Assembly (NCBI RefSeq): GCF_002797815.1
Contig: NZ_PGFJ01000001.1
Coordinates: 1 to 64,000, forward strand
Reading direction: 5' to 3'
DNA length: 64,000 nucleotides
DNA from: Mucilaginibacter auburnensis
Lineage (GTDB): Bacteria > Bacteroidota > Bacteroidia > Sphingobacteriales > Sphingobacteriaceae
The notes beneath the pieces were generated by a model. The model ran no database searches. It was not told the DNA's origin and worked only from the letters and a program-made list of their open reading frames with translations. Of the stretch, positions 1 to 64,000 are shown in pieces. Numbering within the stretch: the stretch's first letter is position 1; each line of letters opens with the position of its first letter. The position numbers and the translations under genes were made by a program.

Positions 1-252
1 GGCATTACCAAAAAACTGGTTGGCTTTGAAATGCTGGAAAGAGGCATCCCAAGGCATGATTATGAGATAACAGATGCCGATGGCAACACAATAGGCAGGG
101 TTACCTCCGGCACACAATCTCCATCATTACAAAAAGCTATTGGTATGGGTTATGTACCTACGGCTTTTGCTAAAGAAGGTACCGAGATCTTTATCAAAAT
201 AAGAGATAACAAAATTAAAGCAAAAGTGGTTAAACCACCGTTTGCCCCCTAA
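1..252 (+). CDS. gcvT: Glycine cleavage system T protein (aminomethyltransferase), C-terminal fragment
   Basis: The frame is open from the first base, so only the last 83 residues are present; the 5' part lies outside the window. The fragment reads as the C-terminal barrel of GcvT: a [16 protein letters not shown] stretch, then [12 protein letters not shown], then IGMGYV, all typical of the family. GcvT takes the aminomethyl group from lipoyl-GcvH and passes a methylene to tetrahydrofolate, releasing ammonia, in the cytoplasm. The partner gcvH is in this window at 18079, about 18 kb away, so the two are not in one operon. The stop codon lies inside a GC-rich palindrome (GCCCCCTAAGGGGG), so the last residues are partly repeat-encoded. 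Identification is confident. Confidence 0.93.
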
Positions 253-336
253 GGGGGAACTTCCCATCATTTAAATTAAAAAATTGAATAAAGATACTAA
301 TAACACTCCCCCTTCAGGGGGCCGGGGGGCTGGGGC
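244..336. repeat. Paired GC-rich palindromic repeats between gcvT and comB
   Basis: A left copy (244-260, core CCCCCTAAGGGGG) and a right copy (305-336, core CTCCCCCTTCAGGGGG followed by CCGGGGGGCTGGGG) lie in inverted orientation around a 44-base AT-rich spacer. The same pair, with the same GGAAC edge on the left copy and GGGGGGCTGG edge on the right copy, occurs at 13539-13644. The left copy supplies the stop codon of gcvT; the right copy is read through as residues 8-18 of comB. It resembles a REP/MITE-like family; its mobility is inferred only from the two copies. Confidence 0.8.
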
Positions 337-1048
337 TAAACTACAGGTTTGCCTTACTCCTGCTCTTATACCCCTGTATAAGGTTGAGGATTATATCGTG
401 GTCATCATTGATATTTTCAGGGCTACTACCTCTATTTGCTACGGCATTGAAAACGGTGCTGAAGCAATCATTCCCGTATCAAAGGTAGAAGAGTGCAGCG
501 CCTACATTGAAAAAGGGTTTGATTACCTGTTAGCCGCCGAGCGCGATGGCGAAGTTGTGGCAGGTTTTGACTTTGGCAACTCGCCGTTCTCCTACACAAA
601 AGAAAAGGTGAATGGTAAAACCATTGTTTTAACCACTACCAATGGTACACACGCTTTGCACCTCTCGCGTATGGCTAAAAAGGTAGTGATAGGATCTTTT
701 TTAAATATCAGCTCGCTTTGTAACTGGCTTAAACAGCAGCAGGACAATATTTTGTTGGTTTGTTCCGGCTGGAAAAACAACTTCAACCTTGAAGATACCT
801 TATTCGCAGGTGCTGTTGTTGAGCAATTAAAAAACGAGGGTTTCAAAATAGATGACCCCGCCATTGCCGCAAATGACATGTTCGGCTTAGCTAAAAACGA
901 CCTTAACGCCTATCTCAGCAAAACATCACACAGTGAGCGTTTGAAAAAATTAGGTATCGAAAAAGATATAGCTTTTTGTCTGAATGTTGATGTAACCACC
1001 GCCATCCCGGTTTTAGAAGGAGAGCGCCTGGTGAAACTGAAACTATAA
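284..1048 (+). CDS. comB: 2-phosphosulfolactate phosphatase family protein (ComB)
   Basis: The 254-residue protein matches the ComB family, magnesium-dependent acid phosphatases that hydrolyse 2-phosphosulfolactate to sulfolactate. Visible family marks are VVIIDIFRATTSI near residue 40, a LLAAERDGE stretch, a GFDFGNSP motif and VLTTTNGT. The only usable start in frame is TTG at 284. The next 20 codons run through a GC-rich repeat and encode a low-complexity PPSGGRGAGAK segment before the family sequence begins at LQVCLTP, so the native N-terminus was probably replaced by the repeat. No coenzyme M pathway is expected here; in bacteria the substrate is uncertain. It follows gcvT closely and could share its transcript. 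Confidence 0.88.
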   Translation: MNKDTNNTPPSGGRGAGAKLQVCLTPALIPLYKVEDYIVVIIDIFRATTSICYGIENGAEAIIPVSKVEECSAYIEKGFDYLLAAERDGEVVAGFDFGNSPFSYTKEKVNGKTIVLTTTNGTHALHLSRMAKKVVIGSFLNISSLCNWLKQQQDNILLVCSGWKNNFNLEDTLFAGAVVEQLKNEGFKIDDPAIAANDMFGLAKNDLNAYLSKTSHSERLKKLGIEKDIAFCLNVDVTTAIPVLEGERLVKLKL

Positions 1049-1055
1049 TATAGAG

Positions 1056-1083
1056 TAGCGACCCAAAGTTTGCGTCGCTATTC
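1056..1083. terminator. Hairpin between convergent comB and DUF4349 genes
   Basis: TAGCGAC (1056-1062) pairs with GTCGCTA (1074-1080) across an 11-base loop and is followed by a T-rich TTCTTATT stretch. It sits between two genes that converge and could end both transcripts. Confidence 0.55.
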
Positions 1084-1968
1084 TTATTCCTTTCTTTTGC
1101 TTTTACGCCACTTCCTGAACGCGTAAACAACCATAACCAACACCAACCAAATTGGCCACCAGGCTACAAAACCGAAGAACATGCCGCCTAAGGTATACCA
1201 ACCGCTGGTTAAAGCGTTTTTAATTTTATAGCCGAATGTTTGCCCGTTGTCCTGAACGGTTTGTTTAGAATAGAAGGTAATATTCAGAGAGCTATAAGCC
1301 ACCTGCTTAGACAAATAATTGAGCTGCCCCTGGGTTGATTCAATACTGCTTCGTATTTCTGTAAGTTTATCTTCAATCTCTAACAGGTCAGACACCTTAC
1401 TGCCCTTGTTCAGCAACTCTAAATAGCGCGCTTCCAGTTTCTTTTTATTGGCCAGTTGCGTGGTAACATCAATAAACTCTGTAGTTACGTCTTTTATGCG
1501 GATATTTTTAGAGTCGATGCTCTCTGCATTAGTAGATACCGCAGTCAAAAACGCATCGAAATTTTTAGCGGGAATGCGGGTATTGAGTGTTATCTCTTTC
1601 TGGCCGTCGTAATTATTTTCACTCTCCTCAGAAACATAGCCACCAAGTTTTACCAACGATGCAACCAAAGCTTTTCTGGCAGCAGTTATGTCAGCAGTTT
1701 TAAACCGGAGTTCGCCTTCTTTAATGATCTTTTTCTCCATCTCCTGCGGCTTGGATCCAAGATCAGGCTTTAACACTGGCGGCGGAAATTTTACCTGATT
1801 AACAACCGGTGGCGCCATTGCCACTGCCATTGTTTCGGCATTCCCCACCGGCTCATCTATTCTTATTTCAGCGTTCGGATCAGCCGTTATCTTATCATTT
1901 TTATTATCCGGCCCTTTACAACCCTGAAATACCAAGGCAAAAACAGTTGCAATTAAAATCTTTCTCAT
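1084..1968 (-). CDS. DUF4349 domain lipoprotein
   Basis: 294 residues. An N-terminal signal with a lipobox-like VFQGC (Cys16) predicts a lipoprotein. After a proline-rich linker, residues about 80-245 match the DUF4349 pattern: KEGELRFKT, then GGYVSEESE, NTRIPAKNFDAFL, and a coiled-coil helical pair (LANKKKLEARYLELL and IRSSIESTQGQLNYL). A hydrophobic segment near residues 255-280 (GGMFFGFVAWWPIWLVLVMV) and a basic KWRKSKRKE tail anchor the C-terminus in the membrane, so the protein would be tethered at both ends. The function of the domain is unknown; envelope maintenance is a guess. It stands alone, convergent with comB. Confidence 0.85.
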   Translation of the reverse strand: MRKILIATVFALVFQGCKGPDNKNDKITADPNAEIRIDEPVGNAETMAVAMAPPVVNQVKFPPPVLKPDLGSKPQEMEKKIIKEGELRFKTADITAARKALVASLVKLGGYVSEESENNYDGQKEITLNTRIPAKNFDAFLTAVSTNAESIDSKNIRIKDVTTEFIDVTTQLANKKKLEARYLELLNKGSKVSDLLEIEDKLTEIRSSIESTQGQLNYLSKQVAYSSLNITFYSKQTVQDNGQTFGYKIKNALTSGWYTLGGMFFGFVAWWPIWLVLVMVVYAFRKWRKSKRKE

Positions 1969-2043
1969 AACAAGTAAATTAGGTTTAGGCTAAACTAAAG
2001 TTTTAATTCAACAAATGCAACAAAATTGCATTTAAATTTTACT

Positions 2044-2071
2044 CAAAAAAAGACGCGATATTACCGCGTCT
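2044..2071 (-). terminator. Terminator of the dtd-mazG operon
   Basis: Read on the minus strand, AGACGCG (2071-2065) pairs with CGCGTCT (2057-2051) across a 7-base loop and is followed by seven T residues. It lies 10 bases past the mazG stop. Confidence 0.75.
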
Positions 2072-2080
2072 CAACATTTT

Positions 2081-2407
2081 TCATTTCAGCTTCTCGTTAT
2101 TCTTATGCCGTTCCGCATCGCGGATGCTTTTCTTCTCGAGGTTTTTTTGGAGGGCTTCGGTAAGGTCTATGCCGGTTTGGTTGGCCAGGCACACCAGCAC
2201 AAATAAAACGTCAGCCATTTCATCAGCGAGGTTTACTTCTGTATCCGACTTTTTAAAAGATTGCTCGCCATATTGCCGCGCCATTATGCGGGCCACCTCA
2301 CCCACTTCCTCCATTAATATAGCGGTATTGGTCAGTTCGTTAAAATAACGGATGCCGGTTGTTTTTATCCAATTGTCAACGGCCTTTTGTACTTCCGACA
2401 ATTCCAT
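2081..2407 (-). CDS. MazG-like nucleotide pyrophosphohydrolase
   Basis: A 108-residue single-domain MazG-type protein. The metal-binding motif EEVGEV is near residues 29-34 and DEMADVLF near 63-70, matching the EExxE...ExxD arrangement of this all-alpha NTP pyrophosphatase superfamily. These enzymes hydrolyse (often non-canonical) NTPs to NMP and pyrophosphate in the cytoplasm. The gene starts 3 bases after the dtd stop and is surely co-transcribed with it. The exact nucleotide substrate cannot be told from the sequence. Confidence 0.88.
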   Translation of the reverse strand: MELSEVQKAVDNWIKTTGIRYFNELTNTAILMEEVGEVARIMARQYGEQSFKKSDTEVNLADEMADVLFVLVCLANQTGIDLTEALQKNLEKKSIRDAERHKNNEKLK

Positions 2408-2410
2408 ATG

Positions 2411-2869
2411 CTAATAGTTATCCTTGTCTTTTGTGTTCATAATTATGGTAACCGGCCCGTCGTTAGTGAGGCTTATCTTCATATCCGCCCCAAAAATCCC
2501 GGCAGCCACCTTTTTGCCGCTTAACTCTTCCAGTTTGATTATCATTTTCTCATAAAGGGGAATGGCTTTATCCGGTCGCGCAGCGCGAATAAACGACGGG
2601 CGATTGCCCTTTTTGGTTTGAGCGAATAAAGTAAACTGTGAAATAAGAAGGATGCCGCCATCCACATCGGCAAGCGCTTTGTTCATAAGGCCGTTCTCAT
2701 CGGCAAAAATTCGCAATCCGCATATCTTTTGCGCCAGCCATTGCAGGTCCTCATCAGTATCGGCATCTTCAATACCTAATAATATAAGCAGACCGGTTTC
2801 AATCTGACCGGTTACATTGCCGTCTACCTTACATACTGCTTCTGATACTCTTTGTATAACTGCTCTCAC
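2411..2869 (-). CDS. dtd: D-aminoacyl-tRNA deacylase
   Basis: The 152-residue protein is full length for Dtd. It begins MRAVIQRVSEAVCKVDG, carries the catalytic SQFTLFAQ motif near residues 80-87, GNRPSF, and the cross-subunit Gly-cisPro motif region NDGPVTI near residue 140. Dtd removes D-amino acids (and glycine mischarged on tRNA-Ala) from tRNA, acting as a dimer in the cytoplasm. It is the first gene of a two-gene operon with a MazG-like hydrolase, so both members act in quality control of nucleotides or aminoacyl-tRNA. Confidence 0.96.
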   Translation of the reverse strand: MRAVIQRVSEAVCKVDGNVTGQIETGLLILLGIEDADTDEDLQWLAQKICGLRIFADENGLMNKALADVDGGILLISQFTLFAQTKKGNRPSFIRAARPDKAIPLYEKMIIKLEELSGKKVAAGIFGADMKISLTNDGPVTIIMNTKDKDNY

Positions 2870-2912
2870 GGAGGAAAGATTTTATTATAGATGCTATGTT
2901 ACCATCAGCAAC

Positions 2913-4466
2913 CTAATTTATAATAGCTGCTATGGCCGGCGTTCGTTCGCTCTCATTTTTGAGCCGGTCTATCGCCGTTATAACATACAAATAAGTTTTG
3001 CCGGGTTGCACTGTGGTATCATTAAATACAGTACCTATGTTATAATTAATGCGCAGAATATTTTCAGGGTTTTCCAGGTTGATCTTTTCTGTATTTTCAA
3101 AGCGATAAATAACATACCCGTAAACAGGCTCTTTATCTGCAGCAAGTAATGGCACTTCCCATTTTAGCTGTACGGTTCGTGGCGCTATTTTGGTTACTGA
3201 TAAATTACGTGGCACATTCGGCGCAACCGAATCCAGCCAAAGCATAGGCGGAGGCAAAGCCGGGTAACGGTAAAAATTCTGCTTCAGGGTATCTGTAAAC
3301 CCATATAGGTTTTTGGTTAACGAATTGGAGCTAAAAAATACACTTCCCTGTACCCGCGGATTTTCGCGCAGATACCTGATCTGATTAGGTAGTTCATTAG
3401 TATTATGAAAAGCTACAGACGCTTTTTCTGCCATACGATATGGGGCTTGCCCTATATATAAATGGTGATTGTTGGTGTAATTGCTCCACCAGTCAACCAA
3501 AGTATTAAAAGCAGCAAGCCTGTACCCAATTTGCCAATACAATTGCGGATTGATATAATCCAGCCAACCTTCTCTTATCCATTTGCGCGAATCAGCAAAT
3601 TGGCCATAGTAGGAATCACCACCACGTGTATCAGAGCCTTCCGCGTTTTGCGATTTGTTGGCCCATATGCCAAACGGACTAATACCAAACTTAATGCGCG
3701 GGTTATGTTTGTGCACGCTGTCGGCAATCATTTTTATTAACTGGTCAACATTGTTGCGGCGCCAGTCGCGTATGTCTTTAAACTCGCCGCCATACTTGGC
3801 ATAACTTGCCGAGTCATTTATTTTTTGTCCGGATATGGCATATGGGTAAAAATAATCATCCATATGCACGCCATCTATATCGTAATTATCTACCACATTT
3901 AATATCACCTTTACAATGTACTCGCGCACCTCAGGCAATCCGGGGTCAAAGTGTTTTTTGCCGCCATATATAAAAAACCACTCTGGCTTTAAATTGGTAA
4001 TATGATCAGGGCTTATCAGGTTAAATCTGGCGTCATTAGTAGCACGGTAAGGGTTAAACCAGGCATGCAGTTCCATCCCCCGTTTGTGGGCCTCGGTTAT
4101 AGCCAGTTGCAACGGGTCATAAAACGGAACCGGTGGTTGCCCTTGCTTTCCGTTAAGCCAGCGGGCCCAGGGCTCACTGCCTTTGGCATAAAAGGCATCG
4201 GCGGCTGGCCTAACCTGGAACATAACCGCATTGATGCCCGTTTGCTGGTGGGCGTTCAAAATATCTATCAGCTGTTTTTGCTGGTCGGCCGAAGGCATAT
4301 TAGCACGTGTAGGCCAGTCAATATTCTCTACAGTAGCTATCCAAACACCTCTAAACTCGCGCTTGGGCTCAAACGGCACCTTTGCAACGGTATCAATAAC
4401 GGGGCCTTGCGCGGCGGCCATAAAAGGCACAATTAATAGTAAAATTATATATCGATATAAATACAT
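2913..4466 (-). CDS. GHL10 (DUF187) glycosyl hydrolase-like exported protein
   Basis: I start at the ATG at 4466 because it gives a clean signal peptide (MYLYRYIILLLIVPFMAAAQ); an in-frame start at 4508 only adds 14 residues before it. The mature protein has the GHL10/DUF187 TIM-barrel pattern: EFRGVWIATVENIDWP, then GINAVMFQVRPAADAFY, HAWFNPYRA, DGVHMDDYFYPY, and WLDYINPQLYWQIG. About 90 C-terminal residues (from about 430) look like a fibronectin type III-like domain (PRNLSVTKIAPRTVQLKWE...YVITAID). The family is thought to cleave cell-wall or other glycans in the periplasm or outside; the substrate is not known. About 517 residues. Confidence 0.88.
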   Translation of the reverse strand: MYLYRYIILLLIVPFMAAAQGPVIDTVAKVPFEPKREFRGVWIATVENIDWPTRANMPSADQQKQLIDILNAHQQTGINAVMFQVRPAADAFYAKGSEPWARWLNGKQGQPPVPFYDPLQLAITEAHKRGMELHAWFNPYRATNDARFNLISPDHITNLKPEWFFIYGGKKHFDPGLPEVREYIVKVILNVVDNYDIDGVHMDDYFYPYAISGQKINDSASYAKYGGEFKDIRDWRRNNVDQLIKMIADSVHKHNPRIKFGISPFGIWANKSQNAEGSDTRGGDSYYGQFADSRKWIREGWLDYINPQLYWQIGYRLAAFNTLVDWWSNYTNNHHLYIGQAPYRMAEKASVAFHNTNELPNQIRYLRENPRVQGSVFFSSNSLTKNLYGFTDTLKQNFYRYPALPPPMLWLDSVAPNVPRNLSVTKIAPRTVQLKWEVPLLAADKEPVYGYVIYRFENTEKINLENPENILRINYNIGTVFNDTTVQPGKTYLYVITAIDRLKNESERTPAIAAIIN

Positions 4467-4774
4467 TAAGCGGTTTTTTGTGAGGAAAGTGCAAAGATAT
4501 AAACTCAATTGCTTGCCTGTTTATTATTAATTTTTTAATTAGTTATTACCAACAACATGGCGTTTTGTTACCCGTTTTTAGCATAAAAATTTTATCACCT
4601 GTTACAAACATTATTACATTTTTCGCATTTTTACGTATAACATTTAATTAAATAACCATTAATGTCCATAAAATATCCTTTATTTTGGAGCGTTAATTAT
4701 TAATAATACCGTGCAAAAAGTTTGCAGCCTGCTCATGGCAGGGCTGTTAATACTTAATTTAATCATCAATTTTT

Positions 4775-5686
4775 ATGGAAAACCAACAAGAACAAACGCC
4801 TAAAAAAAACTCCAATGTTATTTACTTTTTAATATTGGTGATAATTGCGTTGTTAGGAACCGATGTTTATTTGTACCTGAAAAAAAATAAGGCCGACGAC
4901 AGGATTGTTTATGTAAACGATCAAAAAACCCGCCTCGAAACTGAATTAGACAGCCTTGAAGCGCAAATAGCCCAGGTAAATGCAGGCCGCGTACGCATGA
5001 CGAGTGAAATGCAGGCAAAGAACGATTCTTTGCAGGCTAAAATAAAAGTATTGCGCAGCGAACTGGCGAAAGGAAAATTAACAGCCGCCGAACTTTCAAA
5101 AGCACAGGAGGACGTTAAGCAGCTACGCTATTTTGTTACCAAATACACTGCCGACATTGAAGAACTGAAAAAACAAAATCAGGATCTGACCATTGAACGC
5201 GACACACTACGCACCAATCTTACTACTGTTGCTGCCAAAGCTTCTGATCTGGAAAAACAAAATCAAGACCTGAACACCAAGGTACAGGTTGCTTCAGCCT
5301 TAAAAGTTGGCGCTATTAACATTGTTGGTTATAAGGTTAAAAGCAATGGTAAAGAAAGCGATGAAACCAAAGCCAAAAACGTTAACAAGCTAAAAATAGC
5401 GTTTACCGTAGCGGGAAACCAGGTAGCAGCTAAAGGAACGCATGATATTTTCTTCAGGATAATTGACCCAACAGGCAATTTGATCACTGCTACAGATGGC
5501 GGAACTTTCAGCGCAGACGATACGGAGCTGCAAGCTACTTACCGCACATCAATTGATTTTAATGATGACGGCAAAACCTACGTGGTTGACTGGATGAGCC
5601 AACAGCCCTTCCAAAAAGGCACCTACACCATTTTAATGTATGCCGATGGTTATACAATGGGCAAAGGCACACTTTTTCTGAAATAG
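4775..5686 (+). CDS. Membrane-anchored coiled-coil protein of unknown function
   Basis: 303 residues, not recognised as a named family. A short cytoplasmic start (MENQQEQTPKKNS) is followed by one transmembrane helix (residues about 14-34), then a long coiled coil (about 45-180: repeated LETELDSLEAQIAQV, LRSELAKGKL, LEKQNQDLNTKVQ), then a globular C-terminal domain (about 185-303) with beta-rich segments ending in KGTLFLK. The topology predicts an inner-membrane protein with a periplasmic stalk and head. The ATG at 4775 is the first in frame. Upstream, TATTTTGG at about 4680 is a possible -7 promoter element. It has its own terminator, so it is probably monocistronic. Confidence 0.8.
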   Translation: MENQQEQTPKKNSNVIYFLILVIIALLGTDVYLYLKKNKADDRIVYVNDQKTRLETELDSLEAQIAQVNAGRVRMTSEMQAKNDSLQAKIKVLRSELAKGKLTAAELSKAQEDVKQLRYFVTKYTADIEELKKQNQDLTIERDTLRTNLTTVAAKASDLEKQNQDLNTKVQVASALKVGAINIVGYKVKSNGKESDETKAKNVNKLKIAFTVAGNQVAAKGTHDIFFRIIDPTGNLITATDGGTFSADDTELQATYRTSIDFNDDGKTYVVDWMSQQPFQKGTYTILMYADGYTMGKGTLFLK

Positions 5687-5708
5687 AGAATTACATCTAT
5701 CATAAAAA

Positions 5709-5743
5709 AATCCCGGTACTTAAGCGTAACCGGGATTTTTTTT
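5709..5743. terminator. Strong bidirectional terminator
   Basis: AATCCCGGT (5709-5717) pairs perfectly with ACCGGGATT (5729-5737) and is flanked by A-runs on the left and T-runs on the right, so it can serve both the plus-strand coiled-coil gene and the minus-strand lipoprotein gene. Confidence 0.9.
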
Positions 5744-5760
5744 GTGCTTACATAGCACAA

Positions 5761-6423
5761 TTATTTTGAAGCTGTTATAGCAGCAGTAGGCTTTATTAAA
5801 CCATCTTTCACCATTTGCTCCTGTATGGTTTTCAAATAACCTTTTAAAAAGCTGTTAATGCTTGTAGGATCATAAGTCTTTGATTGTGCCGTCCATATCA
5901 ATTGTTCAGTCTTAGCATTATAAAGGTTGGTTTCCAGATAATAAACCTTGGTTTCGTCGTAGTAGCCCGGGTCATATAACGATGGGTACCAGTTATTATA
6001 ATAGTTCCAAAAAGAATTATAATAACCATAACGTAAACCTGGATTCCACATACCCATACCTGGGCGGTAATGCGTTTCGGTATCTTCCTTCAGCAAGGCT
6101 ATAGTTAAAATACCATCAGACCCGGTACCTTGTATGCGGCTAAGTACCAGATCTTTTCTCTGCGCGTTATTGTTATTAAAATCCGGCGGAAAAGCATCAA
6201 GGCTTTTATCAACCTTAATTCCCTGTTCCTGTAATTTTTCCTGAATCCCGTTTTCTACAGCTTGCTTGGCTGCAATGTTAGTTGTTAAAGCCGCTACAAA
6301 TATGTGGTCAAAATTGTCGGCGGTGGCGTTTGGCTTACGCCATGAGCTGGTTATTTCGGTAGTGGTGCTACACCCTGCCAATAGCGCAGCCAGCGCTATA
6401 AATATGGTTACTTTATTTTTCAT
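5761..6423 (-). CDS. Lipoprotein, DUF4136-like
   Basis: 220 residues with a clear lipoprotein signal (ALLAGC, Cys18). The mature part starts TTTEITSSWRKP and contains a tyrosine/asparagine-rich loop (YYNSFWNYYNNWYP near residue 135) and a late YLETNLYNAKTEQLIWTAQS strand pair, a pattern seen in DUF4136-type lipoproteins of Bacteroidota. These have no established function. It is probably anchored in an envelope membrane. The family name is a moderate-confidence guess; lipoprotein status is secure. Confidence 0.75.
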   Translation of the reverse strand: MKNKVTIFIALAALLAGCSTTTEITSSWRKPNATADNFDHIFVAALTTNIAAKQAVENGIQEKLQEQGIKVDKSLDAFPPDFNNNNAQRKDLVLSRIQGTGSDGILTIALLKEDTETHYRPGMGMWNPGLRYGYYNSFWNYYNNWYPSLYDPGYYDETKVYYLETNLYNAKTEQLIWTAQSKTYDPTSINSFLKGYLKTIQEQMVKDGLIKPTAAITASK

Positions 6424-6489
6424 AGGTGTTTAACTTTTTTAGTATAACACCCGCTAATAAGCAATGGTTTCTTTTAAAGAAATTAATTT

Positions 6490-6711
6490 TCAGAACATTA
6501 AGCCTTCACTTTTTTCCAAATCGCTACTTTTTTCCTTTGCAGAATGGCGTAGTGATATGGAAACTGTAAACACAACAATACAGCAAAGTAAAATTATGCA
6601 GGCGTATGTGTTTTTTGTGGTGTTATTATCCATAAACGTTAAGGCGGCTAAAACAAGTACTACAATAATAAGGGTTGTTAAGGTGGTGCTTAAAGCAACG
6701 TTGTTTTTCAT
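6490..6711 (-). CDS. Small membrane protein, hypothetical
   Basis: 73 residues beginning MKNNVALSTTLTTL, with two hydrophobic segments (about 10-27 and 37-53: CIILLCCIVVFTVSISL) and a charged tail. The opposite strand has an 89-residue open frame over the same bases; I prefer this strand because it has a hairpin membrane topology with a charged end and the same direction as both neighbours. No family recognised. It could also be non-coding. Confidence 0.4.
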   Translation of the reverse strand: MKNNVALSTTLTTLIIVVLVLAALTFMDNNTTKNTYACIILLCCIVVFTVSISLRHSAKEKSSDLEKSEGLMF

Positions 6712-6856
6712 GATAATAAGTTTTACGCTTTAACAATTACAAATCATACGCCAATGTTATTTACAGCCTTATTTAGCTCCAAATTACATGTTATCAGCTG
6801 CAACTAAGCATTTTTATAAGTTAGCGGGAAATTCAATGCCCAATTGGCGGCCCATT

Positions 6857-7993
6857 TTAGCGGCTAAAAAACCCCAGTAAAATACGTAATGGTGTATGCC
6901 TTAGCATTTGTACAATTGCAAGGGTGAGGAAAAATACGGTTACAAAAAACAGCGTTTGCAGCTCGGTGAACTGAACTATGCTAAACTGATTGATGTGAGC
7001 TTTAATAAAGGTGTTTACAACAGGCACCAATTGCATAATTACCAACGAGTGGATCAAATAAATGCCGAATGTATTTTGGCGGGGTTTGAACCTGTCAATA
7101 AAGCTCACATTGTCAGACTTTAATAAAACAATAAACAATAGTACAGAAAGCTCTGCATTTGAAAGGCGTAGTGAAGCATAAGCGTCTGTACAGCCTAAGT
7201 GAGTTAAGTTAATTCCCTCCATACAGGCCAGCCAGAAAACAACAAGCAGTATACAACAAAGTATAGTTATAGAAAAGTTATCCAGGATGTTTTTTATTTC
7301 ATCAATATTCCGTTTAATGAACATACCCAACCATAGGTAAAATACATACCCTAAAAATGCAATAGTATGGCTTACGGGTATCCAACCCAAGTAAAGGTTA
7401 ATACCATGAAATATGCTCAAAACGGCCAGCAGTACGGCAAACCATACTTTGTTTATATACTTTTTTAAAGCAACCAGTATTAAAGCTGAAAAAACAGCCA
7501 CCGGTACAAACCAGTAAGCAGCATGAAAAACCGACCCTTTTATAAGCGAAAACAAAACTATTGATGTGTGCATCAAGTTCCCTTTGATCAATCCCCTAAT
7601 AGATATTACATCAATCAGCTGTATTATAACAACTAAAAAAAGGAAAGCCATCCACGGAAAAATTACTTGCTTTAAACGGTGGCTTAAATAAGTTGCCGGG
7701 GTATAAATTTGTATTTTATCGTACAACAAAAAACCTGATACCAGGAAGAACATAATAGTTCCTACCCGCCCTGTCTGAACCATAACTGCATGCAGCATTT
7801 GGTAATGGATGTTATTCAACAGGCGTTCTTCATAACTTAACAAACTATGGCCCCATACTACAGAGCATATGGCTATAAACCTGATAACATTCATACGTGC
7901 GTTGTATGCTACCGCTGCATCATTTTTAATTCCGGTTATTGCCTCTGATGGACAAATAGCATCGTTCAGCAAAATTGTGTTGGTTGGTTTCAT
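6857..7993 (-). CDS. Acyltransferase 3 family membrane protein
   Basis: 378 residues with about ten membrane helices. Near the N-terminus, RMNVIRFIAICSVVWGHSLL is the first helix of the Acyl_transf_3 (OafA/NodX-like) family, including the catalytic His in VVWGH; GRVGTIMFFLVSGFLLYDK is the second conserved block. Members transfer acetyl or other acyl groups to sugars of polysaccharides, glycolipids or antibiotics from the cytoplasmic side. The acceptor is unknown because no sugar-biosynthesis genes adjoin. It is divergent from the response regulator gene at 8163, and a dyad at 8079 lies between them. Confidence 0.88.
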   Translation of the reverse strand: MKPTNTILLNDAICPSEAITGIKNDAAVAYNARMNVIRFIAICSVVWGHSLLSYEERLLNNIHYQMLHAVMVQTGRVGTIMFFLVSGFLLYDKIQIYTPATYLSHRLKQVIFPWMAFLFLVVIIQLIDVISIRGLIKGNLMHTSIVLFSLIKGSVFHAAYWFVPVAVFSALILVALKKYINKVWFAVLLAVLSIFHGINLYLGWIPVSHTIAFLGYVFYLWLGMFIKRNIDEIKNILDNFSITILCCILLVVFWLACMEGINLTHLGCTDAYASLRLSNAELSVLLFIVLLKSDNVSFIDRFKPRQNTFGIYLIHSLVIMQLVPVVNTFIKAHINQFSIVQFTELQTLFFVTVFFLTLAIVQMLRHTPLRILLGFFSR

Positions 7994-8078
7994 TTGGTTT
8001 ATATATTCTTATAAGCTATATTCATAAAATATACCAAAACATAAACAACTGATAATCAGTGTAATTATTTAAATTATT

Positions 8079-8094
8079 ATTCCATTTTTTGGAA
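8079..8094. promoter_or_regulatory. Putative operator TCCA-N5-TGGA upstream of the response regulator
   Basis: The 16-base word ATTCCATTTTTTGGAA forms a dyad (TTCCA, five T, TGGAA). The identical 16 bases recur at 11774-11789 upstream of the LruC gene, next to a second TCCA-N5-TGGA site. A likely reading is an activator site of the neighbouring NtrC-type regulator, used for autoregulation or for the divergent acyltransferase. Confidence 0.45.
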
Positions 8095-8162
8095 AATTTT
8101 CTATATTTAATAAACCTTGCTTTCTTTACCCGTTAAAACAACCATTTCTTATTATTTAACAC

Positions 8163-9506
8163 ATGAGCGCTTACCATATTTTTATTGTTGAAGACGATGT
8201 TTGGTACAGCGAATTATTAAATTATCAGCTTTCTCTTAACCCTGATTACCAGGTTACCCGTTTTACCACTGCTACTGACTGCATAAAAAATCTGCACAAA
8301 AAGCCTGATCTGATCACCATTGATTACTCGTTGCCAGACATGACCGGTGCCGAGCTATTTAAGAAAATCAGGTTGGCCGATGCATCTGTACCCGTAATTG
8401 TAATAAGCGGTCAAAGTGACGTAAACACAGCGGTTGATCTGCTTAAAACCGGCGTTAGCGATTACCTCGTCAAGAACGACAACATTAAGGAGCTGCTGTG
8501 GAATGCCGTTATACGCGTACGCGAAAATCAATCGCTTAAAAAAGAAGTTGAGCACCTGCGGGAGGAACTGGGGCATAAATATGAGATAGGGAACATAATG
8601 GTGGGCGCGTCGCCTGCTATTAAAAAGATATTTGGCTTAATAGAAAAAGCGGCAAAGGCCAACATCAATGTATCTGTAACCGGTGAGACAGGTACCGGTA
8701 AAGAATTGGTAGCGAAGGCCATACATTACAACTCCGACAGGGCTAAAAAACCTTTTGTTGCCCTTAACATGTCGGCAATACCGTCAGAACTTTTAGAAAG
8801 CGAGTTGTTCGGTTATGAAAAAGGCGCATTTACAGGAGCCAACTCCCGCAAAACGGGAAAATTTGAAGAAGCTAACAAGGGCACATTATTTTTAGACGAG
8901 ATAGGCGAAATGGAGCCGGCCATGCAAAGCAAGCTGCTACGTGTTTTGCAAGAACGTGAACTAACCCGCCTTGGCGGCCACGATAAGGTTAAGCTTGATG
9001 TACGATTAATTGTGGCCACTCATAAAAACCTGGCCGAATTAGTAAAAAAAGGCACTTTCCGCGAGGACTTTTATTACCGCATAATGGGCTTACCTATTGA
9101 ATTGCCTCCCCTGCGCGACCGGGGTACTGATATTTTACTGCTGGCAAAGGCTTTTCTGGATGAATTTGTTAAAGAGAACCGGATGCCGGCTAAGCAATTA
9201 AGCAACGAGGCTAAAAACAAACTGATCAGCTATTCCTTTCCCGGCAATGTACGGGAACTAAGATCAGCTATTGAACTGGCGGCTGTGATGTGCGATGGGA
9301 AAGAGATCACTGCTGACGACCTGAGCTTTCACACTTCCGGCAGAGACAACATTGTAGCAACCGGCGATAAAACATTAGAAGAATATACGTGCGATATTAT
9401 CAGAGCCTACCTGCATAAGTATGAAAACAATGTGGTTAAGGTTGCCCAAAAGTTGGATATAGGCAAATCAACCATTTACAAAATGTTGCAGGAGCGAAAA
9501 CTCTAA
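8163..9506 (+). CDS. Sigma-54-dependent response regulator (NtrC family)
   Basis: 447 residues, three domains. The receiver domain (1-120) has the acidic pair ED near residue 10 and the phosphoacceptor Asp in [11 protein letters not shown], plus VISG and the late Lys in YLVKND. The AAA+ domain (about 145-370) has Walker A GETGTGKE, the sigma-54-contacting loop GAFTGA, Walker [11 protein letters not shown] and arginine-finger region FREDFYYR. The C-terminus is a Fis-type helix-turn-helix ([20 protein letters not shown]). It should activate sigma-54 promoters when phosphorylated. No histidine kinase adjoins, so it is an orphan here. A matching dyad sequence occurs upstream of itself and of the LruC gene downstream, a plausible target. 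Confidence 0.95.
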
Positions 9507-9525
9507 AACCGTTTAAACAAAAAAA

Positions 9526-9552
9526 CCGTCCCGAAAAATCGGGACGGTTTTC
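9526..9552. terminator. Terminator between response regulator and LruC genes
   Basis: CCGTCCCGA (9526-9534) pairs with TCGGGACGG (9539-9547) across a four-A loop, with A-runs before and T's after. It separates convergent genes and can act on both strands. Confidence 0.88.
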
Positions 9553-9570
9553 CGAACACTCAAACCTTAG

Positions 9571-11670
9571 TTACTTAGTATACAGGTTTGAGTTAACGCG
9601 ATAGCCTGAACCGGTATTAGTATACCAATCCGGGAATAATGATCCGCCTGAGCTGGCCCAATCAGCAAAGTGCGGATACGCGTCGGTTATTTTAACTTGT
9701 TCTAAGGGGTATGTAAAATTATCTGCAAAGCTTATAGCCCATGGCCAGTTGTCTTTGGTTAAATAGTATCTTGATGAAGATGGGATTGAGTTATCATCAC
9801 CCTGGCCCAACAACTTAGCATCGGCTTTATCAGTTGGAGCGTAACCCGGCAAGTGCACTTCATGCGTGCGGCGTGAGTTACTGATGAGGAATGAGTTGAT
9901 ACTTGCACCTGTTATGGTTGACTGTGCAACCGGAGTTGAAAGTGTCATTACCACTGTTGCTGTAGCGCCGTTAGTAACTTTATCTCTTGAGTTTAATACG
10001 TTAACAAAGTAGCCGTTATCCGGGTTGTTCAACATCAGGTCGGTGTTATCAAAAGGTATAATAACCGCTTTGCTTTGACCAGCTTCAACACCATTACCTG
10101 CCAATGAAATATAGTTGTCTTTAAATTTCTGACCGGTAACGCTTGCTACGTTAGATGCAGCGAATGGGAACTGAACACCGAAACCATTTTTAAATGATGC
10201 ACCTACTGCGGTAACGTTGTAATCGCCTTTTATAGTAACTACTTTATTTTGTGCATTGCTTTCAAAAGTGTAACGGTATTTAACTACTACGTCATTCAGG
10301 TCGTAATCGCCTTTGGTTGGCCAGTTATCTTCAAAAGCAATGTTAGCATAGCCACTTGCTGATGGATAGTAGCTTACATAAGCTTTACTTGCATCATTAG
10401 GGAAAGCGTCTAACTCGTCCGCTACACCATCGCCATCAGCATCGCCACCTTTATCAACAACCGGAACACCCACATTAGAGATACCTGTAATAGGGTTTGA
10501 TGAAGCATAGAATACTAAGTCGTTGAAATCGTTATCTGAACCGGTTTGTCTGTTTAGATCTTCAAATCCAACTAAAGTAACTTTGTTTACATCATCATAT
10601 AATACTACGGTATGTTTCTTTAATGCCGAATTAGTTTCAGGGTTAAGTTTATCGTCTGAATAGAATTTGGTATTGCCTGTTGCTACTCCTTTACCAGTCC
10701 AGCCGTTGCCAATTAATACAAAACCAATTGAAGTTCCCGGGTCAAAAGTTCCTAATTTAACTTTGTTACCAGATTTTAAGCCGCCGCCTGATCCTGCGCC
10801 CGATGCATTTGGAAGAATAATAGTTACTTTATCTATATCAGATTCGCTTGTAGGAGCACTACCTGTTTTGTAAGTATAAAACCCTAAAGTGTTAAGGTTA
10901 CCTGCGCCTTCGGCAACAAAAGTTATCCAGACATCTGATTTTTCAACAACGTTAAGTGTTGAGGTTACTTTGCTTGATAAATATTCCGGGTGCGTATCAG
11001 GAACCGGTTTGTATTCAGGCAAAGACGCGTTTACATAGCTCAATAACGAAGCGCTGATCACATCATCATTAGGCAACAGAAACTTGGGAACGCCCAGGTT
11101 GAATGGTGTTTGTGAAGTGTTTACAATAGCATCACTTGAAGAAGTATAAGGTGATGGATAAACAAATGTTATGCCCGAAGCCAGTGTGGTTAACGTTGAG
11201 GATGATGAGCCGCTTTGTTCAACTATTGCTTGTGGAACTATGTCGCCACCAAAAACAGACGGACCACCTATAGTTGCACTAACCGAAGAACCATTTATGT
11301 TAGCTACAGCATTACGCATTAAACCAACATAAGCCGGGTCAATAACCAACTGTTTAACTGTTGCCGGGATAGTTACAGCTGCAACCAGGTTTCCGCTGGC
11401 ATCAGTCACTCCCTTATATATAGCCGCGTTTCCATTAGTATTTGCCGGATTATATAGGCTAACTACTACCCCTTTCAAAGCATCGCCGTTTGGCGCTTTA
11501 AGCGAAAGTGATACGGTTACGTTTTTTGTGGTAGCAAAATTAAAACCATCAGGTGCAAGTTTTGTTATGTTATTACCACCGTTGGTATTTTGATCTGGGG
11601 TAATGCTGCTTTTTTTGCATGCTGCTAATAAAGTAAGTGCAGCTAACATCAGGGGAGTAAATTTTTTCAT
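9571..11670 (-). CDS. LruC domain-containing lipoprotein
   Basis: 699 residues. Signal peptide with lipobox LLAAC (Cys18), so a lipoprotein. Residues about 40-125 look like a carboxypeptidase-regulatory or Ig-like domain. A DUF4114-like segment (GTFDPGTSIGFVLIGNGW ... GSDNDFNDLVFY) lies around 315-395. A calcium-binding-like DADGDGVADELDAFPND follows near 410, leading into the LruC domain (from about 430: NIAFEDNWPTKGDYDLNDVVV ... FKNGFGVQFPF). LruC was named from a Leptospira lipoprotein; its role is unknown, and a surface-exposed or secreted adhesion-like protein is a reasonable guess. Upstream at 11722-11807 lie two dyads shared with the response regulator promoter and a possible sigma-54 -24 element. 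Confidence 0.87.
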   Translation of the reverse strand: MKKFTPLMLAALTLLAACKKSSITPDQNTNGGNNITKLAPDGFNFATTKNVTVSLSLKAPNGDALKGVVVSLYNPANTNGNAAIYKGVTDASGNLVAAVTIPATVKQLVIDPAYVGLMRNAVANINGSSVSATIGGPSVFGGDIVPQAIVEQSGSSSSTLTTLASGITFVYPSPYTSSSDAIVNTSQTPFNLGVPKFLLPNDDVISASLLSYVNASLPEYKPVPDTHPEYLSSKVTSTLNVVEKSDVWITFVAEGAGNLNTLGFYTYKTGSAPTSESDIDKVTIILPNASGAGSGGGLKSGNKVKLGTFDPGTSIGFVLIGNGWTGKGVATGNTKFYSDDKLNPETNSALKKHTVVLYDDVNKVTLVGFEDLNRQTGSDNDFNDLVFYASSNPITGISNVGVPVVDKGGDADGDGVADELDAFPNDASKAYVSYYPSASGYANIAFEDNWPTKGDYDLNDVVVKYRYTFESNAQNKVVTIKGDYNVTAVGASFKNGFGVQFPFAASNVASVTGQKFKDNYISLAGNGVEAGQSKAVIIPFDNTDLMLNNPDNGYFVNVLNSRDKVTNGATATVVMTLSTPVAQSTITGASINSFLISNSRRTHEVHLPGYAPTDKADAKLLGQGDDNSIPSSSRYYLTKDNWPWAISFADNFTYPLEQVKITDAYPHFADWASSGGSLFPDWYTNTGSGYRVNSNLYTK

Positions 11671-12090
11671 TCTATTATTGGGCTTTTATCGTTGATCCGG
11701 TTTATACAAAATACGTTCCACCGTGCCAAACCTGCATTTCAAGCCTAAAAACGATGTTTTGCCCCATGCCACAATTCCATTTTTTGGAATAAAATCCATA
11801 TTATGGAATATTGGAGATTGATTTTAAATTTGGATTGAAACAAGAGTTCAGCTAAAATTTGAGCTCCTATCGTCTTTAACTATAGGGCATGAAAGCGATT
11901 AACCACACAAAACGCCCATCACTATTTCGATTATTGCCCATACATCCATTACATTTTAGAAATATTTAAATTTTATTGATAAATAATTATAAATATTTCA
12001 AAATAAATTGCATTTTTATAAAAAACAACTCATATATTTCATTATTGATGAAAAAATTGAGTAACCAATAATTTAAACGAGCGATTTTAC
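11671..12090. other. Divergent intergenic region between LruC and ATP-grasp genes
   Basis: 420 bases, no convincing reading frame. The half next to the LruC gene holds the dyads described at 11722-11807. The half next to the ATP-grasp gene (11930-12090) is very AT-rich and holds a weak TATATTTC, a possible -7 element, 50 bases before the start at 12091. I see nothing else. Confidence 0.6.
11722..11807 (-). promoter_or_regulatory. Candidate enhancer dyads plus sigma-54-like -24 element for the LruC gene
   Basis: Two sites of the form TCCA-N5-TGGA lie at 11776-11788 and 11795-11807, 19 bases apart. The first extends to a 16-base exact match with the site at 8079. On the minus strand TTGGCACG (11729-11722) equals the consensus -24 half of sigma-54 promoters, but the -12 half is not a good match. 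The order (two upstream sites, then a -24 element, then the gene) suits an NtrC-type activator. Confidence 0.4.
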
Positions 12091-13539
12091 ATGCAGGAAT
12101 CAGCCTATTTTAATGAATATAGCCCTATAAGTGGCGTTTGGGATGAAATGTATGGTGATGATTCCAATGTACGCGATCATTATCGCAAAGTAATTGAATA
12201 CATTTCGGGCGAATCTGCCGACGATCTCAATAAAAAAGAGGAGTTAGCTAAACGTCTCTTCATGAGCCAGGGTATAACCTTTACTGTATATAATAGTGGT
12301 GAAGGAATTGAAAAAATATTTCCTTTTGATATTATTCCACGTATCATAACAGCTGCTGAGTGGGCTTTTGTTGAAAAAGGCATTAAACAGCGCCTAACCG
12401 CGCTCAACCACTTCCTTAAAGATATTTACCATAACCAGTTTATAATTAAAGACGGCATAGTACCTATTGACGTTATTTACTCCTGCCCGCATTTTTTGCG
12501 CGAAATGTACCAGTTGAATGTACCTTATGACATCTACATTCACATTTCCGGTATAGATCTTATACGTGACAGCGATGGAACATTCTACGTGCTGGAAGAT
12601 AACCTGCGTACGCCATCAGGTGTTAGCTATATGCTGGAGAATAGGGAAATAACCAAACGTTTGTTTCCCGACCTGTTGCCACAATGCGGTGTACGCAGCG
12701 TTACCGAGTATCCCGCTATATTATACCGCAATCTTTTGGCGCTATCACCACGGCAAATTGCCAACCCAACCATTGTGCTGCTAAGTCCGGGTATATATAA
12801 TTCAGCCTATTTTGAGCACACCACACTGGCGCGCTTAATGGGTGTTGAATTGGTTGAAGGGCGCGACCTGGTTGTTAAAGACCACAAGGTTTACATGAAA
12901 ACTACCGTTGGCCTGCAACAGGTTGATGTAATATACCGCCGGGTTGATGATGATTATCTTGATCCGTTGGTATTCAATCCGCAAAGCATGTTGGGTGTTG
13001 CAGGTATAATGGGCGCTTACCGCAAAGGCAATGTGGCCATAGTAAATGCTATTGGTAATGGCGTGGCCGATGACAAAGCCGTTTACACCTATGTGCCGCA
13101 AATGATCAAATATTACCTGAATGAAGAGCCTATATTGAAAAACGTACCAACGCACCAGTTAGGCAATCCGGATGAAATGGATTATGTGTTTAAAAACATG
13201 AACCGAATGGTAATAAAACGCACCAACGGCAGCGGCGGCTACGGTATGCTGATGGGGCATGCAGCATCTGACCAGGAAATAGAAGATTATAAAAAAGAGA
13301 TACTGAAAGAGCCACGCAACTTTATAGCACAGCCAACCATCAGCCTTTCGGCAGCGCCATGCTACATGCAGGGAGAGCTTAAACCGAGGCGTATTGACCT
13401 GAGGCCCTATGCGTTGTTCGGTCCGGATGGTATTGAGATAGTGCCTGGCGGATTAACCCGTGTAGCGCTCAAAGAAGGCTCACTGGTAGTAAACAGTTCA
13501 CAAGGCGGGGGCAGTAAGGATACGTGGGTGCTGGCATAG
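12091..13539 (+). CDS. Circularly permuted ATP-grasp type 2 protein
   Basis: 482 residues, a DUF404/DUF407 protein. The pattern includes GITFTVYNSGEG near residue 55, the YVLEDNLRTPSGVSYMLENR block near 172, PGIYNSAYFEHTTLARLMGVELVEG-like core near 240-265, IYRRVDDDYLDP near 280, and the basic KRTNGSGGYGMLMG near 380. The fold is an ATP-grasp with permuted order, predicted to ligate amino acids or peptides. Together with the next two genes (alpha-E and transglutaminase-like) it forms a conserved bacterial operon proposed to make or process a peptide tag or small peptide; the product is not known. The ATG at 12091 fits the family N-terminus. Confidence 0.93.
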   Translation: MQESAYFNEYSPISGVWDEMYGDDSNVRDHYRKVIEYISGESADDLNKKEELAKRLFMSQGITFTVYNSGEGIEKIFPFDIIPRIITAAEWAFVEKGIKQRLTALNHFLKDIYHNQFIIKDGIVPIDVIYSCPHFLREMYQLNVPYDIYIHISGIDLIRDSDGTFYVLEDNLRTPSGVSYMLENREITKRLFPDLLPQCGVRSVTEYPAILYRNLLALSPRQIANPTIVLLSPGIYNSAYFEHTTLARLMGVELVEGRDLVVKDHKVYMKTTVGLQQVDVIYRRVDDDYLDPLVFNPQSMLGVAGIMGAYRKGNVAIVNAIGNGVADDKAVYTYVPQMIKYYLNEEPILKNVPTHQLGNPDEMDYVFKNMNRMVIKRTNGSGGYGMLMGHAASDQEIEDYKKEILKEPRNFIAQPTISLSAAPCYMQGELKPRRIDLRPYALFGPDGIEIVPGGLTRVALKEGSLVVNSSQGGGSKDTWVLA

Positions 13540-13644
13540 GCCCCCTAACCCCCTAAAGGGGGAACAAATAAAACTTTGTTCATGAAGACATTTTTAAATA
13601 AAATATTAATTATTACTCCCCCTTTAGGGGGCTGGGGGGCTGGC
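13539..13644. repeat. Paired GC-rich palindromic repeats, second pair
   Basis: Left copy 13539-13565 (core CCCCCTAAAGGGGG, ending GGAAC) and right copy 13615-13644 (core CTCCCCCTTTAGGGGG, then GCTGGGGGGCTGGC) face each other across a 49-base AT-rich spacer. It begins at the last base of the ATP-grasp stop codon and ends two bases before the alpha-E start codon, filling nearly the whole gap. Same family as 244-336. Confidence 0.85.
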
Positions 13645-13646
13645 AT

Positions 13647-14582
13647 ATGTTAAGCAGGGTAGCAGCAAGTTTTTTTTGGATGAGCCGATATATTGAGCGC
13701 AGCGACGGTTTATTGCGTATGCTGAAGATCAATTACGCCTCATCACAGGATACCATTGAAGAGTTTACCTGGGAACCGGTAATTGTAATGTACTCCAGCT
13801 TAAGCGACGAGGAAGCGGCAGCTTTTGAGAACGATAGCCGAGCGGTACTAAAGTACATGGTTACCGGCAAGGGCAACTCTAATTCTATTGTGAACATCAT
13901 TACGCTGGCTCGTGAAAATGCCCGCGGCGTGCAGGAACACATTACCAAAGACCTTTGGCAGTGCCTTAACGAGTACTATCATGCGGTAAAGGATAGCAAA
14001 CTGGAACGCGCTTTACAACGCGAAGATCCTATTGGTTTGCTGGATGTGCTCATTAAGCAGGTAATGTTGTATTACGGCACGGTTGAAATTACCATGGAAC
14101 GTGGCGAAGGACGCAGCTTTATGAATATGGGTAAATACCTGGAACGCGCCATACAATCTGTTGATATTTTGGATACAAAGTTTGGGTCTATTTCAGAAAA
14201 CCCCGACCTGTTAACAGATACCACGTATTGGAAACACCTGTTGCTGTCATTAGGCGGTTACGAGTTGTATCTTAAAACCTACCGTGAGGGCTTTGAGGCG
14301 GAGAATGTTTTGGAGCAGGTAGTATTGAACAATGACTTTCCACGCTCGGTTATCTACTCCATTAACAACATACAAAAGTATTTTGAACGCCTGAAAAAAG
14401 ATAGCAATCTGGATAATTTCAGGGAGTTATCTTTCCAGATAGGCCGGCTTCAAAGTCGCATTAAATACAGTTCGGTACGCAGCATAAAGCAAGAAGGGCT
14501 ACACCACTTTTTGGCACAGATCCGCAGTGAGTTGTACGGAATAAGCGATGCTATGAATCAGTATTATTTCGGCAATTCGTAA
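13647..14582 (+). CDS. Alpha-E domain protein
   Basis: 311 residues, an all-helical DUF403 (alpha-E) protein. It starts MLSRVAASFFWMSRYIERSD, the family's signature N-terminus, and contains ITLARENARGVQEHIT near residue 86 and FMNMGKYLERAIQSVDILD near 155. Alpha-E proteins always travel with permuted ATP-grasp and transglutaminase-like genes and may bind or modify the ligase product; no reaction has been shown. The start ATG immediately follows a GC-rich repeat. Confidence 0.93.
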   Translation: MLSRVAASFFWMSRYIERSDGLLRMLKINYASSQDTIEEFTWEPVIVMYSSLSDEEAAAFENDSRAVLKYMVTGKGNSNSIVNIITLARENARGVQEHITKDLWQCLNEYYHAVKDSKLERALQREDPIGLLDVLIKQVMLYYGTVEITMERGEGRSFMNMGKYLERAIQSVDILDTKFGSISENPDLLTDTTYWKHLLLSLGGYELYLKTYREGFEAENVLEQVVLNNDFPRSVIYSINNIQKYFERLKKDSNLDNFRELSFQIGRLQSRIKYSSVRSIKQEGLHHFLAQIRSELYGISDAMNQYYFGNS

Positions 14583-14607
14583 TTAATTAAGGTTAAAAAA
14601 ACACACA

Positions 14608-15588
14608 ATGCCTGAGTTTCAAATTCAACATATTACTACCTACCTGTACGACAGACCCGTTAGAGACAGCGCTAATCAGATCATTCTCTTTCCAATAAAG
14701 GATGATTATCAAGATGTTATCAAGCATGATGTTATAGTAAGTGGCAGCCCATTGGTTGATACCTTTATTGACTACTATGGTAACGAGGTAGGTACTTTCA
14801 CCTATAGCGAGCCGCATTCCATGCTGGTCATCACATCAAAAGTACTGGTAGTTACCAAGCATCGCCCTCTGCCTATTAATGATATTTTCCCCGCGCAGCA
14901 ATGGGAAGATCTTAAACCATTAAAGCATATGGCCCCTTATATTGATTTTTTAAGGCAGGAACAGTTTGAGGGGTTGGCCGATCTGCAAAAAGTTGTTGAC
15001 GAAGAATGGTCAATAGACGACACCCCCTACCAGGTGGCTTTGCGGTTTTGCCAGTATGTGTATGATAATTTTGAATACATAAAGGGTGTAACTACAGTTG
15101 AAACTACCTTAGATGAAATCTGGAAAATAAAAGCGGGTGTATGCCAGGACTTTGCACATATATTAACCGAAATGCTGCGATTGGTTAAAATACCCGCGCG
15201 CTATGTTAGCGGCTATATTTGCACCTACAAAAACGGCATGCGCGGCGAAGGCGCTACCCATGCCTGGGCCGAAGCTTATATACCCGACTATGGTTGGCTG
15301 GGCATTGACCCTACCAATAACTGCATAGCCAACGAAACGCATGTTAGATTAGCCGTTGGCCGAAACTTTAGCGATTGCTCGCCGGTTAAAGGCGTTTACA
15401 AAGGCGCTTCGGGGCACCGCCTGGAAGTGTCGGTAACTGTCGATGACGAAATTGGCAACGCGCCTGTAGAAAGTTCAACGGTTGAGATCATATCTGCACC
15501 TACGCCGGCTGATGCCAACGTTGTAACTAAAAACAGCTATCAACGTTACATGGAAATGATACAACAGCAACAACAGCAGCAGCAATAA
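14608..15588 (+). CDS. Transglutaminase-like cysteine peptidase family protein with poly-Gln tail
   Basis: 326 residues. An N-terminal beta domain (FQIQHITTYLYDRPVRDSANQI) is followed by a transglutaminase core with the catalytic triad: Cys in KAGVCQDFAHI near residue 180, His in GATHAWAEAYI near 218, Asp in WLGIDPTNN near 233. It probably acts as a peptidase or amidase on the peptide made by the operon's ATP-grasp ligase. The last residues are a run of eight or more glutamines (CAA/CAG codons) that double as the 5' arm of the terminator hairpin. 25 bases after alpha-E; same operon. Confidence 0.93.
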   Translation: MPEFQIQHITTYLYDRPVRDSANQIILFPIKDDYQDVIKHDVIVSGSPLVDTFIDYYGNEVGTFTYSEPHSMLVITSKVLVVTKHRPLPINDIFPAQQWEDLKPLKHMAPYIDFLRQEQFEGLADLQKVVDEEWSIDDTPYQVALRFCQYVYDNFEYIKGVTTVETTLDEIWKIKAGVCQDFAHILTEMLRLVKIPARYVSGYICTYKNGMRGEGATHAWAEAYIPDYGWLGIDPTNNCIANETHVRLAVGRNFSDCSPVKGVYKGASGHRLEVSVTVDDEIGNAPVESSTVEIISAPTPADANVVTKNSYQRYMEMIQQQQQQQQ

Positions 15589-15602
15589 TTGCTGCTATTT
15601 TA
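15578..15602 (+). terminator. Terminator overlapping the poly-Gln codons
   Basis: AGCAGCAA (15578-15585) pairs with TTGCTGCT (15589-15596), leaving the TAA stop codon as loop, then ATTTTAATT. The 5' arm is made of the glutamine codons at the end of the transglutaminase gene. Confidence 0.6.
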
Positions 15603-15603
15603 A

Positions 15604-16125
15604 TTATAATATCGCTTTCTTAACAGCGGCTACCAGATCATCAATCTTAGGTTCTTTTGAAAAAGCTTTGGTTAGCTTGCCTTGTTTATTGTAAATAGCT
15701 ATGTACGGCGTGGTTTGCACCTGATAGTAACGCTGTACAGGGTAAAAGCCATACTTTAAATAATCAGGATACTCGGTACCCATAACTATGTTTTTGTACT
15801 TGTATAGCTGATAATCGCGTTCAAAGTTTTTGATCATGCCCATCCACGGATACTCAGTTTTAGAGAAGGTAACCATTACTATCTGAATATTTTTAAGCAC
15901 ATTCATCCTGTCTTTCATTTCCATGGTTAGTTGCTGGCAGTGCGGGCAATCCGTACCAAAATAAATGATCATGGCGGGCTGTCCCTTTTTAAGGTCCGTC
16001 CATTGGGTAAAAGTACTGTCGGGTTTTAATATACGATAATGTGCAATAGTACCATTATTGGTTTGCGCATTGCTGCAGCCGGCTGCTATAACCAGACCTA
16101 AAAAAAATAATAAGCGTTTCATCAT
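15604..16125 (-). CDS. Thioredoxin-like lipoprotein (TlpA/redoxin type)
   Basis: I start at 16125 (MMKRLLFFLGLVIAAGC): it gives a lipoprotein signal with Cys at the IAAGC lipobox and places the gene 8 bases after the upstream stop. The mature protein has a thioredoxin-fold core, MIIYFGTDCPHCQQL with a CPHC redox pair, and a cis-proline region VQTTPYIAIYNKQG. CPHC is also the DsbA active-site sequence, but the arrangement is TlpA-like. It probably reduces or oxidises protein disulfides in the periplasm. It follows the oxidoreductase gene and shares its transcript, though no functional link is visible. Confidence 0.85.
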   Translation of the reverse strand: MMKRLLFFLGLVIAAGCSNAQTNNGTIAHYRILKPDSTFTQWTDLKKGQPAMIIYFGTDCPHCQQLTMEMKDRMNVLKNIQIVMVTFSKTEYPWMGMIKNFERDYQLYKYKNIVMGTEYPDYLKYGFYPVQRYYQVQTTPYIAIYNKQGKLTKAFSKEPKIDDLVAAVKKAIL

Positions 16126-16133
16126 CTTTAAAA

Positions 16134-17147
16134 TCATTGAAGCATTTCCATTTGCCATACCAAATGTTCTTCTGTTATGGGGTATAACGCATTTTGGCGT
16201 ATGGAATGATATACCGCGTAAAATAAATTATTATAGTCGCCCTTAGGGGCCGTTATCATTTCAATATTTTTTTTCCCGTCAATGCCCACTGTAACCAGCC
16301 TGCCATCACAACCTTCCGGCTCTACGCCGTAAGCAGGATCATCGGGCGAAACCGGAATATTTAATTGTGCTTCCTGAACATCGCAACGGTGTTTACTAAA
16401 ACTCCCTAACGAGCCATGCACCACATAAGCAGGAAGTGCATCTGCAATTAACAAGCCCGATACCAGCGATACCACTAAGCCGCCAGGGTAAACAAGCCTT
16501 AGGTTAATATAATCAAATATCTCGGTACCTTCGCGCTGTTTGGTTTCGATCTTATCAAATGACAGTGGTTTTCCAAATAAATGTATAGCCTGGTCAACTA
16601 TATGCGGCCCCAGTTCGTAACCGGTACCGGTAACCGGCGTATCTCCGGTTTCTTTAAAAGGCTTTACAGAAAGCTCAGGTTTATATCTGTCAAACCTGAT
16701 GTGCATCTCAGTGAGTTTACCTAACCTGCCGCTTTCAATAACTTCCTTTACAGAGAGAAAATCACTGTCCCAACGGCGGTTTTGGTAACCAAACACCTGC
16801 TTTCCCGTTTTTCTGGCCTCATCAAACAAAGCCTTTGCCTCGGCAGCATCAGCACAGGCTGGTTTTTCAATTAAAACATGTTTGCCAGCTTGTAACACCC
16901 GTTTGGCTAATTCAAAATGGGTAAAGTTAGGCGTATTAACTATGATGAGTTCTATCTCAGCATCATTTAACAGCTCTTCAACCGAACTGTAGCTTAAAAC
17001 ATCCGGATAGTCGGCAACCATTTTCTTTTGGTTGCGCTCTACAACCGCCTTCAGTTTAAATTGTGGATTAGTGCTTAAGAATGGAGCGTGAAATACCTTT
17101 CCCGACATACCATAAGCCATTAAACCGGTAACAATTGGAGACGACAT
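16134..17147 (-). CDS. Gfo/Idh/MocA family NAD(P)-dependent oxidoreductase
   Basis: 337 residues. The N-terminal Rossmann fold begins VTGLMAYGMSGKVFHAPFL (a GYGxSGxxFHAP pattern typical of the YdgJ/YhhX-like branch); the second motif is VLIEKPAC near residue 95, the EKP triad; then RRWDSDFLSV near 125 and the substrate-domain GTGYELGPHIVDQAIHLFGKP near 175. Members oxidise or reduce sugars and inositols or related cyclic alcohols with NAD(P). The substrate here cannot be told; there are no sugar-catabolic neighbours. Confidence 0.92.
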   Translation of the reverse strand: MSSPIVTGLMAYGMSGKVFHAPFLSTNPQFKLKAVVERNQKKMVADYPDVLSYSSVEELLNDAEIELIIVNTPNFTHFELAKRVLQAGKHVLIEKPACADAAEAKALFDEARKTGKQVFGYQNRRWDSDFLSVKEVIESGRLGKLTEMHIRFDRYKPELSVKPFKETGDTPVTGTGYELGPHIVDQAIHLFGKPLSFDKIETKQREGTEIFDYINLRLVYPGGLVVSLVSGLLIADALPAYVVHGSLGSFSKHRCDVQEAQLNIPVSPDDPAYGVEPEGCDGRLVTVGIDGKKNIEMITAPKGDYNNLFYAVYHSIRQNALYPITEEHLVWQMEMLQ

Positions 17148-17244
17148 ATTGTAGTTTTATGTGTTAAATTGATTAACGCAGCCAAATTATTGCTTTAAAA
17201 GGGCTATTGCAAAATTTAAAGGTAAAAAGCAGGCTACGATGTTG

Positions 17245-17799
17245 TTATTTCATGCTATCCCGAATAGCGAAAATAGCCTCAAGGTGCCTTTTGAACACCA
17301 GTATACCCTTGCGTGCAATGGCTTTAACATCCTTATCAAAACAGTTTTTTTGCGCCTTTTCAAAAACATCAATAGCGCTTTTATGGTCGGCGGTTATGTA
17401 TGCTATGTAAGCGTGGTCAAAGTCTTTACCCATTTTACTGTTCAGATCAGCTATTTTGCCTGCGGTTGGCGCCGTCAAACTATCAGGTAGCGGAATCCTT
17501 TTATCCGACGCCAGTTTTTCCAGTTTAGCCAGGCCCTTGGTATAATCCTTCACCATAATGCGTCCGAAGTTCTTAATGCGCTTATCTGTGCCTTTCTCCA
17601 TAGCCAGCTTACCGGCGGCTATTTCGGCATTTACACCATCACTTACCGTTGCTATAAAATCGGCATCAACTTTTTCAACTACCATTAACGGCTGGTGTTT
17701 TCCGCTTTTCTTTTCAACGGGTTGTTCACTGCAGCCTGCCACCGTTATAATACACAGTAATAAGAGCGCTAGGTTAATTCTGTACTTTATGAATGGCAT
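17245..17799 (-). CDS. DUF4142 domain lipoprotein
   Basis: 184 residues with a lipobox TVAGC (Cys23). The mature part is the ferritin-like four-helix DUF4142 pattern: DADFIATVSDGVNAEIAAGKLA, KNFGRIMVKDYTKG, FDHAYIAYITADHKSAIDVFEKA. DUF4142 proteins are periplasmic or outer-membrane lipoproteins of unknown function, frequently associated with stress. The divergent upstream region holds seven CGTYTCM repeats that might control it. Confidence 0.87.
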   Translation of the reverse strand: MPFIKYRINLALLLLCIITVAGCSEQPVEKKSGKHQPLMVVEKVDADFIATVSDGVNAEIAAGKLAMEKGTDKRIKNFGRIMVKDYTKGLAKLEKLASDKRIPLPDSLTAPTAGKIADLNSKMGKDFDHAYIAYITADHKSAIDVFEKAQKNCFDKDVKAIARKGILVFKRHLEAIFAIRDSMK

Positions 17800-17867
17800 G
17801 GTTAATTGGTTTATAACTAAATTAAGCTTACGTGGCGTAGCTTATCCTGAAATAGATTTACAAAAAT

Positions 17868-17981
17868 CGTTTCACTCGTCTCATTTTCGTTTCACACAAA
17901 AACAGCATATTATTAACTGTCAGCTATTTCTATAAAATATCGTTTCAAATCGTTTCCTATCCACAGTGAGACGATGAAACG
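17868..17981. promoter_or_regulatory. Cluster of seven CGTTTCA-type heptamers
   Basis: CGTTTCA or a one-base variant occurs at 17868, 17877 (CGTCTCA), 17888, 17941 and 17951 (CGTTTCC) on the plus strand, and reversed at 17967 (TGAGACG) and 17975 (TGAAACG). Neighbours are spaced 8-11 bases, near one helical turn, in two groups. The cluster lies between the divergent DUF4142 and gcvH genes. It looks like a multi-site operator; the regulator is unknown. Confidence 0.5.
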
Positions 17982-18048
17982 GTGCAGCGGTTTATAAAAT
18001 TAAATGTAAGCTTTATACCTAACTTATTTCTGTTCAATAAAGTTTTCT

Positions 18049-18056
18049 TATTTTTG
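18049..18056 (+). promoter_or_regulatory. Putative -7 promoter element for gcvH
   Basis: TATTTTTG matches the Bacteroidota -7 consensus TAnnTTTG and lies 23 bases before the gcvH ATG. No clear -33 element is seen. Confidence 0.5.
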
Positions 18057-18078
18057 GGAACATAAAAAATTGATAGAA

Positions 18079-18459
18079 ATGAACTTTCCTGCTGAGTTAA
18101 AGTACACCAAAGATCATGAGTGGGTACGCGTTGAGGGCAACGAGGCCTACATTGGCATTACCGAATTTGCACAGCGTGAGCTGGGCGATATTGTTTACAT
18201 TGACATTACTTCGGTAGGAAAAGAAGTGGCCGGCGAAGAAGTGTTTGGCACGGTTGAAGCGGTTAAAACCGTATCAGACCTGTTTATGCCGCTTACCGGT
18301 ACCGTATTGGAAGTTAATCCCGGGCTTGATGCTCAGCCGGAACTGGTTAACAGCGACCCCTACGGTGATGGCTGGATGGTAAAAATCACTATAGCTAACC
18401 CTGCAGAAGCCGATGCTTTATTATCTGCCGATGCTTATAAATCGCTTATCGGCGAATAA
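18079..18459 (+). CDS. gcvH: Glycine cleavage system H protein
   Basis: 126 residues from the ATG at 18079; an upstream in-frame TTG at 18070 would add three residues and is less likely. It starts [20 protein letters not shown] and carries the lipoylation Lys in [16 protein letters not shown], with [11 protein letters not shown] near the end, the complete GcvH pattern. The lipoyl arm shuttles the aminomethyl group between GcvP, GcvT and GcvL in the cytoplasm. It is directly followed by a VanZ-like gene with no gap. Confidence 0.97.
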
Positions 18460-18855
18460 ATGGCTGCATGGCTAAAATATCAAAGGCTCACTTTATGGTG
18501 GGCCTTATTTGTTTTTATAATGTGCAATGCCAACCTGGGGCATATAGGCAGCTCTCCCCGCTTCTTCCCCGGGTTTGACAAGCTGGTGCACTGCGGTTTC
18601 TTTTTTGTGTTTGTTGTGTTATGTGTAAACGGTTTCATAAGGCAACAAAGGCTTAACCGCTTAATGTATAAGCACGCCTTGTTCATCTTGCTGATCGCTA
18701 TTGTATTTGGCGGACTGATTGAGCTATTGCAACTCACCATATTTACCTGGCGCAGCTGCGAGTGGGCAGATCTGTTTGCCGACACCGTAGGTGCAGGTAT
18801 GGGAATATTTAGTATTTTAGTAACTACTTACGCTGTTGATGATGTTAAAAAGTAA
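18460..18855 (+). CDS. VanZ-like membrane protein
   Basis: 131 residues with four membrane helices. The family pattern includes GFDKLVHCGFFFVF near residue 38, FGGLIELLQLTIFTWRSCEWADLFADTVGAGMG spread over residues 85-118 (the acidic ExxQ...R...D...D...G motif). VanZ gives teicoplanin resistance in enterococci, but most members have no known role. The ATG directly follows the gcvH stop codon, a linkage common in Bacteroidota, so the two are co-translated or at least co-transcribed. Confidence 0.85.
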   Translation: MAAWLKYQRLTLWWALFVFIMCNANLGHIGSSPRFFPGFDKLVHCGFFFVFVVLCVNGFIRQQRLNRLMYKHALFILLIAIVFGGLIELLQLTIFTWRSCEWADLFADTVGAGMGIFSILVTTYAVDDVKK

Positions 18856-18979
18856 ATTTATTCTATTAGGACTGGGGCTGTTACTATGTACATCTGCCTG
18901 CGGCATTTTTAAGAAAGACTGCGGCTGCCCTAAGTTTGGCAAGGTAAACACCCCTGCCAAAACAAGCAACAGGGCTTAG
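18842..18979 (+). CDS. Small Cys-rich lipoprotein, 45 residues
   Basis: The frame starts ATG at 18842 inside the end of the VanZ-like gene (14-base overlap) and ends TAG at 18977-18979. The product starts MLKSKFILLGLGLLLC and continues TSACGIFKKDCGCPKFG, so it has a hydrophobic signal, a relaxed lipobox at TSAC (Cys20), and then a CGIFKKDCGCP motif with three more cysteines after the lipidated one. Short lipoproteins with such a CGCP motif are common in Bacteroidota, as I recall. The overlap, signal peptide and Cys cluster make coding likely. Its stop overlaps the egtD stop on the other strand. Confidence 0.7.
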   Translation: MLKSKFILLGLGLLLCTSACGIFKKDCGCPKFGKVNTPAKTSNRA

Positions 18980-19950
18980 GCCAGCCACACGGCATCCATA
19001 AACCATTTTTTACTGTCAAACAGTTCGCGCACAGGCGTAAAGTTGGCTTCAAGCGCCATTTGCTCTGTTTCGGCAATAGTGAATTTCTGAGATATTTCCA
19101 TAAAGATGTACTCATCCTTTTCAAAGCGGATGACCTCATTTCCTATATGCACTGTTTGGGCTTCTGTACTTACCAGGTAGCTTTTACATGCTCCGGTTTC
19201 GGGATCGTAAGTGGCATAGTGGTCAAAATGCTCAACATTGAAGTTGGCATTTAGTTCCTTGTTAATACGCAGCAACAGGTTAAGGTTAAATCGCTTAGTG
19301 ATACCCTCCTTATCGTTATAAGCCGCCAACACCGTTTTAGGCGATTTTTTCAGATCGATGCCGATCAGCAGCATATCTCCGGGAGATAAATGCCTGTTCA
19401 ATTCTTTTATAAAACCAATGGCTTCTGGCACCGGCATGTTACCTACATTTGATCCTAAAAACATCACCACCTTGCGCCGGGTTGAAAGGCGCTCGGCCTC
19501 CTCAAGCATATTGAAGTACTCGCCGTTAAGTCCGATAATTTGCAGCCCAGGCAGGGTTTGAGGTAAAGTTTCGTTCAGGTAGCAAATTACGTTATCCGAA
19601 ATATCTATCGGCATGTACGTAAAGTCAACACCTTGCTCTAATAAATAACGCAACAGGTAAGCTGACTTCATGGCATCGCCTGCACCTAACTCGATCAAGT
19701 CAAATGGGCCGCCATCTCCGGCTATGGCTGCGGCCAGTTCGGCTGTTTTCTTAGAGAATATTTCCAGTTCGCAATTGGTAGGATAATACTCCTCGCAATT
19801 CATCAGCTCCTGGAATATCTTATCGCCGTTAGCGTCATAAAAATATTTGGATTGCAGACGCTTTGGGGTGCTTTTTAACCCATCAATAACATCGCTGTAA
19901 AATTGAGCCGTTTTGGCATCAGTTGTTTCTGTTAAGGTAGCTGTGTTCAT
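18976..19950 (-). CDS. egtD: L-histidine N-alpha-methyltransferase (EgtD)
   Basis: 324 residues, full length for EgtD. The SAM-binding motif ELGAGDAMKS is at 87-96; YFYDANGDKIFQELMNCEEYY near 36-56, YMPIDIS, VMFLGSNVGNMP and AYNDKEGITKRFNLNLL are all family blocks; FMEISQKF near the end carries the Glu and Ser that hold histidine in characterised EgtD. It trimethylates histidine to hercynine, the first step of ergothioneine synthesis. It is the last gene of a five-gene operon, 12 bases after egtB. Confidence 0.94.
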   Translation of the reverse strand: MNTATLTETTDAKTAQFYSDVIDGLKSTPKRLQSKYFYDANGDKIFQELMNCEEYYPTNCELEIFSKKTAELAAAIAGDGGPFDLIELGAGDAMKSAYLLRYLLEQGVDFTYMPIDISDNVICYLNETLPQTLPGLQIIGLNGEYFNMLEEAERLSTRRKVVMFLGSNVGNMPVPEAIGFIKELNRHLSPGDMLLIGIDLKKSPKTVLAAYNDKEGITKRFNLNLLLRINKELNANFNVEHFDHYATYDPETGACKSYLVSTEAQTVHIGNEVIRFEKDEYIFMEISQKFTIAETEQMALEANFTPVRELFDSKKWFMDAVWLA

Positions 19951-19962
19951 TTTATGTAGATG

Positions 19963-21111
19963 TTATTTGGCCAAACGTATGCCCGTAAATTGCCAGCGTA
20001 AGTTAGTTTGAAAAAAATTGCGGTAGGTTTTTCTGCTGTGGCCCGGAGATGTTACCTCTGATGCACCACGTAAAACCATTTGATTGACCATGAATTTGCC
20101 ATTGTACTCGCCAATAGCACCCGCTGCTTTGGTAAAACCCGGGTAAGGCAGGTAAGCACTTTCCGTCCACTCCCAGCGTGAGCCCCAGTTGAACTTGTCG
20201 GCTGCCGCTTCCCATTCAAATTCGGTTGGCAGGCGCATCCCTTTCCAGGCGGCATAAGCGCAAGCTTCAAAATAGCTAATGTGGCAAACCGGCTCATTCA
20301 GTTTAAGAGGCTGTAAGCCGGCGTAAGTATAATGGTGCCATTCACCGTCTATCAAATGCCAGTATAGCGGCGCTTCAACTTTGTTGTTCTTAACCCAATC
20401 CCACCCCTCAGCATGCCAGTAGCGGAAATCATGGTAACCATCGGCCTCTATAAATTCCAGATACTCTGCTGTGGAAACCAAGTTGGCGCTTATTTCATAG
20501 TTATTGAGGTAAACTTTATGTCTGTTCAGCTCATTGTCAAAGCAAAAACCGTTGCCCTCAAAACCAATTTCATAAATGCCTTCAGGCATGGTAACAAACC
20601 CAGTAGTCGTTTCCTCTATCTTATGCGCAGGATGGTTTTTATTGTACGCCGGGAAAAGCGGATTGTGGCCCAGTATGTATTTGATATCTGTAAGCAACAA
20701 CTCCTGGTGTTGTTCCTCGTGGTTAAAACCTAATACAAGCAGTTCCTTTATATCGGCAGATGGCTCTTCGCATAAAAAGTTCAACATTGCCTCATCCACA
20801 TATTCGCGGTAACGATAAATATCGGCAACAGTTGGGCGACTTAAATTACCTCTATCTGTACGGATCACGCGATTGCCTACGGTTTCATAGTAACTGTTAA
20901 ACACGTAGTTGAACTCACTATTATATTCCTGGTAGCCCATGAAGTAAGGCTTCAATATAAATGTTTCAAAAAACCAGGTTGTATGCCCTAAATGCCACTT
21001 AGGCGGACTCACATCTACAACCGGCTGCACCACATAATCCTCCGTTTGAAGGTGGCTGCAAATGGATTCGGTGAGCTTACGCGTGTTAAGGTAACGGTCT
21101 TTTAAATTCAT
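19963..21111 (-). CDS. egtB: Ergothioneine biosynthesis sulfoxide synthase (EgtB)
   Basis: 382 residues. An N-terminal DinB-like domain carries the iron ligands: His43 in HLGHTTWFFET and His131/His135 in HEEQHQE, the spacing known for EgtB. The C-terminal half is an FGE-sulfatase fold (EPVCHISYFEACAYAAWKG, RLPTEFEWEAA, GHSRKTYRNFFQ ... GIRLAK). EgtB joins hercynine to a thiol substrate with oxygen, making the C-S bond of ergothioneine. No egtA, egtC or egtE is present in the window, so it may use cysteine directly or rely on distant genes; the sequence does not decide this. Its ATG directly follows the stop of the transporter gene. Confidence 0.93.
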   Translation of the reverse strand: MNLKDRYLNTRKLTESICSHLQTEDYVVQPVVDVSPPKWHLGHTTWFFETFILKPYFMGYQEYNSEFNYVFNSYYETVGNRVIRTDRGNLSRPTVADIYRYREYVDEAMLNFLCEEPSADIKELLVLGFNHEEQHQELLLTDIKYILGHNPLFPAYNKNHPAHKIEETTTGFVTMPEGIYEIGFEGNGFCFDNELNRHKVYLNNYEISANLVSTAEYLEFIEADGYHDFRYWHAEGWDWVKNNKVEAPLYWHLIDGEWHHYTYAGLQPLKLNEPVCHISYFEACAYAAWKGMRLPTEFEWEAAADKFNWGSRWEWTESAYLPYPGFTKAAGAIGEYNGKFMVNQMVLRGASEVTSPGHSRKTYRNFFQTNLRWQFTGIRLAK

Positions 21112-22683
21112 TTACTTTTCGTCCAGATAAAGTTTCAAATCTGATATAGTTGTAACAGCCAATTGCTGTGCTTGTTTTCGTCGCATCATTAAAGCATACG
21201 CATTGTTAAACCCTATGGGTTGTAACCATTTGATATTATAACGGTTGCTAAACTCAGTTTTAACATATTGATATGTTTTGTCCCTGTCGCCGGCCAAACT
21301 GTCAACTGTTGCTTTCGGTGCCTGCAAAATCGCTAACAAACCGGTTCCGGTATATTCGGGATAAAAATCTATTTGGTTATTGGTAAGCGCATCAAAGCAT
21401 ATTTTAGTGCCTCCTAAACCAGTTTTCGCAGATGCGGTGTAATTGGTATAACCTTCAATCAACATAGCATACATACTTGCCAAAATGTACTGTTCACCAA
21501 AAATTTTTGACCCGATGCGCACTACACCTTCCTTACCTTTTCTGGCAGGCCGCCATAGTTTATTTGCTACTAAAAAATCTTTAGCTACCTGCTCAGGACT
21601 TTGGTGAAGATAGTCTGTACGGTAGTTTAATTCCGTCATAATCTTGTCGTTTATTTTGCCGGATAACAGATTTAAAGCTTGCTCAAGTTTGGGAAATTTC
21701 CTTAAAGCGGTTTCACTTACTATCGGGGCGGCATAATAAGGTGGAAATATCTTTTTGTCATCAATCAATGTAACCAGGTCAAAAGCTTTTAGCCTGCCAT
21801 CAGTTGAATATCCGCTTATTACGTCCAGTTCCTTTTCAAACGCGGCTTTATACATTACCGCATCGCTTATAACAATAGTGTGGATCTTTAATCCATACTT
21901 GCTTTGCAAACCAAGGTTACCATCCTGCCTGCCCATAAATTCGGGGGTAAAACCGGCAGTAAGTTTGCTGCCGTACGCCGATGGCAAAAAATAAAATGAA
22001 GAGAGCAATAACACTAAAACGGGTGCTGCAATTGCAACAACCTTTACTTTTTTGAGGTTGAAGTTTTGAAGCAGGGAGAGCAAAGTATCAAAAACAATTG
22101 CCAATAAAGCAGCCGGGATAGCTCCGGCCAATATCATGTTGGTGTTGTTTAGTGATATGCCGCCGAAAATAAATTCGCCTAAACCACCTGCTGCAATGTA
22201 AGATGCCAGGGTAGCTACACCAACATTAATTACCGTGGCCGTACGCACACCTGCGAATATTACCGGCATAGCTAAGGGCAATTCAACCTTTGTTAGCACT
22301 TGCGCTTCAGTCATACCCATGGCCACCGCTGCTTCACGTACATCTGTATTAACTCCCACTATACCTGTGTATGTATTGCGGATTATAGGTAGCAAAGCAT
22401 ATAAAAACAGCGCGACAATGGCCGGTTTAGCTCCAATACCCAATACAGGTATCAGGAATCCCAATAATGCGATACTCGGTATGGTTTGCATTACTCCTGC
22501 AAAACCTAAAACAACTCCCGCCAACTGCTTTTTGCGACTGATCAATATCCCTAACGGCAGGCCAATTATGATGGCTATAATGAGTGAAACAAAGGTAAGC
22601 CCTACATGCTGCAGGGTTTGCGTTAGCAACTTATCAGCCTGTTGATGCATAAACTGCCATAATGATTGCTGTGTTTCATTCAT
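21112..22683 (-). CDS. ABC transporter permease fused to an OpuBC-type binding domain (EgtU-like); binding domain apparently permuted
   Basis: 523 residues. Residues 1-210 are a quaternary-amine-type permease with an EAA loop (REAAVAMGMTEAQVL near 117). A further membrane helix (215-234) leads to a substrate-binding domain (240-523). In OpuBC-type proteins the order is IGSK/TE start, GFNNTYA, SDL, then PEF, YSTDG, DDK.FPPY, LNY. Here the second half comes first (GFTPEFMGRQDG at 244, GYSTDGRLKAF at 291, PPYYAAP at 314, ELNYRTDY at 351), then RIGSKIFGEQYIL at 389, CFDALTNNQIDFYPEYTG at 429, GFNNAYAL at 491 and SDL at 514 end it. EgtU proteins, known ergothioneine importers, are such permease-binding fusions; the egtBD neighbours support the same substrate. 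Choline or betaine transport is the alternative. Confidence 0.86.
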   Translation of the reverse strand: MNETQQSLWQFMHQQADKLLTQTLQHVGLTFVSLIIAIIIGLPLGILISRKKQLAGVVLGFAGVMQTIPSIALLGFLIPVLGIGAKPAIVALFLYALLPIIRNTYTGIVGVNTDVREAAVAMGMTEAQVLTKVELPLAMPVIFAGVRTATVINVGVATLASYIAAGGLGEFIFGGISLNNTNMILAGAIPAALLAIVFDTLLSLLQNFNLKKVKVVAIAAPVLVLLLSSFYFLPSAYGSKLTAGFTPEFMGRQDGNLGLQSKYGLKIHTIVISDAVMYKAAFEKELDVISGYSTDGRLKAFDLVTLIDDKKIFPPYYAAPIVSETALRKFPKLEQALNLLSGKINDKIMTELNYRTDYLHQSPEQVAKDFLVANKLWRPARKGKEGVVRIGSKIFGEQYILASMYAMLIEGYTNYTASAKTGLGGTKICFDALTNNQIDFYPEYTGTGLLAILQAPKATVDSLAGDRDKTYQYVKTEFSNRYNIKWLQPIGFNNAYALMMRRKQAQQLAVTTISDLKLYLDEK

Positions 22684-23641
22684 GGCGGTAAGTTTTTACA
22701 TGCTGATAAAAAGCGGCCATCAAGTCAGCAAAGCTCAGAGTGTTTACTTGTTGGTTATGTTGATCGGTAACAGTGAGCAAATCAACGTTGTGCTGTTTGA
22801 ACAGTTCTAAAACTTGCCATACATCAGCATCCACGTCTAAATTGATGCTGCCTAAGTTATAAGCACCAAACTCAGGTACAGGTACTATTTGGAGTAATTT
22901 TACAGCTTTGAATTGTAACAGCAGGTTTTGCTCCTTTAAAAAATCAACTGCAAATTTATTGGAAGGGTTAAACAGCAGTTCGGACGGTGTACCCATTTGT
23001 ATTATGCTACCCTTGTCCATCAGGCAAACTCTGTCGCTCAGTTCAAAAGCTTCCTGCACGTCATGCGTAACCATTATTACGGTTTTGCGCTTTAGCTCGT
23101 CCAAGTTTTTAAACTCCGCCTGAATTTTAGTTCTCGTAATGGTATCTAATGCACCAAAGGGTTCGTCCATTAACAAAACAGGCGGATCTGCTGCCAGCGC
23201 ACGCGCTAAACCAACCCGTTGCTGTTGGCCACCGCTCAACTCGGCCGGGTATGCATTTAGATAATGTCTATCCAAATGCAGCTTCTCTAATAGGTTGAAG
23301 GTACGCTGCTCAATTTTTTTACTATCCCATTTAAGCATCCGGGGCACAACTGCAATATTCTCTTCAATAGTATAGTGAGGGAATAAGCCGTTATTTTGCA
23401 AAACATATCCAATCCCTTTTCTTAAATGTTCGGGCTTAATGTTTTGTATATTCTCGCCGTTTAAAAAGACACTCCCCGATGTAGGCTCAATTAAACGGTT
23501 GATCATTTTGAGCAGGGTAGTTTTACCGCATCCGCTGGTGCCTAATAAAATTATCTTTTCGCCTTGCGCAACTTCAAAAGAAACGTCGCTCACGGCTTTT
23601 AGATCACCGAATGACTTGTTTAATTTTTCAAGCTTTATCAC
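22676..23641 (-). CDS. ABC transporter ATP-binding protein (EgtV/OpuCA-like)
   Basis: 321 residues. Walker A GTSGCGKTT near residue 34, Q-loop YVLQNNGLFPHYTI, signature LSGGQQQRVGLARAL near 137, Walker B VLLMDEPFGALD near 157, and H-loop VTHD near 193. About 80 C-terminal residues form a CBS-like region (INLDVDADVWQVLELFKQHNVDLLTVTD), as in quaternary-amine and ergothioneine importers. It energises uptake through the fused permease encoded by the next gene, whose start overlaps this stop by 8 bases. The preceding reductase gene ends 9 bases before it. Confidence 0.92.
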   Translation of the reverse strand: MIKLEKLNKSFGDLKAVSDVSFEVAQGEKIILLGTSGCGKTTLLKMINRLIEPTSGSVFLNGENIQNIKPEHLRKGIGYVLQNNGLFPHYTIEENIAVVPRMLKWDSKKIEQRTFNLLEKLHLDRHYLNAYPAELSGGQQQRVGLARALAADPPVLLMDEPFGALDTITRTKIQAEFKNLDELKRKTVIMVTHDVQEAFELSDRVCLMDKGSIIQMGTPSELLFNPSNKFAVDFLKEQNLLLQFKAVKLLQIVPVPEFGAYNLGSINLDVDADVWQVLELFKQHNVDLLTVTDQHNQQVNTLSFADLMAAFYQHVKTYRHE

Positions 23642-23650
23642 CTTTATTAC

Positions 23651-25039
23651 TTACTCTTCAATAGTCATAAACAAATTATTCAGTGACTCTGAATACGATG
23701 GGTGGGCAAAAACACAGTAGCGAATCCTGTCATAAGTTACGCCGCCCTCCATAGCCATTTGTAATACCGACATAATTTCGCCACCCTCTTCCCCAAGAAC
23801 CGTAGCTCCTAATATCTTTTTTGTTTTTGTATCTACAATAGCTTTCATAAAGCCACGGGTATCGCCAACTTCAACAGCGCGGGCAACCCTGGCCATGGGC
23901 AAATGCGCTACCTTAATGTCCAATCCTTTCTTTTTAGCATCAGTTTCGCTGATGCCCACGCGGCCCATTTGCGGGTCGGTATACATGCAGTAAGGCACGG
24001 GGCGCTCATCAGTATTATAATTAGTTCCTTCTATCAAATTGCGATAAACGATGGTATAGTCGTTATATGCAATATGAGTAAACGGCGGACCGCCATTTAC
24101 GTCGCCAAGCGCATAAATGCCCGGCACATTGGTTTCTAACTTATTGTTTACTTTAATGTAGCCTTTTTTATCAATCTCTACACCTGTATTCTGCAGGTTG
24201 AGTATTTGAGTTCGTGGTGCCCTACCAACTGCTAACAACACGTGCGAACATTTAACCTTTTTTTCCTCATCACCCGTTTTAATGGTAGCGGTTATTTTAC
24301 CTTTTTCTTTTTGCTTCAACCGGATCACCTCACTCGAAAAATGAATAGCAATGGCTTCGGCCTTTAAAATTTTCTGCATTTCTACAGCAATATCTTCGTC
24401 CTCCTTACCTAACAAACGCGCTGAACGTTCAATAAGGGTAACCTTACTCCCAAATCGACGGAACATTTGCCCAAACTCCAACCCTATGTAATTGCCGCCC
24501 AACACTAACAGATGCTCGGGCACTTTATTTAATTCTAATATACTGGTTGAAGTAAGGTAATTCACCGCTTCTAAACCTTCAATTTTCGGAATAACTGTTT
24601 CCGTACCGGTATTGATAAATATCCAGCCGGCTTTTATGTGTTTGGTGCTGCTTTGCATTTTCACGGCAATAGTTTTCTCGCCGGTGAAGGATGCTTCGCC
24701 GTACAACAAATCCAATCCGCTAATTTTATCCAAAGCCTTTTCAGTACCGTTACGGGCGTTCAGCACAATATCGTCTTTGCGCTTTTTTATAAGCGCCATA
24801 TCAATCTTGTAATTTTTTACCTTTATACCTAAATGGGCACTATTGGTAACTGTCCAGGCAGCCTTGGCCGACGCTACCCATGCTTTGGTAGGCGTACATC
24901 CGTCGTTTACGCAGGTACCACCAACCCAACGTTTTTCTATAAGGGCTACCTTCTTACCGGCTTTAGCTAATTTTTTGGCTAATGGCACGCCAGCTTGTCC
25001 GGCGCCTATAATAATTGCATCGTATTGTTTAAGTTTCAT
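23651..25039 (-). CDS. FAD-dependent disulfide oxidoreductase, candidate ergothioneine-disulfide reductase
   Basis: 462 residues from the ATG at 25039 (one at 25048 adds three). FAD-binding YDAIIIGAGQAG starts the protein; the redox pair is Cys43 and Cys48 in GGTCVNDGCTPTK; the NAD(P) motif GGNYIGLEFG is near 180; IYALGDVNGGPPFTH near 310 is the second FAD motif. The dimerisation domain keeps His446 and Glu451 in HPSYSE, the acid-base dyad of glutathione-reductase-like enzymes. MerA's N-terminal metal domain and C-terminal Cys pair are absent, and no lipoamide complex genes adjoin. It leads the egt operon, so a role in reducing ergothioneine or a related low-molecular disulfide is my inference. 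Confidence 0.85.
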   Translation of the reverse strand: MKLKQYDAIIIGAGQAGVPLAKKLAKAGKKVALIEKRWVGGTCVNDGCTPTKAWVASAKAAWTVTNSAHLGIKVKNYKIDMALIKKRKDDIVLNARNGTEKALDKISGLDLLYGEASFTGEKTIAVKMQSSTKHIKAGWIFINTGTETVIPKIEGLEAVNYLTSTSILELNKVPEHLLVLGGNYIGLEFGQMFRRFGSKVTLIERSARLLGKEDEDIAVEMQKILKAEAIAIHFSSEVIRLKQKEKGKITATIKTGDEEKKVKCSHVLLAVGRAPRTQILNLQNTGVEIDKKGYIKVNNKLETNVPGIYALGDVNGGPPFTHIAYNDYTIVYRNLIEGTNYNTDERPVPYCMYTDPQMGRVGISETDAKKKGLDIKVAHLPMARVARAVEVGDTRGFMKAIVDTKTKKILGATVLGEEGGEIMSVLQMAMEGGVTYDRIRYCVFAHPSYSESLNNLFMTIEE

Positions 25040-25198
25040 AAATGGCATGGGCTAAGATATTGCATCAGAGAACTATTACGCTCCGATCAATTTATAATGA
25101 ACGGCAGCCAATTTTTGTTTTAAGTTACAATAAAACGAGGCCAGTAAAAACAATTGAAAAAAATTTTAAATAATATTTTTAAATAACCATTTATCGTA

Positions 25199-25206
25199 TA
25201 TCTTTG
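25199..25206 (+). promoter_or_regulatory. -7 promoter element for tRNA-Glu
   Basis: TATCTTTG matches the Bacteroidota -7 consensus TAnnTTTG exactly and lies 33 bases before the tRNA. The 50 bases upstream are very AT-rich. Confidence 0.65.
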
Positions 25207-25239
25207 CAGTCCCAAAACAAGGGGAAATAAATAAAACAA

Positions 25240-25311
25240 GGCCCGTTCGTCTAGGGGTTAGGACGCCAGATTTTCATTCTGGAAACAGGGGTTCGATTCC
25301 CCTACGGGCTA
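25240..25311 (+). tRNA. tRNA-Glu (anticodon TTC)
   Basis: The 72-base gene folds as a cloverleaf: acceptor GGCCCGT with ACGGGCT (a G-U at the first pair), anticodon arm CCAGA/TCTGG around the TTC anticodon, and T arm AGGGG-TTCGATT-CCCCT. CCA is not encoded. Confidence 0.97.
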
Positions 25312-25628
25312 CTTGAGGAAAAATTCTTAATTGAATTTTTCCTTTTTTTATGCGCTAAATCACTGTCTATCAGATCTTTGATCCTTCGTAAATCGGTGTT
25401 CGATAATTCATTTAAAATACTCGATAAATCCTCTTAATTTCTTAAAAATGTCGTCTGTTTTTATTTGAATGCAGTTTTTGTGGTGTTCGATTCCCCTTAG
25501 GTTTTTTTCTATAAAATCATCGCTATTGTATATACGCTCATGCCGCGTGCACAGAAAAGAGCCGTCCTTTTGGAGCGCCCCTTATTAATCAATGTAAGCG
25601 TTTACAAAGAATATGTTATTCCATCGTT
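25312..25628. other. Intergenic stretch after tRNA-Glu
   Basis: 317 bases without a gene I can defend. An AAAAATTC/GAATTTTT hairpin with T's (25318-25347) probably ends the tRNA transcript. At 25485-25497 the 13 bases GTTCGATTCCCCT repeat the T-arm of the tRNA. On the minus strand 25320-25430 a frame without start codon reads as amphipathic helix (ELSNTDLRRIKDLIDSDLA), perhaps a relic of a gene end. Confidence 0.45.
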
Positions 25629-27053
25629 TTAGTCTTTCTTTAATGTTTGATTTCCTTGAATCACTTTGAATTTGGAAATGTCGATTGCTTCCAAAGCTTT
25701 TTCCGAATGCGGAGTTCCATCAGGAACCCAATTATAAGGAACAGGTTGCGCTCTGAACACCCAATTAGTATTGATAATTTGTGTCCCTGAAAGCGTACTT
25801 TCCTTAAAAAATGGATTGATGTATTCCCAAACTATTTCACCCGCCGGTGTGACCTGAAAAATTCTTCCATTCATTCCTTCATCAATCAATGTATTTCCGT
25901 TTGGCAAACGGCGTGCGCTAGATATGAACGAACTATAAAAATTCCATACAGGCTGATTTGAATTTAAAGCTGTGTACTGCCAAACGATTTCTTTTTTAAC
26001 CGGATCAATTTCCAATACCCTGGAACCCAACTGAACAGGTAAATTAGTTTGCGGATAACCCGAAGGCCCTTGATTGTCAAAAACCAGTAGATTGCCGGCT
26101 CCTGGCAGTCCTTTTGAGATAATATGAGCATCATGTTGTCCGCTAAATCGATCAACCGGACGTGGAACGTTTGTTGATAGACTAGGACGTAGATTAACCG
26201 AATTTCCAAAGTTTGACCCTTTCGAATCATTTTCCTTAGCGTCGAAATCCGGCCCTAAACGCCAGACTATTTTACCCGTTTTTTTCTCAATAATAGCAAT
26301 GAAACTAGCTTCCCTGGAATCAATTACAATGTTGTCCGGATGAAACCTTGTATCGCCGGAATCAAACCATTTATTAGGTCCAATTGGCTGCATGTCATTA
26401 ATAGTTAGAAATCCATGTCCTTTTCTTCCCTCAGCATAAACATTTCTAAGCAATTCCCTTCCTAAAGGAGAAATACCAAATTCATCAATATGTTCCCCAG
26501 TGTTCCAGCTCCAGACAATGTCTCCATTTTTATTTACTTCGTAAATTGTCTGGTCTCCAATTGGTTGTTTACTAACGCCAGGCACTATATGATCTACAAA
26601 ACTTATTAATAGCGTGTTTCCGTTTTCCAGGCGATGTAAATCATGGTTTTGCCGGGCTTCTCCCCCTGGTGCTTTTTTGCCCCATTGCCATACGGTATTG
26701 CCATTCCAATCTTGCTCTCCCACCACCTTGTTATCAAAGATTCCTCCATAAATTCCCGATCCATTTTCGAGCTGAAGGAGAATACTTCCTTTTTTTTCTC
26801 CATTGTTTTTTGGATCAATAATCTCAGATGGAAAACCAATATGCGACCAGCTTTTCACTTCATTACCATTCATATCTATCAGATGTGATTTATTATCTGG
26901 AGATGAATGCAAAATAAAGCTATTATAAGCTTTTGCAGGATTATAAATTGTTACGCCAGTTGGAAAGACGGATTGTGAACGTGCTCCCTTTGCTGCAATA
27001 ATCAGCGCGAGACCTAACGATAATCTGTATGTTTTTGAAAGTTTTTTTACCAT
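25629..27053 (-). CDS. Arylsulfotransferase (ASST) family protein
   Basis: 474 residues. A signal peptide (LGLALIIAAKGARSQS) precedes a beta-propeller with repeated blade motifs: GNTVWQWGKKAPGG, NHDLHRLENGNTLLISF, GDIVWSWNTGEHIDEFG, GKIVWRLGPDF, FSGQHDAHI, RRLPNGNTLIDEGMNGRIFQV, GEIVWEYINPF. This is the ASST pattern; such enzymes move sulfate between phenolic compounds in the periplasm through a sulfo-histidine. Candidate catalytic His residues are in QHDAH and NHDLH. It lies downstream of the sulfatase operon on the same strand, 190 bases after FGE, so it may be co-transcribed. The gene seems somewhat more AT-rich than its neighbours. Confidence 0.86.
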   Translation of the reverse strand: MVKKLSKTYRLSLGLALIIAAKGARSQSVFPTGVTIYNPAKAYNSFILHSSPDNKSHLIDMNGNEVKSWSHIGFPSEIIDPKNNGEKKGSILLQLENGSGIYGGIFDNKVVGEQDWNGNTVWQWGKKAPGGEARQNHDLHRLENGNTLLISFVDHIVPGVSKQPIGDQTIYEVNKNGDIVWSWNTGEHIDEFGISPLGRELLRNVYAEGRKGHGFLTINDMQPIGPNKWFDSGDTRFHPDNIVIDSREASFIAIIEKKTGKIVWRLGPDFDAKENDSKGSNFGNSVNLRPSLSTNVPRPVDRFSGQHDAHIISKGLPGAGNLLVFDNQGPSGYPQTNLPVQLGSRVLEIDPVKKEIVWQYTALNSNQPVWNFYSSFISSARRLPNGNTLIDEGMNGRIFQVTPAGEIVWEYINPFFKESTLSGTQIINTNWVFRAQPVPYNWVPDGTPHSEKALEAIDISKFKVIQGNQTLKKD

Positions 27054-27243
27054 TTTATATTATTATAGATTAACAATGCTAATTGTTTGATGATGAAATT
27101 TAACTATATAATAGCATCTGATCCCCTACGAGACGTCAACACACCAACAATTCCCAATTGGAAAATGGTTCCCATGGGTAATCACCGACAGCGTTCGCTT
27201 AAATCAATGCTTACTAAATTCACAATCCAGCCGAGCATATAAA

Positions 27244-28401
27244 CTAAATATCCTTAACACACCTGAATCCTAAATGCTCCATGCCGCTATCCTCGGTGCT
27301 TTTCATTCGTCGTGATACCCGGTAACCAGAGCAATAGCTGTCGTTGCATAAAAATGATCCGCCTCTTATTACCCTTTTTTTCGCGTAGGGTTCCTGCGGG
27401 TCATAACTTTTAGCCGGGCCGTGCGGATCAACCAAAGCGGAGGTGGCACTAGCATTTTTATAATAATCGCTGGCGTAATAGTCAGCACACCATTCCCAAA
27501 CGTTTCCTGCCATATTGTATAGTCCGTACCCGTTTGGTTTAAACGAGGTGACCGGAGCGCTGTAGAAGAACTTGTCCCGCAATGTGTTATTTGACGGAAA
27601 CTTTCCCTGCCAGGTATTGGCTTTTACGCCGTTCTGATCAATGGGCTCATTCCCCCACGGGTAGATATTGTTGCTCAAACCTCCGCGGGCCGCCCATTCC
27701 CATTCGGCTTCGGTGGGCAAGCGTTTACCCGCCCATTTGCAGTATGCAATAGCATCCAACCATGCAATATGTACCACAGGATAATTGCCTTTACCCTCGA
27801 TGCTGCTTCCGGGACCGTGCGGATGTTTCCAGTCGGCTCCGTTTGTCCAGCTCCACCATTGGCTATAGTCATTCAGTGGTACGTCACCAGCCGGTTTTAT
27901 AAATACCAGCGATGCCGGTACCAATAACTTATCATCGGGCTTGGGCGTGCCCGGAGGCAGTTGTTTTTTAAGTTCATTCCAATCCGGCTTACGCTCAGCT
28001 ATAGTCAGGTACCCTGTTGCTTTCACAAATTTTGCAAAGTCGTTGTTACTTACTTCTGTGGCATCCATCAAAAAACTTTTAACCCTTACTTTGTGCTTGG
28101 GGTATTCGTCTTCTGCTGCTTCCTTGTTATCTCCACCCATGCTATAAGTGCCACCCTTGATCAACACCATACCTTCCGGGACGACTGTGGCTGCTTTTAA
28201 ATTTAGCTCCGCCGGCCCCTCTAAAGCAGGAAAGCGTTGCGGAACGTTAGATGAACAGCACACAGCTACCTTTTTGCTTTCTTTAACTATTGTGACCACC
28301 TTTTTTTCAGTTGAAGGCGCCAATGGCTTTTTGGCCGATAACAAGGCTACACTTACCAATAACAGTAATGCTAAGCCGGATAGGAAATAAACTTTTTTCA
28401 T
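27244..28401 (-). CDS. Formylglycine-generating enzyme (SUMF1-type), exported
   Basis: 385 residues with an N-terminal signal or anchor (MKKVYFLSGLALLLLVSVALL). The FGE fold is complete: GMVLIKGGTYSMGG, DATEVSNNDFAKFV, YPVVHIAWLDAIAYCKWAG, RLPTEAEWEWAARGG, NVWEWCADYY, and the catalytic end RGGSFLCNDSYCSGYRV with two Cys five positions apart as in human FGE Cys336/Cys341, then HLGFRC. It oxidises the active-site Cys of sulfatases to formylglycine and so should activate the two sulfatases encoded just upstream (9-base gap). A diverged partial copy of its last 150 bases lies at 45052-45216. Confidence 0.92.
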   Translation of the reverse strand: MKKVYFLSGLALLLLVSVALLSAKKPLAPSTEKKVVTIVKESKKVAVCCSSNVPQRFPALEGPAELNLKAATVVPEGMVLIKGGTYSMGGDNKEAAEDEYPKHKVRVKSFLMDATEVSNNDFAKFVKATGYLTIAERKPDWNELKKQLPPGTPKPDDKLLVPASLVFIKPAGDVPLNDYSQWWSWTNGADWKHPHGPGSSIEGKGNYPVVHIAWLDAIAYCKWAGKRLPTEAEWEWAARGGLSNNIYPWGNEPIDQNGVKANTWQGKFPSNNTLRDKFFYSAPVTSFKPNGYGLYNMAGNVWEWCADYYASDYYKNASATSALVDPHGPAKSYDPQEPYAKKRVIRGGSFLCNDSYCSGYRVSRRMKSTEDSGMEHLGFRCVKDI

Positions 28402-28410
28402 AATGCTATA

Positions 28411-30060
28411 TTATTGCAGGCCGCCACCTCCGGTAGAAACGGGGTCCTGAACTTTACTTTTTCTGTAATCTTTCATGGTTTGGGGTTCGCGATCTTCGAT
28501 GGTACTGAAGTCTACCGCGCCCACACGTTTTGTCCATTCAAAATATGCCGTTGATAAACGGCTCACTTCCTCATGGTGAGTTCTGGCTACGTCAGTGGTT
28601 TCACCGCGATCGGCCTCCAGGTCGTATAACTCCCATGTGTATGACGGATAATGTGAAACGAGTTTCCATTTTCCGTCTCTTACGGCACGGTTACCGGCTC
28701 GCTCCCAAAATAAAGGCTCGCCACGCTTAACCTCCGTATCATTACCCAACAACACAGGCACCAGGCTTTTGCCCGGAAGAGGGAAGGTATTTGCATTATT
28801 ATATTTTGCAGGGTACTTTGCACCTGCCAGTTCATAAAAAGTTGGTGCAAGGTCTATAATATGACCTGTACCCTTACTAATGCTTCCCGCCTTTATTTTA
28901 TTTGGATACCAGGCAATAAATGGAGAACTGATACCTCCTTCGTATACATAGTCTTTAAAGGCCTGGAAAGGTGTATTAGATGCATACGACCAGTTTTTGC
29001 CTTGCGACTCATAGGAACCAATAGTGCCTACCGGGCCGGTATTGCGGGTTGCACCGTTATGCCATTTAACCCAGTCTTCGGCTGGTGCGCCATTGTCTGA
29101 TATAAATATGATCAGAGTGTTTTTGTCCTGGCCTGTCTGTTTTAGCTGATCAAGTACTTTGCCTATGCCCTGATCCATGCGGTCAACCATAGCGGCAAAC
29201 ACTTCCATTTTTGTAGCCCATTGTTTACGCTGATCGTACGATAATTTGCTCCAATCGTATATATCAGCGTTTTTTGTAGATAAGGTGGCATCCTTAGGCA
29301 CAATGCCCAGTTCTTTTTGTTTTGCAAAACGCTGTTTGCGCAGTTCGTCCCACCCGATATCATATTTGCCTTTATATTTAGCTATGTCCTCGGGCAATGC
29401 GTGAAGCGGCCAGTGCGGTGCCGTATAAGCCAGATACATAAAGAAGGGCTTTTTTTCACTGTTTTGATCCTTTAAATACTTAACCGCATGTTCAGTTATT
29501 ACGTCAGTAACATAAAAGGAGCCGGGTTCCAGCTTATAGGGTTTGCCGTCCTCATAATAATATTTCTTCTCATCGCTTCCGTAATCGCCCTGATCAAAAT
29601 AACTTCCGTTTTCTGATAACAGGGAGTGGTCAAAACCCCGCTGCCATGGCTGGCTTTGATTTTTACCACTAACATGCCATTTGCCCGCCATAAGGGTTGT
29701 ATAGCCCGCCCCTTTAAGTACTTCCGCAAACGTCAGTGATTGATTATTGATAAAGCCCTGGTAAGCGGGTAAACCCAAGTCATTTGAGAAATAACCTACG
29801 CCCGCCTTGTGTTGATATTGACCGGTAATGAGCGACGCCCGGGTTGGCGCGCAAATAGAATTATTATAAAACTCTCTCAGCCGCAATCCCTCTGCTGCGA
29901 GTCTATCCAGGTTAGGAGTTTTAATTTCTGAACCATAAGCGCCGAGGTCTGAGTAGCCCAGATCATCAGCGAGGATGAGTATAATGTTCGGCTTTTCCGC
30001 CTTTTGAGCAAACAGGCTGCCGCTAAACAACAGTGTGATGATTAATATTGCTTTTTTCAT
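28411..30060 (-). CDS. Arylsulfatase, exported
   Basis: I start at 30060 (MKKAILIITLLFSGSLFAQ) because it gives a clean signal peptide; an upstream in-frame ATG at 30111 would precede it by 17 residues and overlap the previous gene's end. Family marks are KPNIILILADDLGYSD (metal-binding Asp pair) and the formylglycine motif CAPTRAS within NNSICAPTRASLITGQ, then GKWHV and IIFISDNGAP (late metal ligands). About 549 residues. It hydrolyses sulfate esters in the periplasm or on the surface. It is a close paralogue of the next gene upstream; both are in one operon with FGE. Confidence 0.93.
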   Translation of the reverse strand: MKKAILIITLLFSGSLFAQKAEKPNIILILADDLGYSDLGAYGSEIKTPNLDRLAAEGLRLREFYNNSICAPTRASLITGQYQHKAGVGYFSNDLGLPAYQGFINNQSLTFAEVLKGAGYTTLMAGKWHVSGKNQSQPWQRGFDHSLLSENGSYFDQGDYGSDEKKYYYEDGKPYKLEPGSFYVTDVITEHAVKYLKDQNSEKKPFFMYLAYTAPHWPLHALPEDIAKYKGKYDIGWDELRKQRFAKQKELGIVPKDATLSTKNADIYDWSKLSYDQRKQWATKMEVFAAMVDRMDQGIGKVLDQLKQTGQDKNTLIIFISDNGAPAEDWVKWHNGATRNTGPVGTIGSYESQGKNWSYASNTPFQAFKDYVYEGGISSPFIAWYPNKIKAGSISKGTGHIIDLAPTFYELAGAKYPAKYNNANTFPLPGKSLVPVLLGNDTEVKRGEPLFWERAGNRAVRDGKWKLVSHYPSYTWELYDLEADRGETTDVARTHHEEVSRLSTAYFEWTKRVGAVDFSTIEDREPQTMKDYRKSKVQDPVSTGGGGLQ

Positions 30061-30079
30061 GATTTTACAAATACAGTGA

Positions 30080-31729
30080 TCAATTGTTATTACGTCTGCC
30101 AGGTCTTGCATCTGTTGATGGTGCGGTAACCGGTTGTTGCCTTAAAATATTGTAGTCCACTACATCGTTTTTAGCTGCCCAGTCGCGGTAAGCTGCTTTT
30201 AGCTTGGCCACGATATCCGGGTGTGCGGCAGCAAGGTCATTATTTTCGCCCCGGTCTGTTTCCAGATCGTATAGTTCATATTTGGGGTTGGTGCCTGCCG
30301 GTAATATAAGTTTCCATTTACCATCTCTAACAGCTTGTTTACCGGCTCTTTCCCAAAACAGCGGCTCGCCACGCTGCACTTGTTCTGTTTTCCCGGCTAA
30401 CAACGACACCAGGCTTTTCCCGGCAAGCGCGTTACTTTTCACACCGTTGTATTGTTGCGGATAGGCAACACCCGCCAGTTCATAAAAGGTAGGAGCTAAA
30501 TCAATCAAATGCGCTGTGCCCTGTTTGATCGTGTTTGGTTGTATAAGCTTTGGATACCAGGCAATGAACGGCGCGCTGATGCCACCTTCATACGGAGAAT
30601 CTTTATAGGCGCGGTGAGGTGAATTACCTGTTTGCGACCAGTTACTGTTCTGTGTTTCATATGATCCCGCTGTGCCTACCGGGCCGGTGGTGCGTTGGGT
30701 GTATAAACGTAAACCGTTACCCCCTTGCGCTCCATTATCCGATATAAAAATGATCAAGGTGTTCTGATCCTTACCCAGTTCTTTCAACTTAGCGTTCAAT
30801 CTACCAATGCTCTGATCCACATGATCTATCATAGCCGCGAAAACCTCCTGTCGTAACTGCCAGTACTGCTGCTCGTCATAAGTAAGCGTATTCCATGGTT
30901 TTACCTGGTCATCATGTTTACTTATTTTTTGTGATGGGTTAATGAGTCCTTTTTTAATAGCAGCCTGATACCTTAACTGCCTGAGTGAATCCCAACCCAT
31001 GTTGTACTTCCCTTTATATTTGTCTATGTCTGCGGGTAAAGCCTGTAAGGGCCAGTGCGGCGCATTGAAAGCCAGATATAAGAAGAAGGGTTTCTTTTCA
31101 TTATTCTGCTCGTCCAAAAACTCCAACGCATTATTGGTGATCTCATCAGTTAAATATTTACCCGGTTGCAGGTAGTAAGGCTGATTATTTTTGATCAACG
31201 GCGCGGTAGGATTATCTTCCTTACCTATCTCATAATAATTGCTTGCGCCACCTATAAAACCAAAGAATTTATCAAAGCCACGTTGGTTGGGCCATTGATT
31301 CTTGTCATCGCCAACATGCCATTTACCCGCCATAATGGTCGAGTAGCCGCCACTTTTTAGTACTTCAGCAAGTGTTAATGATTCTCGGTTAAGGAAGCCC
31401 TGATACGCCGCCAGGCCCAGGTTATTATTAAAATATCCTACACCGGCTTTATGCTGGTATTGCCCGGTTAAAAGCGAGGCACGGGTAGGTGCGCAAATGG
31501 AGTTGTTGTAAAATTCTTTTAACCTTAAACCTTCTGATGCAAGGCGGTCGAGGTTAGGTGTTTGCAACTCTGTAGCTCCATATGGCCCAATGTCTGAAAA
31601 ACCAAGGTCGTCTACCAATATCAAAACGATGTTAGGTTTTTGGGTCTTCTGCGCCATGGCCAGGGTGGTGCCAAGCAGCAGTGCACCCAAAAGCGGCAGT
31701 CTTTTTTTAAGAAAATGTAATTTCATCAT
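30080..31729 (-). CDS. Arylsulfatase, exported (paralogue)
   Basis: 549 residues. Signal peptide LLGALLLGTTLAMAQ, then KPNIVLILVDDLGFSDIG, NNSICAPTRASLLTGQ with the cysteine to be converted to formylglycine, GKWHVGDDKNQWP, and LIIFISDNGAQGG. It shares most motifs with the downstream sulfatase, indicating a tandem duplication; the middle (residues about 140-190) and C-terminal tail differ, suggesting different substrates. It follows SusD by 11 bases, as sulfatases do in glycan-utilisation loci for sulfated substrates. Confidence 0.93.
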   Translation of the reverse strand: MMKLHFLKKRLPLLGALLLGTTLAMAQKTQKPNIVLILVDDLGFSDIGPYGATELQTPNLDRLASEGLRLKEFYNNSICAPTRASLLTGQYQHKAGVGYFNNNLGLAAYQGFLNRESLTLAEVLKSGGYSTIMAGKWHVGDDKNQWPNQRGFDKFFGFIGGASNYYEIGKEDNPTAPLIKNNQPYYLQPGKYLTDEITNNALEFLDEQNNEKKPFFLYLAFNAPHWPLQALPADIDKYKGKYNMGWDSLRQLRYQAAIKKGLINPSQKISKHDDQVKPWNTLTYDEQQYWQLRQEVFAAMIDHVDQSIGRLNAKLKELGKDQNTLIIFISDNGAQGGNGLRLYTQRTTGPVGTAGSYETQNSNWSQTGNSPHRAYKDSPYEGGISAPFIAWYPKLIQPNTIKQGTAHLIDLAPTFYELAGVAYPQQYNGVKSNALAGKSLVSLLAGKTEQVQRGEPLFWERAGKQAVRDGKWKLILPAGTNPKYELYDLETDRGENNDLAAAHPDIVAKLKAAYRDWAAKNDVVDYNILRQQPVTAPSTDARPGRRNNN

Positions 31730-31740
31730 AGTTTTATTGA

Positions 31741-33216
31741 TTAAAAGCCTACCCAGTCCGGGTGTTGTTTAAGTTTAGGATTCAGGTTGATCTCCCTTAA
31801 TGGTGTAGGGAAATGCACATGGCGAGGTGCTGCTGCTGTTTTTCCGGCAGCCTTTAGCACTTTTACGTAGTAATCAGCACCACGGCGCGCCAGGTCGAAC
31901 CAGCGTTGGTATTCAAATACTAGTTCCTTGCGGCGTTCCTGAAAAACCGCATCTCTGAAATCGCTCTGCGAAAGAGACGGCGCAATATCTTGCAGCTTGC
32001 TGATACCGGCACGTACACGTACCTCATCTATGGCGGCGTAAGCCTCGGGCGTAGGAGTTCCTTTCCACTCATTGAGCGCTTCCGCGTAAATAAGCAATAC
32101 TTCAGCGTAGCGGATAATGGGTGTGTTTTTTGACGATTGCCCCTGGTTACCCACCACAGATGGATCATAGTATTTGTTGAACTGGGGTGTTGCCAACGTA
32201 TACAAATTGTTGTTGACCGGGCTTACTATCTGGGTAACAAAGGTCACTACTTTACGCTTATCGTTGTTATCAAACGACTCATACAAGCCTCCCTGTACAT
32301 GCAAAGCATCAGCATAGTCGCCGTTTATACCCGGCACATCCGCAGGCGCAGACCTACTTGCCAGGCTATTGCCCTGGTAACCCACATTGCCTTTGAATTG
32401 GGCAGAAAAAATATGTTCAATGCCATTTTTGGTGGCTACGTTGAACACGTCGGCATAATCACTAAACAACTTGTATTGCTTACCATCTATAACCTCTTTA
32501 CTCTTCAGGGCAGCCAGTTCCCAGTCTTTGTGCGTTAAATACACTTTTGAAAGCAGGCTTTTTGCAGCGCCGCTTGTGGCCCTGCCGATATCAGCAGCGC
32601 CATAGGTCAATGGTAATGCTTCCGCGTCTTTCAAATCTTTGATTATTTGAGTATATATTTCGTCCTCCGTAGATTTTGCGATGTACAGGCTTTCCGGAGA
32701 AAGATCCTTCGGCTGATGCAAGATCAATGGAACGCCGCCGAACCACCTAACCAGGTTAAAGTAGTGCAGCGCACGCAGAAATTTAGCTTCGTTGATCAAC
32801 CGTGTCCGTATAGTTGCGTCAATTTTATCAGCATCAATCACTGCTATCTGGTCAACTGCAATATTGGCCACATTAATGCCGTCGTAACTCTGTTTCCAAA
32901 GCTGTTCCATGCGGTCATTAGAGGAATCGTGCGTCAGCCCTGATAATGCTCTAACATGCGCGTTCCTTGCACGCGGACCGGCCTCGTAGTCATCCGTAGC
33001 CATCTCCATGCCTATCTGCATCAAACTGTTGTAGAGCGATTGTCCGCTGTCGTAAAGTTTTCTGTAAGCGGCAGTAACGGCCGCGGTAGCCTGCGCCTGA
33101 TCCTTATAAAATTCACTGGAAACCAATAAGGCATCGGGCTTCTCATCCAGTTTCCTGCACGATGATGATGCAACCAGAGCAACCCCTAAACCAATGGTGT
33201 ATATAATTTTTTTCAT
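31741..33216 (-). CDS. SusD/RagB family nutrient-binding lipoprotein
   Basis: 491 residues. Lipobox in LVASSSC (Cys20) then RKLDEKPDALL, the usual SusD start. The N-terminal SusD-like region (YDGINVANIAVDQI, AKFLRALHYFNLVRWFGGVPL) and the C-terminal RagB part (RYAEVLLIYAEALNEW, AIDEVRVRAGI, FQERRKELVFEYQRWFDLAR) are all present. It caps the SusC pore at the cell surface and captures the substrate, presumably a sulfated glycan or aryl sulfate given the neighbours. 19 bases after susC. Confidence 0.94.
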   Translation of the reverse strand: MKKIIYTIGLGVALVASSSCRKLDEKPDALLVSSEFYKDQAQATAAVTAAYRKLYDSGQSLYNSLMQIGMEMATDDYEAGPRARNAHVRALSGLTHDSSNDRMEQLWKQSYDGINVANIAVDQIAVIDADKIDATIRTRLINEAKFLRALHYFNLVRWFGGVPLILHQPKDLSPESLYIAKSTEDEIYTQIIKDLKDAEALPLTYGAADIGRATSGAAKSLLSKVYLTHKDWELAALKSKEVIDGKQYKLFSDYADVFNVATKNGIEHIFSAQFKGNVGYQGNSLASRSAPADVPGINGDYADALHVQGGLYESFDNNDKRKVVTFVTQIVSPVNNNLYTLATPQFNKYYDPSVVGNQGQSSKNTPIIRYAEVLLIYAEALNEWKGTPTPEAYAAIDEVRVRAGISKLQDIAPSLSQSDFRDAVFQERRKELVFEYQRWFDLARRGADYYVKVLKAAGKTAAAPRHVHFPTPLREINLNPKLKQHPDWVGF

Positions 33217-33235
33217 GATGATTAACTTTTAATGA

Positions 33236-36200
33236 TTAGAAACCAAGCCTTACGCCAACGAAATAACTTTTAGCCACCGGGTAAATTCCGGCATCTGTTC
33301 CAGGTGAAACATTGCTGCCCGAGGTAACCTCAGGATCGAAGCCGGTATACTTGGTCCAGGTGATCAAATTTTGCCCTGACACATAAATGGAAGCGTTGCT
33401 CAGGCCGATTTTTGCTGCAAAGGTTCTTGGCAGATTATAGGTAAGATTTACATTTTTTAATCTCAAGAACGAGCCGTCTTCAATAAAACGATCGGAGAAA
33501 ACCGGAGCGGGGTCAAGCTTGGCACGGGGTATAGTCTGGCTCGGATTAGCAGGTGTCCAGCGGTCAAGTGCAGAGGCGGCGGCGTTTTGCTGCCCCGTAA
33601 ACAGCTCGAGGTTTTGCCTGTTGGTGTTTAAGATCTGGTTGCCATAAGCGCCTTGCAGAAAAATAAGCAAGTCAAAACCTTTGTAAGAAAATGTATTGGT
33701 TAAACCCGCCAGAAAATCGGGTTGCGCGTTGCCAATAATGGCTTTATCAGCAGCTGTGGTGAAGGTGCCATCGCCATTAATATCTTTATAAAGCCTGTCA
33801 CCTGGTTTAGGCGTTGCACTACCTGTGTATTTCCCTTTGCTGGCTTCCTCTCCGGTCTGTAATATGCCGTTTGTGACGCTGCCAAAGAAATTACCGAGAG
33901 GTTGTCCTACCTGTATAATGTAATTGCCCGTTATATAAGTATTTGCACCATTCCCAAGAGCCAGCACCTTGTTGCGGTTGAAGGAAATATTGAATTGGGT
34001 GTTCCACTTAAACGCGCCCGTGAAGTTTTGTGAACTAACTGCCAGTTCCAAACCTTTATTTTCAACAGAACCAAAGTTCTGTAAAGAGGAATCAAAGCCT
34101 GATGTCCATGGCAATTGAACGTTCAACAGCAGATTAGTGGTTTTTTTATAATAAGCATCAATGTTCAGTTGAAGGCGGTTATCAAAGAAGCCGATATCCA
34201 ATCCTGCATTGTATTGATCGGTTTTTTCCCAGCTAAGTCTGTCGTTACCTATCCGGTTAGGCGCAAAGCCGGTGATCATATTACCGCCGAACAGGTAGCT
34301 ATAGGTTGCCAGCGTTGCCAATGATTGATACTCACCAATTTCAAGGTTACCTGTCTTGCCGTAACTCAACCTGAATTTCAGATCGCTGACCGTTTTGCTG
34401 ATGTTCTCGAAAAACGGTTCATTTCCGATGTTCCAGGACGCGGCTGCGGATGGGAAATAGCCCCACTTGTTGCCTTTACCAAAACGGGAGGAACCGTCGG
34501 CACGTAAACTTGCGGTTAGATAATAGCGGCGGTTGTAATTATAATTTACCCTGCCCAGGTAAGATTGCAGATCCCAACGGGTAGCATCAGATGTTGGTGC
34601 GATCAGCGTAGACCCACCTTGCAGTGAATTATAGCCCAGTTCATCCGTCACAAAGTTCTGCGAAGAAGCGGTAAAATTCTCGCGTGAGAAGCTCTGCTGT
34701 GTAAAGCCACCCAATACATTTATGGTATGATCGCCCCAGTTTTTATCATACGTCAAGGTGTTTTCGTTCAACCAGGAATAGCTCTCTAACGACCCTCTTC
34801 CGGCCTGACCGCGTGTAAGGCTGCCTTCATAAATACTATTTGGAATGTACTTTTTCTCTGAGATCGTGTTTACATCTGCACCAAACAAAACCTTAAGATT
34901 TAGCCCTTCAATGATCTTGTATTCTGCAAACGTGGTACCCAGAACGCGGTTGGTGGTTGATTTGTTAATTTGCTCATTAATGGTTGCGATAGGATTGGCA
35001 AATATATTCTCAAACGGGTTACGAAGCGTGTAACCACCGTTAGGATCATAAATGGTGGCGGTTGGCGGCATGATCAATAAGCTGTTAACAATGCCATTGG
35101 GAGCGATATTGGCATCCGCTTTACTCAAAGTAAGTGCAGTACTTATTTTCAGCCTTTCAAATGGATGTGCATCAACATTGGCTCTTAGTCCATATCTTTT
35201 AAAATCGGTATTTCTTATGATACCCTTTTGATCCTGGTAATTCCCCGAAATAAGATAACGAACCTTCGCGCTGCCGCCGCTAACCGTTAGCTGGTGATTT
35301 TGCGTTGGCGCGTTGCGGAAAGCCGAACCCTGCCAGTCTGTACCATCGCCCAGCTGATCGATCTGTTGCTGGGTGAGGTATTGAAACCTGCCTTTCGCAG
35401 GCGTTGCATCATAAAGCGCATCGTTGCGCAGAATCGCAAAATCATGTGCGTTAAGCACATCCACCTTTTTTCTCAGTGTCTGAACACCATAGTTACCTTC
35501 ATAAGTAACAGAACTTCTGTCGGCTTTTCCTTTTTTAGTGGTGACGATCACGACCCCATTAGCACCACGCGAGCCATAAATAGCTGTTGCGGAAGCATCC
35601 TTCAAAATGTCAATGCTTTCAATATCGCCGGGATTGATACTGCTTAGCGGATTAACAGGCGTTCCGCTCAGCGTACCTGCGGTAGATCCTGCATTATAGA
35701 TCGGGAACCCGTCTATCACATATAAAGGCTCGTTACCGCCTTGTATAGAACTGCCGCCACGTATGCGAATACTCACACCACCGCCGGGCTGGCCTGTTGT
35801 TTGTGTTACCTGCACGCCGGGTGCTGCTCCTTTTAAAGCCTGGTCAAATGAGGTAACCGGTTGTTGCAACGCCGTTTTACCGATAGAGGAAACAGAACCC
35901 GTTATATCTGCACGTTTTTGCGTACCATAGCCTACCACAACCACATCGTTCAGTTGTTTGGTATCAATATCCAAACTTATGGTTACCGGACTGCCGTCTA
36001 TCACCAGTTCTTTCGGCAGGTAACCGATGTAAGTCACGACAACGGTATAAGGAAATGGCTGACCTGACACTAAGGTAAACTCACCTTTGGCATCCGTTGT
36101 GGTGCTGTTGGTAACTCCTTTGATGGCGATGGTGGCGCCGGGAAGACGCTCTTTGGTCTGCGCGTCGATTATTTTACCGTTAAGCCGTGAATTAACAGTT

Positions 36201-36307
36201 GGTGTGATCTGAGCGCGGACAATAAAAGGTAAAAATAAAAGCGTGAAAACGAGCGTTAATAGAAATCGCCGCTTTATAAAAAAGTTGGCATGGAAATATA
36301 AATCCAT
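33236..36307 (-). CDS. SusC/RagA family TonB-dependent outer membrane receptor
   Basis: 1023 residues. Signal peptide (RRFLLTLVFTLLFLPFIVRAQ), a carboxypeptidase-regulatory domain (LNGKIIDAQTKERLPGATIAIKG), a TonB-box-like DVVVVGYGTQKR, the plug (SIRIRGGSSIQGGNEPLYVIDGFP, IYGSRGANGVVIVTTKKG) and a beta-barrel ending VRLGF. No STN domain, so not coupled to an anti-sigma factor. It imports the substrate captured by SusD. First gene of the sulfatase operon. The start could also be at a downstream codon, since the first ten residues before the basic region are unusual. Confidence 0.95.
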   Translation of the reverse strand: MDLYFHANFFIKRRFLLTLVFTLLFLPFIVRAQITPTVNSRLNGKIIDAQTKERLPGATIAIKGVTNSTTTDAKGEFTLVSGQPFPYTVVVTYIGYLPKELVIDGSPVTISLDIDTKQLNDVVVVGYGTQKRADITGSVSSIGKTALQQPVTSFDQALKGAAPGVQVTQTTGQPGGGVSIRIRGGSSIQGGNEPLYVIDGFPIYNAGSTAGTLSGTPVNPLSSINPGDIESIDILKDASATAIYGSRGANGVVIVTTKKGKADRSSVTYEGNYGVQTLRKKVDVLNAHDFAILRNDALYDATPAKGRFQYLTQQQIDQLGDGTDWQGSAFRNAPTQNHQLTVSGGSAKVRYLISGNYQDQKGIIRNTDFKRYGLRANVDAHPFERLKISTALTLSKADANIAPNGIVNSLLIMPPTATIYDPNGGYTLRNPFENIFANPIATINEQINKSTTNRVLGTTFAEYKIIEGLNLKVLFGADVNTISEKKYIPNSIYEGSLTRGQAGRGSLESYSWLNENTLTYDKNWGDHTINVLGGFTQQSFSRENFTASSQNFVTDELGYNSLQGGSTLIAPTSDATRWDLQSYLGRVNYNYNRRYYLTASLRADGSSRFGKGNKWGYFPSAAASWNIGNEPFFENISKTVSDLKFRLSYGKTGNLEIGEYQSLATLATYSYLFGGNMITGFAPNRIGNDRLSWEKTDQYNAGLDIGFFDNRLQLNIDAYYKKTTNLLLNVQLPWTSGFDSSLQNFGSVENKGLELAVSSQNFTGAFKWNTQFNISFNRNKVLALGNGANTYITGNYIIQVGQPLGNFFGSVTNGILQTGEEASKGKYTGSATPKPGDRLYKDINGDGTFTTAADKAIIGNAQPDFLAGLTNTFSYKGFDLLIFLQGAYGNQILNTNRQNLELFTGQQNAAASALDRWTPANPSQTIPRAKLDPAPVFSDRFIEDGSFLRLKNVNLTYNLPRTFAAKIGLSNASIYVSGQNLITWTKYTGFDPEVTSGSNVSPGTDAGIYPVAKSYFVGVRLGF

Positions 36308-36972
36308 ATATTTAAATGTTTTGTCAATACTTCGTGTTGATAATTCCTGGGTGGGGGGCAGTTCGTGATTGGCGTTACTGCTGCCCGTCCATCCTTAATA
36401 TATTTTCAGGCCTAACCTGATAGCTACAATTATTTGCGTCTCCTTATGTCATAAACAATAAATTTTAATGTAAAAATGGGTGGAAATAACGGACGTATGG
36501 CTGATTAGCCTTAACACATGCAGCCTAAGTAATAGTCATACTTCAAAGTCATAATGCACATCTCTATTCTACGGGTTTAATCCGTTACTGTGGCGCAAAT
36601 ATAAATAATATCTATTTAATCCATAGACTTTGAAGATTTTTATTAAAAATAAATTTATTTCCTTTTTCTATGTTTTAACAAGGTCTTTTATCAGAACTTA
36701 ACAAAATAAATAGCTGTTTCATCTACACCACTAAACTGGTCGGATTAAATAGCTTCGGGGCCACTGCGCAGTTGTTTTGGGTGCGCTTGGTTGCGCTTTT
36801 GTGAAGACTTCCCATTTAATCTTAGCATTGAGCGTGTCTGCCAGCGCCAATCTACCCCAAAACAAATTGTGCGAATTTCTTTGCGCACAGGTGGTATGAT
36901 AGATGAATACCAGAAATTCGAATAAAGAATCGTTTCACTACCTATAATATGCGCTGCGTTTTATCCTTAAAA
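36308..36972. other. Intergenic region upstream of susC
   Basis: 665 bases with no reading frame I trust. It holds the operator-promoter unit at 36596-36627, a partial third copy of the operator word (GGATTAAATAG, 36742-36752) and otherwise AT-rich leader DNA. The susC transcript would have an untranslated leader near 280 bases if it starts just after the -7 element. Confidence 0.6.
36596..36627 (-). promoter_or_regulatory. Operator word plus -7 element upstream of susC
   Basis: On the minus strand, TCTATGGATTAAATAGA (36627-36611) is followed after seven bases by TATATTTG (36603-36596), a perfect TAnnTTTG -7 element. The same 17-base word, reversed, lies at the same place relative to a TATATTTT element upstream of tRNA-Cys/TSUP at 38057-38086. 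The position just upstream of -7 suits an activator or repressor binding site. Confidence 0.55.
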
Positions 36973-37908
36973 TCATAAAAGATGTTGCAATGCCGACCAA
37001 ATCGTCTTACTGCTGGAAATTAATACCAATACCCCTACTGCAATAAACATTTTCTTGACAGGAAGCCTCCCTGCTAATTTTGCAGCTAGTGGAGCCGCAA
37101 TAAGTCCGCCACAGATAAGTCCAAAAATGGCTCCCAGGTGGCTTACGCCCAGAATAATAAAAAACGTGAGTGCACTAGCCAGCGTTACAAAAAACTCTGT
37201 CAAGCTAACCGAGCCAATTACATACCTCGGGCTCTTTCCTTTAGATATAAGCGTGCTTGTTACTAACGGTCCCCAGCCGCCGCCGCCAAAAGAATCCAGA
37301 AATCCTCCTGCACCAGCTAACCAGCCCGCTCTTTTTATTTTCTTTGGTTTTATGTCTGTTTTAAATGCATTACTTATTATTCTTAGCCCCAGTAAGAACG
37401 TGTAAACAGCGATAATCGGACGGAGCCATTGTGAATAGGATTCTCCGGCTAACCCCAATAGCACAGCGCCTGCGACAGAACCTATAATGCCGGGTATTAA
37501 AAGTGTCTTGAATAATTTTTTATTAATGTTCCCGAAGCGATAATGGCTAAATCCGGAAGCTGCGCTGGAGAACATTTCGGCTGTGTGGATACTTCCTGAT
37601 ATAACGGCAGGATTAAGCCCCCCCGATAACAGGAGCGTAGTAGAAATAACGCCATAGCCCATTCCTAAAGCACCATCCACCATCTGTGCTAAGAAGCCAA
37701 CAAGTAACATAAACAAGAATTTTTCATCTACAGTGCGAACAGCAAAAGATACCGCCTGATCTACCGTAATAAATTGTCCAATTATTAAGATAAGAGCAGC
37801 TAAAAAAATCAAACCCAGTGACAAACAGGCAATATTTCTCCAGGTATATTTTACGCCGATAGCTACGGTACCGGATTCTTTGATTGGTGCTATTTCTATT
37901 TTATTCAT
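36973..37908 (-). CDS. TSUP (TauE/SafE) family sulfite/sulfonate permease
   Basis: 311 residues with about eight membrane helices. The duplicated TSUP pattern is visible: FLAQMVDGALGMGYGVISTTLLLSGG near residue 75 and GWLAGAGGFLDSFGGGGWGPLVTSTLI near 195. TSUP proteins move sulfite, sulfoacetate, thiosulfate or other sulfur anions across the inner membrane. It starts 41 bases after the tRNA-Cys and shares its upstream operator with the sulfatase operon promoter, which ties it to sulfur supply. A 39-base piece of this gene (around 37451-37489) recurs in a relic at 45216-45254. Confidence 0.88.
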   Translation of the reverse strand: MNKIEIAPIKESGTVAIGVKYTWRNIACLSLGLIFLAALILIIGQFITVDQAVSFAVRTVDEKFLFMLLVGFLAQMVDGALGMGYGVISTTLLLSGGLNPAVISGSIHTAEMFSSAASGFSHYRFGNINKKLFKTLLIPGIIGSVAGAVLLGLAGESYSQWLRPIIAVYTFLLGLRIISNAFKTDIKPKKIKRAGWLAGAGGFLDSFGGGGWGPLVTSTLISKGKSPRYVIGSVSLTEFFVTLASALTFFIILGVSHLGAIFGLICGGLIAAPLAAKLAGRLPVKKMFIAVGVLVLISSSKTIWSALQHLL

Positions 37909-37949
37909 ATTGAGATCTAACTATTCTGCTCGTAGCAAAAATTTCACTG

Positions 37950-38020
37950 ACGCCGGGAGTGGATTCGAACCACTGTTAAAGGTTTTGCAGACCATTACCT
38001 CGCCACTCGGTCACCCGGCT
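37950..38020 (-). tRNA. tRNA-Cys (anticodon GCA), with two unusual mismatches
   Basis: On the minus strand a 71-base cloverleaf reads AGCCGGG...CTGCAAA...CCCGGCGT: D arm ACC/GGT, T arm AGTGG-TTCGAAT-CCACT, discriminator T as expected for Cys. The first acceptor pair is A-G and the second anticodon-stem pair is T-T, neither canonical. CCA is not encoded. It may be a second, degenerating or specialised copy. Confidence 0.8.
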
Positions 38021-38056
38021 ATAACGATTGAGCATTACGGTTGCAATAATACTAAA

Positions 38057-38086
38057 AAAATATATAATTTCTATGGATTAAATAGA
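38057..38086 (-). promoter_or_regulatory. Operator word plus -7 element upstream of tRNA-Cys and TSUP
   Basis: The word TCTATTTAATCCATAGA (minus strand, 38086-38070) is the exact reverse complement orientation of the susC operator. Five bases on, TATATTTT (38064-38057) resembles the -7 consensus. Transcription would begin about 30 bases before tRNA-Cys and could run into the TSUP gene. Confidence 0.5.
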
Positions 38087-38292
38087 CATTAAATAATCAC
38101 CCAGAGTTTAAGTATTGATGCGGTCAACCTCAGAACTCGTACTTTTGTGCTTTGGCTTACGCCTACCCCATTTCCTGACTGAAAAGAAATTAATGCTTAC
38201 ATACAATAACCTATCTACCGCATAAAGAATTCCATCTATTGCACCCCAAAACCTTTCCTCACTTTAGTAATAATGGAAATTCCAAACCATCT

Positions 38293-39459
38293 TTATATAA
38301 AACTTTTAATGACGATGCCTAAAACAGCCGCGACAACTATTAAATGTGGTTCCTGTAATTTCTTACTACAAATGAGCGCCAGCCCGCTTGCCACTGCAAT
38401 GATTGCTGTTGGCAAATCTATGATGGAACGGGTAGTAATGATGGCAACTGAGCCAACCAAAGCCCCGATAACAGCTGCTGTAATGCCGTCAACAAAAGCT
38501 TTGATACTGATGTTCTTCGCTATTTTTTTAAAAGATGGCGCAAGGATAACGGTGAAGAAAAAACAGGGAAGAAAAGTAGCCAATGCTGCTACGGATGCTC
38601 CCGGAAAGCCATTCACCAAATAGCCGATAAAACCCACAGTAATAACAACCGGCCCCGGCGTTATCATGGCTACGGCAACTGCATCCACAAATTGGTTCTC
38701 GCTAAGCCAGTAATATTCGGTCACGACCCCCGCATGTAGAAATGGCACGATAGCCAGGCCGCTACCAAATACAAAGGTGCCTGCTTTCAGAAAGAATAAA
38801 CCGATTTCTACCAGAGAATCTTTTGAGTAGTTCCAGAAGCCGATGCTGCCTGCAAGCAGAACGGGCAATGCAGTTGGTCTTTTCATCCAGGCGGGCGGCG
38901 CTTTCACCACCATGTAAATCAATCCGCAGCCCATAAAAAGCAATATTTGTTCTTGCTGCGTAACTATGGTAATAACAAGGGCAATGAGGTAAAACAGCCA
39001 AAGCAGCCAATTAGCTTTTATAGCTGCTAAATTAAGCTTGCCTACTGACTTTAGCGTTAACTTATATGCACTTAAGGCAATAATACCTATAACTGCAGCA
39101 CCCACGCCATAAAACACATCGCGCATCCAGTTAAGACCGCTATAAGCCTGATAAACCATGCCCAATAAAACCACCATAACAAAAGAGGGCAGTACAAAAG
39201 CCAACCCTATTAGCGTAGCACCCAATATGCCATAATGCACAAAGCCAATATAAATGCCTAATTGTGCCGCTAATGGTCCGGGCGCAAGTTGGGCAAGGGC
39301 AAGCCCTTCTTTATACTCTTCCTCGGTAAGCCATGCTTTTTGTTCAACCAGATCGCGGTGCATATAGCCTACTAACGCGACAGGGCCACCAAAGCCCCAG
39401 GAGCCCAGCTTAAGGAAATAAAAGGTAAGCTCTCTTAATGAATATTTTGTTTTTTCCAT
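38293..39459 (-). CDS. chrA: Chromate transporter ChrA
   Basis: 388 residues, the long two-domain form. Each half has the CHR motif: FLKLGSWGFGGPVALVGYM with LAQLAPGPLAAQLGIYIG in the first, and FLKAGTFVFGSGLAIVPFL with VAVAMITPGPVVITVGFIGY in the second. ChrA exports chromate from the cytoplasm by proton antiport. It is the last gene of a three-gene operon led by a ChrB-domain regulator. Confidence 0.95.
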   Translation of the reverse strand: MEKTKYSLRELTFYFLKLGSWGFGGPVALVGYMHRDLVEQKAWLTEEEYKEGLALAQLAPGPLAAQLGIYIGFVHYGILGATLIGLAFVLPSFVMVVLLGMVYQAYSGLNWMRDVFYGVGAAVIGIIALSAYKLTLKSVGKLNLAAIKANWLLWLFYLIALVITIVTQQEQILLFMGCGLIYMVVKAPPAWMKRPTALPVLLAGSIGFWNYSKDSLVEIGLFFLKAGTFVFGSGLAIVPFLHAGVVTEYYWLSENQFVDAVAVAMITPGPVVITVGFIGYLVNGFPGASVAALATFLPCFFFTVILAPSFKKIAKNISIKAFVDGITAAVIGALVGSVAIITTRSIIDLPTAIIAVASGLALICSKKLQEPHLIVVAAVLGIVIKSFI

Positions 39460-39469
39460 ACCCTGATAT

Positions 39470-39982
39470 TTAAAAAGCTATACCGAACTGAAAGCCGACG
39501 GTAAATGTAGTGGGGCGGTCATTTCCAAAACGCACCGGCATTGGTACAGCTGCAAATAAGCTACTATTCTTACCTTTCAATACTGTTTTGTTTAATACCG
39601 GCGTAACACCATATCGTCCTGAAGTTTCAAATGCTGCCCTACCTGCAAACGTCCAACCTTTCCCAAGTGCTACTAGTATGCCCGGATGGAACAGAAAGTT
39701 GCTCATTTTGCTTGTGCCACTCTCTGCGCGTATGGTCGGCACAAATTCTGCCGAAAAACCTATCCTGGCACTTTTCCAGATATTTATACCGGTAGGCATT
39801 CCTACAACGTAATGCCCGTCAAAATTGCGGTCAGTACCGGCGCTGCTAAATGTTACAAGAGGATGCAAGATACCAACATAACCCGCTACTTTAGGATACG
39901 TTTGTACAGGTGCTGTTTGTGAGAAGCTACTCATCGGAAGCAGCCCGATAAGCAAAAAAGGCAATAAACGAATAACGTTCAT
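39470..39982 (-). CDS. Small outer-membrane beta-barrel-like protein
   Basis: 170 residues, no family recognised. Signal peptide MNVIRLLPFLLIGLLPMSSFSQ; the mature part has alternating beta strands (VAGYVGILHPLVTFS, RIGFSAEFVPTIRAE, WTFAGRAAFETSGRYGV) and ends FQFGIAF with a terminal Phe as in outer-membrane barrels. It sits between chrB-like and chrA genes with 10-base and 79-base gaps, so it may help move chromate or its products across the outer membrane; that is inference. Confidence 0.7.
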   Translation of the reverse strand: MNVIRLLPFLLIGLLPMSSFSQTAPVQTYPKVAGYVGILHPLVTFSSAGTDRNFDGHYVVGMPTGINIWKSARIGFSAEFVPTIRAESGTSKMSNFLFHPGILVALGKGWTFAGRAAFETSGRYGVTPVLNKTVLKGKNSSLFAAVPMPVRFGNDRPTTFTVGFQFGIAF

Positions 39983-40061
39983 AATAACATTTGTTTGATG
40001 TTACAATGTTATCCATACGGTAACTTACAGAATAGAACGAATTTAACCATTCGTCTAAATT

Positions 40062-40904
40062 TTACTTTTTCTTTGATTTTTTATAAACGGAAGGGCTTTG
40101 GCCGACATGTTTTTTAAAGATGCGGTTGAAGTGGCTCTGGTCAGAAAAGCCGGTGAGATAAGCTATTTCTGTCAGGGTGTGATCTGTCGTCTCAATCAGC
40201 TGCTTTGCTTTGTCGATGCGGAGGTTACGCATAAAATCCCCGAAACTAAGGTTGTCAAAGTATTTAGAAAATTCTCTGGATAAGTAAGCCGGATTGATCT
40301 CCAATTCTTCAGATGCCTGCTGCAGGCTTAATGTCATCGTCGTATCCAACTGATCCTGGATCATTTCCTTGAGTGTGCGTGCCCACTCCGGCATTTTTTG
40401 ACCTTTGCTTTGTTTAAGATATTGATGATATACCTGCAAAAGCAGTTGCTCTACCGGGCCGTCTTGTGCATGTTTATTCTTAAACAGGTAGGTAGCCCAG
40501 CTAAATATGCCGTCGTAAATCGTCATGCCTATGGCCAACAGTTCCTGGTCATCTTTTATGTTGTAAGCCAGTCCAGAAAAAATGGCTTCCAACCCCGCCG
40601 CCTGCGGCGCAAAATCGTGCTGGTCGGTATCGGCACCCCTAACTATCGTTGCAATGCGGTGCAAGGCCGGGTCTTTCAGTCCGTGCTTTTTAATAATATA
40701 ATCAAAAGTGCACTGATCTTCATAATGCGAGTACTCAACGTCTGGCAGATCAAACGGTGTAGCGCCCAATTCTTTCGCTTTTCCTAAAACCTCGGTGTAC
40801 GGAGCAAATATAAACTCTGCTTCTGGGTCTACAAAGCGTTTAATCAGCCAAGGGCAGGCAATCCTGTCAATCTTCGGTCTTTCTCTGGTGATCCATTTCA
40901 TCAT
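40062..40904 (-). CDS. ChrB-domain/AraC fusion regulator of chromate resistance
   Basis: 280 residues. Residues 3-135 match the ChrB C-terminal domain: WITRERPKIDRIACPWLIKRF, DPEAEFIFAP, GATPFDLPDVEYSH, CTFDYIIKKHGL, and RIATIVRGADTD. Residues about 175-276 are an AraC-type double helix-turn-helix: LSLQQASEELEINPAYLSREF and LTEIAYLTGFSDQSHFNRIFKKHVG. Usual ChrB proteins carry this domain without an AraC part. The fusion suggests that the ChrB domain senses chromate and the AraC part switches on the operon it leads. Confidence 0.88.
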   Translation of the reverse strand: MMKWITRERPKIDRIACPWLIKRFVDPEAEFIFAPYTEVLGKAKELGATPFDLPDVEYSHYEDQCTFDYIIKKHGLKDPALHRIATIVRGADTDQHDFAPQAAGLEAIFSGLAYNIKDDQELLAIGMTIYDGIFSWATYLFKNKHAQDGPVEQLLLQVYHQYLKQSKGQKMPEWARTLKEMIQDQLDTTMTLSLQQASEELEINPAYLSREFSKYFDNLSFGDFMRNLRIDKAKQLIETTDHTLTEIAYLTGFSDQSHFNRIFKKHVGQSPSVYKKSKKK

Positions 40905-40955
40905 TCAAATGTAAGTAGGAACGAATAAACCGTCAGTTTCCTTCTGCATCAAGTT

Positions 40956-43421
40956 TTAAAACTCTTTATCGCCAAACTCACTATTTGGCAGCTTAGCTTT
41001 ACCGGTCAGTTTATTCAGATTAAAGCTTACGTTCAACATCAGTACATTGGTTTCGTAGATGTAGTTAGTGGTGGTATAAAAATCATTACCCCGTGTAGTA
41101 ATGCGCTGCTTATTAGATTGGTTCCACCCCAGATCCATATTCTGCCATTGCAAAGTAGCAGCCATACGACCGTTCATAAAAGTTTTCTTTACAGAGGTAT
41201 TCGGCACCAAAAAACGCGAATCTTCACCCTGCGCAGTAGGTCTGCGGGATAAGTAATTTACGTTAGCCTGTAAGCTTAAGGTCTTACTTAGTATAAAGCC
41301 GGTACTCATGTTTAAAGAATAAACCCATCTATTGTTTGAAACAATTGATGTGGCACCAAGGATATTCAGTTTACCATTAATTTCGTAATTATATAGGTTG
41401 CCACCTACATAAAGGTTCCACCATTTAAACAGTTGCAAATTGGTGCCCATTTCTAAACCTATAGAACGGGCGTTACTTGCATTGGTAAATACCCGGTTCA
41501 GAATGGTATCTGCATAAACACTGTTAACACGTTGAATAGGGTTTTTTATATTTTGATAGTATAAAGTGGCAAATAAAGACCCTTTATCAAAGGTGCGGAT
41601 CAGGCCAAGCTCAGCAAGATCAACAAACTCCGGCAGCAGATCCGGGTCGCCTTGTTCCAACGTTTCGGAGTGTTCTCTTTCCGGAATAGGGTTTAACTCA
41701 AAGTTGGTTGTGCGTTGTACCCGTTTGCTATAACCCGCTTTAGCCTGCCAGCCTGTTGCGAATGTGTAAAGCAAATTAGCCGACGGGAAAAGGTTAGACA
41801 AATTTAGCTGGCGCGGCATCGGGTCGTAAGAGAGGTTAACTTTGCGGGCCGCATACTCGTAGCGCAAACCGACCGTATAGTCCAGTTTACTTTGCTTGCC
41901 TGAGTACTGCGTGTATAACGAATTGATGGTGTTTTTTGCTTTGGCATTGCCTCTGAACCGTGCGGCGTCCGGCTGCGACAGTGCGGGCGTAACAAAATAA
42001 TCAAACTGTCCATCTTGCGTATCCTGCCTAAATTGATAGCCGGTCTCCAGTTTGCCTTTGCCTATTGTAATTGCGTAATCAAGTTTAAGCCGGTAGCCGT
42101 TAATAGGATTTTTATAAGGGTTATAAACAAACTGGATAGTATCGGACGTATTAGGATTTTTAACATTAAGATTTAAAGTACCGCCATATAGGTTAGCGTG
42201 TTCATAAAGTGCCGAAACCGTTATGGTAGATTTATCGGCAAAGGTGTGCGTATAATCTAAGTTGGCTAAAGAGAACGTGCCCTCTTTAATCTGCAGGTTA
42301 GAATTATAATACCTTGTACTTTTTAATATTGCCCCTGTGTTCAGGTCAGCAGTGCTGTTATTATAAAAAAGGTCGGCCCGACGCGACTGAAACCGATATC
42401 CCACAAGTAGGGCCGCTGAAAATAAATTGTTTTGATCAGCCGCGTAATTTACCGAAGCCCGCCCCGTGTAATTGTATTTATCAAAACTACGCTCGCCGTT
42501 TGATGGAAAGCGGGTTATAGTATTATTGGCGAAGTTTTTGGTGAAAACATCACCTTCGCGGAAACCTGCCACATCGGCGCGCAGGTAATTGCCGCTTACA
42601 GAAACATCCCATTTACCCGCACGGTAATTTATTGTTGCATCGCCGCCAAAGCGTTGGGGCTTTTGTTTGTTATTATGGTCATCTGTACTGGGCAAGCCGC
42701 CTTGCACGTTTGCCGAGAGGGTGAAACCGTCATTCGCGCCTTTTTTAGTCACAATGTTAATAATACCCCCTTTGCCATCCGGATCATATTTAGCAGATGG
42801 AGACGTGATCAATTCTATATTCTGTAAGCTGTTGGCAGGCAACTGACTCAGCACAGTTTGCGCATCAGTTAATACTGGTTTCCCATTCACCAAAACTAAA
42901 AAGCCGGTTGAACCACGTACGCTGATCTGCCCCTCGCCATTGACAGTAACAGAAGGTAAATTTTTCAATACATCAACAGCTGTGCCGCCACGGGCGCTTT
43001 CAAACTGATCAGCACGGTAGGTTTGCCTATCTATTTTGTTAAACAAATTAATTTTCTGCCCACTCACCTTTACTTCATTTAACAGCTTTTGGCCAGGCGA
43101 GAGAATAAGTGTACCGATATTATACGGCTCTGTATTGGTGACAGTAAAGCCTGGCGTTACAAGGTTGTTATAACCAATAAAGGCGGCTCGTATTATGTAG
43201 CTGCCCGGCTCAATCTGCTTAAATTCAAATGTGCCATTATCTTTTGTTACTACTCCCGCAACCAAAGATGAGTCGGAACCCTTTAGTAAAGCCACGCTTG
43301 CATAGCCAATAGGCTGTTTGGTCTCGTTATCAGTAATTATTCCTTTTATAAAGCCGGTTTGCGCAAACAAAAACTGAATAGATAATATGAAAGCAAAGAG
43401 GGTAAGCCTAAAGTAATTCAT
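40956..43421 (-). CDS. Outer-membrane beta-barrel protein, TonB-receptor-like
   Basis: 821 residues from the ATG at 43421, which gives the signal peptide MNYFRLTLFAFILSIQFLFAQ; a start at 43445 would add eight residues. A carboxypeptidase-regulatory domain (GFIKGIITDNETKQPIGYASVALL) is followed by a plug-like part (GGTAVDVLKNLPSVTVNGEGQISVRGS, GGIINIVTKKG) and a large barrel of the outer-membrane-beta-barrel type 3 class. Substrate unknown; such proteins often take up metals or peptides. An AraC gene lies just upstream on the same strand. Confidence 0.9.
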   Translation of the reverse strand: MNYFRLTLFAFILSIQFLFAQTGFIKGIITDNETKQPIGYASVALLKGSDSSLVAGVVTKDNGTFEFKQIEPGSYIIRAAFIGYNNLVTPGFTVTNTEPYNIGTLILSPGQKLLNEVKVSGQKINLFNKIDRQTYRADQFESARGGTAVDVLKNLPSVTVNGEGQISVRGSTGFLVLVNGKPVLTDAQTVLSQLPANSLQNIELITSPSAKYDPDGKGGIINIVTKKGANDGFTLSANVQGGLPSTDDHNNKQKPQRFGGDATINYRAGKWDVSVSGNYLRADVAGFREGDVFTKNFANNTITRFPSNGERSFDKYNYTGRASVNYAADQNNLFSAALLVGYRFQSRRADLFYNNSTADLNTGAILKSTRYYNSNLQIKEGTFSLANLDYTHTFADKSTITVSALYEHANLYGGTLNLNVKNPNTSDTIQFVYNPYKNPINGYRLKLDYAITIGKGKLETGYQFRQDTQDGQFDYFVTPALSQPDAARFRGNAKAKNTINSLYTQYSGKQSKLDYTVGLRYEYAARKVNLSYDPMPRQLNLSNLFPSANLLYTFATGWQAKAGYSKRVQRTTNFELNPIPEREHSETLEQGDPDLLPEFVDLAELGLIRTFDKGSLFATLYYQNIKNPIQRVNSVYADTILNRVFTNASNARSIGLEMGTNLQLFKWWNLYVGGNLYNYEINGKLNILGATSIVSNNRWVYSLNMSTGFILSKTLSLQANVNYLSRRPTAQGEDSRFLVPNTSVKKTFMNGRMAATLQWQNMDLGWNQSNKQRITTRGNDFYTTTNYIYETNVLMLNVSFNLNKLTGKAKLPNSEFGDKEF

Positions 43422-43511
43422 TTTAAGACCTTGTTTTGGTGGCACAAAAGTAACCTAACATAACCGCATAGGTATTGTACAATGCATCCTAATAATTGTA
43501 TCTTACCGTTT

Positions 43512-44330
43512 CTATTTTGCTAATTCACGGTAGCTGCCGGGTGTAAGATTAGTGCTTTTTTTGAAAAACTTGATAAAGTGAGGAGAATCGGCAAAGCCAA
43601 GCCGGGCGGCTATCTCATTTACTGATTTGCCCGTTGCCGATAACAGCAGTTTAGCTTCCAGCAAAATACGTTCATTTATAATGGTAGCGGGTGTTTTACC
43701 CACTACTTTTTTGCACGTTTGATTAAGCACAGCCGTAGTAATATTCAATTCTCCGGCATAATAATCAAGCGACTTCCCCTCAGCAAAAAAAACGTCAACG
43801 GCACGTTTAAACTGTTGGAAAACTTGTGTATCTCTACCGAAGTTCGGCTTTTCTGTGCAGGCCAACCTACTTAATTTTGAAATCAGCAAATGGACGTACG
43901 CGGCATAGGCAAGTACATCAGTCTCACCGTTTTTAAATTCTCCATACAAAAGTTCAGCAATTGCAAATAAAGTATCGCCTGGTTGCAGGGCTATCTTGGT
44001 AGTAAGATTAAAAAGTAAAGTAACGTCCTGTTTAATTAAGATTTCTTCTTTAAATAGAATTACAAATCCTTTGGGCAGCGCCGTAAAATTCCAGCAATGG
44101 GTTTGCCCCGGTCGTAAATAATATGCCACCGGTGCGTCAACTTCCAACTGTTGCCCATCAACTTCGTGATACCCGGACCCATTGCTGAGCAGGATCAGTT
44201 CGTGATAATCAGCGTGTCGATGCAGACGAGTAGGTTTGATCACCTCTTTCATCAAGCTCACTTTCATCAACTGGCCCGTGTCCATTTTATTTTTTACCGG
44301 AATTTCCTGATTGGATGTGAGCATAATCAA
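43512..44330 (-). CDS. AraC family transcriptional regulator
   Basis: 272 residues. An N-terminal cupin (LHRHADYHELILLSNGSGYHEVDGQ, YYLRPGQTHCWNF) senses a ligand; the C-terminal AraC domain (SLDYYAGELNITTAVLNQTC ... NEIAARLGFADSPHFIKFFKKSTNLTPGSYR) binds DNA. It probably controls the adjacent outer-membrane gene at 40956, 90 bases downstream, but the ligand cannot be inferred. The start may be at 44330 or two codons later. Confidence 0.92.
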   Translation of the reverse strand: MIMLTSNQEIPVKNKMDTGQLMKVSLMKEVIKPTRLHRHADYHELILLSNGSGYHEVDGQQLEVDAPVAYYLRPGQTHCWNFTALPKGFVILFKEEILIKQDVTLLFNLTTKIALQPGDTLFAIAELLYGEFKNGETDVLAYAAYVHLLISKLSRLACTEKPNFGRDTQVFQQFKRAVDVFFAEGKSLDYYAGELNITTAVLNQTCKKVVGKTPATIINERILLEAKLLLSATGKSVNEIAARLGFADSPHFIKFFKKSTNLTPGSYRELAK

Positions 44331-44601
44331 ATAAACATCTGAAGTTAAGAAAACTTAATGCGGTATTTTAATGTGCTAAAACTAATTAAATACTGAAGAT
44401 CTGTATCAATGAATAGTCCAAATTACAACAACGTGAATTATTTTTGTAAATCATGTTGCCAGTATGCAAAGTGTATTATGTTAAGTAAGACACGCTCACT
44501 TTTACAGTTGAAAAATACGAAACAACGAAAACTTAATGCATATGCTGCTCTATTTCAGTGATAAAAATTTGGAGGTTTGAAACCTTAAAAACTCGCTAAT
44601 C

Positions 44602-44646
44602 GTTTCAAATCCTTAACAAAACGACTTGATATTAAGCCACTTACGG
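44602..44646. repeat. Direct repeat, left copy
   Basis: 45 bases from GTTTCAAATC to GCCACTTACGG. The copy at 45258-45301 matches most positions, especially ACTTGATAT and the end AGCCACTTACGG. The two flank 610 bases that include the relic at 45052. Confidence 0.7.
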
Positions 44647-44659
44647 CTACTTTAAATTG

Positions 44660-44702
44660 CGAAATTCGCGAAACTTCACCGAAAGTTCGCGGATTTTTTG
44701 TT
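44660..44702 (+). terminator. Orphan terminator-like hairpin
   Basis: CGCGAAACTT and AAAGTTCGCG form an imperfect stem followed by GATTTTTTG. No gene on this strand precedes it closely; it may be left from a lost gene. Confidence 0.45.
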
Positions 44703-45051
44703 TTTAAATACAAGATTCCAGGCAATTTGGGGATCAGTCCGAAAAGTTGGGGGATTGAGTTACATCTCATTTTAAACCGTCACAATTTAAATGAAACGCT
44801 TTATTAGAAATATATTGGGTTATTTCTACTATACCTTGCGGGATATTAATCTTGATACCAGCTATTATAATTTTCTTGCCCAGAAGTCTCAATGTGTTTT
44901 ACTGATTCCCAATACGCCACTAATACTGAAAAGAGGCCGCTCATTTGTATTTTGATACGACCTCTTAAGATTAATATAAGAGATTAGAATCTAATTAATA
45001 TAAATGCGCTCTCACTAATGGTAGCAGCTTATTTGAACAGCATTGGGTATG

Positions 45052-45254
45052 AATCCAGGCGAGCGTATAAATTTAAATATCCTTTACACACCTGAACCCT
45101 AAATGCTCCATGCCGCTATCCTCGGTGCTTTTCATTCGTCGTGATACCCGGTAACCAGAACAATAGCTGTCGTTGCATACAAATGAGCCGCCTCTTATTA
45201 CCCTTTTTTTCGCGTAACCGCAATAGCACAGCGCCTGCGACAGAGCCTATAATG
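45052..45254 (-). pseudogene. Chimeric relic: 3' end of FGE gene joined to an internal piece of the TSUP gene
   Basis: 45052-45216 matches 27224-27387 (the FGE 3' end plus downstream flank) at most positions, in the same orientation, through the sequence that encodes KKRVIRGGSF...GFRCVKDI. At 45216 the match switches and 45216-45254 matches 37451-37489 in the TSUP gene at 37 of 39 bases. Neither piece is a functional gene. Both parent genes belong to the sulfur locus 8-18 kb away, so the relic probably stems from an earlier copy or rearrangement of it. Confidence 0.85.
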
Positions 45255-45257
45255 TCA

Positions 45258-45301
45258 GTTTCAAATCTTTGTAAACCTACTTGATATATAGCCACTTACG
45301 G
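45258..45301. repeat. Direct repeat, right copy
   Basis: Partner of 44602-44646; starts three bases after the TSUP-derived piece ends and ends GCCACTTACGG. The TSUP-derived piece almost abuts it, suggesting that it marks a recombination junction. Confidence 0.7.
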
Positions 45302-45309
45302 TTAGTCGA

Positions 45310-45343
45310 AAACGCTATTCTTCACTAGAGAATGGCGTTTTTT
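45310..45343 (+). terminator. Terminator-like hairpin after the right direct repeat
   Basis: AACGCTATTCT pairs with AGAATGGCGTT (one mismatch) across a seven-base loop and is followed by TTTTTGC. It ends no visible gene on the plus strand. Confidence 0.55.
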
Positions 45344-45756
45344 GCTTTTTGGAGGTAATACTCAGTAGATGTTGAATGGTCCTTAAACACAACATAATTA
45401 CTTTCCAAGCCCTAATTTGTCTCGCGCACTTACTGCTTTACTCCTATTGTTTCATTTTGCGCCAGTTAGCTACTCCAGCCTGTCCTTAAGCAGTTAAATC
45501 CATCAGAGTTTAAGAATATCCGCCTTTTTTAAAAATTTAACCCGCTTTCAACCAATTGCATTGTTGAGGAGGTTCATATATTAAATCACGACGGAACATT
45601 AACTAAATGCTCTCGTGAAAGTTTACAATACGAATGAAGCAGAAACTGCATTTATTTATTGTTCAATACGCTTAATGGATTATTAACACAGCACACCGCT
45701 TAACCTTAACTTAATATTCAGTTGGTTAATTTGTAGTGTTTTAACAGCGCATTTAA

Positions 45757-47310
45757 ATGAGGGTAATATTCTATCTGTCAATAATCATGATTTTAATATC
45801 CGGACGTGTTAAAGCTCAGTTACAAACTGTAGATGCCGTTGCGCAGAAACACCCGGACTCTTCCCTTGTTATTTTAAAGAAATTACAGGCTAACGCTGCA
45901 GCTAAAAACGATGAAGTTACTGAAGGCCTCACTTTGCAAAAAATGGGGCAGATATGTTTTAATCAGGGCCATTATGCGCAATCACTTGATTTTTACCTGC
46001 ATGCCGACGAGATATTCACCAGCATAAGCAACAAAAATCTTATCGCCACCAACTTAGCCGAGATGGGCCTACTTTACTATTATAACAAACAATTAGACAA
46101 AGCCCGCTTAACCTACAATAAGGCACTAAACCTATATCAGCAAACGGGCAACACCAAAGGACAGGCAGATATACTTGGCAAAATTGGACACTTGTATGAG
46201 AAACGGCAACGGTATGACAGCGCCTTTCACTATCAGCACCTGGCTTTGGCTAAATATACGGCCATAAGCGATAAAAGGGGCGCAGCCAAAATTTACGAGA
46301 ATTTAGGCAGTATTTATGAAGACCTTGCCAAATATAACTCTGCATACGCCTGTTTTAACAGGTCTCTACAGTTTTATCATGCCGAAAAAAATGAGATGGC
46401 CAGCATTGAGGTGGTGAATAACCTGGGCGATATACTTAGAAAAACAGGTAAATACACAGCAAGCATCGCACAATCGCAAAAAGCACTGGCGTTGGCTAAA
46501 CAGTCGGGCAATATTTATCAGCAAGCCTCATGCGCTAAAGACATTGGTCAGGCTTATGCGCTAATGAACCAAATGGACAGCGCCTATTATTATTCAGAAC
46601 TCAGTCGGAGATACGCATCAGAAGTTTATTCAAAAGATGCCGCCAACCAAACCGTGTTTTTACAGGTGTTGTATGATATGAGCAAAAAAAGCGCTGAGAT
46701 AAATCGCTTAAACAACATCCGCAATATTAACAGGGTGATAACTATTGCTGTTGTAATTGTAGGTGTACTTGTAATTATATTAGGGGTAGTTGTATTTAGC
46801 CGTCAAAGACTGAAATTGAAAGACCAGCAGGCGCAGCATGAGCTTAAAAAGCTGGAAGAGAATAGCCTCAAACAACAACTGGAGTTAAAAAGCAAGGAAC
46901 TATCATCTCACACCCTTAATCTGATCAAACAAAATCAGTTGCTTGAAAATTTGCGGAACACGCTGCAGGCCATGGTTAAGGAAGACAGGCGCGACCAAAA
47001 AAAACAAATGCAGCAGATCATACTGCAAATAAACGAGAGCTTTAACCACGAACAATATTGGAAAGAATTTACTAACGCTTTTGAGCAGGTACACCAAAGC
47101 TTCTTTGATCAGCTTAAAAATTACAGCAATGAGCTTACCTCTGCCGATATGCGCTTAATTGCGTTGCTTAAGATGAACCTTGACTCTACGGATATTGCCA
47201 CTTTGTTAGGCATATCACCGGATAGCCTGCGTGTATCGCGCTACAGGCTGCGTAAAAAGCTGAACATTCCGCAGGGCGACAATCTTACAGCCTTTATTCA
47301 GAGCCTGTAG
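45757..47310 (+). CDS. TPR-repeat membrane regulator with C-terminal helix-turn-helix
   Basis: 517 residues. Signal-like N-terminus (FYLSIIMILISGRVKAQ), then tetratricopeptide repeats over about residues 45-290 (YAQSLDFYLHADEIF, LDKARLTYNKALNLYQQTGN, YDSAFHYQHLALAKYTAI, and so on), one membrane helix at about 325-347, a coiled coil (QQAQHELKKLEENSLKQQLEL) and a LuxR-like helix-turn-helix at the end (DIATLLGISPDSLRVSRYRLRKKL). The layout suggests a periplasmic sensor with cytoplasmic DNA-binding end. It precedes the phytase locus by 265 bases on the same strand and is its likely regulator. Confidence 0.87.
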   Translation: MRVIFYLSIIMILISGRVKAQLQTVDAVAQKHPDSSLVILKKLQANAAAKNDEVTEGLTLQKMGQICFNQGHYAQSLDFYLHADEIFTSISNKNLIATNLAEMGLLYYYNKQLDKARLTYNKALNLYQQTGNTKGQADILGKIGHLYEKRQRYDSAFHYQHLALAKYTAISDKRGAAKIYENLGSIYEDLAKYNSAYACFNRSLQFYHAEKNEMASIEVVNNLGDILRKTGKYTASIAQSQKALALAKQSGNIYQQASCAKDIGQAYALMNQMDSAYYYSELSRRYASEVYSKDAANQTVFLQVLYDMSKKSAEINRLNNIRNINRVITIAVVIVGVLVIILGVVVFSRQRLKLKDQQAQHELKKLEENSLKQQLELKSKELSSHTLNLIKQNQLLENLRNTLQAMVKEDRRDQKKQMQQIILQINESFNHEQYWKEFTNAFEQVHQSFFDQLKNYSNELTSADMRLIALLKMNLDSTDIATLLGISPDSLRVSRYRLRKKLNIPQGDNLTAFIQSL

Positions 47311-47377
47311 TTGCCGTTACACTACAGCTAAAAATCCGCCGCTTATTAGCCTTTTACATGTATTAACAAACGCTTAA

Positions 47378-47401
47378 TGTAACGGTAATGAAATGGTAAT
47401 G
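47378..47401 (+). promoter_or_regulatory. Direct repeats upstream of the phytase-locus receptor
   Basis: TGTAACGGTAATGAAATGGTAATG holds GGTAATG twice, 11 bases apart, one helical turn. TGTAA recurs at 47476, 47495 and 47516, 19-21 bases apart. Such phased direct repeats could be activator sites, for instance for phosphate control or for the TPR regulator. No known consensus is claimed. Confidence 0.3.
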
Positions 47402-47575
47402 GCGATTTTTTAACCAATTAAATATTTGATTTTCAATATTTTACAGAAGTGTGTTGCTTTTCAATATACGGTGTTTGTAACGCTGTTGCCTTTATGTAAC
47501 CCCGCAAATTTCATTTGTAAAACAATACGTTCACACCTTTGCAGCGTCATTTAAACAAAGCAAATAAAAAGCGCA

Positions 47576-50359
47576 ATGAATAAGTTTTTACAAATCCTGT
47601 TACTCTCCCTTTTTAGTATTGGCGTAGCAAGTGCTACAACTATAAAGGGCCATGTGTACGATAAGGAAACCGGTGAGCCGTTAGTAGGCGCAACCATTAC
47701 TATAGAAAAATTTGGCAAGGCTACTACAACCGGTCTCGACGGTAAATTTGAATTAAAAGGATTATCGGCCGGCCCCGCAAGCGTACGCGTTTCCTACATT
47801 CTTTATAAAACAGTTGTACAAGAAGTTACCATTTTAAACGAAGACACTCCGCATTTAAAGGTCTTCATGGAGCATGCAAGCAATTTGCAGGAAGTAGCCA
47901 TTACCGGGCGCAGCAATGGTGTTACCGACCGCGAAGCGCGCCGTTTAGAGCAGAATGCTGTTCAGGTAATGAATGTAGTATCAGCACGTGCAATTGAGGT
48001 GTCGCCAGACTTAACCGTTGCTAACGTAATGCAGCGTGTTTCGGGTGTTTCAATTGAGCGCAACAGCAACGGCGATGGGCAGTACGCAATACTACGTGGT
48101 ATGGATAAACGCTATAACTACACATTAGTTAACGGCGTAAAAATTCCAAGTCCGGATAATAAATACCGCTATGTTCCGCTTGACCTTTTCCCGTCTGACC
48201 TGTTAGACAGGTTGGAGGTTTATAAAACACTTACACCCAACCTAGAAGGTGATGCAATAGGCGGTGCTGTAAACATGGTGATGAAAAACGCTCCCGAGCA
48301 ATTACAGATCAACGCCAACATATCAACCGGCTACAGCCAGTTGTTCTTTGACCGCAACTTCAGCAGTTATAACGCTTCGGGCATAAACGGTAAATCGCCA
48401 TACGAGTTAAATGGGCGCGCTTATAACGCCACTGCTAATGATTTTGCTAAAGGAACTTTAGATTATACATCAAAAAAACCTGCGCCTAACCTTGTGGGTA
48501 GCCTATCTATCGGTCAGCGTTTTTTAAATAACAAACTGGGCATAGTTTTGGCAGGCAGCTATCAAAACACCTATCGCGGCAGCAACAGCACGTTTTACAA
48601 CTCGTCGGTAACCAACACAAACGAGTATGCGGTTATTTCCAGTCAGATATACAGAGAATACTCAGAACAGCAAAAACGTTTAGGCTTACATGGCAAGGTT
48701 GACTATGTGTTTAACAATAACCATAAAATTAGCTTATACAACGTGTATGTAAACCTGGTTAACCAACAGTTGCGCGATGCAGTTACCACCAACTATACCG
48801 GTAGCACCTATCAGCCTGCGGCAGGTAATGCCGAACTAACCTACCAAACACGCAGCAGGTTAACAGAGCAGCAGATATACAACAGCACGCTGCATGGCGA
48901 CCATAAATTTTTTGACAACAAGTTTAAAGTTCAATGGTCTGCAGTGTATTCATCAGCCCGCAATCAGGTGCCTGATAATACCACTATCAGCTTGAACGGT
49001 ATCCGTCAAAATTTTGTTGATAAACGTTTATCACTGGTAAACACCAACCCGGTTGAGCGCCGTTGGGAACGCAATACAGATGAAGACAAAGCCGGTTACT
49101 TAGACCTTAGCTATAATATACTGAATGGCAAAAGCAAATTTGACGTTGTGGCAGGTGGCTTGTACCGCGATAAGCAGAGAAGCAGCTTTTATAATAAGTA
49201 CAACTTGTATGCACCTTTAAAGGGTGACGGCACTGCCCCTCTTTACGGTGTTGACTTTAATAGCTATAATGATCTTAATTTACTGGTATCAAACCCCACA
49301 GGAGCAGTTAACAACCCGCTTACTTACAACGCGAGCGAGAAAATCACGGCTGCTTATGGCATGGTAAAACTGGTATCCGGAAAAACAGAGATAGTTGGTG
49401 GCGTACGCGTTGAGCATACTAACCAGGGCTACGCGTTGCTATTTCAGGCCGGCGAAACACGCCCTACAGGCAGTCAAATTTACACCGATGTTTTACCAAG
49501 TGTAACTGTTAAGCACCATTTAACTGAAAAAGCACAATTACATGCTTCGTATTACAAAGGCGTTAACCGCCCGGGCTTTTACGAGCTTGTACCAAGCAGG
49601 GTAGTTAACGAGGAATTTTTAGAACGTGGTAATCCCGACCTGGTGCGTGCACTTGCAGACAATTATGATCTGCGTTACGAACTGTTTCCAGGGGCCGCTG
49701 AGCAATTATTGGTTGGAGCGTTCTACAAAAAAATTAAAAACCCGATAGAATTTACCTTTCAACCGGATGCCATACGTCCGCAAGATGTATACTATACGCC
49801 CGGTAACTTTGGCACCGCCAATAACTATGGTTTGGAGTTAGACTATATTAAGTTTTTCAACAAAATAGGTATTAAGGCCAACTATACTTACACGCATTCG
49901 CGTATTGTTACGTCAAAGAGATCAAGGCGTGTAAACCCAGCCACCGGCGATACCGAACCTATTTCGGTTGATCAGGCAAGGCCTTTATACGGACAGTCTG
50001 AGCATATCGGCAACTTATCCTTACTGTATAAAAACACAAAAAATGGTGTAGAGGTACAACTTGCAGGTGCATACACCGGCGAACGCATCAACACGGTGTC
50101 TCAATTTTTAAATAACGACCTCTGGCAAAAAGGATTTGTTCAGATGGATCTTTCGGCAGAAAAAAGATTTAAAAGCGGCATCAGCGTATTTGTTAAAGCT
50201 AATAACCTGTTGAACACGCCAACCAAACTGTTTATAAAAGGTACCAATCCGGAAAATTTAACTATTAAAGAGAACATTGTTTCGAACGGACAAACTTTAA
50301 TACGTAGCGATTATTACGGACAAAGCTACCTGATAGGTATCAGGTACAAATTGAATTAA
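47576..50359 (+). CDS. TonB-dependent receptor of the phytase locus
   Basis: 927 residues. Signal peptide (FLQILLLSLFSIGVASA), carboxypeptidase-regulatory domain (TTIKGHVYDKETGEPLVGATITIEKFG), plug (LTVANVMQRVSGVSIERNSNGDGQ, YAILRGMDKRYNYTLVNGVKIPSPD, LEGDAIGGAVNMVMK) and a barrel ending YLIGIRYKLN. It belongs to the long TIGR01782-like class rather than SusC. The next genes encode a beta-helix lipoprotein and a phytase, so phytate or a related organophosphate is the likely cargo. Confidence 0.93.
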   Translation: MNKFLQILLLSLFSIGVASATTIKGHVYDKETGEPLVGATITIEKFGKATTTGLDGKFELKGLSAGPASVRVSYILYKTVVQEVTILNEDTPHLKVFMEHASNLQEVAITGRSNGVTDREARRLEQNAVQVMNVVSARAIEVSPDLTVANVMQRVSGVSIERNSNGDGQYAILRGMDKRYNYTLVNGVKIPSPDNKYRYVPLDLFPSDLLDRLEVYKTLTPNLEGDAIGGAVNMVMKNAPEQLQINANISTGYSQLFFDRNFSSYNASGINGKSPYELNGRAYNATANDFAKGTLDYTSKKPAPNLVGSLSIGQRFLNNKLGIVLAGSYQNTYRGSNSTFYNSSVTNTNEYAVISSQIYREYSEQQKRLGLHGKVDYVFNNNHKISLYNVYVNLVNQQLRDAVTTNYTGSTYQPAAGNAELTYQTRSRLTEQQIYNSTLHGDHKFFDNKFKVQWSAVYSSARNQVPDNTTISLNGIRQNFVDKRLSLVNTNPVERRWERNTDEDKAGYLDLSYNILNGKSKFDVVAGGLYRDKQRSSFYNKYNLYAPLKGDGTAPLYGVDFNSYNDLNLLVSNPTGAVNNPLTYNASEKITAAYGMVKLVSGKTEIVGGVRVEHTNQGYALLFQAGETRPTGSQIYTDVLPSVTVKHHLTEKAQLHASYYKGVNRPGFYELVPSRVVNEEFLERGNPDLVRALADNYDLRYELFPGAAEQLLVGAFYKKIKNPIEFTFQPDAIRPQDVYYTPGNFGTANNYGLELDYIKFFNKIGIKANYTYTHSRIVTSKRSRRVNPATGDTEPISVDQARPLYGQSEHIGNLSLLYKNTKNGVEVQLAGAYTGERINTVSQFLNNDLWQKGFVQMDLSAEKRFKSGISVFVKANNLLNTPTKLFIKGTNPENLTIKENIVSNGQTLIRSDYYGQSYLIGIRYKLN

Positions 50360-50386
50360 TTACTAAAACGTATTAGATCAAAAGAT

Positions 50387-51643
50387 ATGAAAACTGGAAA
50401 GTTATTTACAGCATTATGCTTAGCCACGCTGTTTTTCACAGCCTGCCAAAAAGCAAACATAGACGTTGATACCACACCCGACGGCGGCTCGGCCACAGGC
50501 GAGGTATCGGGTGTATGGACCAAGGGAAGCGTGCACGAGATTAAAGGTGATATTATAATTCCGGCAGGAAAAACACTTACTATTGAAGAAGGTGTAACTG
50601 TTTTAATGGATGTTACCGCCAAACCTGAAGTTGTGGTTAACGGCAACCTTTACTCTTTAGGCACGGCAGAAAATCCGGTAAAATTTACGGTGAGCGATGT
50701 TTACAGAACAGATGCCAATAAGTTTGGTAAACTTTGGGGCGGCATATTAGCTTCGCGCACCTGTGCCGAACTGGTATTAGATCATACTATTTTAGAGTAT
50801 GGCGGCGCTACCACTTCTGATGCATCTACATCTGTTAAGCAGCAATTGTACAAAGCTAAGGCGGGAGAAAACTTACCTGCACTGTGGTTCTCCAACATCA
50901 ACGGAAAACTTATAGTAGTGAACAGCATTATCCGTAATTTTCAGGAAGACTGTACGTATATAGAGGGTGGAAAAAGCATTTTTGCTAACAACGTATTTTA
51001 CACTACAGGTGTAAGTGGCGGCGAGGCTATCAATTTTAAGTCGGGCTGTATTGCTGATGTTGCGTACAACTTGGTTTACAGCGCCAATACCAACGCGCTT
51101 AAGCTATCCAACAGCGGCGACAGGGTTCCGCAGGCATATATTATTGCTTACAACAACACCATGGTAAATACCGGCTGGAGAAGACCTACAGCAAAAGGTG
51201 GTTCTATTTGGGTAGAGGCTAACGTACGTGCCGAAATTTACAACAACCTGTTTGCCAATACCCGTTTTGGTATAAAACGCGACACTAAAAACAAGGAAGA
51301 CGCCCGTTCTAAATACAGCAACAACTGGTACTATGGTTATGATCAGGCTACAGTTAACCAGTTCCAGCCCAATAGCGAAGTTATTGGTGGTACAAATGAT
51401 GTAATAAGCACTACGGTTGGCGCTAACGACCCTAAATTTGTTAATTACCCATTGAATAACCCAATGACCAGTCCGGATTTTAACACCTCGTGGGATTTCC
51501 ACCTGCAAGGTAATTCAACTGCTTTAAATAAAGGCATCACCAGCTTTACCCGCAATCACGCTGCAGGCCTTGTTGTAAACGGGGTTACTTATGCATCGCC
51601 TGCGCCATCTGCATTTGTGGGTGCTTATGGTACAAAATTGTAA
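50387..51643 (+). CDS. Right-handed beta-helix lipoprotein
   Basis: 418 residues with lipobox FTAC (Cys20). Repeating short strands and turns (IIPAGKTLTIEEGVTVLMD, VVVNGNLYSLGTAENPVKFT, LVLDHTILEYGGAT, LIVVNSIIRNFQED, AEIYNNLFANTRFG) indicate a right-handed parallel beta-helix, as in pectate-lyase-like proteins. No catalytic site recognised. It is 27 bases after the receptor gene and its stop overlaps a possible start of the phytase gene (TAATG). It may be a surface partner that holds or exposes the substrate. Confidence 0.83.
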   Translation: MKTGKLFTALCLATLFFTACQKANIDVDTTPDGGSATGEVSGVWTKGSVHEIKGDIIIPAGKTLTIEEGVTVLMDVTAKPEVVVNGNLYSLGTAENPVKFTVSDVYRTDANKFGKLWGGILASRTCAELVLDHTILEYGGATTSDASTSVKQQLYKAKAGENLPALWFSNINGKLIVVNSIIRNFQEDCTYIEGGKSIFANNVFYTTGVSGGEAINFKSGCIADVAYNLVYSANTNALKLSNSGDRVPQAYIIAYNNTMVNTGWRRPTAKGGSIWVEANVRAEIYNNLFANTRFGIKRDTKNKEDARSKYSNNWYYGYDQATVNQFQPNSEVIGGTNDVISTTVGANDPKFVNYPLNNPMTSPDFNTSWDFHLQGNSTALNKGITSFTRNHAAGLVVNGVTYASPAPSAFVGAYGTKL

Positions 51644-51666
51644 TGTTTAAATGCTCAGAGAAATTA

Positions 51667-52764
51667 ATGAATAAACGAAATATATTATTTGCGGCACAGC
51701 TGCTTGTTTTAATGGCAAGCAGTGCCTGCCAACAAAACAACTCAGCTAATAAAGCTGCTGCAACAGATACCACTGCTGTAGCCGAAGTTAAACCTGTTAT
51801 TATTACTGAACCGGTTAAATATGACACCGACGATCCGGCAATTTGGGTGAACAAGGCAGAGCCTGCAAAGAGCCTGGTTATTGGAACCGACAAAGATGCT
51901 GATGGCGCTTTGTATGTATTTGACCTGCAAGGCAAAATAGTACAGGATAAGGTGGTGCGTGGTTTAAAGCGCCCCAACAACGTTGATCTTGCCTATGGCT
52001 TAATGCTGAATGGCAAGCCAACTGATATTGCCGTGGCCAGCGAACGCATTACGCATAAACTGCGCATTTTTTCGGTACCTGACATGAAACCGGTTGACAA
52101 TGGTGGCATTGAAATTTTTAAGGGTGAAACCGGCAATGAATACCGCGACCTGATGGGTATAGCTTTATATACCGCAGCCGATGGTAAGATATATGCCATT
52201 GCGGGCCGTAAAAACGGACCAACAACAGGCGGTTACTTATGGCAGTACTTGTTGAGCGATGATGGCACGGGCCATGTTAAGGCAACATTGGTGCGCAAGT
52301 TTGGTACCTACAGCGGTAAAAAAGAAATAGAATCAATAGCGGTGGACAATGAACTCAAATACGTTTATTACTCTGATGAGCAGGTTGGTGTTCGTCAATA
52401 CGCGGCTGATCCTGATCAAGGCGACAAGCAACTGGGCATGTTTGGCACCACCGGGTTTAAAGTAGATCATGAAGGTATATCCATCTATAAACTAACTGAT
52501 TCTACAGGCTATATTCTGGTGTCTGACCAGGGGGCTAACCGTTTTCAGATATTCGGCAGAGAGGGGACCAAACAAAAGCCATATGAACATAAGCTGTTGA
52601 AGATAGTTAACGTTGCGGCCCGCCAAAGCGATGGATCTGATGTGGCGAATGTTCCTTTGAATGATACATTTAAACACGGCTTGTTTGTTACCATGAGTGA
52701 TGACAAAACCTTTCATTACTACCGCTGGGAAGATATTGCCGGCAAAGAGTTAAAGTCTAAATAA
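51667..52764 (+). CDS. Beta-propeller phytase (3-phytase), lipoprotein
   Basis: I start at 51667 (MNKRNILFAAQLLVLMASSAC) for its lipoprotein signal; the ATG at 51643, joined to the previous stop as TAATG, would add eight residues. The mature part is a beta-propeller phytase: YDTDDPAIWVNKAEPAKSL, GTDKDADGALYVFDLQGK, RPNNVDLAYG, EYRDLMGIALY, EIESIAVDNELKYVYYSDEQVG, DHEGISIYKL, GYILVSDQGANRFQIF. These enzymes need calcium and release phosphate from phytate at the cell surface. About 365 residues. Last gene of the locus. Confidence 0.94.
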   Translation: MNKRNILFAAQLLVLMASSACQQNNSANKAAATDTTAVAEVKPVIITEPVKYDTDDPAIWVNKAEPAKSLVIGTDKDADGALYVFDLQGKIVQDKVVRGLKRPNNVDLAYGLMLNGKPTDIAVASERITHKLRIFSVPDMKPVDNGGIEIFKGETGNEYRDLMGIALYTAADGKIYAIAGRKNGPTTGGYLWQYLLSDDGTGHVKATLVRKFGTYSGKKEIESIAVDNELKYVYYSDEQVGVRQYAADPDQGDKQLGMFGTTGFKVDHEGISIYKLTDSTGYILVSDQGANRFQIFGREGTKQKPYEHKLLKIVNVAARQSDGSDVANVPLNDTFKHGLFVTMSDDKTFHYYRWEDIAGKELKSK

Positions 52765-52788
52765 CTGTTCTTATTATACTAATGCTAC

Positions 52789-52818
52789 AAAGCCCCCGGA
52801 AAATAACCGGGGCTTTTA
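52789..52818 (+). terminator. Terminator of the phytase operon
   Basis: AAAGCCCCCGG and CCGGGGCTTTT form a stem (one base bulged) around AAAATAA, ending in a T-run. Confidence 0.85.
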
Positions 52819-52925
52819 TTTTTAGTTATCCTACTGAAAAAAGTAAAAATTACCTATAAACGGGTATTTACCCACAGCTGAAATTGAGGTATTTTAGGGC
52901 TTATTGCTAAATACCTCTAATTTAA

Positions 52926-53537
52926 ATGAAAAATTACCTATCCTTATCGCTATTGCTTTTCTGGGCGAGCATGATCGTTGTGTCGTGTACAAAAACGGGC
53001 ACCTCACCTAACGGAACGGATCAAAGTAGTAACAACAACAATAACACACCCGCAACCACCGAAAGTCCGTACTTTGAATACAGTATTGGCGCCGATGCTG
53101 CAGTTAGGGTCGACTGCTCAGACATTGCATTTTCGGCTAAACCAGGCGATGTTATGGTTGCCGTATACGCTAATTTTGTAAATACGAAAGCTTCTTTCCT
53201 CTTTGCATTTCCTGCTTCTGCAACAGCTGTACAGGCTGCAGTTACCGGGAGCTATCCTGTTAGCGCTTATTCAAGTTTTACTAATCCTGCCAGTCTTAAA
53301 GCGTTTGAATTAAGTTTAAGAGCGCCTAAAACCATCGGCGGTACAGATTACTTTTACTCTGTTGCTCCTACAAATGCAACTTACGAAAACAAAATAAAGA
53401 GCATTGCAAAAGGCGCGATTGAAGGAACTAAACAAGTGTATTGGATAGAGGGCGAATTTAAAATGCCGGCCGAAAACGTTGCTAAGCAAACCACCACCTT
53501 AAGCGGAAAGTACCGCTTTAAATTACTTACCCTATAG
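52926..53537 (+). CDS. Lipoprotein of unknown function (possibly DUF6252)
   Basis: 203 residues. Lipobox in MIVVSC (Cys21), a Ser/Thr/Asn-rich linker (with repeated asparagines near residue 38), then a beta-rich domain of about 150 residues (PYFEYSIGADAAVRVDCSD, FVNTKASFLFAFPASA, YWIEGEFKMPAEN, TLSGKYRFKLLTL). It resembles small Bacteroidota surface lipoproteins; the DUF6252 label is a guess. Own promoter region and terminator, so probably monocistronic. Confidence 0.75.
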   Translation: MKNYLSLSLLLFWASMIVVSCTKTGTSPNGTDQSSNNNNNTPATTESPYFEYSIGADAAVRVDCSDIAFSAKPGDVMVAVYANFVNTKASFLFAFPASATAVQAAVTGSYPVSAYSSFTNPASLKAFELSLRAPKTIGGTDYFYSVAPTNATYENKIKSIAKGAIEGTKQVYWIEGEFKMPAENVAKQTTTLSGKYRFKLLTL

Positions 53538-53589
53538 TTGCCCTAAAACAAATCCTGATTAACTGCAGGACTTTTTCATTATGATAATC

Positions 53590-53617
53590 AACCCTTCCAA
53601 AATGGAAGGGTTTTTCT
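53590..53617 (+). terminator. Terminator after the lipoprotein gene
   Basis: AACCCTTCCA (53590-53599) pairs with TGGAAGGGTT (53603-53612), then TTTCTTTT. Confidence 0.85.
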
Positions 53618-53737
53618 TTTTACATCCATCCTATTCACCACTAATTAAAAATTAATTAATTGATATTCAGTTTATTAAATAATTTTTCGGTTATAAGGTA
53701 TTTGTTTTGCCAATAGGGATAAAAACAAATACTTACA

Positions 53738-53821
53738 ATGAATACCATCCTACTTCTACTGGCCATTATTTTTTGCATGTGGCTCTTTTACAAATCTGTT
53801 GACTGGTTCGAAAAAATCTAA
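53738..53821 (+). CDS. 27-residue single-pass membrane peptide upstream of kdpF
   Basis: The frame runs ATG 53738 to TAA 53821 and starts MNTILLLLAIIFCMWLF, ending YKSVDWFEKI: one membrane helix and a short charged tail. It ends 6 bases before kdpF and has the same size and topology as KdpF, so it may be a second small subunit or stabiliser of the Kdp complex. Coding is supported by context and membrane character, not by comparison. Confidence 0.6.
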   Translation: MNTILLLLAIIFCMWLFYKSVDWFEKI

Positions 53822-53827
53822 AAAATC

Positions 53828-53905
53828 ATGATCGCATTATTTATTATCTCCATTGCAGTATTCATTTACATGATATACGTGCTGCTAAAACCCGAAAAAT
53901 TTTAA
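53828..53905 (+). CDS. kdpF: KdpF, small subunit of the potassium-transporting ATPase
   Basis: 25 residues: MIALFIISIAVFIYMIYVLL, then KPEKF, the usual KdpF ending (LLKPEKF). A single membrane helix that stabilises the KdpABC complex. 10 bases before kdpA. Confidence 0.9.
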   Translation: MIALFIISIAVFIYMIYVLLKPEKF

Positions 53906-53915
53906 CTAACAAACC

Positions 53916-55631
53916 ATGAACTCAGAGATATTGGGCGTAATAGCCTCCTTTTTGATCACCTTGCTCATAGCCATACCACTGGGAAGGTACCTGGCAAAAA
54001 TGTTTGCCGGCGAACGTGTGTGGACCGACTTCATGAAACCGCTTGAAAATGTTTTATTCAAGTTAGCCGGCATTCGTCAAAACGAATCAATGGACTGGAA
54101 ACAGTTCCTGAAAGCAATGCTAACCATTAACCTGCTGTGGTTGGTTTACGGCTTTTTTGTGCTGATGTATCAAGACAAGTTGCCGCTTAACCCTGATGGC
54201 AACCCAGGCATGACACCTGACCTTGCCTTTAACACCATCATCAGCTTTGTAGTGAACTGCGATTTGCAACACTACAGCGGCGAAAGTGGCTTAACTTATT
54301 TAACCCAGCAAATTATTGTAATGTTCCTGATGTTTACAAGCGCTGCCACAGGTATAGCTGCTGCAGTTGGCTTGTTCAAAGCGTTCAGGGACAAAACAGT
54401 AGAAAGCATTGGCAACTTTTGGGAATTCTTTATAAAAGCTATCACCCGTTTACTGCTGCCATTATCGGTTATAGTAGCCATTATACTTGCCTTTAACGGA
54501 ACACCGGCAAGCTATGCAGGCAAAGACCAATTCATTTCCTTGCAGGGTGATACTGTAAATGTATCACGCGGCCCGGCGGCGCAAATGATAGCTATTAAAC
54601 ACCTGGGCACCAACGGCGGAGGTTGGTATGGTGCCAACTCGGCACATCCTTTAGAAAACCCGAGCTACGTAACTAACATGACGGAGATCGTTTCGCAAAT
54701 GATCATCCCTATGGCCATGATCATTGCTTTTGGCTATTTCATCCGCAGAAAAAAACTGGGCTGGATAATTTTTGGTGTGATGACGGCGGGCATGTTGATG
54801 CTGATGATACCAACCATTAGCAGCGAATTAGGTGGCAACCCCAATATTGCCAAAATGGGAATTACACAAGCCACCGGTGCAATGGAAGGTAAAGAAGTGC
54901 GCATAGGTCCATTGGCTACCGGCTACTGGAGCACACTTACTACTATCGTATCAACCGGTTCGGTAAACGGCATGCATGATAGCACTATGCCACTTACCGG
55001 TGCATGGCAGTTGCTCGGTATGATGATCAACGGTTTCTTCGGTGGCTGCGGTGTAGGTATACTCAATTACTTTGTGTATCTCATTATAGCTGTATTTATC
55101 TCAGGTCTGATGGTTGGCCGTACGCCCGAATTTTTAGGGCACAAAGTTGAGGCCCGCGAAGTAAAGATAGCCGCGATGGTAACGCTGATCAGTCCGTTTC
55201 TCATTATGGCTGGCACAGCATTGGCCGCGTTTGTGTATAGCACTTACGGCAATGCAGATTGGGCAGTTAAACCATCCAACTGGTTAAACAACCCCGGCTT
55301 CCATGGCTTCTCAGAAATGTTGTATGAGATGACCTCTGCCAACGCCAACAACGGTTCGGGTTTTGAAGGCTTGGGCGATAACAACATTTTCTGGAACGTA
55401 TCAACCGGCTTTGTGCTGATCCTTGGCCGCTTCCTGCCTATCATTGGTCCGGTGGCTATAGCAGGGTTGCTTGCCAAAAAGAAATACATTCCCGAATCAG
55501 CCGGCACACTGCGTGTAGATACAGTAACCTTCGGGCTCATGACTTTAGCCGTGATACTGGTATTGAACGCCCTTTCTTACTTCCCGGCATTGGCTTTAGG
55601 TCCGTTGGCCGAGTATTTTTCTATGAGATAA
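53916..55631 (+). CDS. kdpA: Potassium-transporting ATPase subunit A
   Basis: 571 residues, full length. N-terminal [18 protein letters not shown]; selectivity-filter-like loops include [18 protein letters not shown] near residue 113, [18 protein letters not shown] near 232, and [34 protein letters not shown]-type region near 385-415. KdpA is the ion-conducting subunit of the high-affinity potassium pump in the inner membrane. The operon is normally induced under potassium limitation by KdpDE; a KdpD-like gene is downstream, KdpE is not in the window. Confidence 0.97.
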
Positions 55632-55644
55632 TTATTTGACGACA

Positions 55645-57672
55645 ATGAAAAATCAATCTAATAAATTATTTGAACCGGCTTTAGTGCAAACCGTGCTTAA
55701 AGAGTCGTTCATCAAGCTGAACCCTAAAGTGATGCTACGTAACCCCGTAATGTTCACTGTTGAGGTAGGTACAGCCATTATGGCTTATGTAACTTTCTAC
55801 AGCCTTACCAATCATGATCAGGGTTCATTCGCTTATAACTTGATCATCTTTTTAGTACTGTTACTAACCTTATTGTTTGCCAACTTTGCCGAAGCTATTG
55901 CCGAAGCGCGCGGTAAAGCACAGGCAGACAGCCTGCGCAAAACCCGCGAGGAAACACCTGCCAAAGTGGTGAGAAGTGACGGATCAGTAACCACGAGATC
56001 ATCGAACGAGCTTAAAAAAGGCGACGTATTTATTTGCGAACCGGGAGATACTATTCCAACCGATGGCGAGATCATTGAAGGTTTGGCAACTATTGATGAA
56101 TCTGCCATCACAGGCGAATCTGCCCCGGTAATACGCGAAGCAGGCGGCGATAAGTCATCTGTTACCGGCGGTACAAAAGTATTGTCTGACAGGATAAAGG
56201 TTCAGGTAACCACCCAACCAGGCGAAAGCTTTTTAGATAAGATGATTGCCTTGGTTGAAGGCGCATCGCGCCAGAAAACACCTAATGAGATAGCGCTTAC
56301 CATATTGCTGGCCAGCTTTACGCTCATCTTCATTATTGTATGTGTTACGTTAAAGCCGTTTGCAGATTATGCCAACACGCCTATCACTGTTGCCGCGCTG
56401 ATATCACTGTTTGTGTGTTTGATCCCAACTACCATAGGGGGCTTATTATCAGCCATTGGCATTGCCGGTATGGACCGCGCTTTGCGTGCCAACGTTATCA
56501 CAAAATCTGGCAAGGCAGTTGAAACCGCCGGAGATATTGACACCCTTTTGCTTGATAAAACCGGCACCATTACCATTGGTAACCGTAAGGCAACACACTT
56601 TTGGCCCGCTAACGGTATTTCTCCTGAAGAATTGGGTAATGCTGCAGTATTATCATCATTGGCTGATGAAACGCCCGAAGGTAAATCAATTGTAGAGTTG
56701 GCCAGTTCGCACATGAAGCTGCCTAAAGCGCCCACTGGTGCAACCTTTATAAAATTCACTGCCGAGACACGCTCAAGCGGTATTGACACACCCGATGGTC
56801 TTGCTATTCGTAAAGGAGCTTTTGATGCTATGCGCAACATGGCCCAACGCGCGGGCAAACCGGTTCCTGCCGAAGTGGAAGATCGCGTTAAGATCGTTGC
56901 ATCTAACGGTGGCACACCATTGGTAGTAACAGCCAACAACCAGATACTGGGTGTTATTGAACTACAGGACATTATTAAACCAGGCATTGCAGAACGTTTT
57001 GAACGCCTGCGCAAAATGGGCGTTAAAACCGTAATGGTAACAGGCGACAACCCGCTTACAGCAAAATTCATTGCCGAAAAAGCCGGTGTTGACGACTTTA
57101 TTGCCGAAGCTAAGCCTGAAGACAAAATGAACTACATTAAACATGAGCAGGCCACAGGTAAACTGGTTGCCATGATGGGCGACGGCACCAATGATGCCCC
57201 TGCCCTGGCCCAAGCCGATGTTGGTGTAGCCATGAACAGCGGAACACAGGCTGCCAAAGAAGCCGGCAACATGGTTGATCTGGATAATGACCCTACCAAG
57301 CTGATAGAAATTGTTGAGATAGGCAAACAGTTGCTCATCACCCGGGGTACGCTTACTACGTTCTCCATAGCTAATGACGTGGCAAAGTATTTCGCTATTG
57401 TTCCGGCGCTATTCATTGCTTCTATACCTGCTTTGCAGCACTTGAATATTATGGGACTGCATAGCCCGGAGAGCGCGATCCTGTCAGCCGTGATTTTTAA
57501 CGCCATCATCATCCCAATGTTAATTCCTCTTGCTTTAAAAGGCGTGGAATATAAACCGATTGGTGCCAGCGCTTTGCTGCGCCGCAACCTGTTGATCTAC
57601 GGATTGGGTGGAGTTATTGCTCCGTTCATCGGCATTAAGTTGATCGATCTTTTAGTTGGACTATTTATATAG
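55645..57672 (+). CDS. kdpB: Potassium-transporting ATPase subunit B
   Basis: 675 residues from the ATG at 55645; an in-frame TTG at 55636 would add three and is rejected. P-type ATPase marks: [14 protein letters not shown], the phosphorylation motif [13 protein letters not shown] near residue 303, [16 protein letters not shown] in the nucleotide domain, [11 protein letters not shown] and [14 protein letters not shown]. KdpB hydrolyses ATP to drive potassium through KdpA. 13 bases after kdpA. Confidence 0.98.
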
Positions 57673-57685
57673 AGATGTGAGTATT

Positions 57686-57791
57686 GAGATGTGAGATATG
57701 AGACAGAGGACTCAGGCATTGCATCTAATTCCCAAAACTTAAATAATTACCGGCGTGAGATATAAGGCGCAATTCTCCTATCTCACGTCTC
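57686..57791. repeat. Imperfect inverted repeat between kdpB and kdpC
   Basis: GAGATGTGAGATATGAGA (57686-57703) and TCTCCTATCTCACGTCTC (57774-57791) pair at 16 of 18 positions across a 70-base loop. Short GAGATRTGAG units also precede the left arm (57672-57680). It sits inside an operon that normally has little space between these genes. Confidence 0.75.
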
Positions 57792-57804
57792 AAATCTAAA
57801 GAAA

Positions 57805-58362
57805 ATGAAAAAGTACATATTACCCGCAATACGCTTAACCGTTGTGCTTACCGTATTGTTATGTGTTATCTATCCCTTGTTGATCTCTGCCGTAGGCAAA
57901 TTAGCTAAGGGCAAAGGCGATGGGGAGACCATCATTCTGAACGGCAAAGTAGTTGGCTATGCTAACGTAGGCCAAAAATTTGACAAGCCCGGTTATTTCT
58001 GGGGCCGCCCTTCGGCTGTTGATTATAACGCGGCAGGTTCAGCCGGTTCTAACAAAGGGCCAACCAACCCTGATTATCTGAAACAGGTAAGCGACCGCGC
58101 AGATACCCTGCTGAAATACCACCCATATTTGAAAAGAACTGATATCCCCGCAGACATGGTTACTGCATCAGGCAGCGGCCTTGACCCTGATATTTCTGTT
58201 GCAGGAGCTACCATACAGATAAAACGCATAGCTGCCGACCGTAAGCTGGATGAGCAAACAATAGCAAAACTGGTAGCTGAACATACAGAAAAACCGGTAT
58301 TCGGTCCGGCGCACGTTAACGTGCTAAAACTAAATGTAGCCCTGGACGAGCTGAAAAAATAA
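57805..58362 (+). CDS. kdpC: Potassium-transporting ATPase subunit C
   Basis: 185 residues. One N-terminal membrane helix (LTVVLTVLLCVIYPLLISAVG), then the KdpC pattern YFWGRPSAVDYNAAGSAGSNKGPTNPD over residues 60-85, TASGSGLDPDIS near 127, and VNVLKLNVALDEL at the end. KdpC is the assembly and ATP-affinity subunit of KdpFABC. Separated from kdpB by 132 bases holding an inverted repeat. Confidence 0.96.
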   Translation: MKKYILPAIRLTVVLTVLLCVIYPLLISAVGKLAKGKGDGETIILNGKVVGYANVGQKFDKPGYFWGRPSAVDYNAAGSAGSNKGPTNPDYLKQVSDRADTLLKYHPYLKRTDIPADMVTASGSGLDPDISVAGATIQIKRIAADRKLDEQTIAKLVAEHTEKPVFGPAHVNVLKLNVALDELKK

Positions 58363-58395
58363 GCGTCCGACCTTATATCTACACTATTTATAAAA

Positions 58396-59475
58396 ATGAA
58401 AAAAATGCTATTAGGTGCGGCCATTATGGGTTGCACCATTGCCGCCCGCGCACAAGATGTTAAAACAACAAACAACCTTACCATCAGCGGTTATGCCGAG
58501 ATCTATTATGGCTTTGACTTTAACCGTCCGGCAAATAACAACAGGCCGGGTTTTGTTTACTCGCACAATCGCCACAACGAGGCCAACCTTAATTTGGGTT
58601 TTATTAAGGCCAATTATGATGATGGCGCCGTTCGTGCTAACCTGGCGCTTATGGCAGGCACCTACGCCAACGCTAATTTAGCAGCCGAGCCCGGCGTACT
58701 AAAAAATGTGTTTGAAGCAAATGCCGGTGTAAAGCTTTCTAAAACTGCCAACCTTTGGTTAGATGGTGGTATCTTTAGCTCGCACATCGGGTTTGAAAGC
58801 GCCATATCAAAAGATTGCTGGGTGCTCACCAGGAACATATCCTCTGAGAATACCCCTTATTATGAGTCGGGCGCGAAGCTTACTTATATTACCAATGATG
58901 GCAAACTAACCCTTACCGGTTTATACCTGAACGGATGGCAACGCATAAACCGCCAGGATGGTAACGGCGCACCTGCCGGAGGCGTGCAGGTTTATTATAA
59001 ACCAACCGACAAGATAACGCTGAATTACAGCAATTACCTGGGTACCGAAGGTGCAGATGCCATACGCGTACGCCGATTCTATCATAATTTATACGGCATA
59101 TTCCAGCTAACAGACGCCTTTGGCATAACCACCGGTTTTGATTACGGCACACAACAGGCCGCAAAAGGCAGTAGCATCAATTATCATATAATTTCTCCGG
59201 TTGCCATTGCACGCTACAAGTTTGCCGAAAAATGGGCGATGGCGGGTCGCGTTGAATATTATGAAGACAAAAATGGAATGATAATAGCTACCGGCACACC
59301 CAACGGATTTAAAACAACAGGTTACTCACTGAATGTTGACTTTGCACCGGTAAGTAACGCGTTAATACGTTTAGAAGGAAAAATGTACAACAGCAAAGAC
59401 CAGATATTTACCCGCAACTACAATGCTGTGGGCAACAACGCGGCAGTAACGGCCAGTTTTGCTGTATCATTTTAA
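58396..59475 (+). CDS. Porin-like outer-membrane beta-barrel protein
   Basis: 359 residues. Signal peptide MKKMLLGAAIMGCTIAARAQ; many amphipathic strands (NLTISGYAEIYYGFDF, HNEANLNLGFIKANYDDGAVRANLALM, KLTYITNDGKLTLTGLYLNGWQ, YKFAEKWAMAGRVEYYED) and a terminal Phe (VTASFAVSF) mark an outer-membrane barrel. 33 bases after kdpC and before the terminator, so it is the last gene of the kdp transcript and may let potassium into the periplasm. The role is inferred from position. Confidence 0.85.
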   Translation: MKKMLLGAAIMGCTIAARAQDVKTTNNLTISGYAEIYYGFDFNRPANNNRPGFVYSHNRHNEANLNLGFIKANYDDGAVRANLALMAGTYANANLAAEPGVLKNVFEANAGVKLSKTANLWLDGGIFSSHIGFESAISKDCWVLTRNISSENTPYYESGAKLTYITNDGKLTLTGLYLNGWQRINRQDGNGAPAGGVQVYYKPTDKITLNYSNYLGTEGADAIRVRRFYHNLYGIFQLTDAFGITTGFDYGTQQAAKGSSINYHIISPVAIARYKFAEKWAMAGRVEYYEDKNGMIIATGTPNGFKTTGYSLNVDFAPVSNALIRLEGKMYNSKDQIFTRNYNAVGNNAAVTASFAVSF

Positions 59476-59518
59476 AGAACTTAGTAAATTTAGTTGATGA
59501 GGGTTAACCAACTAAGCC

Positions 59519-59550
59519 AACCGCCCGGAAATTCCGGGCGGTTATTTTAA
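59519..59550 (+). terminator. Terminator between porin and kdpD-like genes
   Basis: AACCGCCCGGAA (59519-59530) pairs with TTCCGGGCGGTT (59532-59543) around one base, followed by ATTTTAA. A perfect 12-base stem with such a small loop will open a few pairs at the tip. It lies 12 bases before the kdpD-like start. Confidence 0.88.
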
Positions 59551-59561
59551 CCGGACAAATT

Positions 59562-60692
59562 ATGGTAAGCGATAGCAATAACGGATCTGTAAAAGATTTT
59601 ATTGAGCTGGTAAAAAAATCACGCCGCGGCAAACTGAAGATCTACATTGGCATGAGCGCCGGTGTAGGTAAATCATACAGAATGTTGCAGGAAGCACATG
59701 CTTTGCTAAAAAACGGCATTGATATACAGATGGGTTATATTGAAACGCACAGACGCGCGGAAACGCACGCTTTACTTGACGGATTGCCTGTAATACCCCG
59801 CCGGAATATTTTCTATAAAGGGAAAGAACTTGAGGAAATGGATTTACAGGCCATTCTAAGTCGGCATCCCGAAGTGGTTATAGTTGATGAACTGGCTCAC
59901 ACCAACATTGAGGGCAGCAAAAACGCCAAGCGCTGGCAGGATGTGGTTGATATTCTGGATGCGGGTACCAGTGTAATTACCGCGGTAAACATTCAGCACC
60001 TGGAAAGCTTGAACGAGGAGATTGAAGATATCACCGGCATAGCCATTACCGAGCGCATACCCGATAAAATTTTAGAGATGGCAGATGAGATTGTCAATAT
60101 AGATCTGACTGCCGATGAGTTGATAGCCCGCCTGCGTGAAGGCAAGATATACGATAAAAGCAAGATAGAACTTGCCATACAGAACTTTTTTCGCAGTGAA
60201 AAAATATTGCAGCTGCGCGAGCTGGCGCTTAAAGAAGTGGCACACCATTTAGAGCGAAAGATAGATATTGAGGTTCCGAAACAGATCAAGCTACGGCCCG
60301 AACGCTTTTTAGCCTGCATATCATCTAACCATGAAATAGCAAAAGTGGTGATACGTAAAACAGCGCGACTGGCCTCCTATTACCGTTCGTCGTGGATAGT
60401 TCTGTATGTGCAAAGCAGCGGTGAGAGCATGGACAAGATCAAACTGGATAAACAACGCCATCTTATTAATAACTTTAAACTGGCTACAGAGCTTGGGGCC
60501 GAAGTATTAAAAATAAAAAGCGATAAAATAGGTCAGGCTATTATGGGTGTAGCCGAGGAACGGGAAATTACAACTATATGCATTGGCAAACCCCATGTTA
60601 ATTTATTCCAGCTTATTTTGCGCACGGCGGTTTTTAACGAGCTGTTAACCAAAATTGCAATTACAGAGACTGATTTAGTTATACTATCATGA
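59562..60692 (+). CDS. KdpD sensor domain protein without kinase
   Basis: 376 residues. It has the KdpD N-terminal domain (KLKIYIGMSAGVGKSYRML with a Walker A motif, GYIETHRRAET, VVIVDELAHTNIEGSKNAKRWQDV with Walker B, TAVNIQHLESLNEEIEDITG) and a universal-stress-like domain (ERFLACISSNHEIAKVVIRKTARLA to the end). The four membrane helices, GAF and kinase domains of classical KdpD are absent; the protein stops after the stress domain. The next gene, overlapping by four bases (ATGA), encodes a membrane histidine kinase that replaces them. Confidence 0.92.
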   Translation: MVSDSNNGSVKDFIELVKKSRRGKLKIYIGMSAGVGKSYRMLQEAHALLKNGIDIQMGYIETHRRAETHALLDGLPVIPRRNIFYKGKELEEMDLQAILSRHPEVVIVDELAHTNIEGSKNAKRWQDVVDILDAGTSVITAVNIQHLESLNEEIEDITGIAITERIPDKILEMADEIVNIDLTADELIARLREGKIYDKSKIELAIQNFFRSEKILQLRELALKEVAHHLERKIDIEVPKQIKLRPERFLACISSNHEIAKVVIRKTARLASYYRSSWIVLYVQSSGESMDKIKLDKQRHLINNFKLATELGAEVLKIKSDKIGQAIMGVAEEREITTICIGKPHVNLFQLILRTAVFNELLTKIAITETDLVILS

Positions 60693-62440
60693 AAATTAAA
60701 ACCAAACTTCGCCTGGGCTTCGGCTTCTTGTTCGTAATCGTCCTGTTTTTTGGCACGCTTTCTATGTTTTACATTAACGACATCTCAAAAAGCTCAGAGA
60801 TCGTTTTAAAAGATAATTACGAAAGCCTGCGCTACACACGCGACATAAGGAAGATATTAGATGAACATAATTTGCCTTTAGATAAAAGCACATTAAACGC
60901 CATTGAAACCGAACTAAAAAAAGAAGAAAAGAACATTACCGAAAAAGGCGAACAGGCTGAGGTATCTGCGCTAAAACAATCTTTGCAAAGGCTTAGTAGT
61001 GTAAACACCCCATCAAGCGGTTTGCCAATTGAGCGGGAGGTTAGGGCGCACCTGCAAACTATTGATGACATTAACATGCAGGCCATTGTGCGCAAAAATG
61101 ACGCGGCGCAGAACTCTGTTAAAAACGCTGCCCTGTTGCTCGGCCTTACAGGTGGAATCACATTCCTGGTGCTGTTCTCGTTCACGGTAAACTTTCCGGG
61201 CTTTGTGGCTAACCCGCTGCGCCAGCTTTCGCAGGGGATCAAGGAGATCAGCAAGAAAAACTATACACAGCGACTGGAGTTCAAGAGTAACGATGAGTTC
61301 ACCGAGCTGGCCGACGCTTTCAATGAAATGGCCCGCCGGTTAAACGATTGGGAAAAGAGCAACATCGCTACGCTAAGGTCTGAAAAGCTGCGTATTGAAG
61401 CGATCATCAGCCAGATGCAGGATGCCATTATTGGTTTGAATGAAACACAGCAAATACTTTTCCTGAATCAATCAGCAGAGCAACTACTGAACATTGACGG
61501 GCAACAATGGGTGGGCCGCAGCGCATCAGAATTAGCTCAAACCAACGACCTGCTGCGCAACATAACCAGTAACGAAACCCGGAACAAGCAACTAAAGATC
61601 TACGCCAATGGCAAGGACTCGTACTTCCAGTTAGATAGTTTGGAAATTGCAGTGCCAACCGTTCAAACCAATGGCGAAGAGGCCATTAACCGCAGCAAGA
61701 GCCCCGCAGGTATGGTTTTTATATTGAAGAATATTACCCAGTTTAAAGAGCTGGATACGGCTAAAACCAATTTCATCGCCACCGTATCGCACGAGTTGAA
61801 AACGCCTATCTCATCTATCAAAATGAGCCTCAAATTGCTGGGCGATGAGCGTGTGGGAACCATGAATGCCGAGCAGTCTCAACTTATTCAACACATCAGG
61901 GAAGACAGCGACCGCCTGCTTAAAATAACAAGCGAACTGCTTAACCTCTCAAGTGTAGAGACCGGCAATCTGCAACTGCAGTTCAACCCTGTTCAGCCGG
62001 AGGTTATTGTTAATTACGCTATGGACGCGGTAAGGTTTCAGGCGGAACAAAAGGAGGTACAACTTGAACTGTTAAGCAAAAACGGACTACCCAATGTATT
62101 GGCCGATACGGAAAAAACAGCCTGGGTGTTGATCAACTTTTTATCTAACGCGCTGCGCTACAGTCCGTCAAAATCGCGCATTGTTATTGGAGTAACCGCA
62201 CGTGATAAATGGGTGGAATTTTCTGTGAAGGATTTTGGCAACGGCATTGAAAAACAATACCAGCAGCGCCTTTTCGACCGCTATTTTCAGGTTCCAACCG
62301 ATGGTACCAAAAAATCAGGTTCGGGCCTGGGCCTTGCTATCTCTAAAGATTTTATTGAAGCGCAGAATGGCAAAATATGGGTAGAAAGTGAAATTGGTGA
62401 AGGAAGCAAATTTAGTTTCTCGCTTCCGATAGCTACCTGA
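60689..62440 (+). CDS. Membrane sensor histidine kinase (HAMP-PAS), probable KdpD partner
   Basis: 583 residues. Two membrane helices (about 8-29 and 146-168) bound a short periplasmic helical region; then HAMP (VANPLRQLSQGIKEISKKNYTQRL), PAS (AIISQMQDAIIGLNETQQILFLNQ), HisKA with the phosphoacceptor His in TVSHELKTPISSIKMSL, and HATPase with N box INFLSNALRYSP, G1 VKDFGNGIE and G2 SGSGLGLAISKD. Overlap with the KdpD-domain gene implies that the two proteins form one potassium or turgor sensor. The matching response regulator is not in the window. Confidence 0.92.
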   Translation: MKIKTKLRLGFGFLFVIVLFFGTLSMFYINDISKSSEIVLKDNYESLRYTRDIRKILDEHNLPLDKSTLNAIETELKKEEKNITEKGEQAEVSALKQSLQRLSSVNTPSSGLPIEREVRAHLQTIDDINMQAIVRKNDAAQNSVKNAALLLGLTGGITFLVLFSFTVNFPGFVANPLRQLSQGIKEISKKNYTQRLEFKSNDEFTELADAFNEMARRLNDWEKSNIATLRSEKLRIEAIISQMQDAIIGLNETQQILFLNQSAEQLLNIDGQQWVGRSASELAQTNDLLRNITSNETRNKQLKIYANGKDSYFQLDSLEIAVPTVQTNGEEAINRSKSPAGMVFILKNITQFKELDTAKTNFIATVSHELKTPISSIKMSLKLLGDERVGTMNAEQSQLIQHIREDSDRLLKITSELLNLSSVETGNLQLQFNPVQPEVIVNYAMDAVRFQAEQKEVQLELLSKNGLPNVLADTEKTAWVLINFLSNALRYSPSKSRIVIGVTARDKWVEFSVKDFGNGIEKQYQQRLFDRYFQVPTDGTKKSGSGLGLAISKDFIEAQNGKIWVESEIGEGSKFSFSLPIAT

Positions 62441-62448
62441 TCTTACTT

Positions 62449-62631
62449 ACACTAAGCTGTCCCAAACACATATGCGAGAGCGTAAATAAATTGACCCGTT
62501 TTACTTTTTATTGATTTGAAAATCAATTAATTAAAATTAGACACCGTTGTATTTGGGACAACTACCTCAGTAATCATTTCAAATTTTGCCATTTTGGTCC
62601 ACCAGATGGGACAGGTTTGAATACACTAAGC
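62449..62631. mobile_element. Possible miniature element or IS relic
   Basis: A non-coding 183-base stretch bounded by the nine-base direct repeat ACACTAAGC (62449 and 62623). Inside, CTGTCCCA (62457-62464) and TGGGACAG (62607-62614) are inverted; another inverted pair, GTCCCAAACACA and TGTATTTGGGAC, lies at 62459 and about 62547. It holds no gene. The structure is suggestive but short. Confidence 0.35.
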
Positions 62632-62663
62632 CCCAACGCCAATTAATACTTTTACCACTTGTA

Positions 62664-62706
62664 TACGCAAAAGGCGAATTGAGTTATTCAATTCGCCTTT
62701 TGCGTA
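62664..62706. terminator. Strong bidirectional terminator
   Basis: TACGCAAAAGGCGAATTGA (62664-62682) pairs perfectly with TCAATTCGCCTTTTGCGTA (62688-62706), a 19-base stem with a five-base loop. It separates the convergent kinase and RND pump genes. Confidence 0.85.
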
Positions 62707-62735
62707 ACTTAATTTACCAACTACTTTAATCAACC

Positions 62736-64000
62736 TTAGCTAACTTTTCCAATTGTAGTTAATAATTTTCTGTTTTTGCGGTTATGCACAAAGCGGTAAA
62801 CGCTGGAGTAAATAACCGGCAACATTAACAGCGTTAGTATGGTAGCGGTCATTAAACCACCTATTACTACTATAGCCAATGGCTTTTGCGTTTCACTGCC
62901 TATTCCTGTTGAAATAGCGGCGGGCAGCAGGCCTATAGCAGCCATTAAGGCAGTCATAACTACCGGCCTAACCCGTGATATCACACCGTTCAGAATAGCC
63001 TGATCTAAAGGCATACCCTCATGCAGGTTTTTATTGAACACAGATATCAGTATTACCCCATTTTGTATACAAACCCCGAATAAAGCTATAAAACCTATAC
63101 CTGCCGATATACTGAAGTTAATGCCTGTAATGTGCAGGGCCAGTATACCGCCAATGAGCGCGAAGGGCACGTTCATAATAACCAGTATAGCATCTTTGGC
63201 ATTACCGAACATGGTAAACAGTATCAGGAAAATAACGATCAAACAAACAGGCACCACTTGCGACAAGGTTTTTGATGCCCTTATCTGGTTCTCAAACTCT
63301 CCGTTCCATGTAAAGCTGTAGCCGTGCTCCAATTTTACAGCCGCATGTACTTTTTCCTGCGCCTCGGCAATGGTGCTGCCCAGATCCCGGCCACGAACAG
63401 AAAATTTAACAGCTATGTAGCGGGAGTTATTATCCCTGAAAATAAACGCCGGACCTGTGATTTCCCTGATGTTGGAGATCTCCTTAAGCGCTATTTTTGA
63501 GCCGTTAAGTGTTGGCACCATCAGGTTTTCAATTTTATCCTGCCTGTCTCTGAAAGGTTTATCGTAACGGATACGGATATCAAACTTGCGTTCACCTTCA
63601 TACAGTTGCGATGCTGCCTTTCCTCCTATAGCCATTTCAATTACCGCGTTAGCATCGGCAGTAGCCACGCCATAGCGTGCCATTTTTTGCTGATCCAATT
63701 CTATCCTGAATTCCGGCTGGCCCAGGTTACGCAGTACACCTAAGTCATCAACACCTTTAATGTGTTTTAATACGCGCACCACCTCATCGGCTTTTTTATC
63801 CAGTTGGTTAAAATCGGGGCCAAATATTTTTACCGCCATACTTGCCGGCACGCCGGCAACAGCCTCGGCCACGTTATCAATAATGGGCTGCGAATAGTTA
63901 AATACAATGCCCGGGAAAACGCTTAGTTTTTTATCCATCTGGGCAATTAACTCTTCCTGGCTGATGTGGCGTTTCCATTGTTTTTTTGGTAACAGGTCAA
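62736..64000 (-). CDS. RND efflux pump inner-membrane protein, CzcA/CusA type (C-terminal part)
   Basis: The frame stays open to the window edge, so the N-terminal part is missing; about 421 residues are present. The heavy-metal RND pattern is clear: VFNYSQPIIDNVAEAVAGVPASMAVKIFG near the visible start, GEFENQIRASKTL, then membrane helices with VIMNVPFALIGGILAL, ISAGIGFIALFGVCIQNGVILI and SRVRPVVMTALMAAIGLLPAAISTG. These proteins export Co, Zn, Cd, Cu or Ag ions by proton antiport with a membrane-fusion protein and an outer-membrane channel. Which metal cannot be told here. Confidence 0.93.
   Translation of the reverse strand, partial: DLLPKKQWKRHISQEELIAQMDKKLSVFPGIVFNYSQPIIDNVAEAVAGVPASMAVKIFGPDFNQLDKKADEVVRVLKHIKGVDDLGVLRNLGQPEFRIELDQQKMARYGVATADANAVIEMAIGGKAASQLYEGERKFDIRIRYDKPFRDRQDKIENLMVPTLNGSKIALKEISNIREITGPAFIFRDNNSRYIAVKFSVRGRDLGSTIAEAQEKVHAAVKLEHGYSFTWNGEFENQIRASKTLSQVVPVCLIVIFLILFTMFGNAKDAILVIMNVPFALIGGILALHITGINFSISAGIGFIALFGVCIQNGVILISVFNKNLHEGMPLDQAILNGVISRVRPVVMTALMAAIGLLPAAISTGIGSETQKPLAIVVIGGLMTATILTLLMLPVIYSSVYRFVHNRKNRKLLTTIGKVS

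Follow-up and report, generated by a model that had tools for sequence, protein, structure and literature searches.

The permease/binding-domain fusion encoded on the minus strand at positions 21112-22683 of the window (the whole 64,000-nucleotide stretch of Mucilaginibacter auburnensis DNA analysed here) carries a complete PF04069 substrate-binding domain, residues 236-523 of 523, whose two halves are exchanged. The protein thus has the order TMD-B-A, where TMD is the permease, B is the C-terminal half of the domain in non-permuted relatives and A is their N-terminal half. We think it reasonably probable that the fusion represents a conserved importer of the EgtU/OpuBC lineage, with a permuted domain tethered through its lobe D2 and with ergothioneine or a close betaine, e.g., hercynine, as the most likely ligand. 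In this explanation the permutation, the predicted fold, the conserved cage residues, the gene run, the shared order and the single clade are computed, and transport and ligand of the predicted importer are what we infer. We tentatively suggest, at slightly below an even chance, that a second, independent permutation took place at the D2 loop where OpuAC is also permuted, and that it was conserved across several families of the phylum in a fused importer serving the ergothioneine pathway.

Exchanged halves of the binding domain and position of the cut

Both PF00528 and PF04069 match the open reading frame over their cut-offs. The permease (residues 12-214; 22042..22650, minus strand, as are all parts given here) is delimited by the best PF00528 stretch (41-214) and by helices in the structural model; its PF00528 score (89 bits against a cut-off of 26.4) and the adjoining ATPase gene are those of a type I ABC importer permease. 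A hydrophobic helix, residues 210-229 (21997..22056), with low pLDDT in the model, precedes the binding domain and is probably an anchor, by likeness to the helix described for OpuA (PMC11065425). The B half (residues 236-374; 21562..21978) contains YSTDG (292-296), FPPYY (PPYY at 314-317) and LNY (352-354), and the A half (residues 388-523; 21115..21522) contains IGSK (390-393), PEYTG (442-446), GFNNAYAL (491-498) and SDL (514-516); both were delimited by EgtUC and half-profile matches, and B also by structural matches. Between them, a basic linker recognized in the sequence (about residues 375-387; 21523..21561) lies in the model between the last B helix (363-373) and the first A strand (387-393), and joins the ends that are the C and N termini in non-permuted relatives. 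The motif positions agree with those of the initial annotation, and its extents have been refined to about residues 236-523 (window 21115-21978) for the domain and about 375-387 for the linker.

PF04069 (OpuAC) matches the fusion with 183.4 bits (curated cut-off 21.2) in two stretches out of order, the best of which places protein residues 238-371 on profile positions 112-255. When the profile was searched on the DNA, positions 111-255 were found at E = 8.2e-28 and positions 3-120 at E = 5.9e-25, which jointly span 3-255 of the 257 profile positions; the same type of search found no second PF04069 match at E <= 0.001 in the genome of the window. Half-profiles built solely from 12 non-permuted relatives placed A at residues 388-517 (E = 1.4e-39) and B at 242-372 (E = 2.5e-39). 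Matches of this strength put the exchange well beyond chance. The nearest solved structure by sequence, Streptococcus pneumoniae EgtUC, aligns with its halves exchanged (fusion 240-374 on chain 138-272 and fusion 385-517 on chain 6-133), so that the A-B order of S. pneumoniae-type EgtU is not found in the fusion, and EgtU/OpuBC sequences match it half by half in reverse order, not collinearly. The initial annotation had proposed a circular permutation and not a truncation, and this proposal stands; the two-lobe domain is intact in the prediction. Profile searches that expect collinear domains return two partial matches in such a case, which masks the rearrangement.

The model of the whole protein has a mean pLDDT of 84 and a pTM of 0.65 and is therefore no reliable guide to how the binding domain sits relative to the permease. 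The binding domain modelled alone with AlphaFold (236-523, from the 26-row alignment A3) reaches a pLDDT of 92.3 and a pTM of 0.88, and an intact two-lobe fold is predicted. Bacillus subtilis OpuAC (2B4M) superposes on this model nearly from end to end: over 245 aligned residues, its chain 12-272 covers model residues 2-283 of 288 at an rmsd of 3.4 and 15% identity, with Z 20.3. EgtUC (9EGI) aligns over one half only, where model residues 1-144 pair with EgtUC 363-506 at 43% identity (144 residues, Z 11.0, rmsd 2.7), and Foldseek agrees with this split. The near end-to-end match to OpuAC together with the half match to EgtUC indicates that the modelled domain is complete and that its halves are in the order of B. 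subtilis OpuAC.

In the structural alignment, fusion residue 236 aligns with residue 363 of S. pneumoniae EgtU (SpEgtU), and fusion residue 517 corresponds to EgtUC chain position 133, that is, SpEgtU 362 by the same offset. The lobes of SpEgtU are given as D1 (233-331 plus 445-506) and D2 (341-432) (PMC9732360). Because SpEgtU 362/363 falls in the D2 range, the cut maps within lobe D2 and not to the hinge, where the initial annotation had placed it; its claim that the tether has moved to the other lobe agrees with the mapped cut, which puts D2 in place of D1. By this mapping D1 is one contiguous chain in the fusion (about residues 318-486), and D2, which carries the tether, is assembled from residues of about 236-305 and about 496-520.

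Whether the moved tether has any effect is a matter of conjecture, and the mechanism we propose is as follows. The termini of non-permuted relatives, both in D1, would have been joined by a short linker, and the new termini placed in a loop within D2, which would then be linked to the permease through the hydrophobic helix. With lobes, hinge strands and aromatic cage residues retained, the domain should still trap its ligand by closing; the closed domain would then engage the permease pair and hand over its ligand as the adjacent ATPase operates. If the permutation at the D2 loop is indeed a second, independent one, this loop is a recurrent permutation site, and tethering by D2 rather than D1 is suggested to be useful. 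A permutant that is fused, conserved across families of a phylum and found alongside non-permuted relatives offers a ready experiment in which the same domain is tethered via either lobe; it bears on docking and release by fused binding domains and on permuted binding proteins as biosensors.

Distribution and descent of the permuted order

To describe how widely the permuted order is distributed, we searched genomes of the same genus, 395 genomes drawn evenly from the phylum (that of the window included) and a set of named loci. A full-length collinear relative is present in 34 of 36 same-genus genomes; of the other two, one (G015) has pieces and one (G024) has none. Among the matches listed, TMD-B-A occurs in 22 of the 395 phylum genomes (identified by a single match that covers 509 or more residues of the permuted protein), and A-B-TMD, recognized with half-profiles, occurs in 31 (loci L057-L064 and L155-L177). 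The phylum scan scored at most three candidates per genome, with the weakest matches outside the listing, and may therefore overlook second copies and TMD-A-B fusions. Within this limit none of the 53 classified phylum genomes combines TMD-B-A with A-B-TMD. All 80 named loci have the order TMD, B, A, in a single contig scan that retained the loci most similar to the permuted query and is thus biased toward the permuted order; they include Mucilaginibacter, Pedobacter, Chitinophaga, Chryseobacterium, Dyadobacter, Spirosoma and Hymenobacter. The order is therefore shared by relatives, as the same-genus genomes, the 22 phylum genomes and the best-matching named loci agree, and it is not shared by all Bacteroidota homologs, a question left by the initial annotation to which the 31 A-B-TMD genomes give the answer.

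Fusions of the order TMD-A-B were found on plasmids of Enterococcus, Leuconostoc, Levilactobacillus, Niallia, Fusobacterium, another member of the Fusobacteriota and Synechocystis. A-B-TMD fusions were also seen on plasmids of Gemmatirosa (L146) and Comamonas (L193). A junction query against plasmids matched 247 records, and the 40 listed all matched in two to three pieces spanning about 780-845 bases, the span of the non-permuted order (a permuted match would span about 480 bases). The relatives found for G281 are all in the same phylum, among the matches listed. No duplicated intermediate of the form TMD-A-B-A-B was found in the open reading frames of loci L033-L197. One TMD-B-B-A match (L125) was observed among the same open reading frames.

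The phylogeny of the permease plus the reordered binding domain was inferred from 65 rows and 468 columns, including 23 permuted representatives chosen from more than 100 and 30 A-B-TMD rows (L155, L168 and L169 were omitted for short A-half matches, and the plasmid loci L146 and L193 were added). A single branch (support 98/93) separates all 23 permuted rows from the rest, and another (100/96) does so for all 30 A-B-TMD rows; the permuted rows fall into a 35-row group with non-permuted fused and separate-subunit proteins (100/96). In the tree of the binding domain only, the permuted rows also form one clade (SH-aLRT 95). In the permease-only tree they do not, and the permuted label needs two changes, so that this tree neither shows nor excludes a single origin.

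Two other origins of the observed order have to be considered. A truncated or misassembled domain pair could merely resemble a permutation, and Pfam does report two partial matches; yet these two matches together cover nearly the whole profile, the domain modelled alone folds with high confidence, and the identical order recurs throughout the best-matching named loci and the 22 phylum genomes, which are separate assemblies. Given that the frame is open and that full-length collinear relatives exist in same-genus genomes, a truncation or assembly artefact was rejected, and we regard its probability as negligible. It is also conceivable that no separate event took place and that the fusion owes its half order to an OpuAC-type permuted protein, by inheritance or by copying. 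This would account for the same order and for ends that lie within a few residues of those of B. subtilis OpuAC. However, the fusion is only 15% identical to OpuAC, compared with 43% to the matching half of EgtUC; it has a Tyr cage and not the Trp-prism given for OpuAC (PMC2861598); and its rows group with non-permuted OpuBC/EgtU-like proteins, in a tree that holds no OpuAC-type rows. We therefore consider common descent with OpuAC improbable. Because the identity to OpuAC is so low, an independent permutation at the same loop is the simplest and most likely account, as inferred with trees that lack OpuAC-type rows.

Gene neighbourhood and ligand

The fusion gene is the third of five genes on the same strand, which by their spacing and strand form an apparent operon that includes egtB and egtD. 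The run starts with a FAD disulfide-reductase-like protein (23651..25048, minus strand; PF07992 and PF02852 over cut-off), which has CVNDGC at residue 46 and whose best NCBIfam match, NF004992, is below cut-off. After a gap of 9 nt follows an ABC ATPase (22676..23641, minus strand; PF00005 over cut-off), the likely partner of the fusion, whose best NCBIfam match is proV (314.9 bits, below the cut-off of 326.6) and whose gene overlaps that of the fusion by 8 nt (ATGAATGA). EgtB of ergothioneine biosynthesis (19963..21111, minus strand; TIGR03440, 535.9 bits against a cut-off of 360) lies directly downstream and starts at the next base after the stop of the fusion; EgtD, the histidine methyltransferase (18976..19950, minus strand), follows after 12 nt, with PF10017 over cut-off (322.5 bits) and TIGR03438 just below it (286.1 against 290.9 bits). 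The plan of EgtU-type systems, i.e., a permease fused to a binding domain plus an ATPase partner gene, is thus present. Promoter and terminator predictions in the run were no more numerous than in shuffled sequences, and we claim no transcript ends.

Flanks of at least about 3.5 kb on both sides are available for 71 named loci; among these, the ATPase adjoins the permuted gene in 70, EgtB and EgtD in 56 and the FAD protein in 45; in 13 loci only the ATPase adjoins, and in one not even the ATPase. EgtB over cut-off is found in 20 of the 22 phylum genomes with the permuted protein vs. 93 of the 373 without it (P = 5e-10, Fisher's exact test), and in 25 of the 31 A-B-TMD genomes vs. 88 of the 364 others (P = 5e-10), where both P values are inflated by kinship among genomes. 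Two of the 22 genomes have no EgtB over cut-off, and in Hymenobacter- and Spirosoma-like families EgtB is located elsewhere in the genome. At the A-B-TMD locus L062, EgtB lies directly downstream. The EgtB matches in phylum genomes are of two types, either a single stretch (2-413) or a stretch ending near 310; the latter are shorter frames such as that of the window, which continue at 341-413.

These observations point to an ergothioneine-linked import system in Bacteroidota, often with a FAD disulfide-reductase-like gene adjoining, for which we found no paper in the open-access literature. The ligand, ergothioneine or a betaine such as hercynine, would be imported or salvaged alongside the EgtD-EgtB pathway. 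If an independently permuted importer does serve this pathway, the phylum has solved one problem twice, once with TMD-B-A and once with A-B-TMD. The FAD disulfide-reductase-like protein is a candidate ergothioneine-disulfide reductase. On Enterococcus faecium and Leuconostoc plasmids, a NAD(P)/FAD-dependent oxidoreductase adjoins the EgtU-type ATPase; the Enterococcus protein is 27.6% identical to the FAD protein of the window over 468 columns, and both have a CxxxxC site. On a Rhizobium leguminosarum plasmid (NZ_CP071627.1, L195), a glycine betaine-type binding protein lies between hutH, which encodes histidine ammonia-lyase, and an ornithine cyclodeaminase-family gene, possibly a cluster for histidine-betaine breakdown.

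Most ligand contacts of SpEgtU are conserved in the 23 permuted rows: K242, T296, R379, E375, N339, Y341 and Y443 in all of them and Y419 in 22. In the fusion, the cage, carboxylate and E375 contacts are present as Y292, Y316, Y496, N494, K393, T447, R252 and E248. Three residues of SpEgtU that have been linked to its affinity for ergothioneine, G244, F293 and Y337 (PMC9732360), are replaced by F395, Y444 and F492. Among the permuted rows the G244 position is occupied by F (19 rows) or Q (4 rows), the F293 position (a cage position, with Tyr here) is Y in all 23, and the Y337 position is F in all 23. G244, F293 and Y337 are absent from all 23 permuted and all 30 A-B-TMD rows, and occur together in 4 of the 7 non-permuted TMD-A-B fusions. 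Judged by these residues the fusion falls outside EgtU proper, and it may still work in an EgtU-like manner; EgtU, the comparison offered by the initial annotation, fits in the fusion plan and in most contacts and does not fit in the EgtU-specific pocket residues. Homologs without the Y-to-F switch and G244 were suggested to bind perhaps another quaternary amine or to have relaxed specificity, and a Helicobacter pylori transporter of the wider cluster was described to import ergothioneine with lower affinity (PMC9732360). Four rows from the Chitinophaga group (L095, L102, L116 and L121; 4 of the 26 A3 rows) carry Ser where the cage has Y292, and their IGSK-type motif is followed by GDG instead of GEQ; they perhaps bind a different ligand.

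The same permuted importer might instead serve a betaine osmoprotectant such as glycine betaine, with a loose link to the adjacent egtB and egtD. The four-Tyr cage with F at the G244 and Y337 positions is that of AfProX-type glycine betaine binders as described in PMC9732360, and egtB and egtD are not adjacent in Spirosoma- and Hymenobacter-type loci. Against this stand the 56 flanked loci in which EgtB and EgtD adjoin the gene, and the presence of EgtB in nearly all phylum genomes with the permuted protein, those of Hymenobacter- and Spirosoma-like families included. An osmoprotectant role is therefore possible but the less likely of the two, and uptake of ergothioneine or a close betaine remains our preferred reading.

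Comparison with known systems

The topology itself is not unique. B. subtilis OpuAC (2B4L, 2B4M), a glycine/proline betaine binder missed by the initial annotation, has the same B-A order and is collinear with the fusion over 245 residues. A search of the open-access literature for "domain dislocation", a term applied to OpuAC, yielded no relevant paper that uses it. A 2008 paper (PMC2395249) described a circular permutation that relates 2B4L to the ProX proteins 1R9L and 1SW1. OpuAC differs from the fusion in that it is a separate lipid-anchored protein with a Trp-prism pocket (PMC2861598), whereas the fusion is joined to its permease and has a Tyr cage; no Trp-prism site is found in the fusion, where the cage positions are Tyr and Asn. 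Titles and abstracts of the open-access literature yielded no permuted EgtU- or OpuBC-type domain, and an EgtU/OpuBC-type sequence in this order was not found in print.

S. pneumoniae EgtU (EgtUC 7TXL, 9EGI), an ergothioneine importer, is also a permease fused to a binding domain; EgtUC is 45% identical to the B half of the fusion over 136 columns and shares most ligand contacts, but its half order is non-permuted and its G244, F293 and Y337 are missing from the fusion. Lactococcus lactis OpuA (7AHH, 7AHD, 3L6G) likewise has a fused design, which includes an anchoring helix and a linker of 11 residues (PMC11065425), and 7AHH is the best whole-chain structural match of the fusion (Z 23.4, 372 residues). 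The plain L. lactis OpuA architecture, first suggested by this match, was superseded: the B half of the fusion matches residues 152-244 of the 256 of 3L6G weakly (E = 0.023 and 0.092, with the unrelated SKP1 at 0.26), and by these matches the L. lactis domain seems to be non-permuted. The 44% identity and rmsd of 0.98 given for the L. lactis and B. subtilis OpuAC proteins (PMC2861598) argue for the same half order in both; 3L6G is not among the best 50 structural matches listed for the binding-domain model, an absence that proves nothing. If L. lactis OpuA is permuted, the TMD-B-A architecture has a precedent too, and what is new is confined to the sequence family.

The A-B-TMD fusions of the phylum consist of the same three parts and are likewise linked to EgtB, but their binding domain is non-permuted, precedes the permease and belongs to a separate clade. 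A natural circular permutant has also been described in Treponema, where Tp0684 (MglB-2) is membrane-tethered and tethering was suggested as the driver of the permutation; Tp0684 differs from the fusion in its type I sugar-binding fold, in a cut located elsewhere and in having no permease fused to it (PMC4990184).
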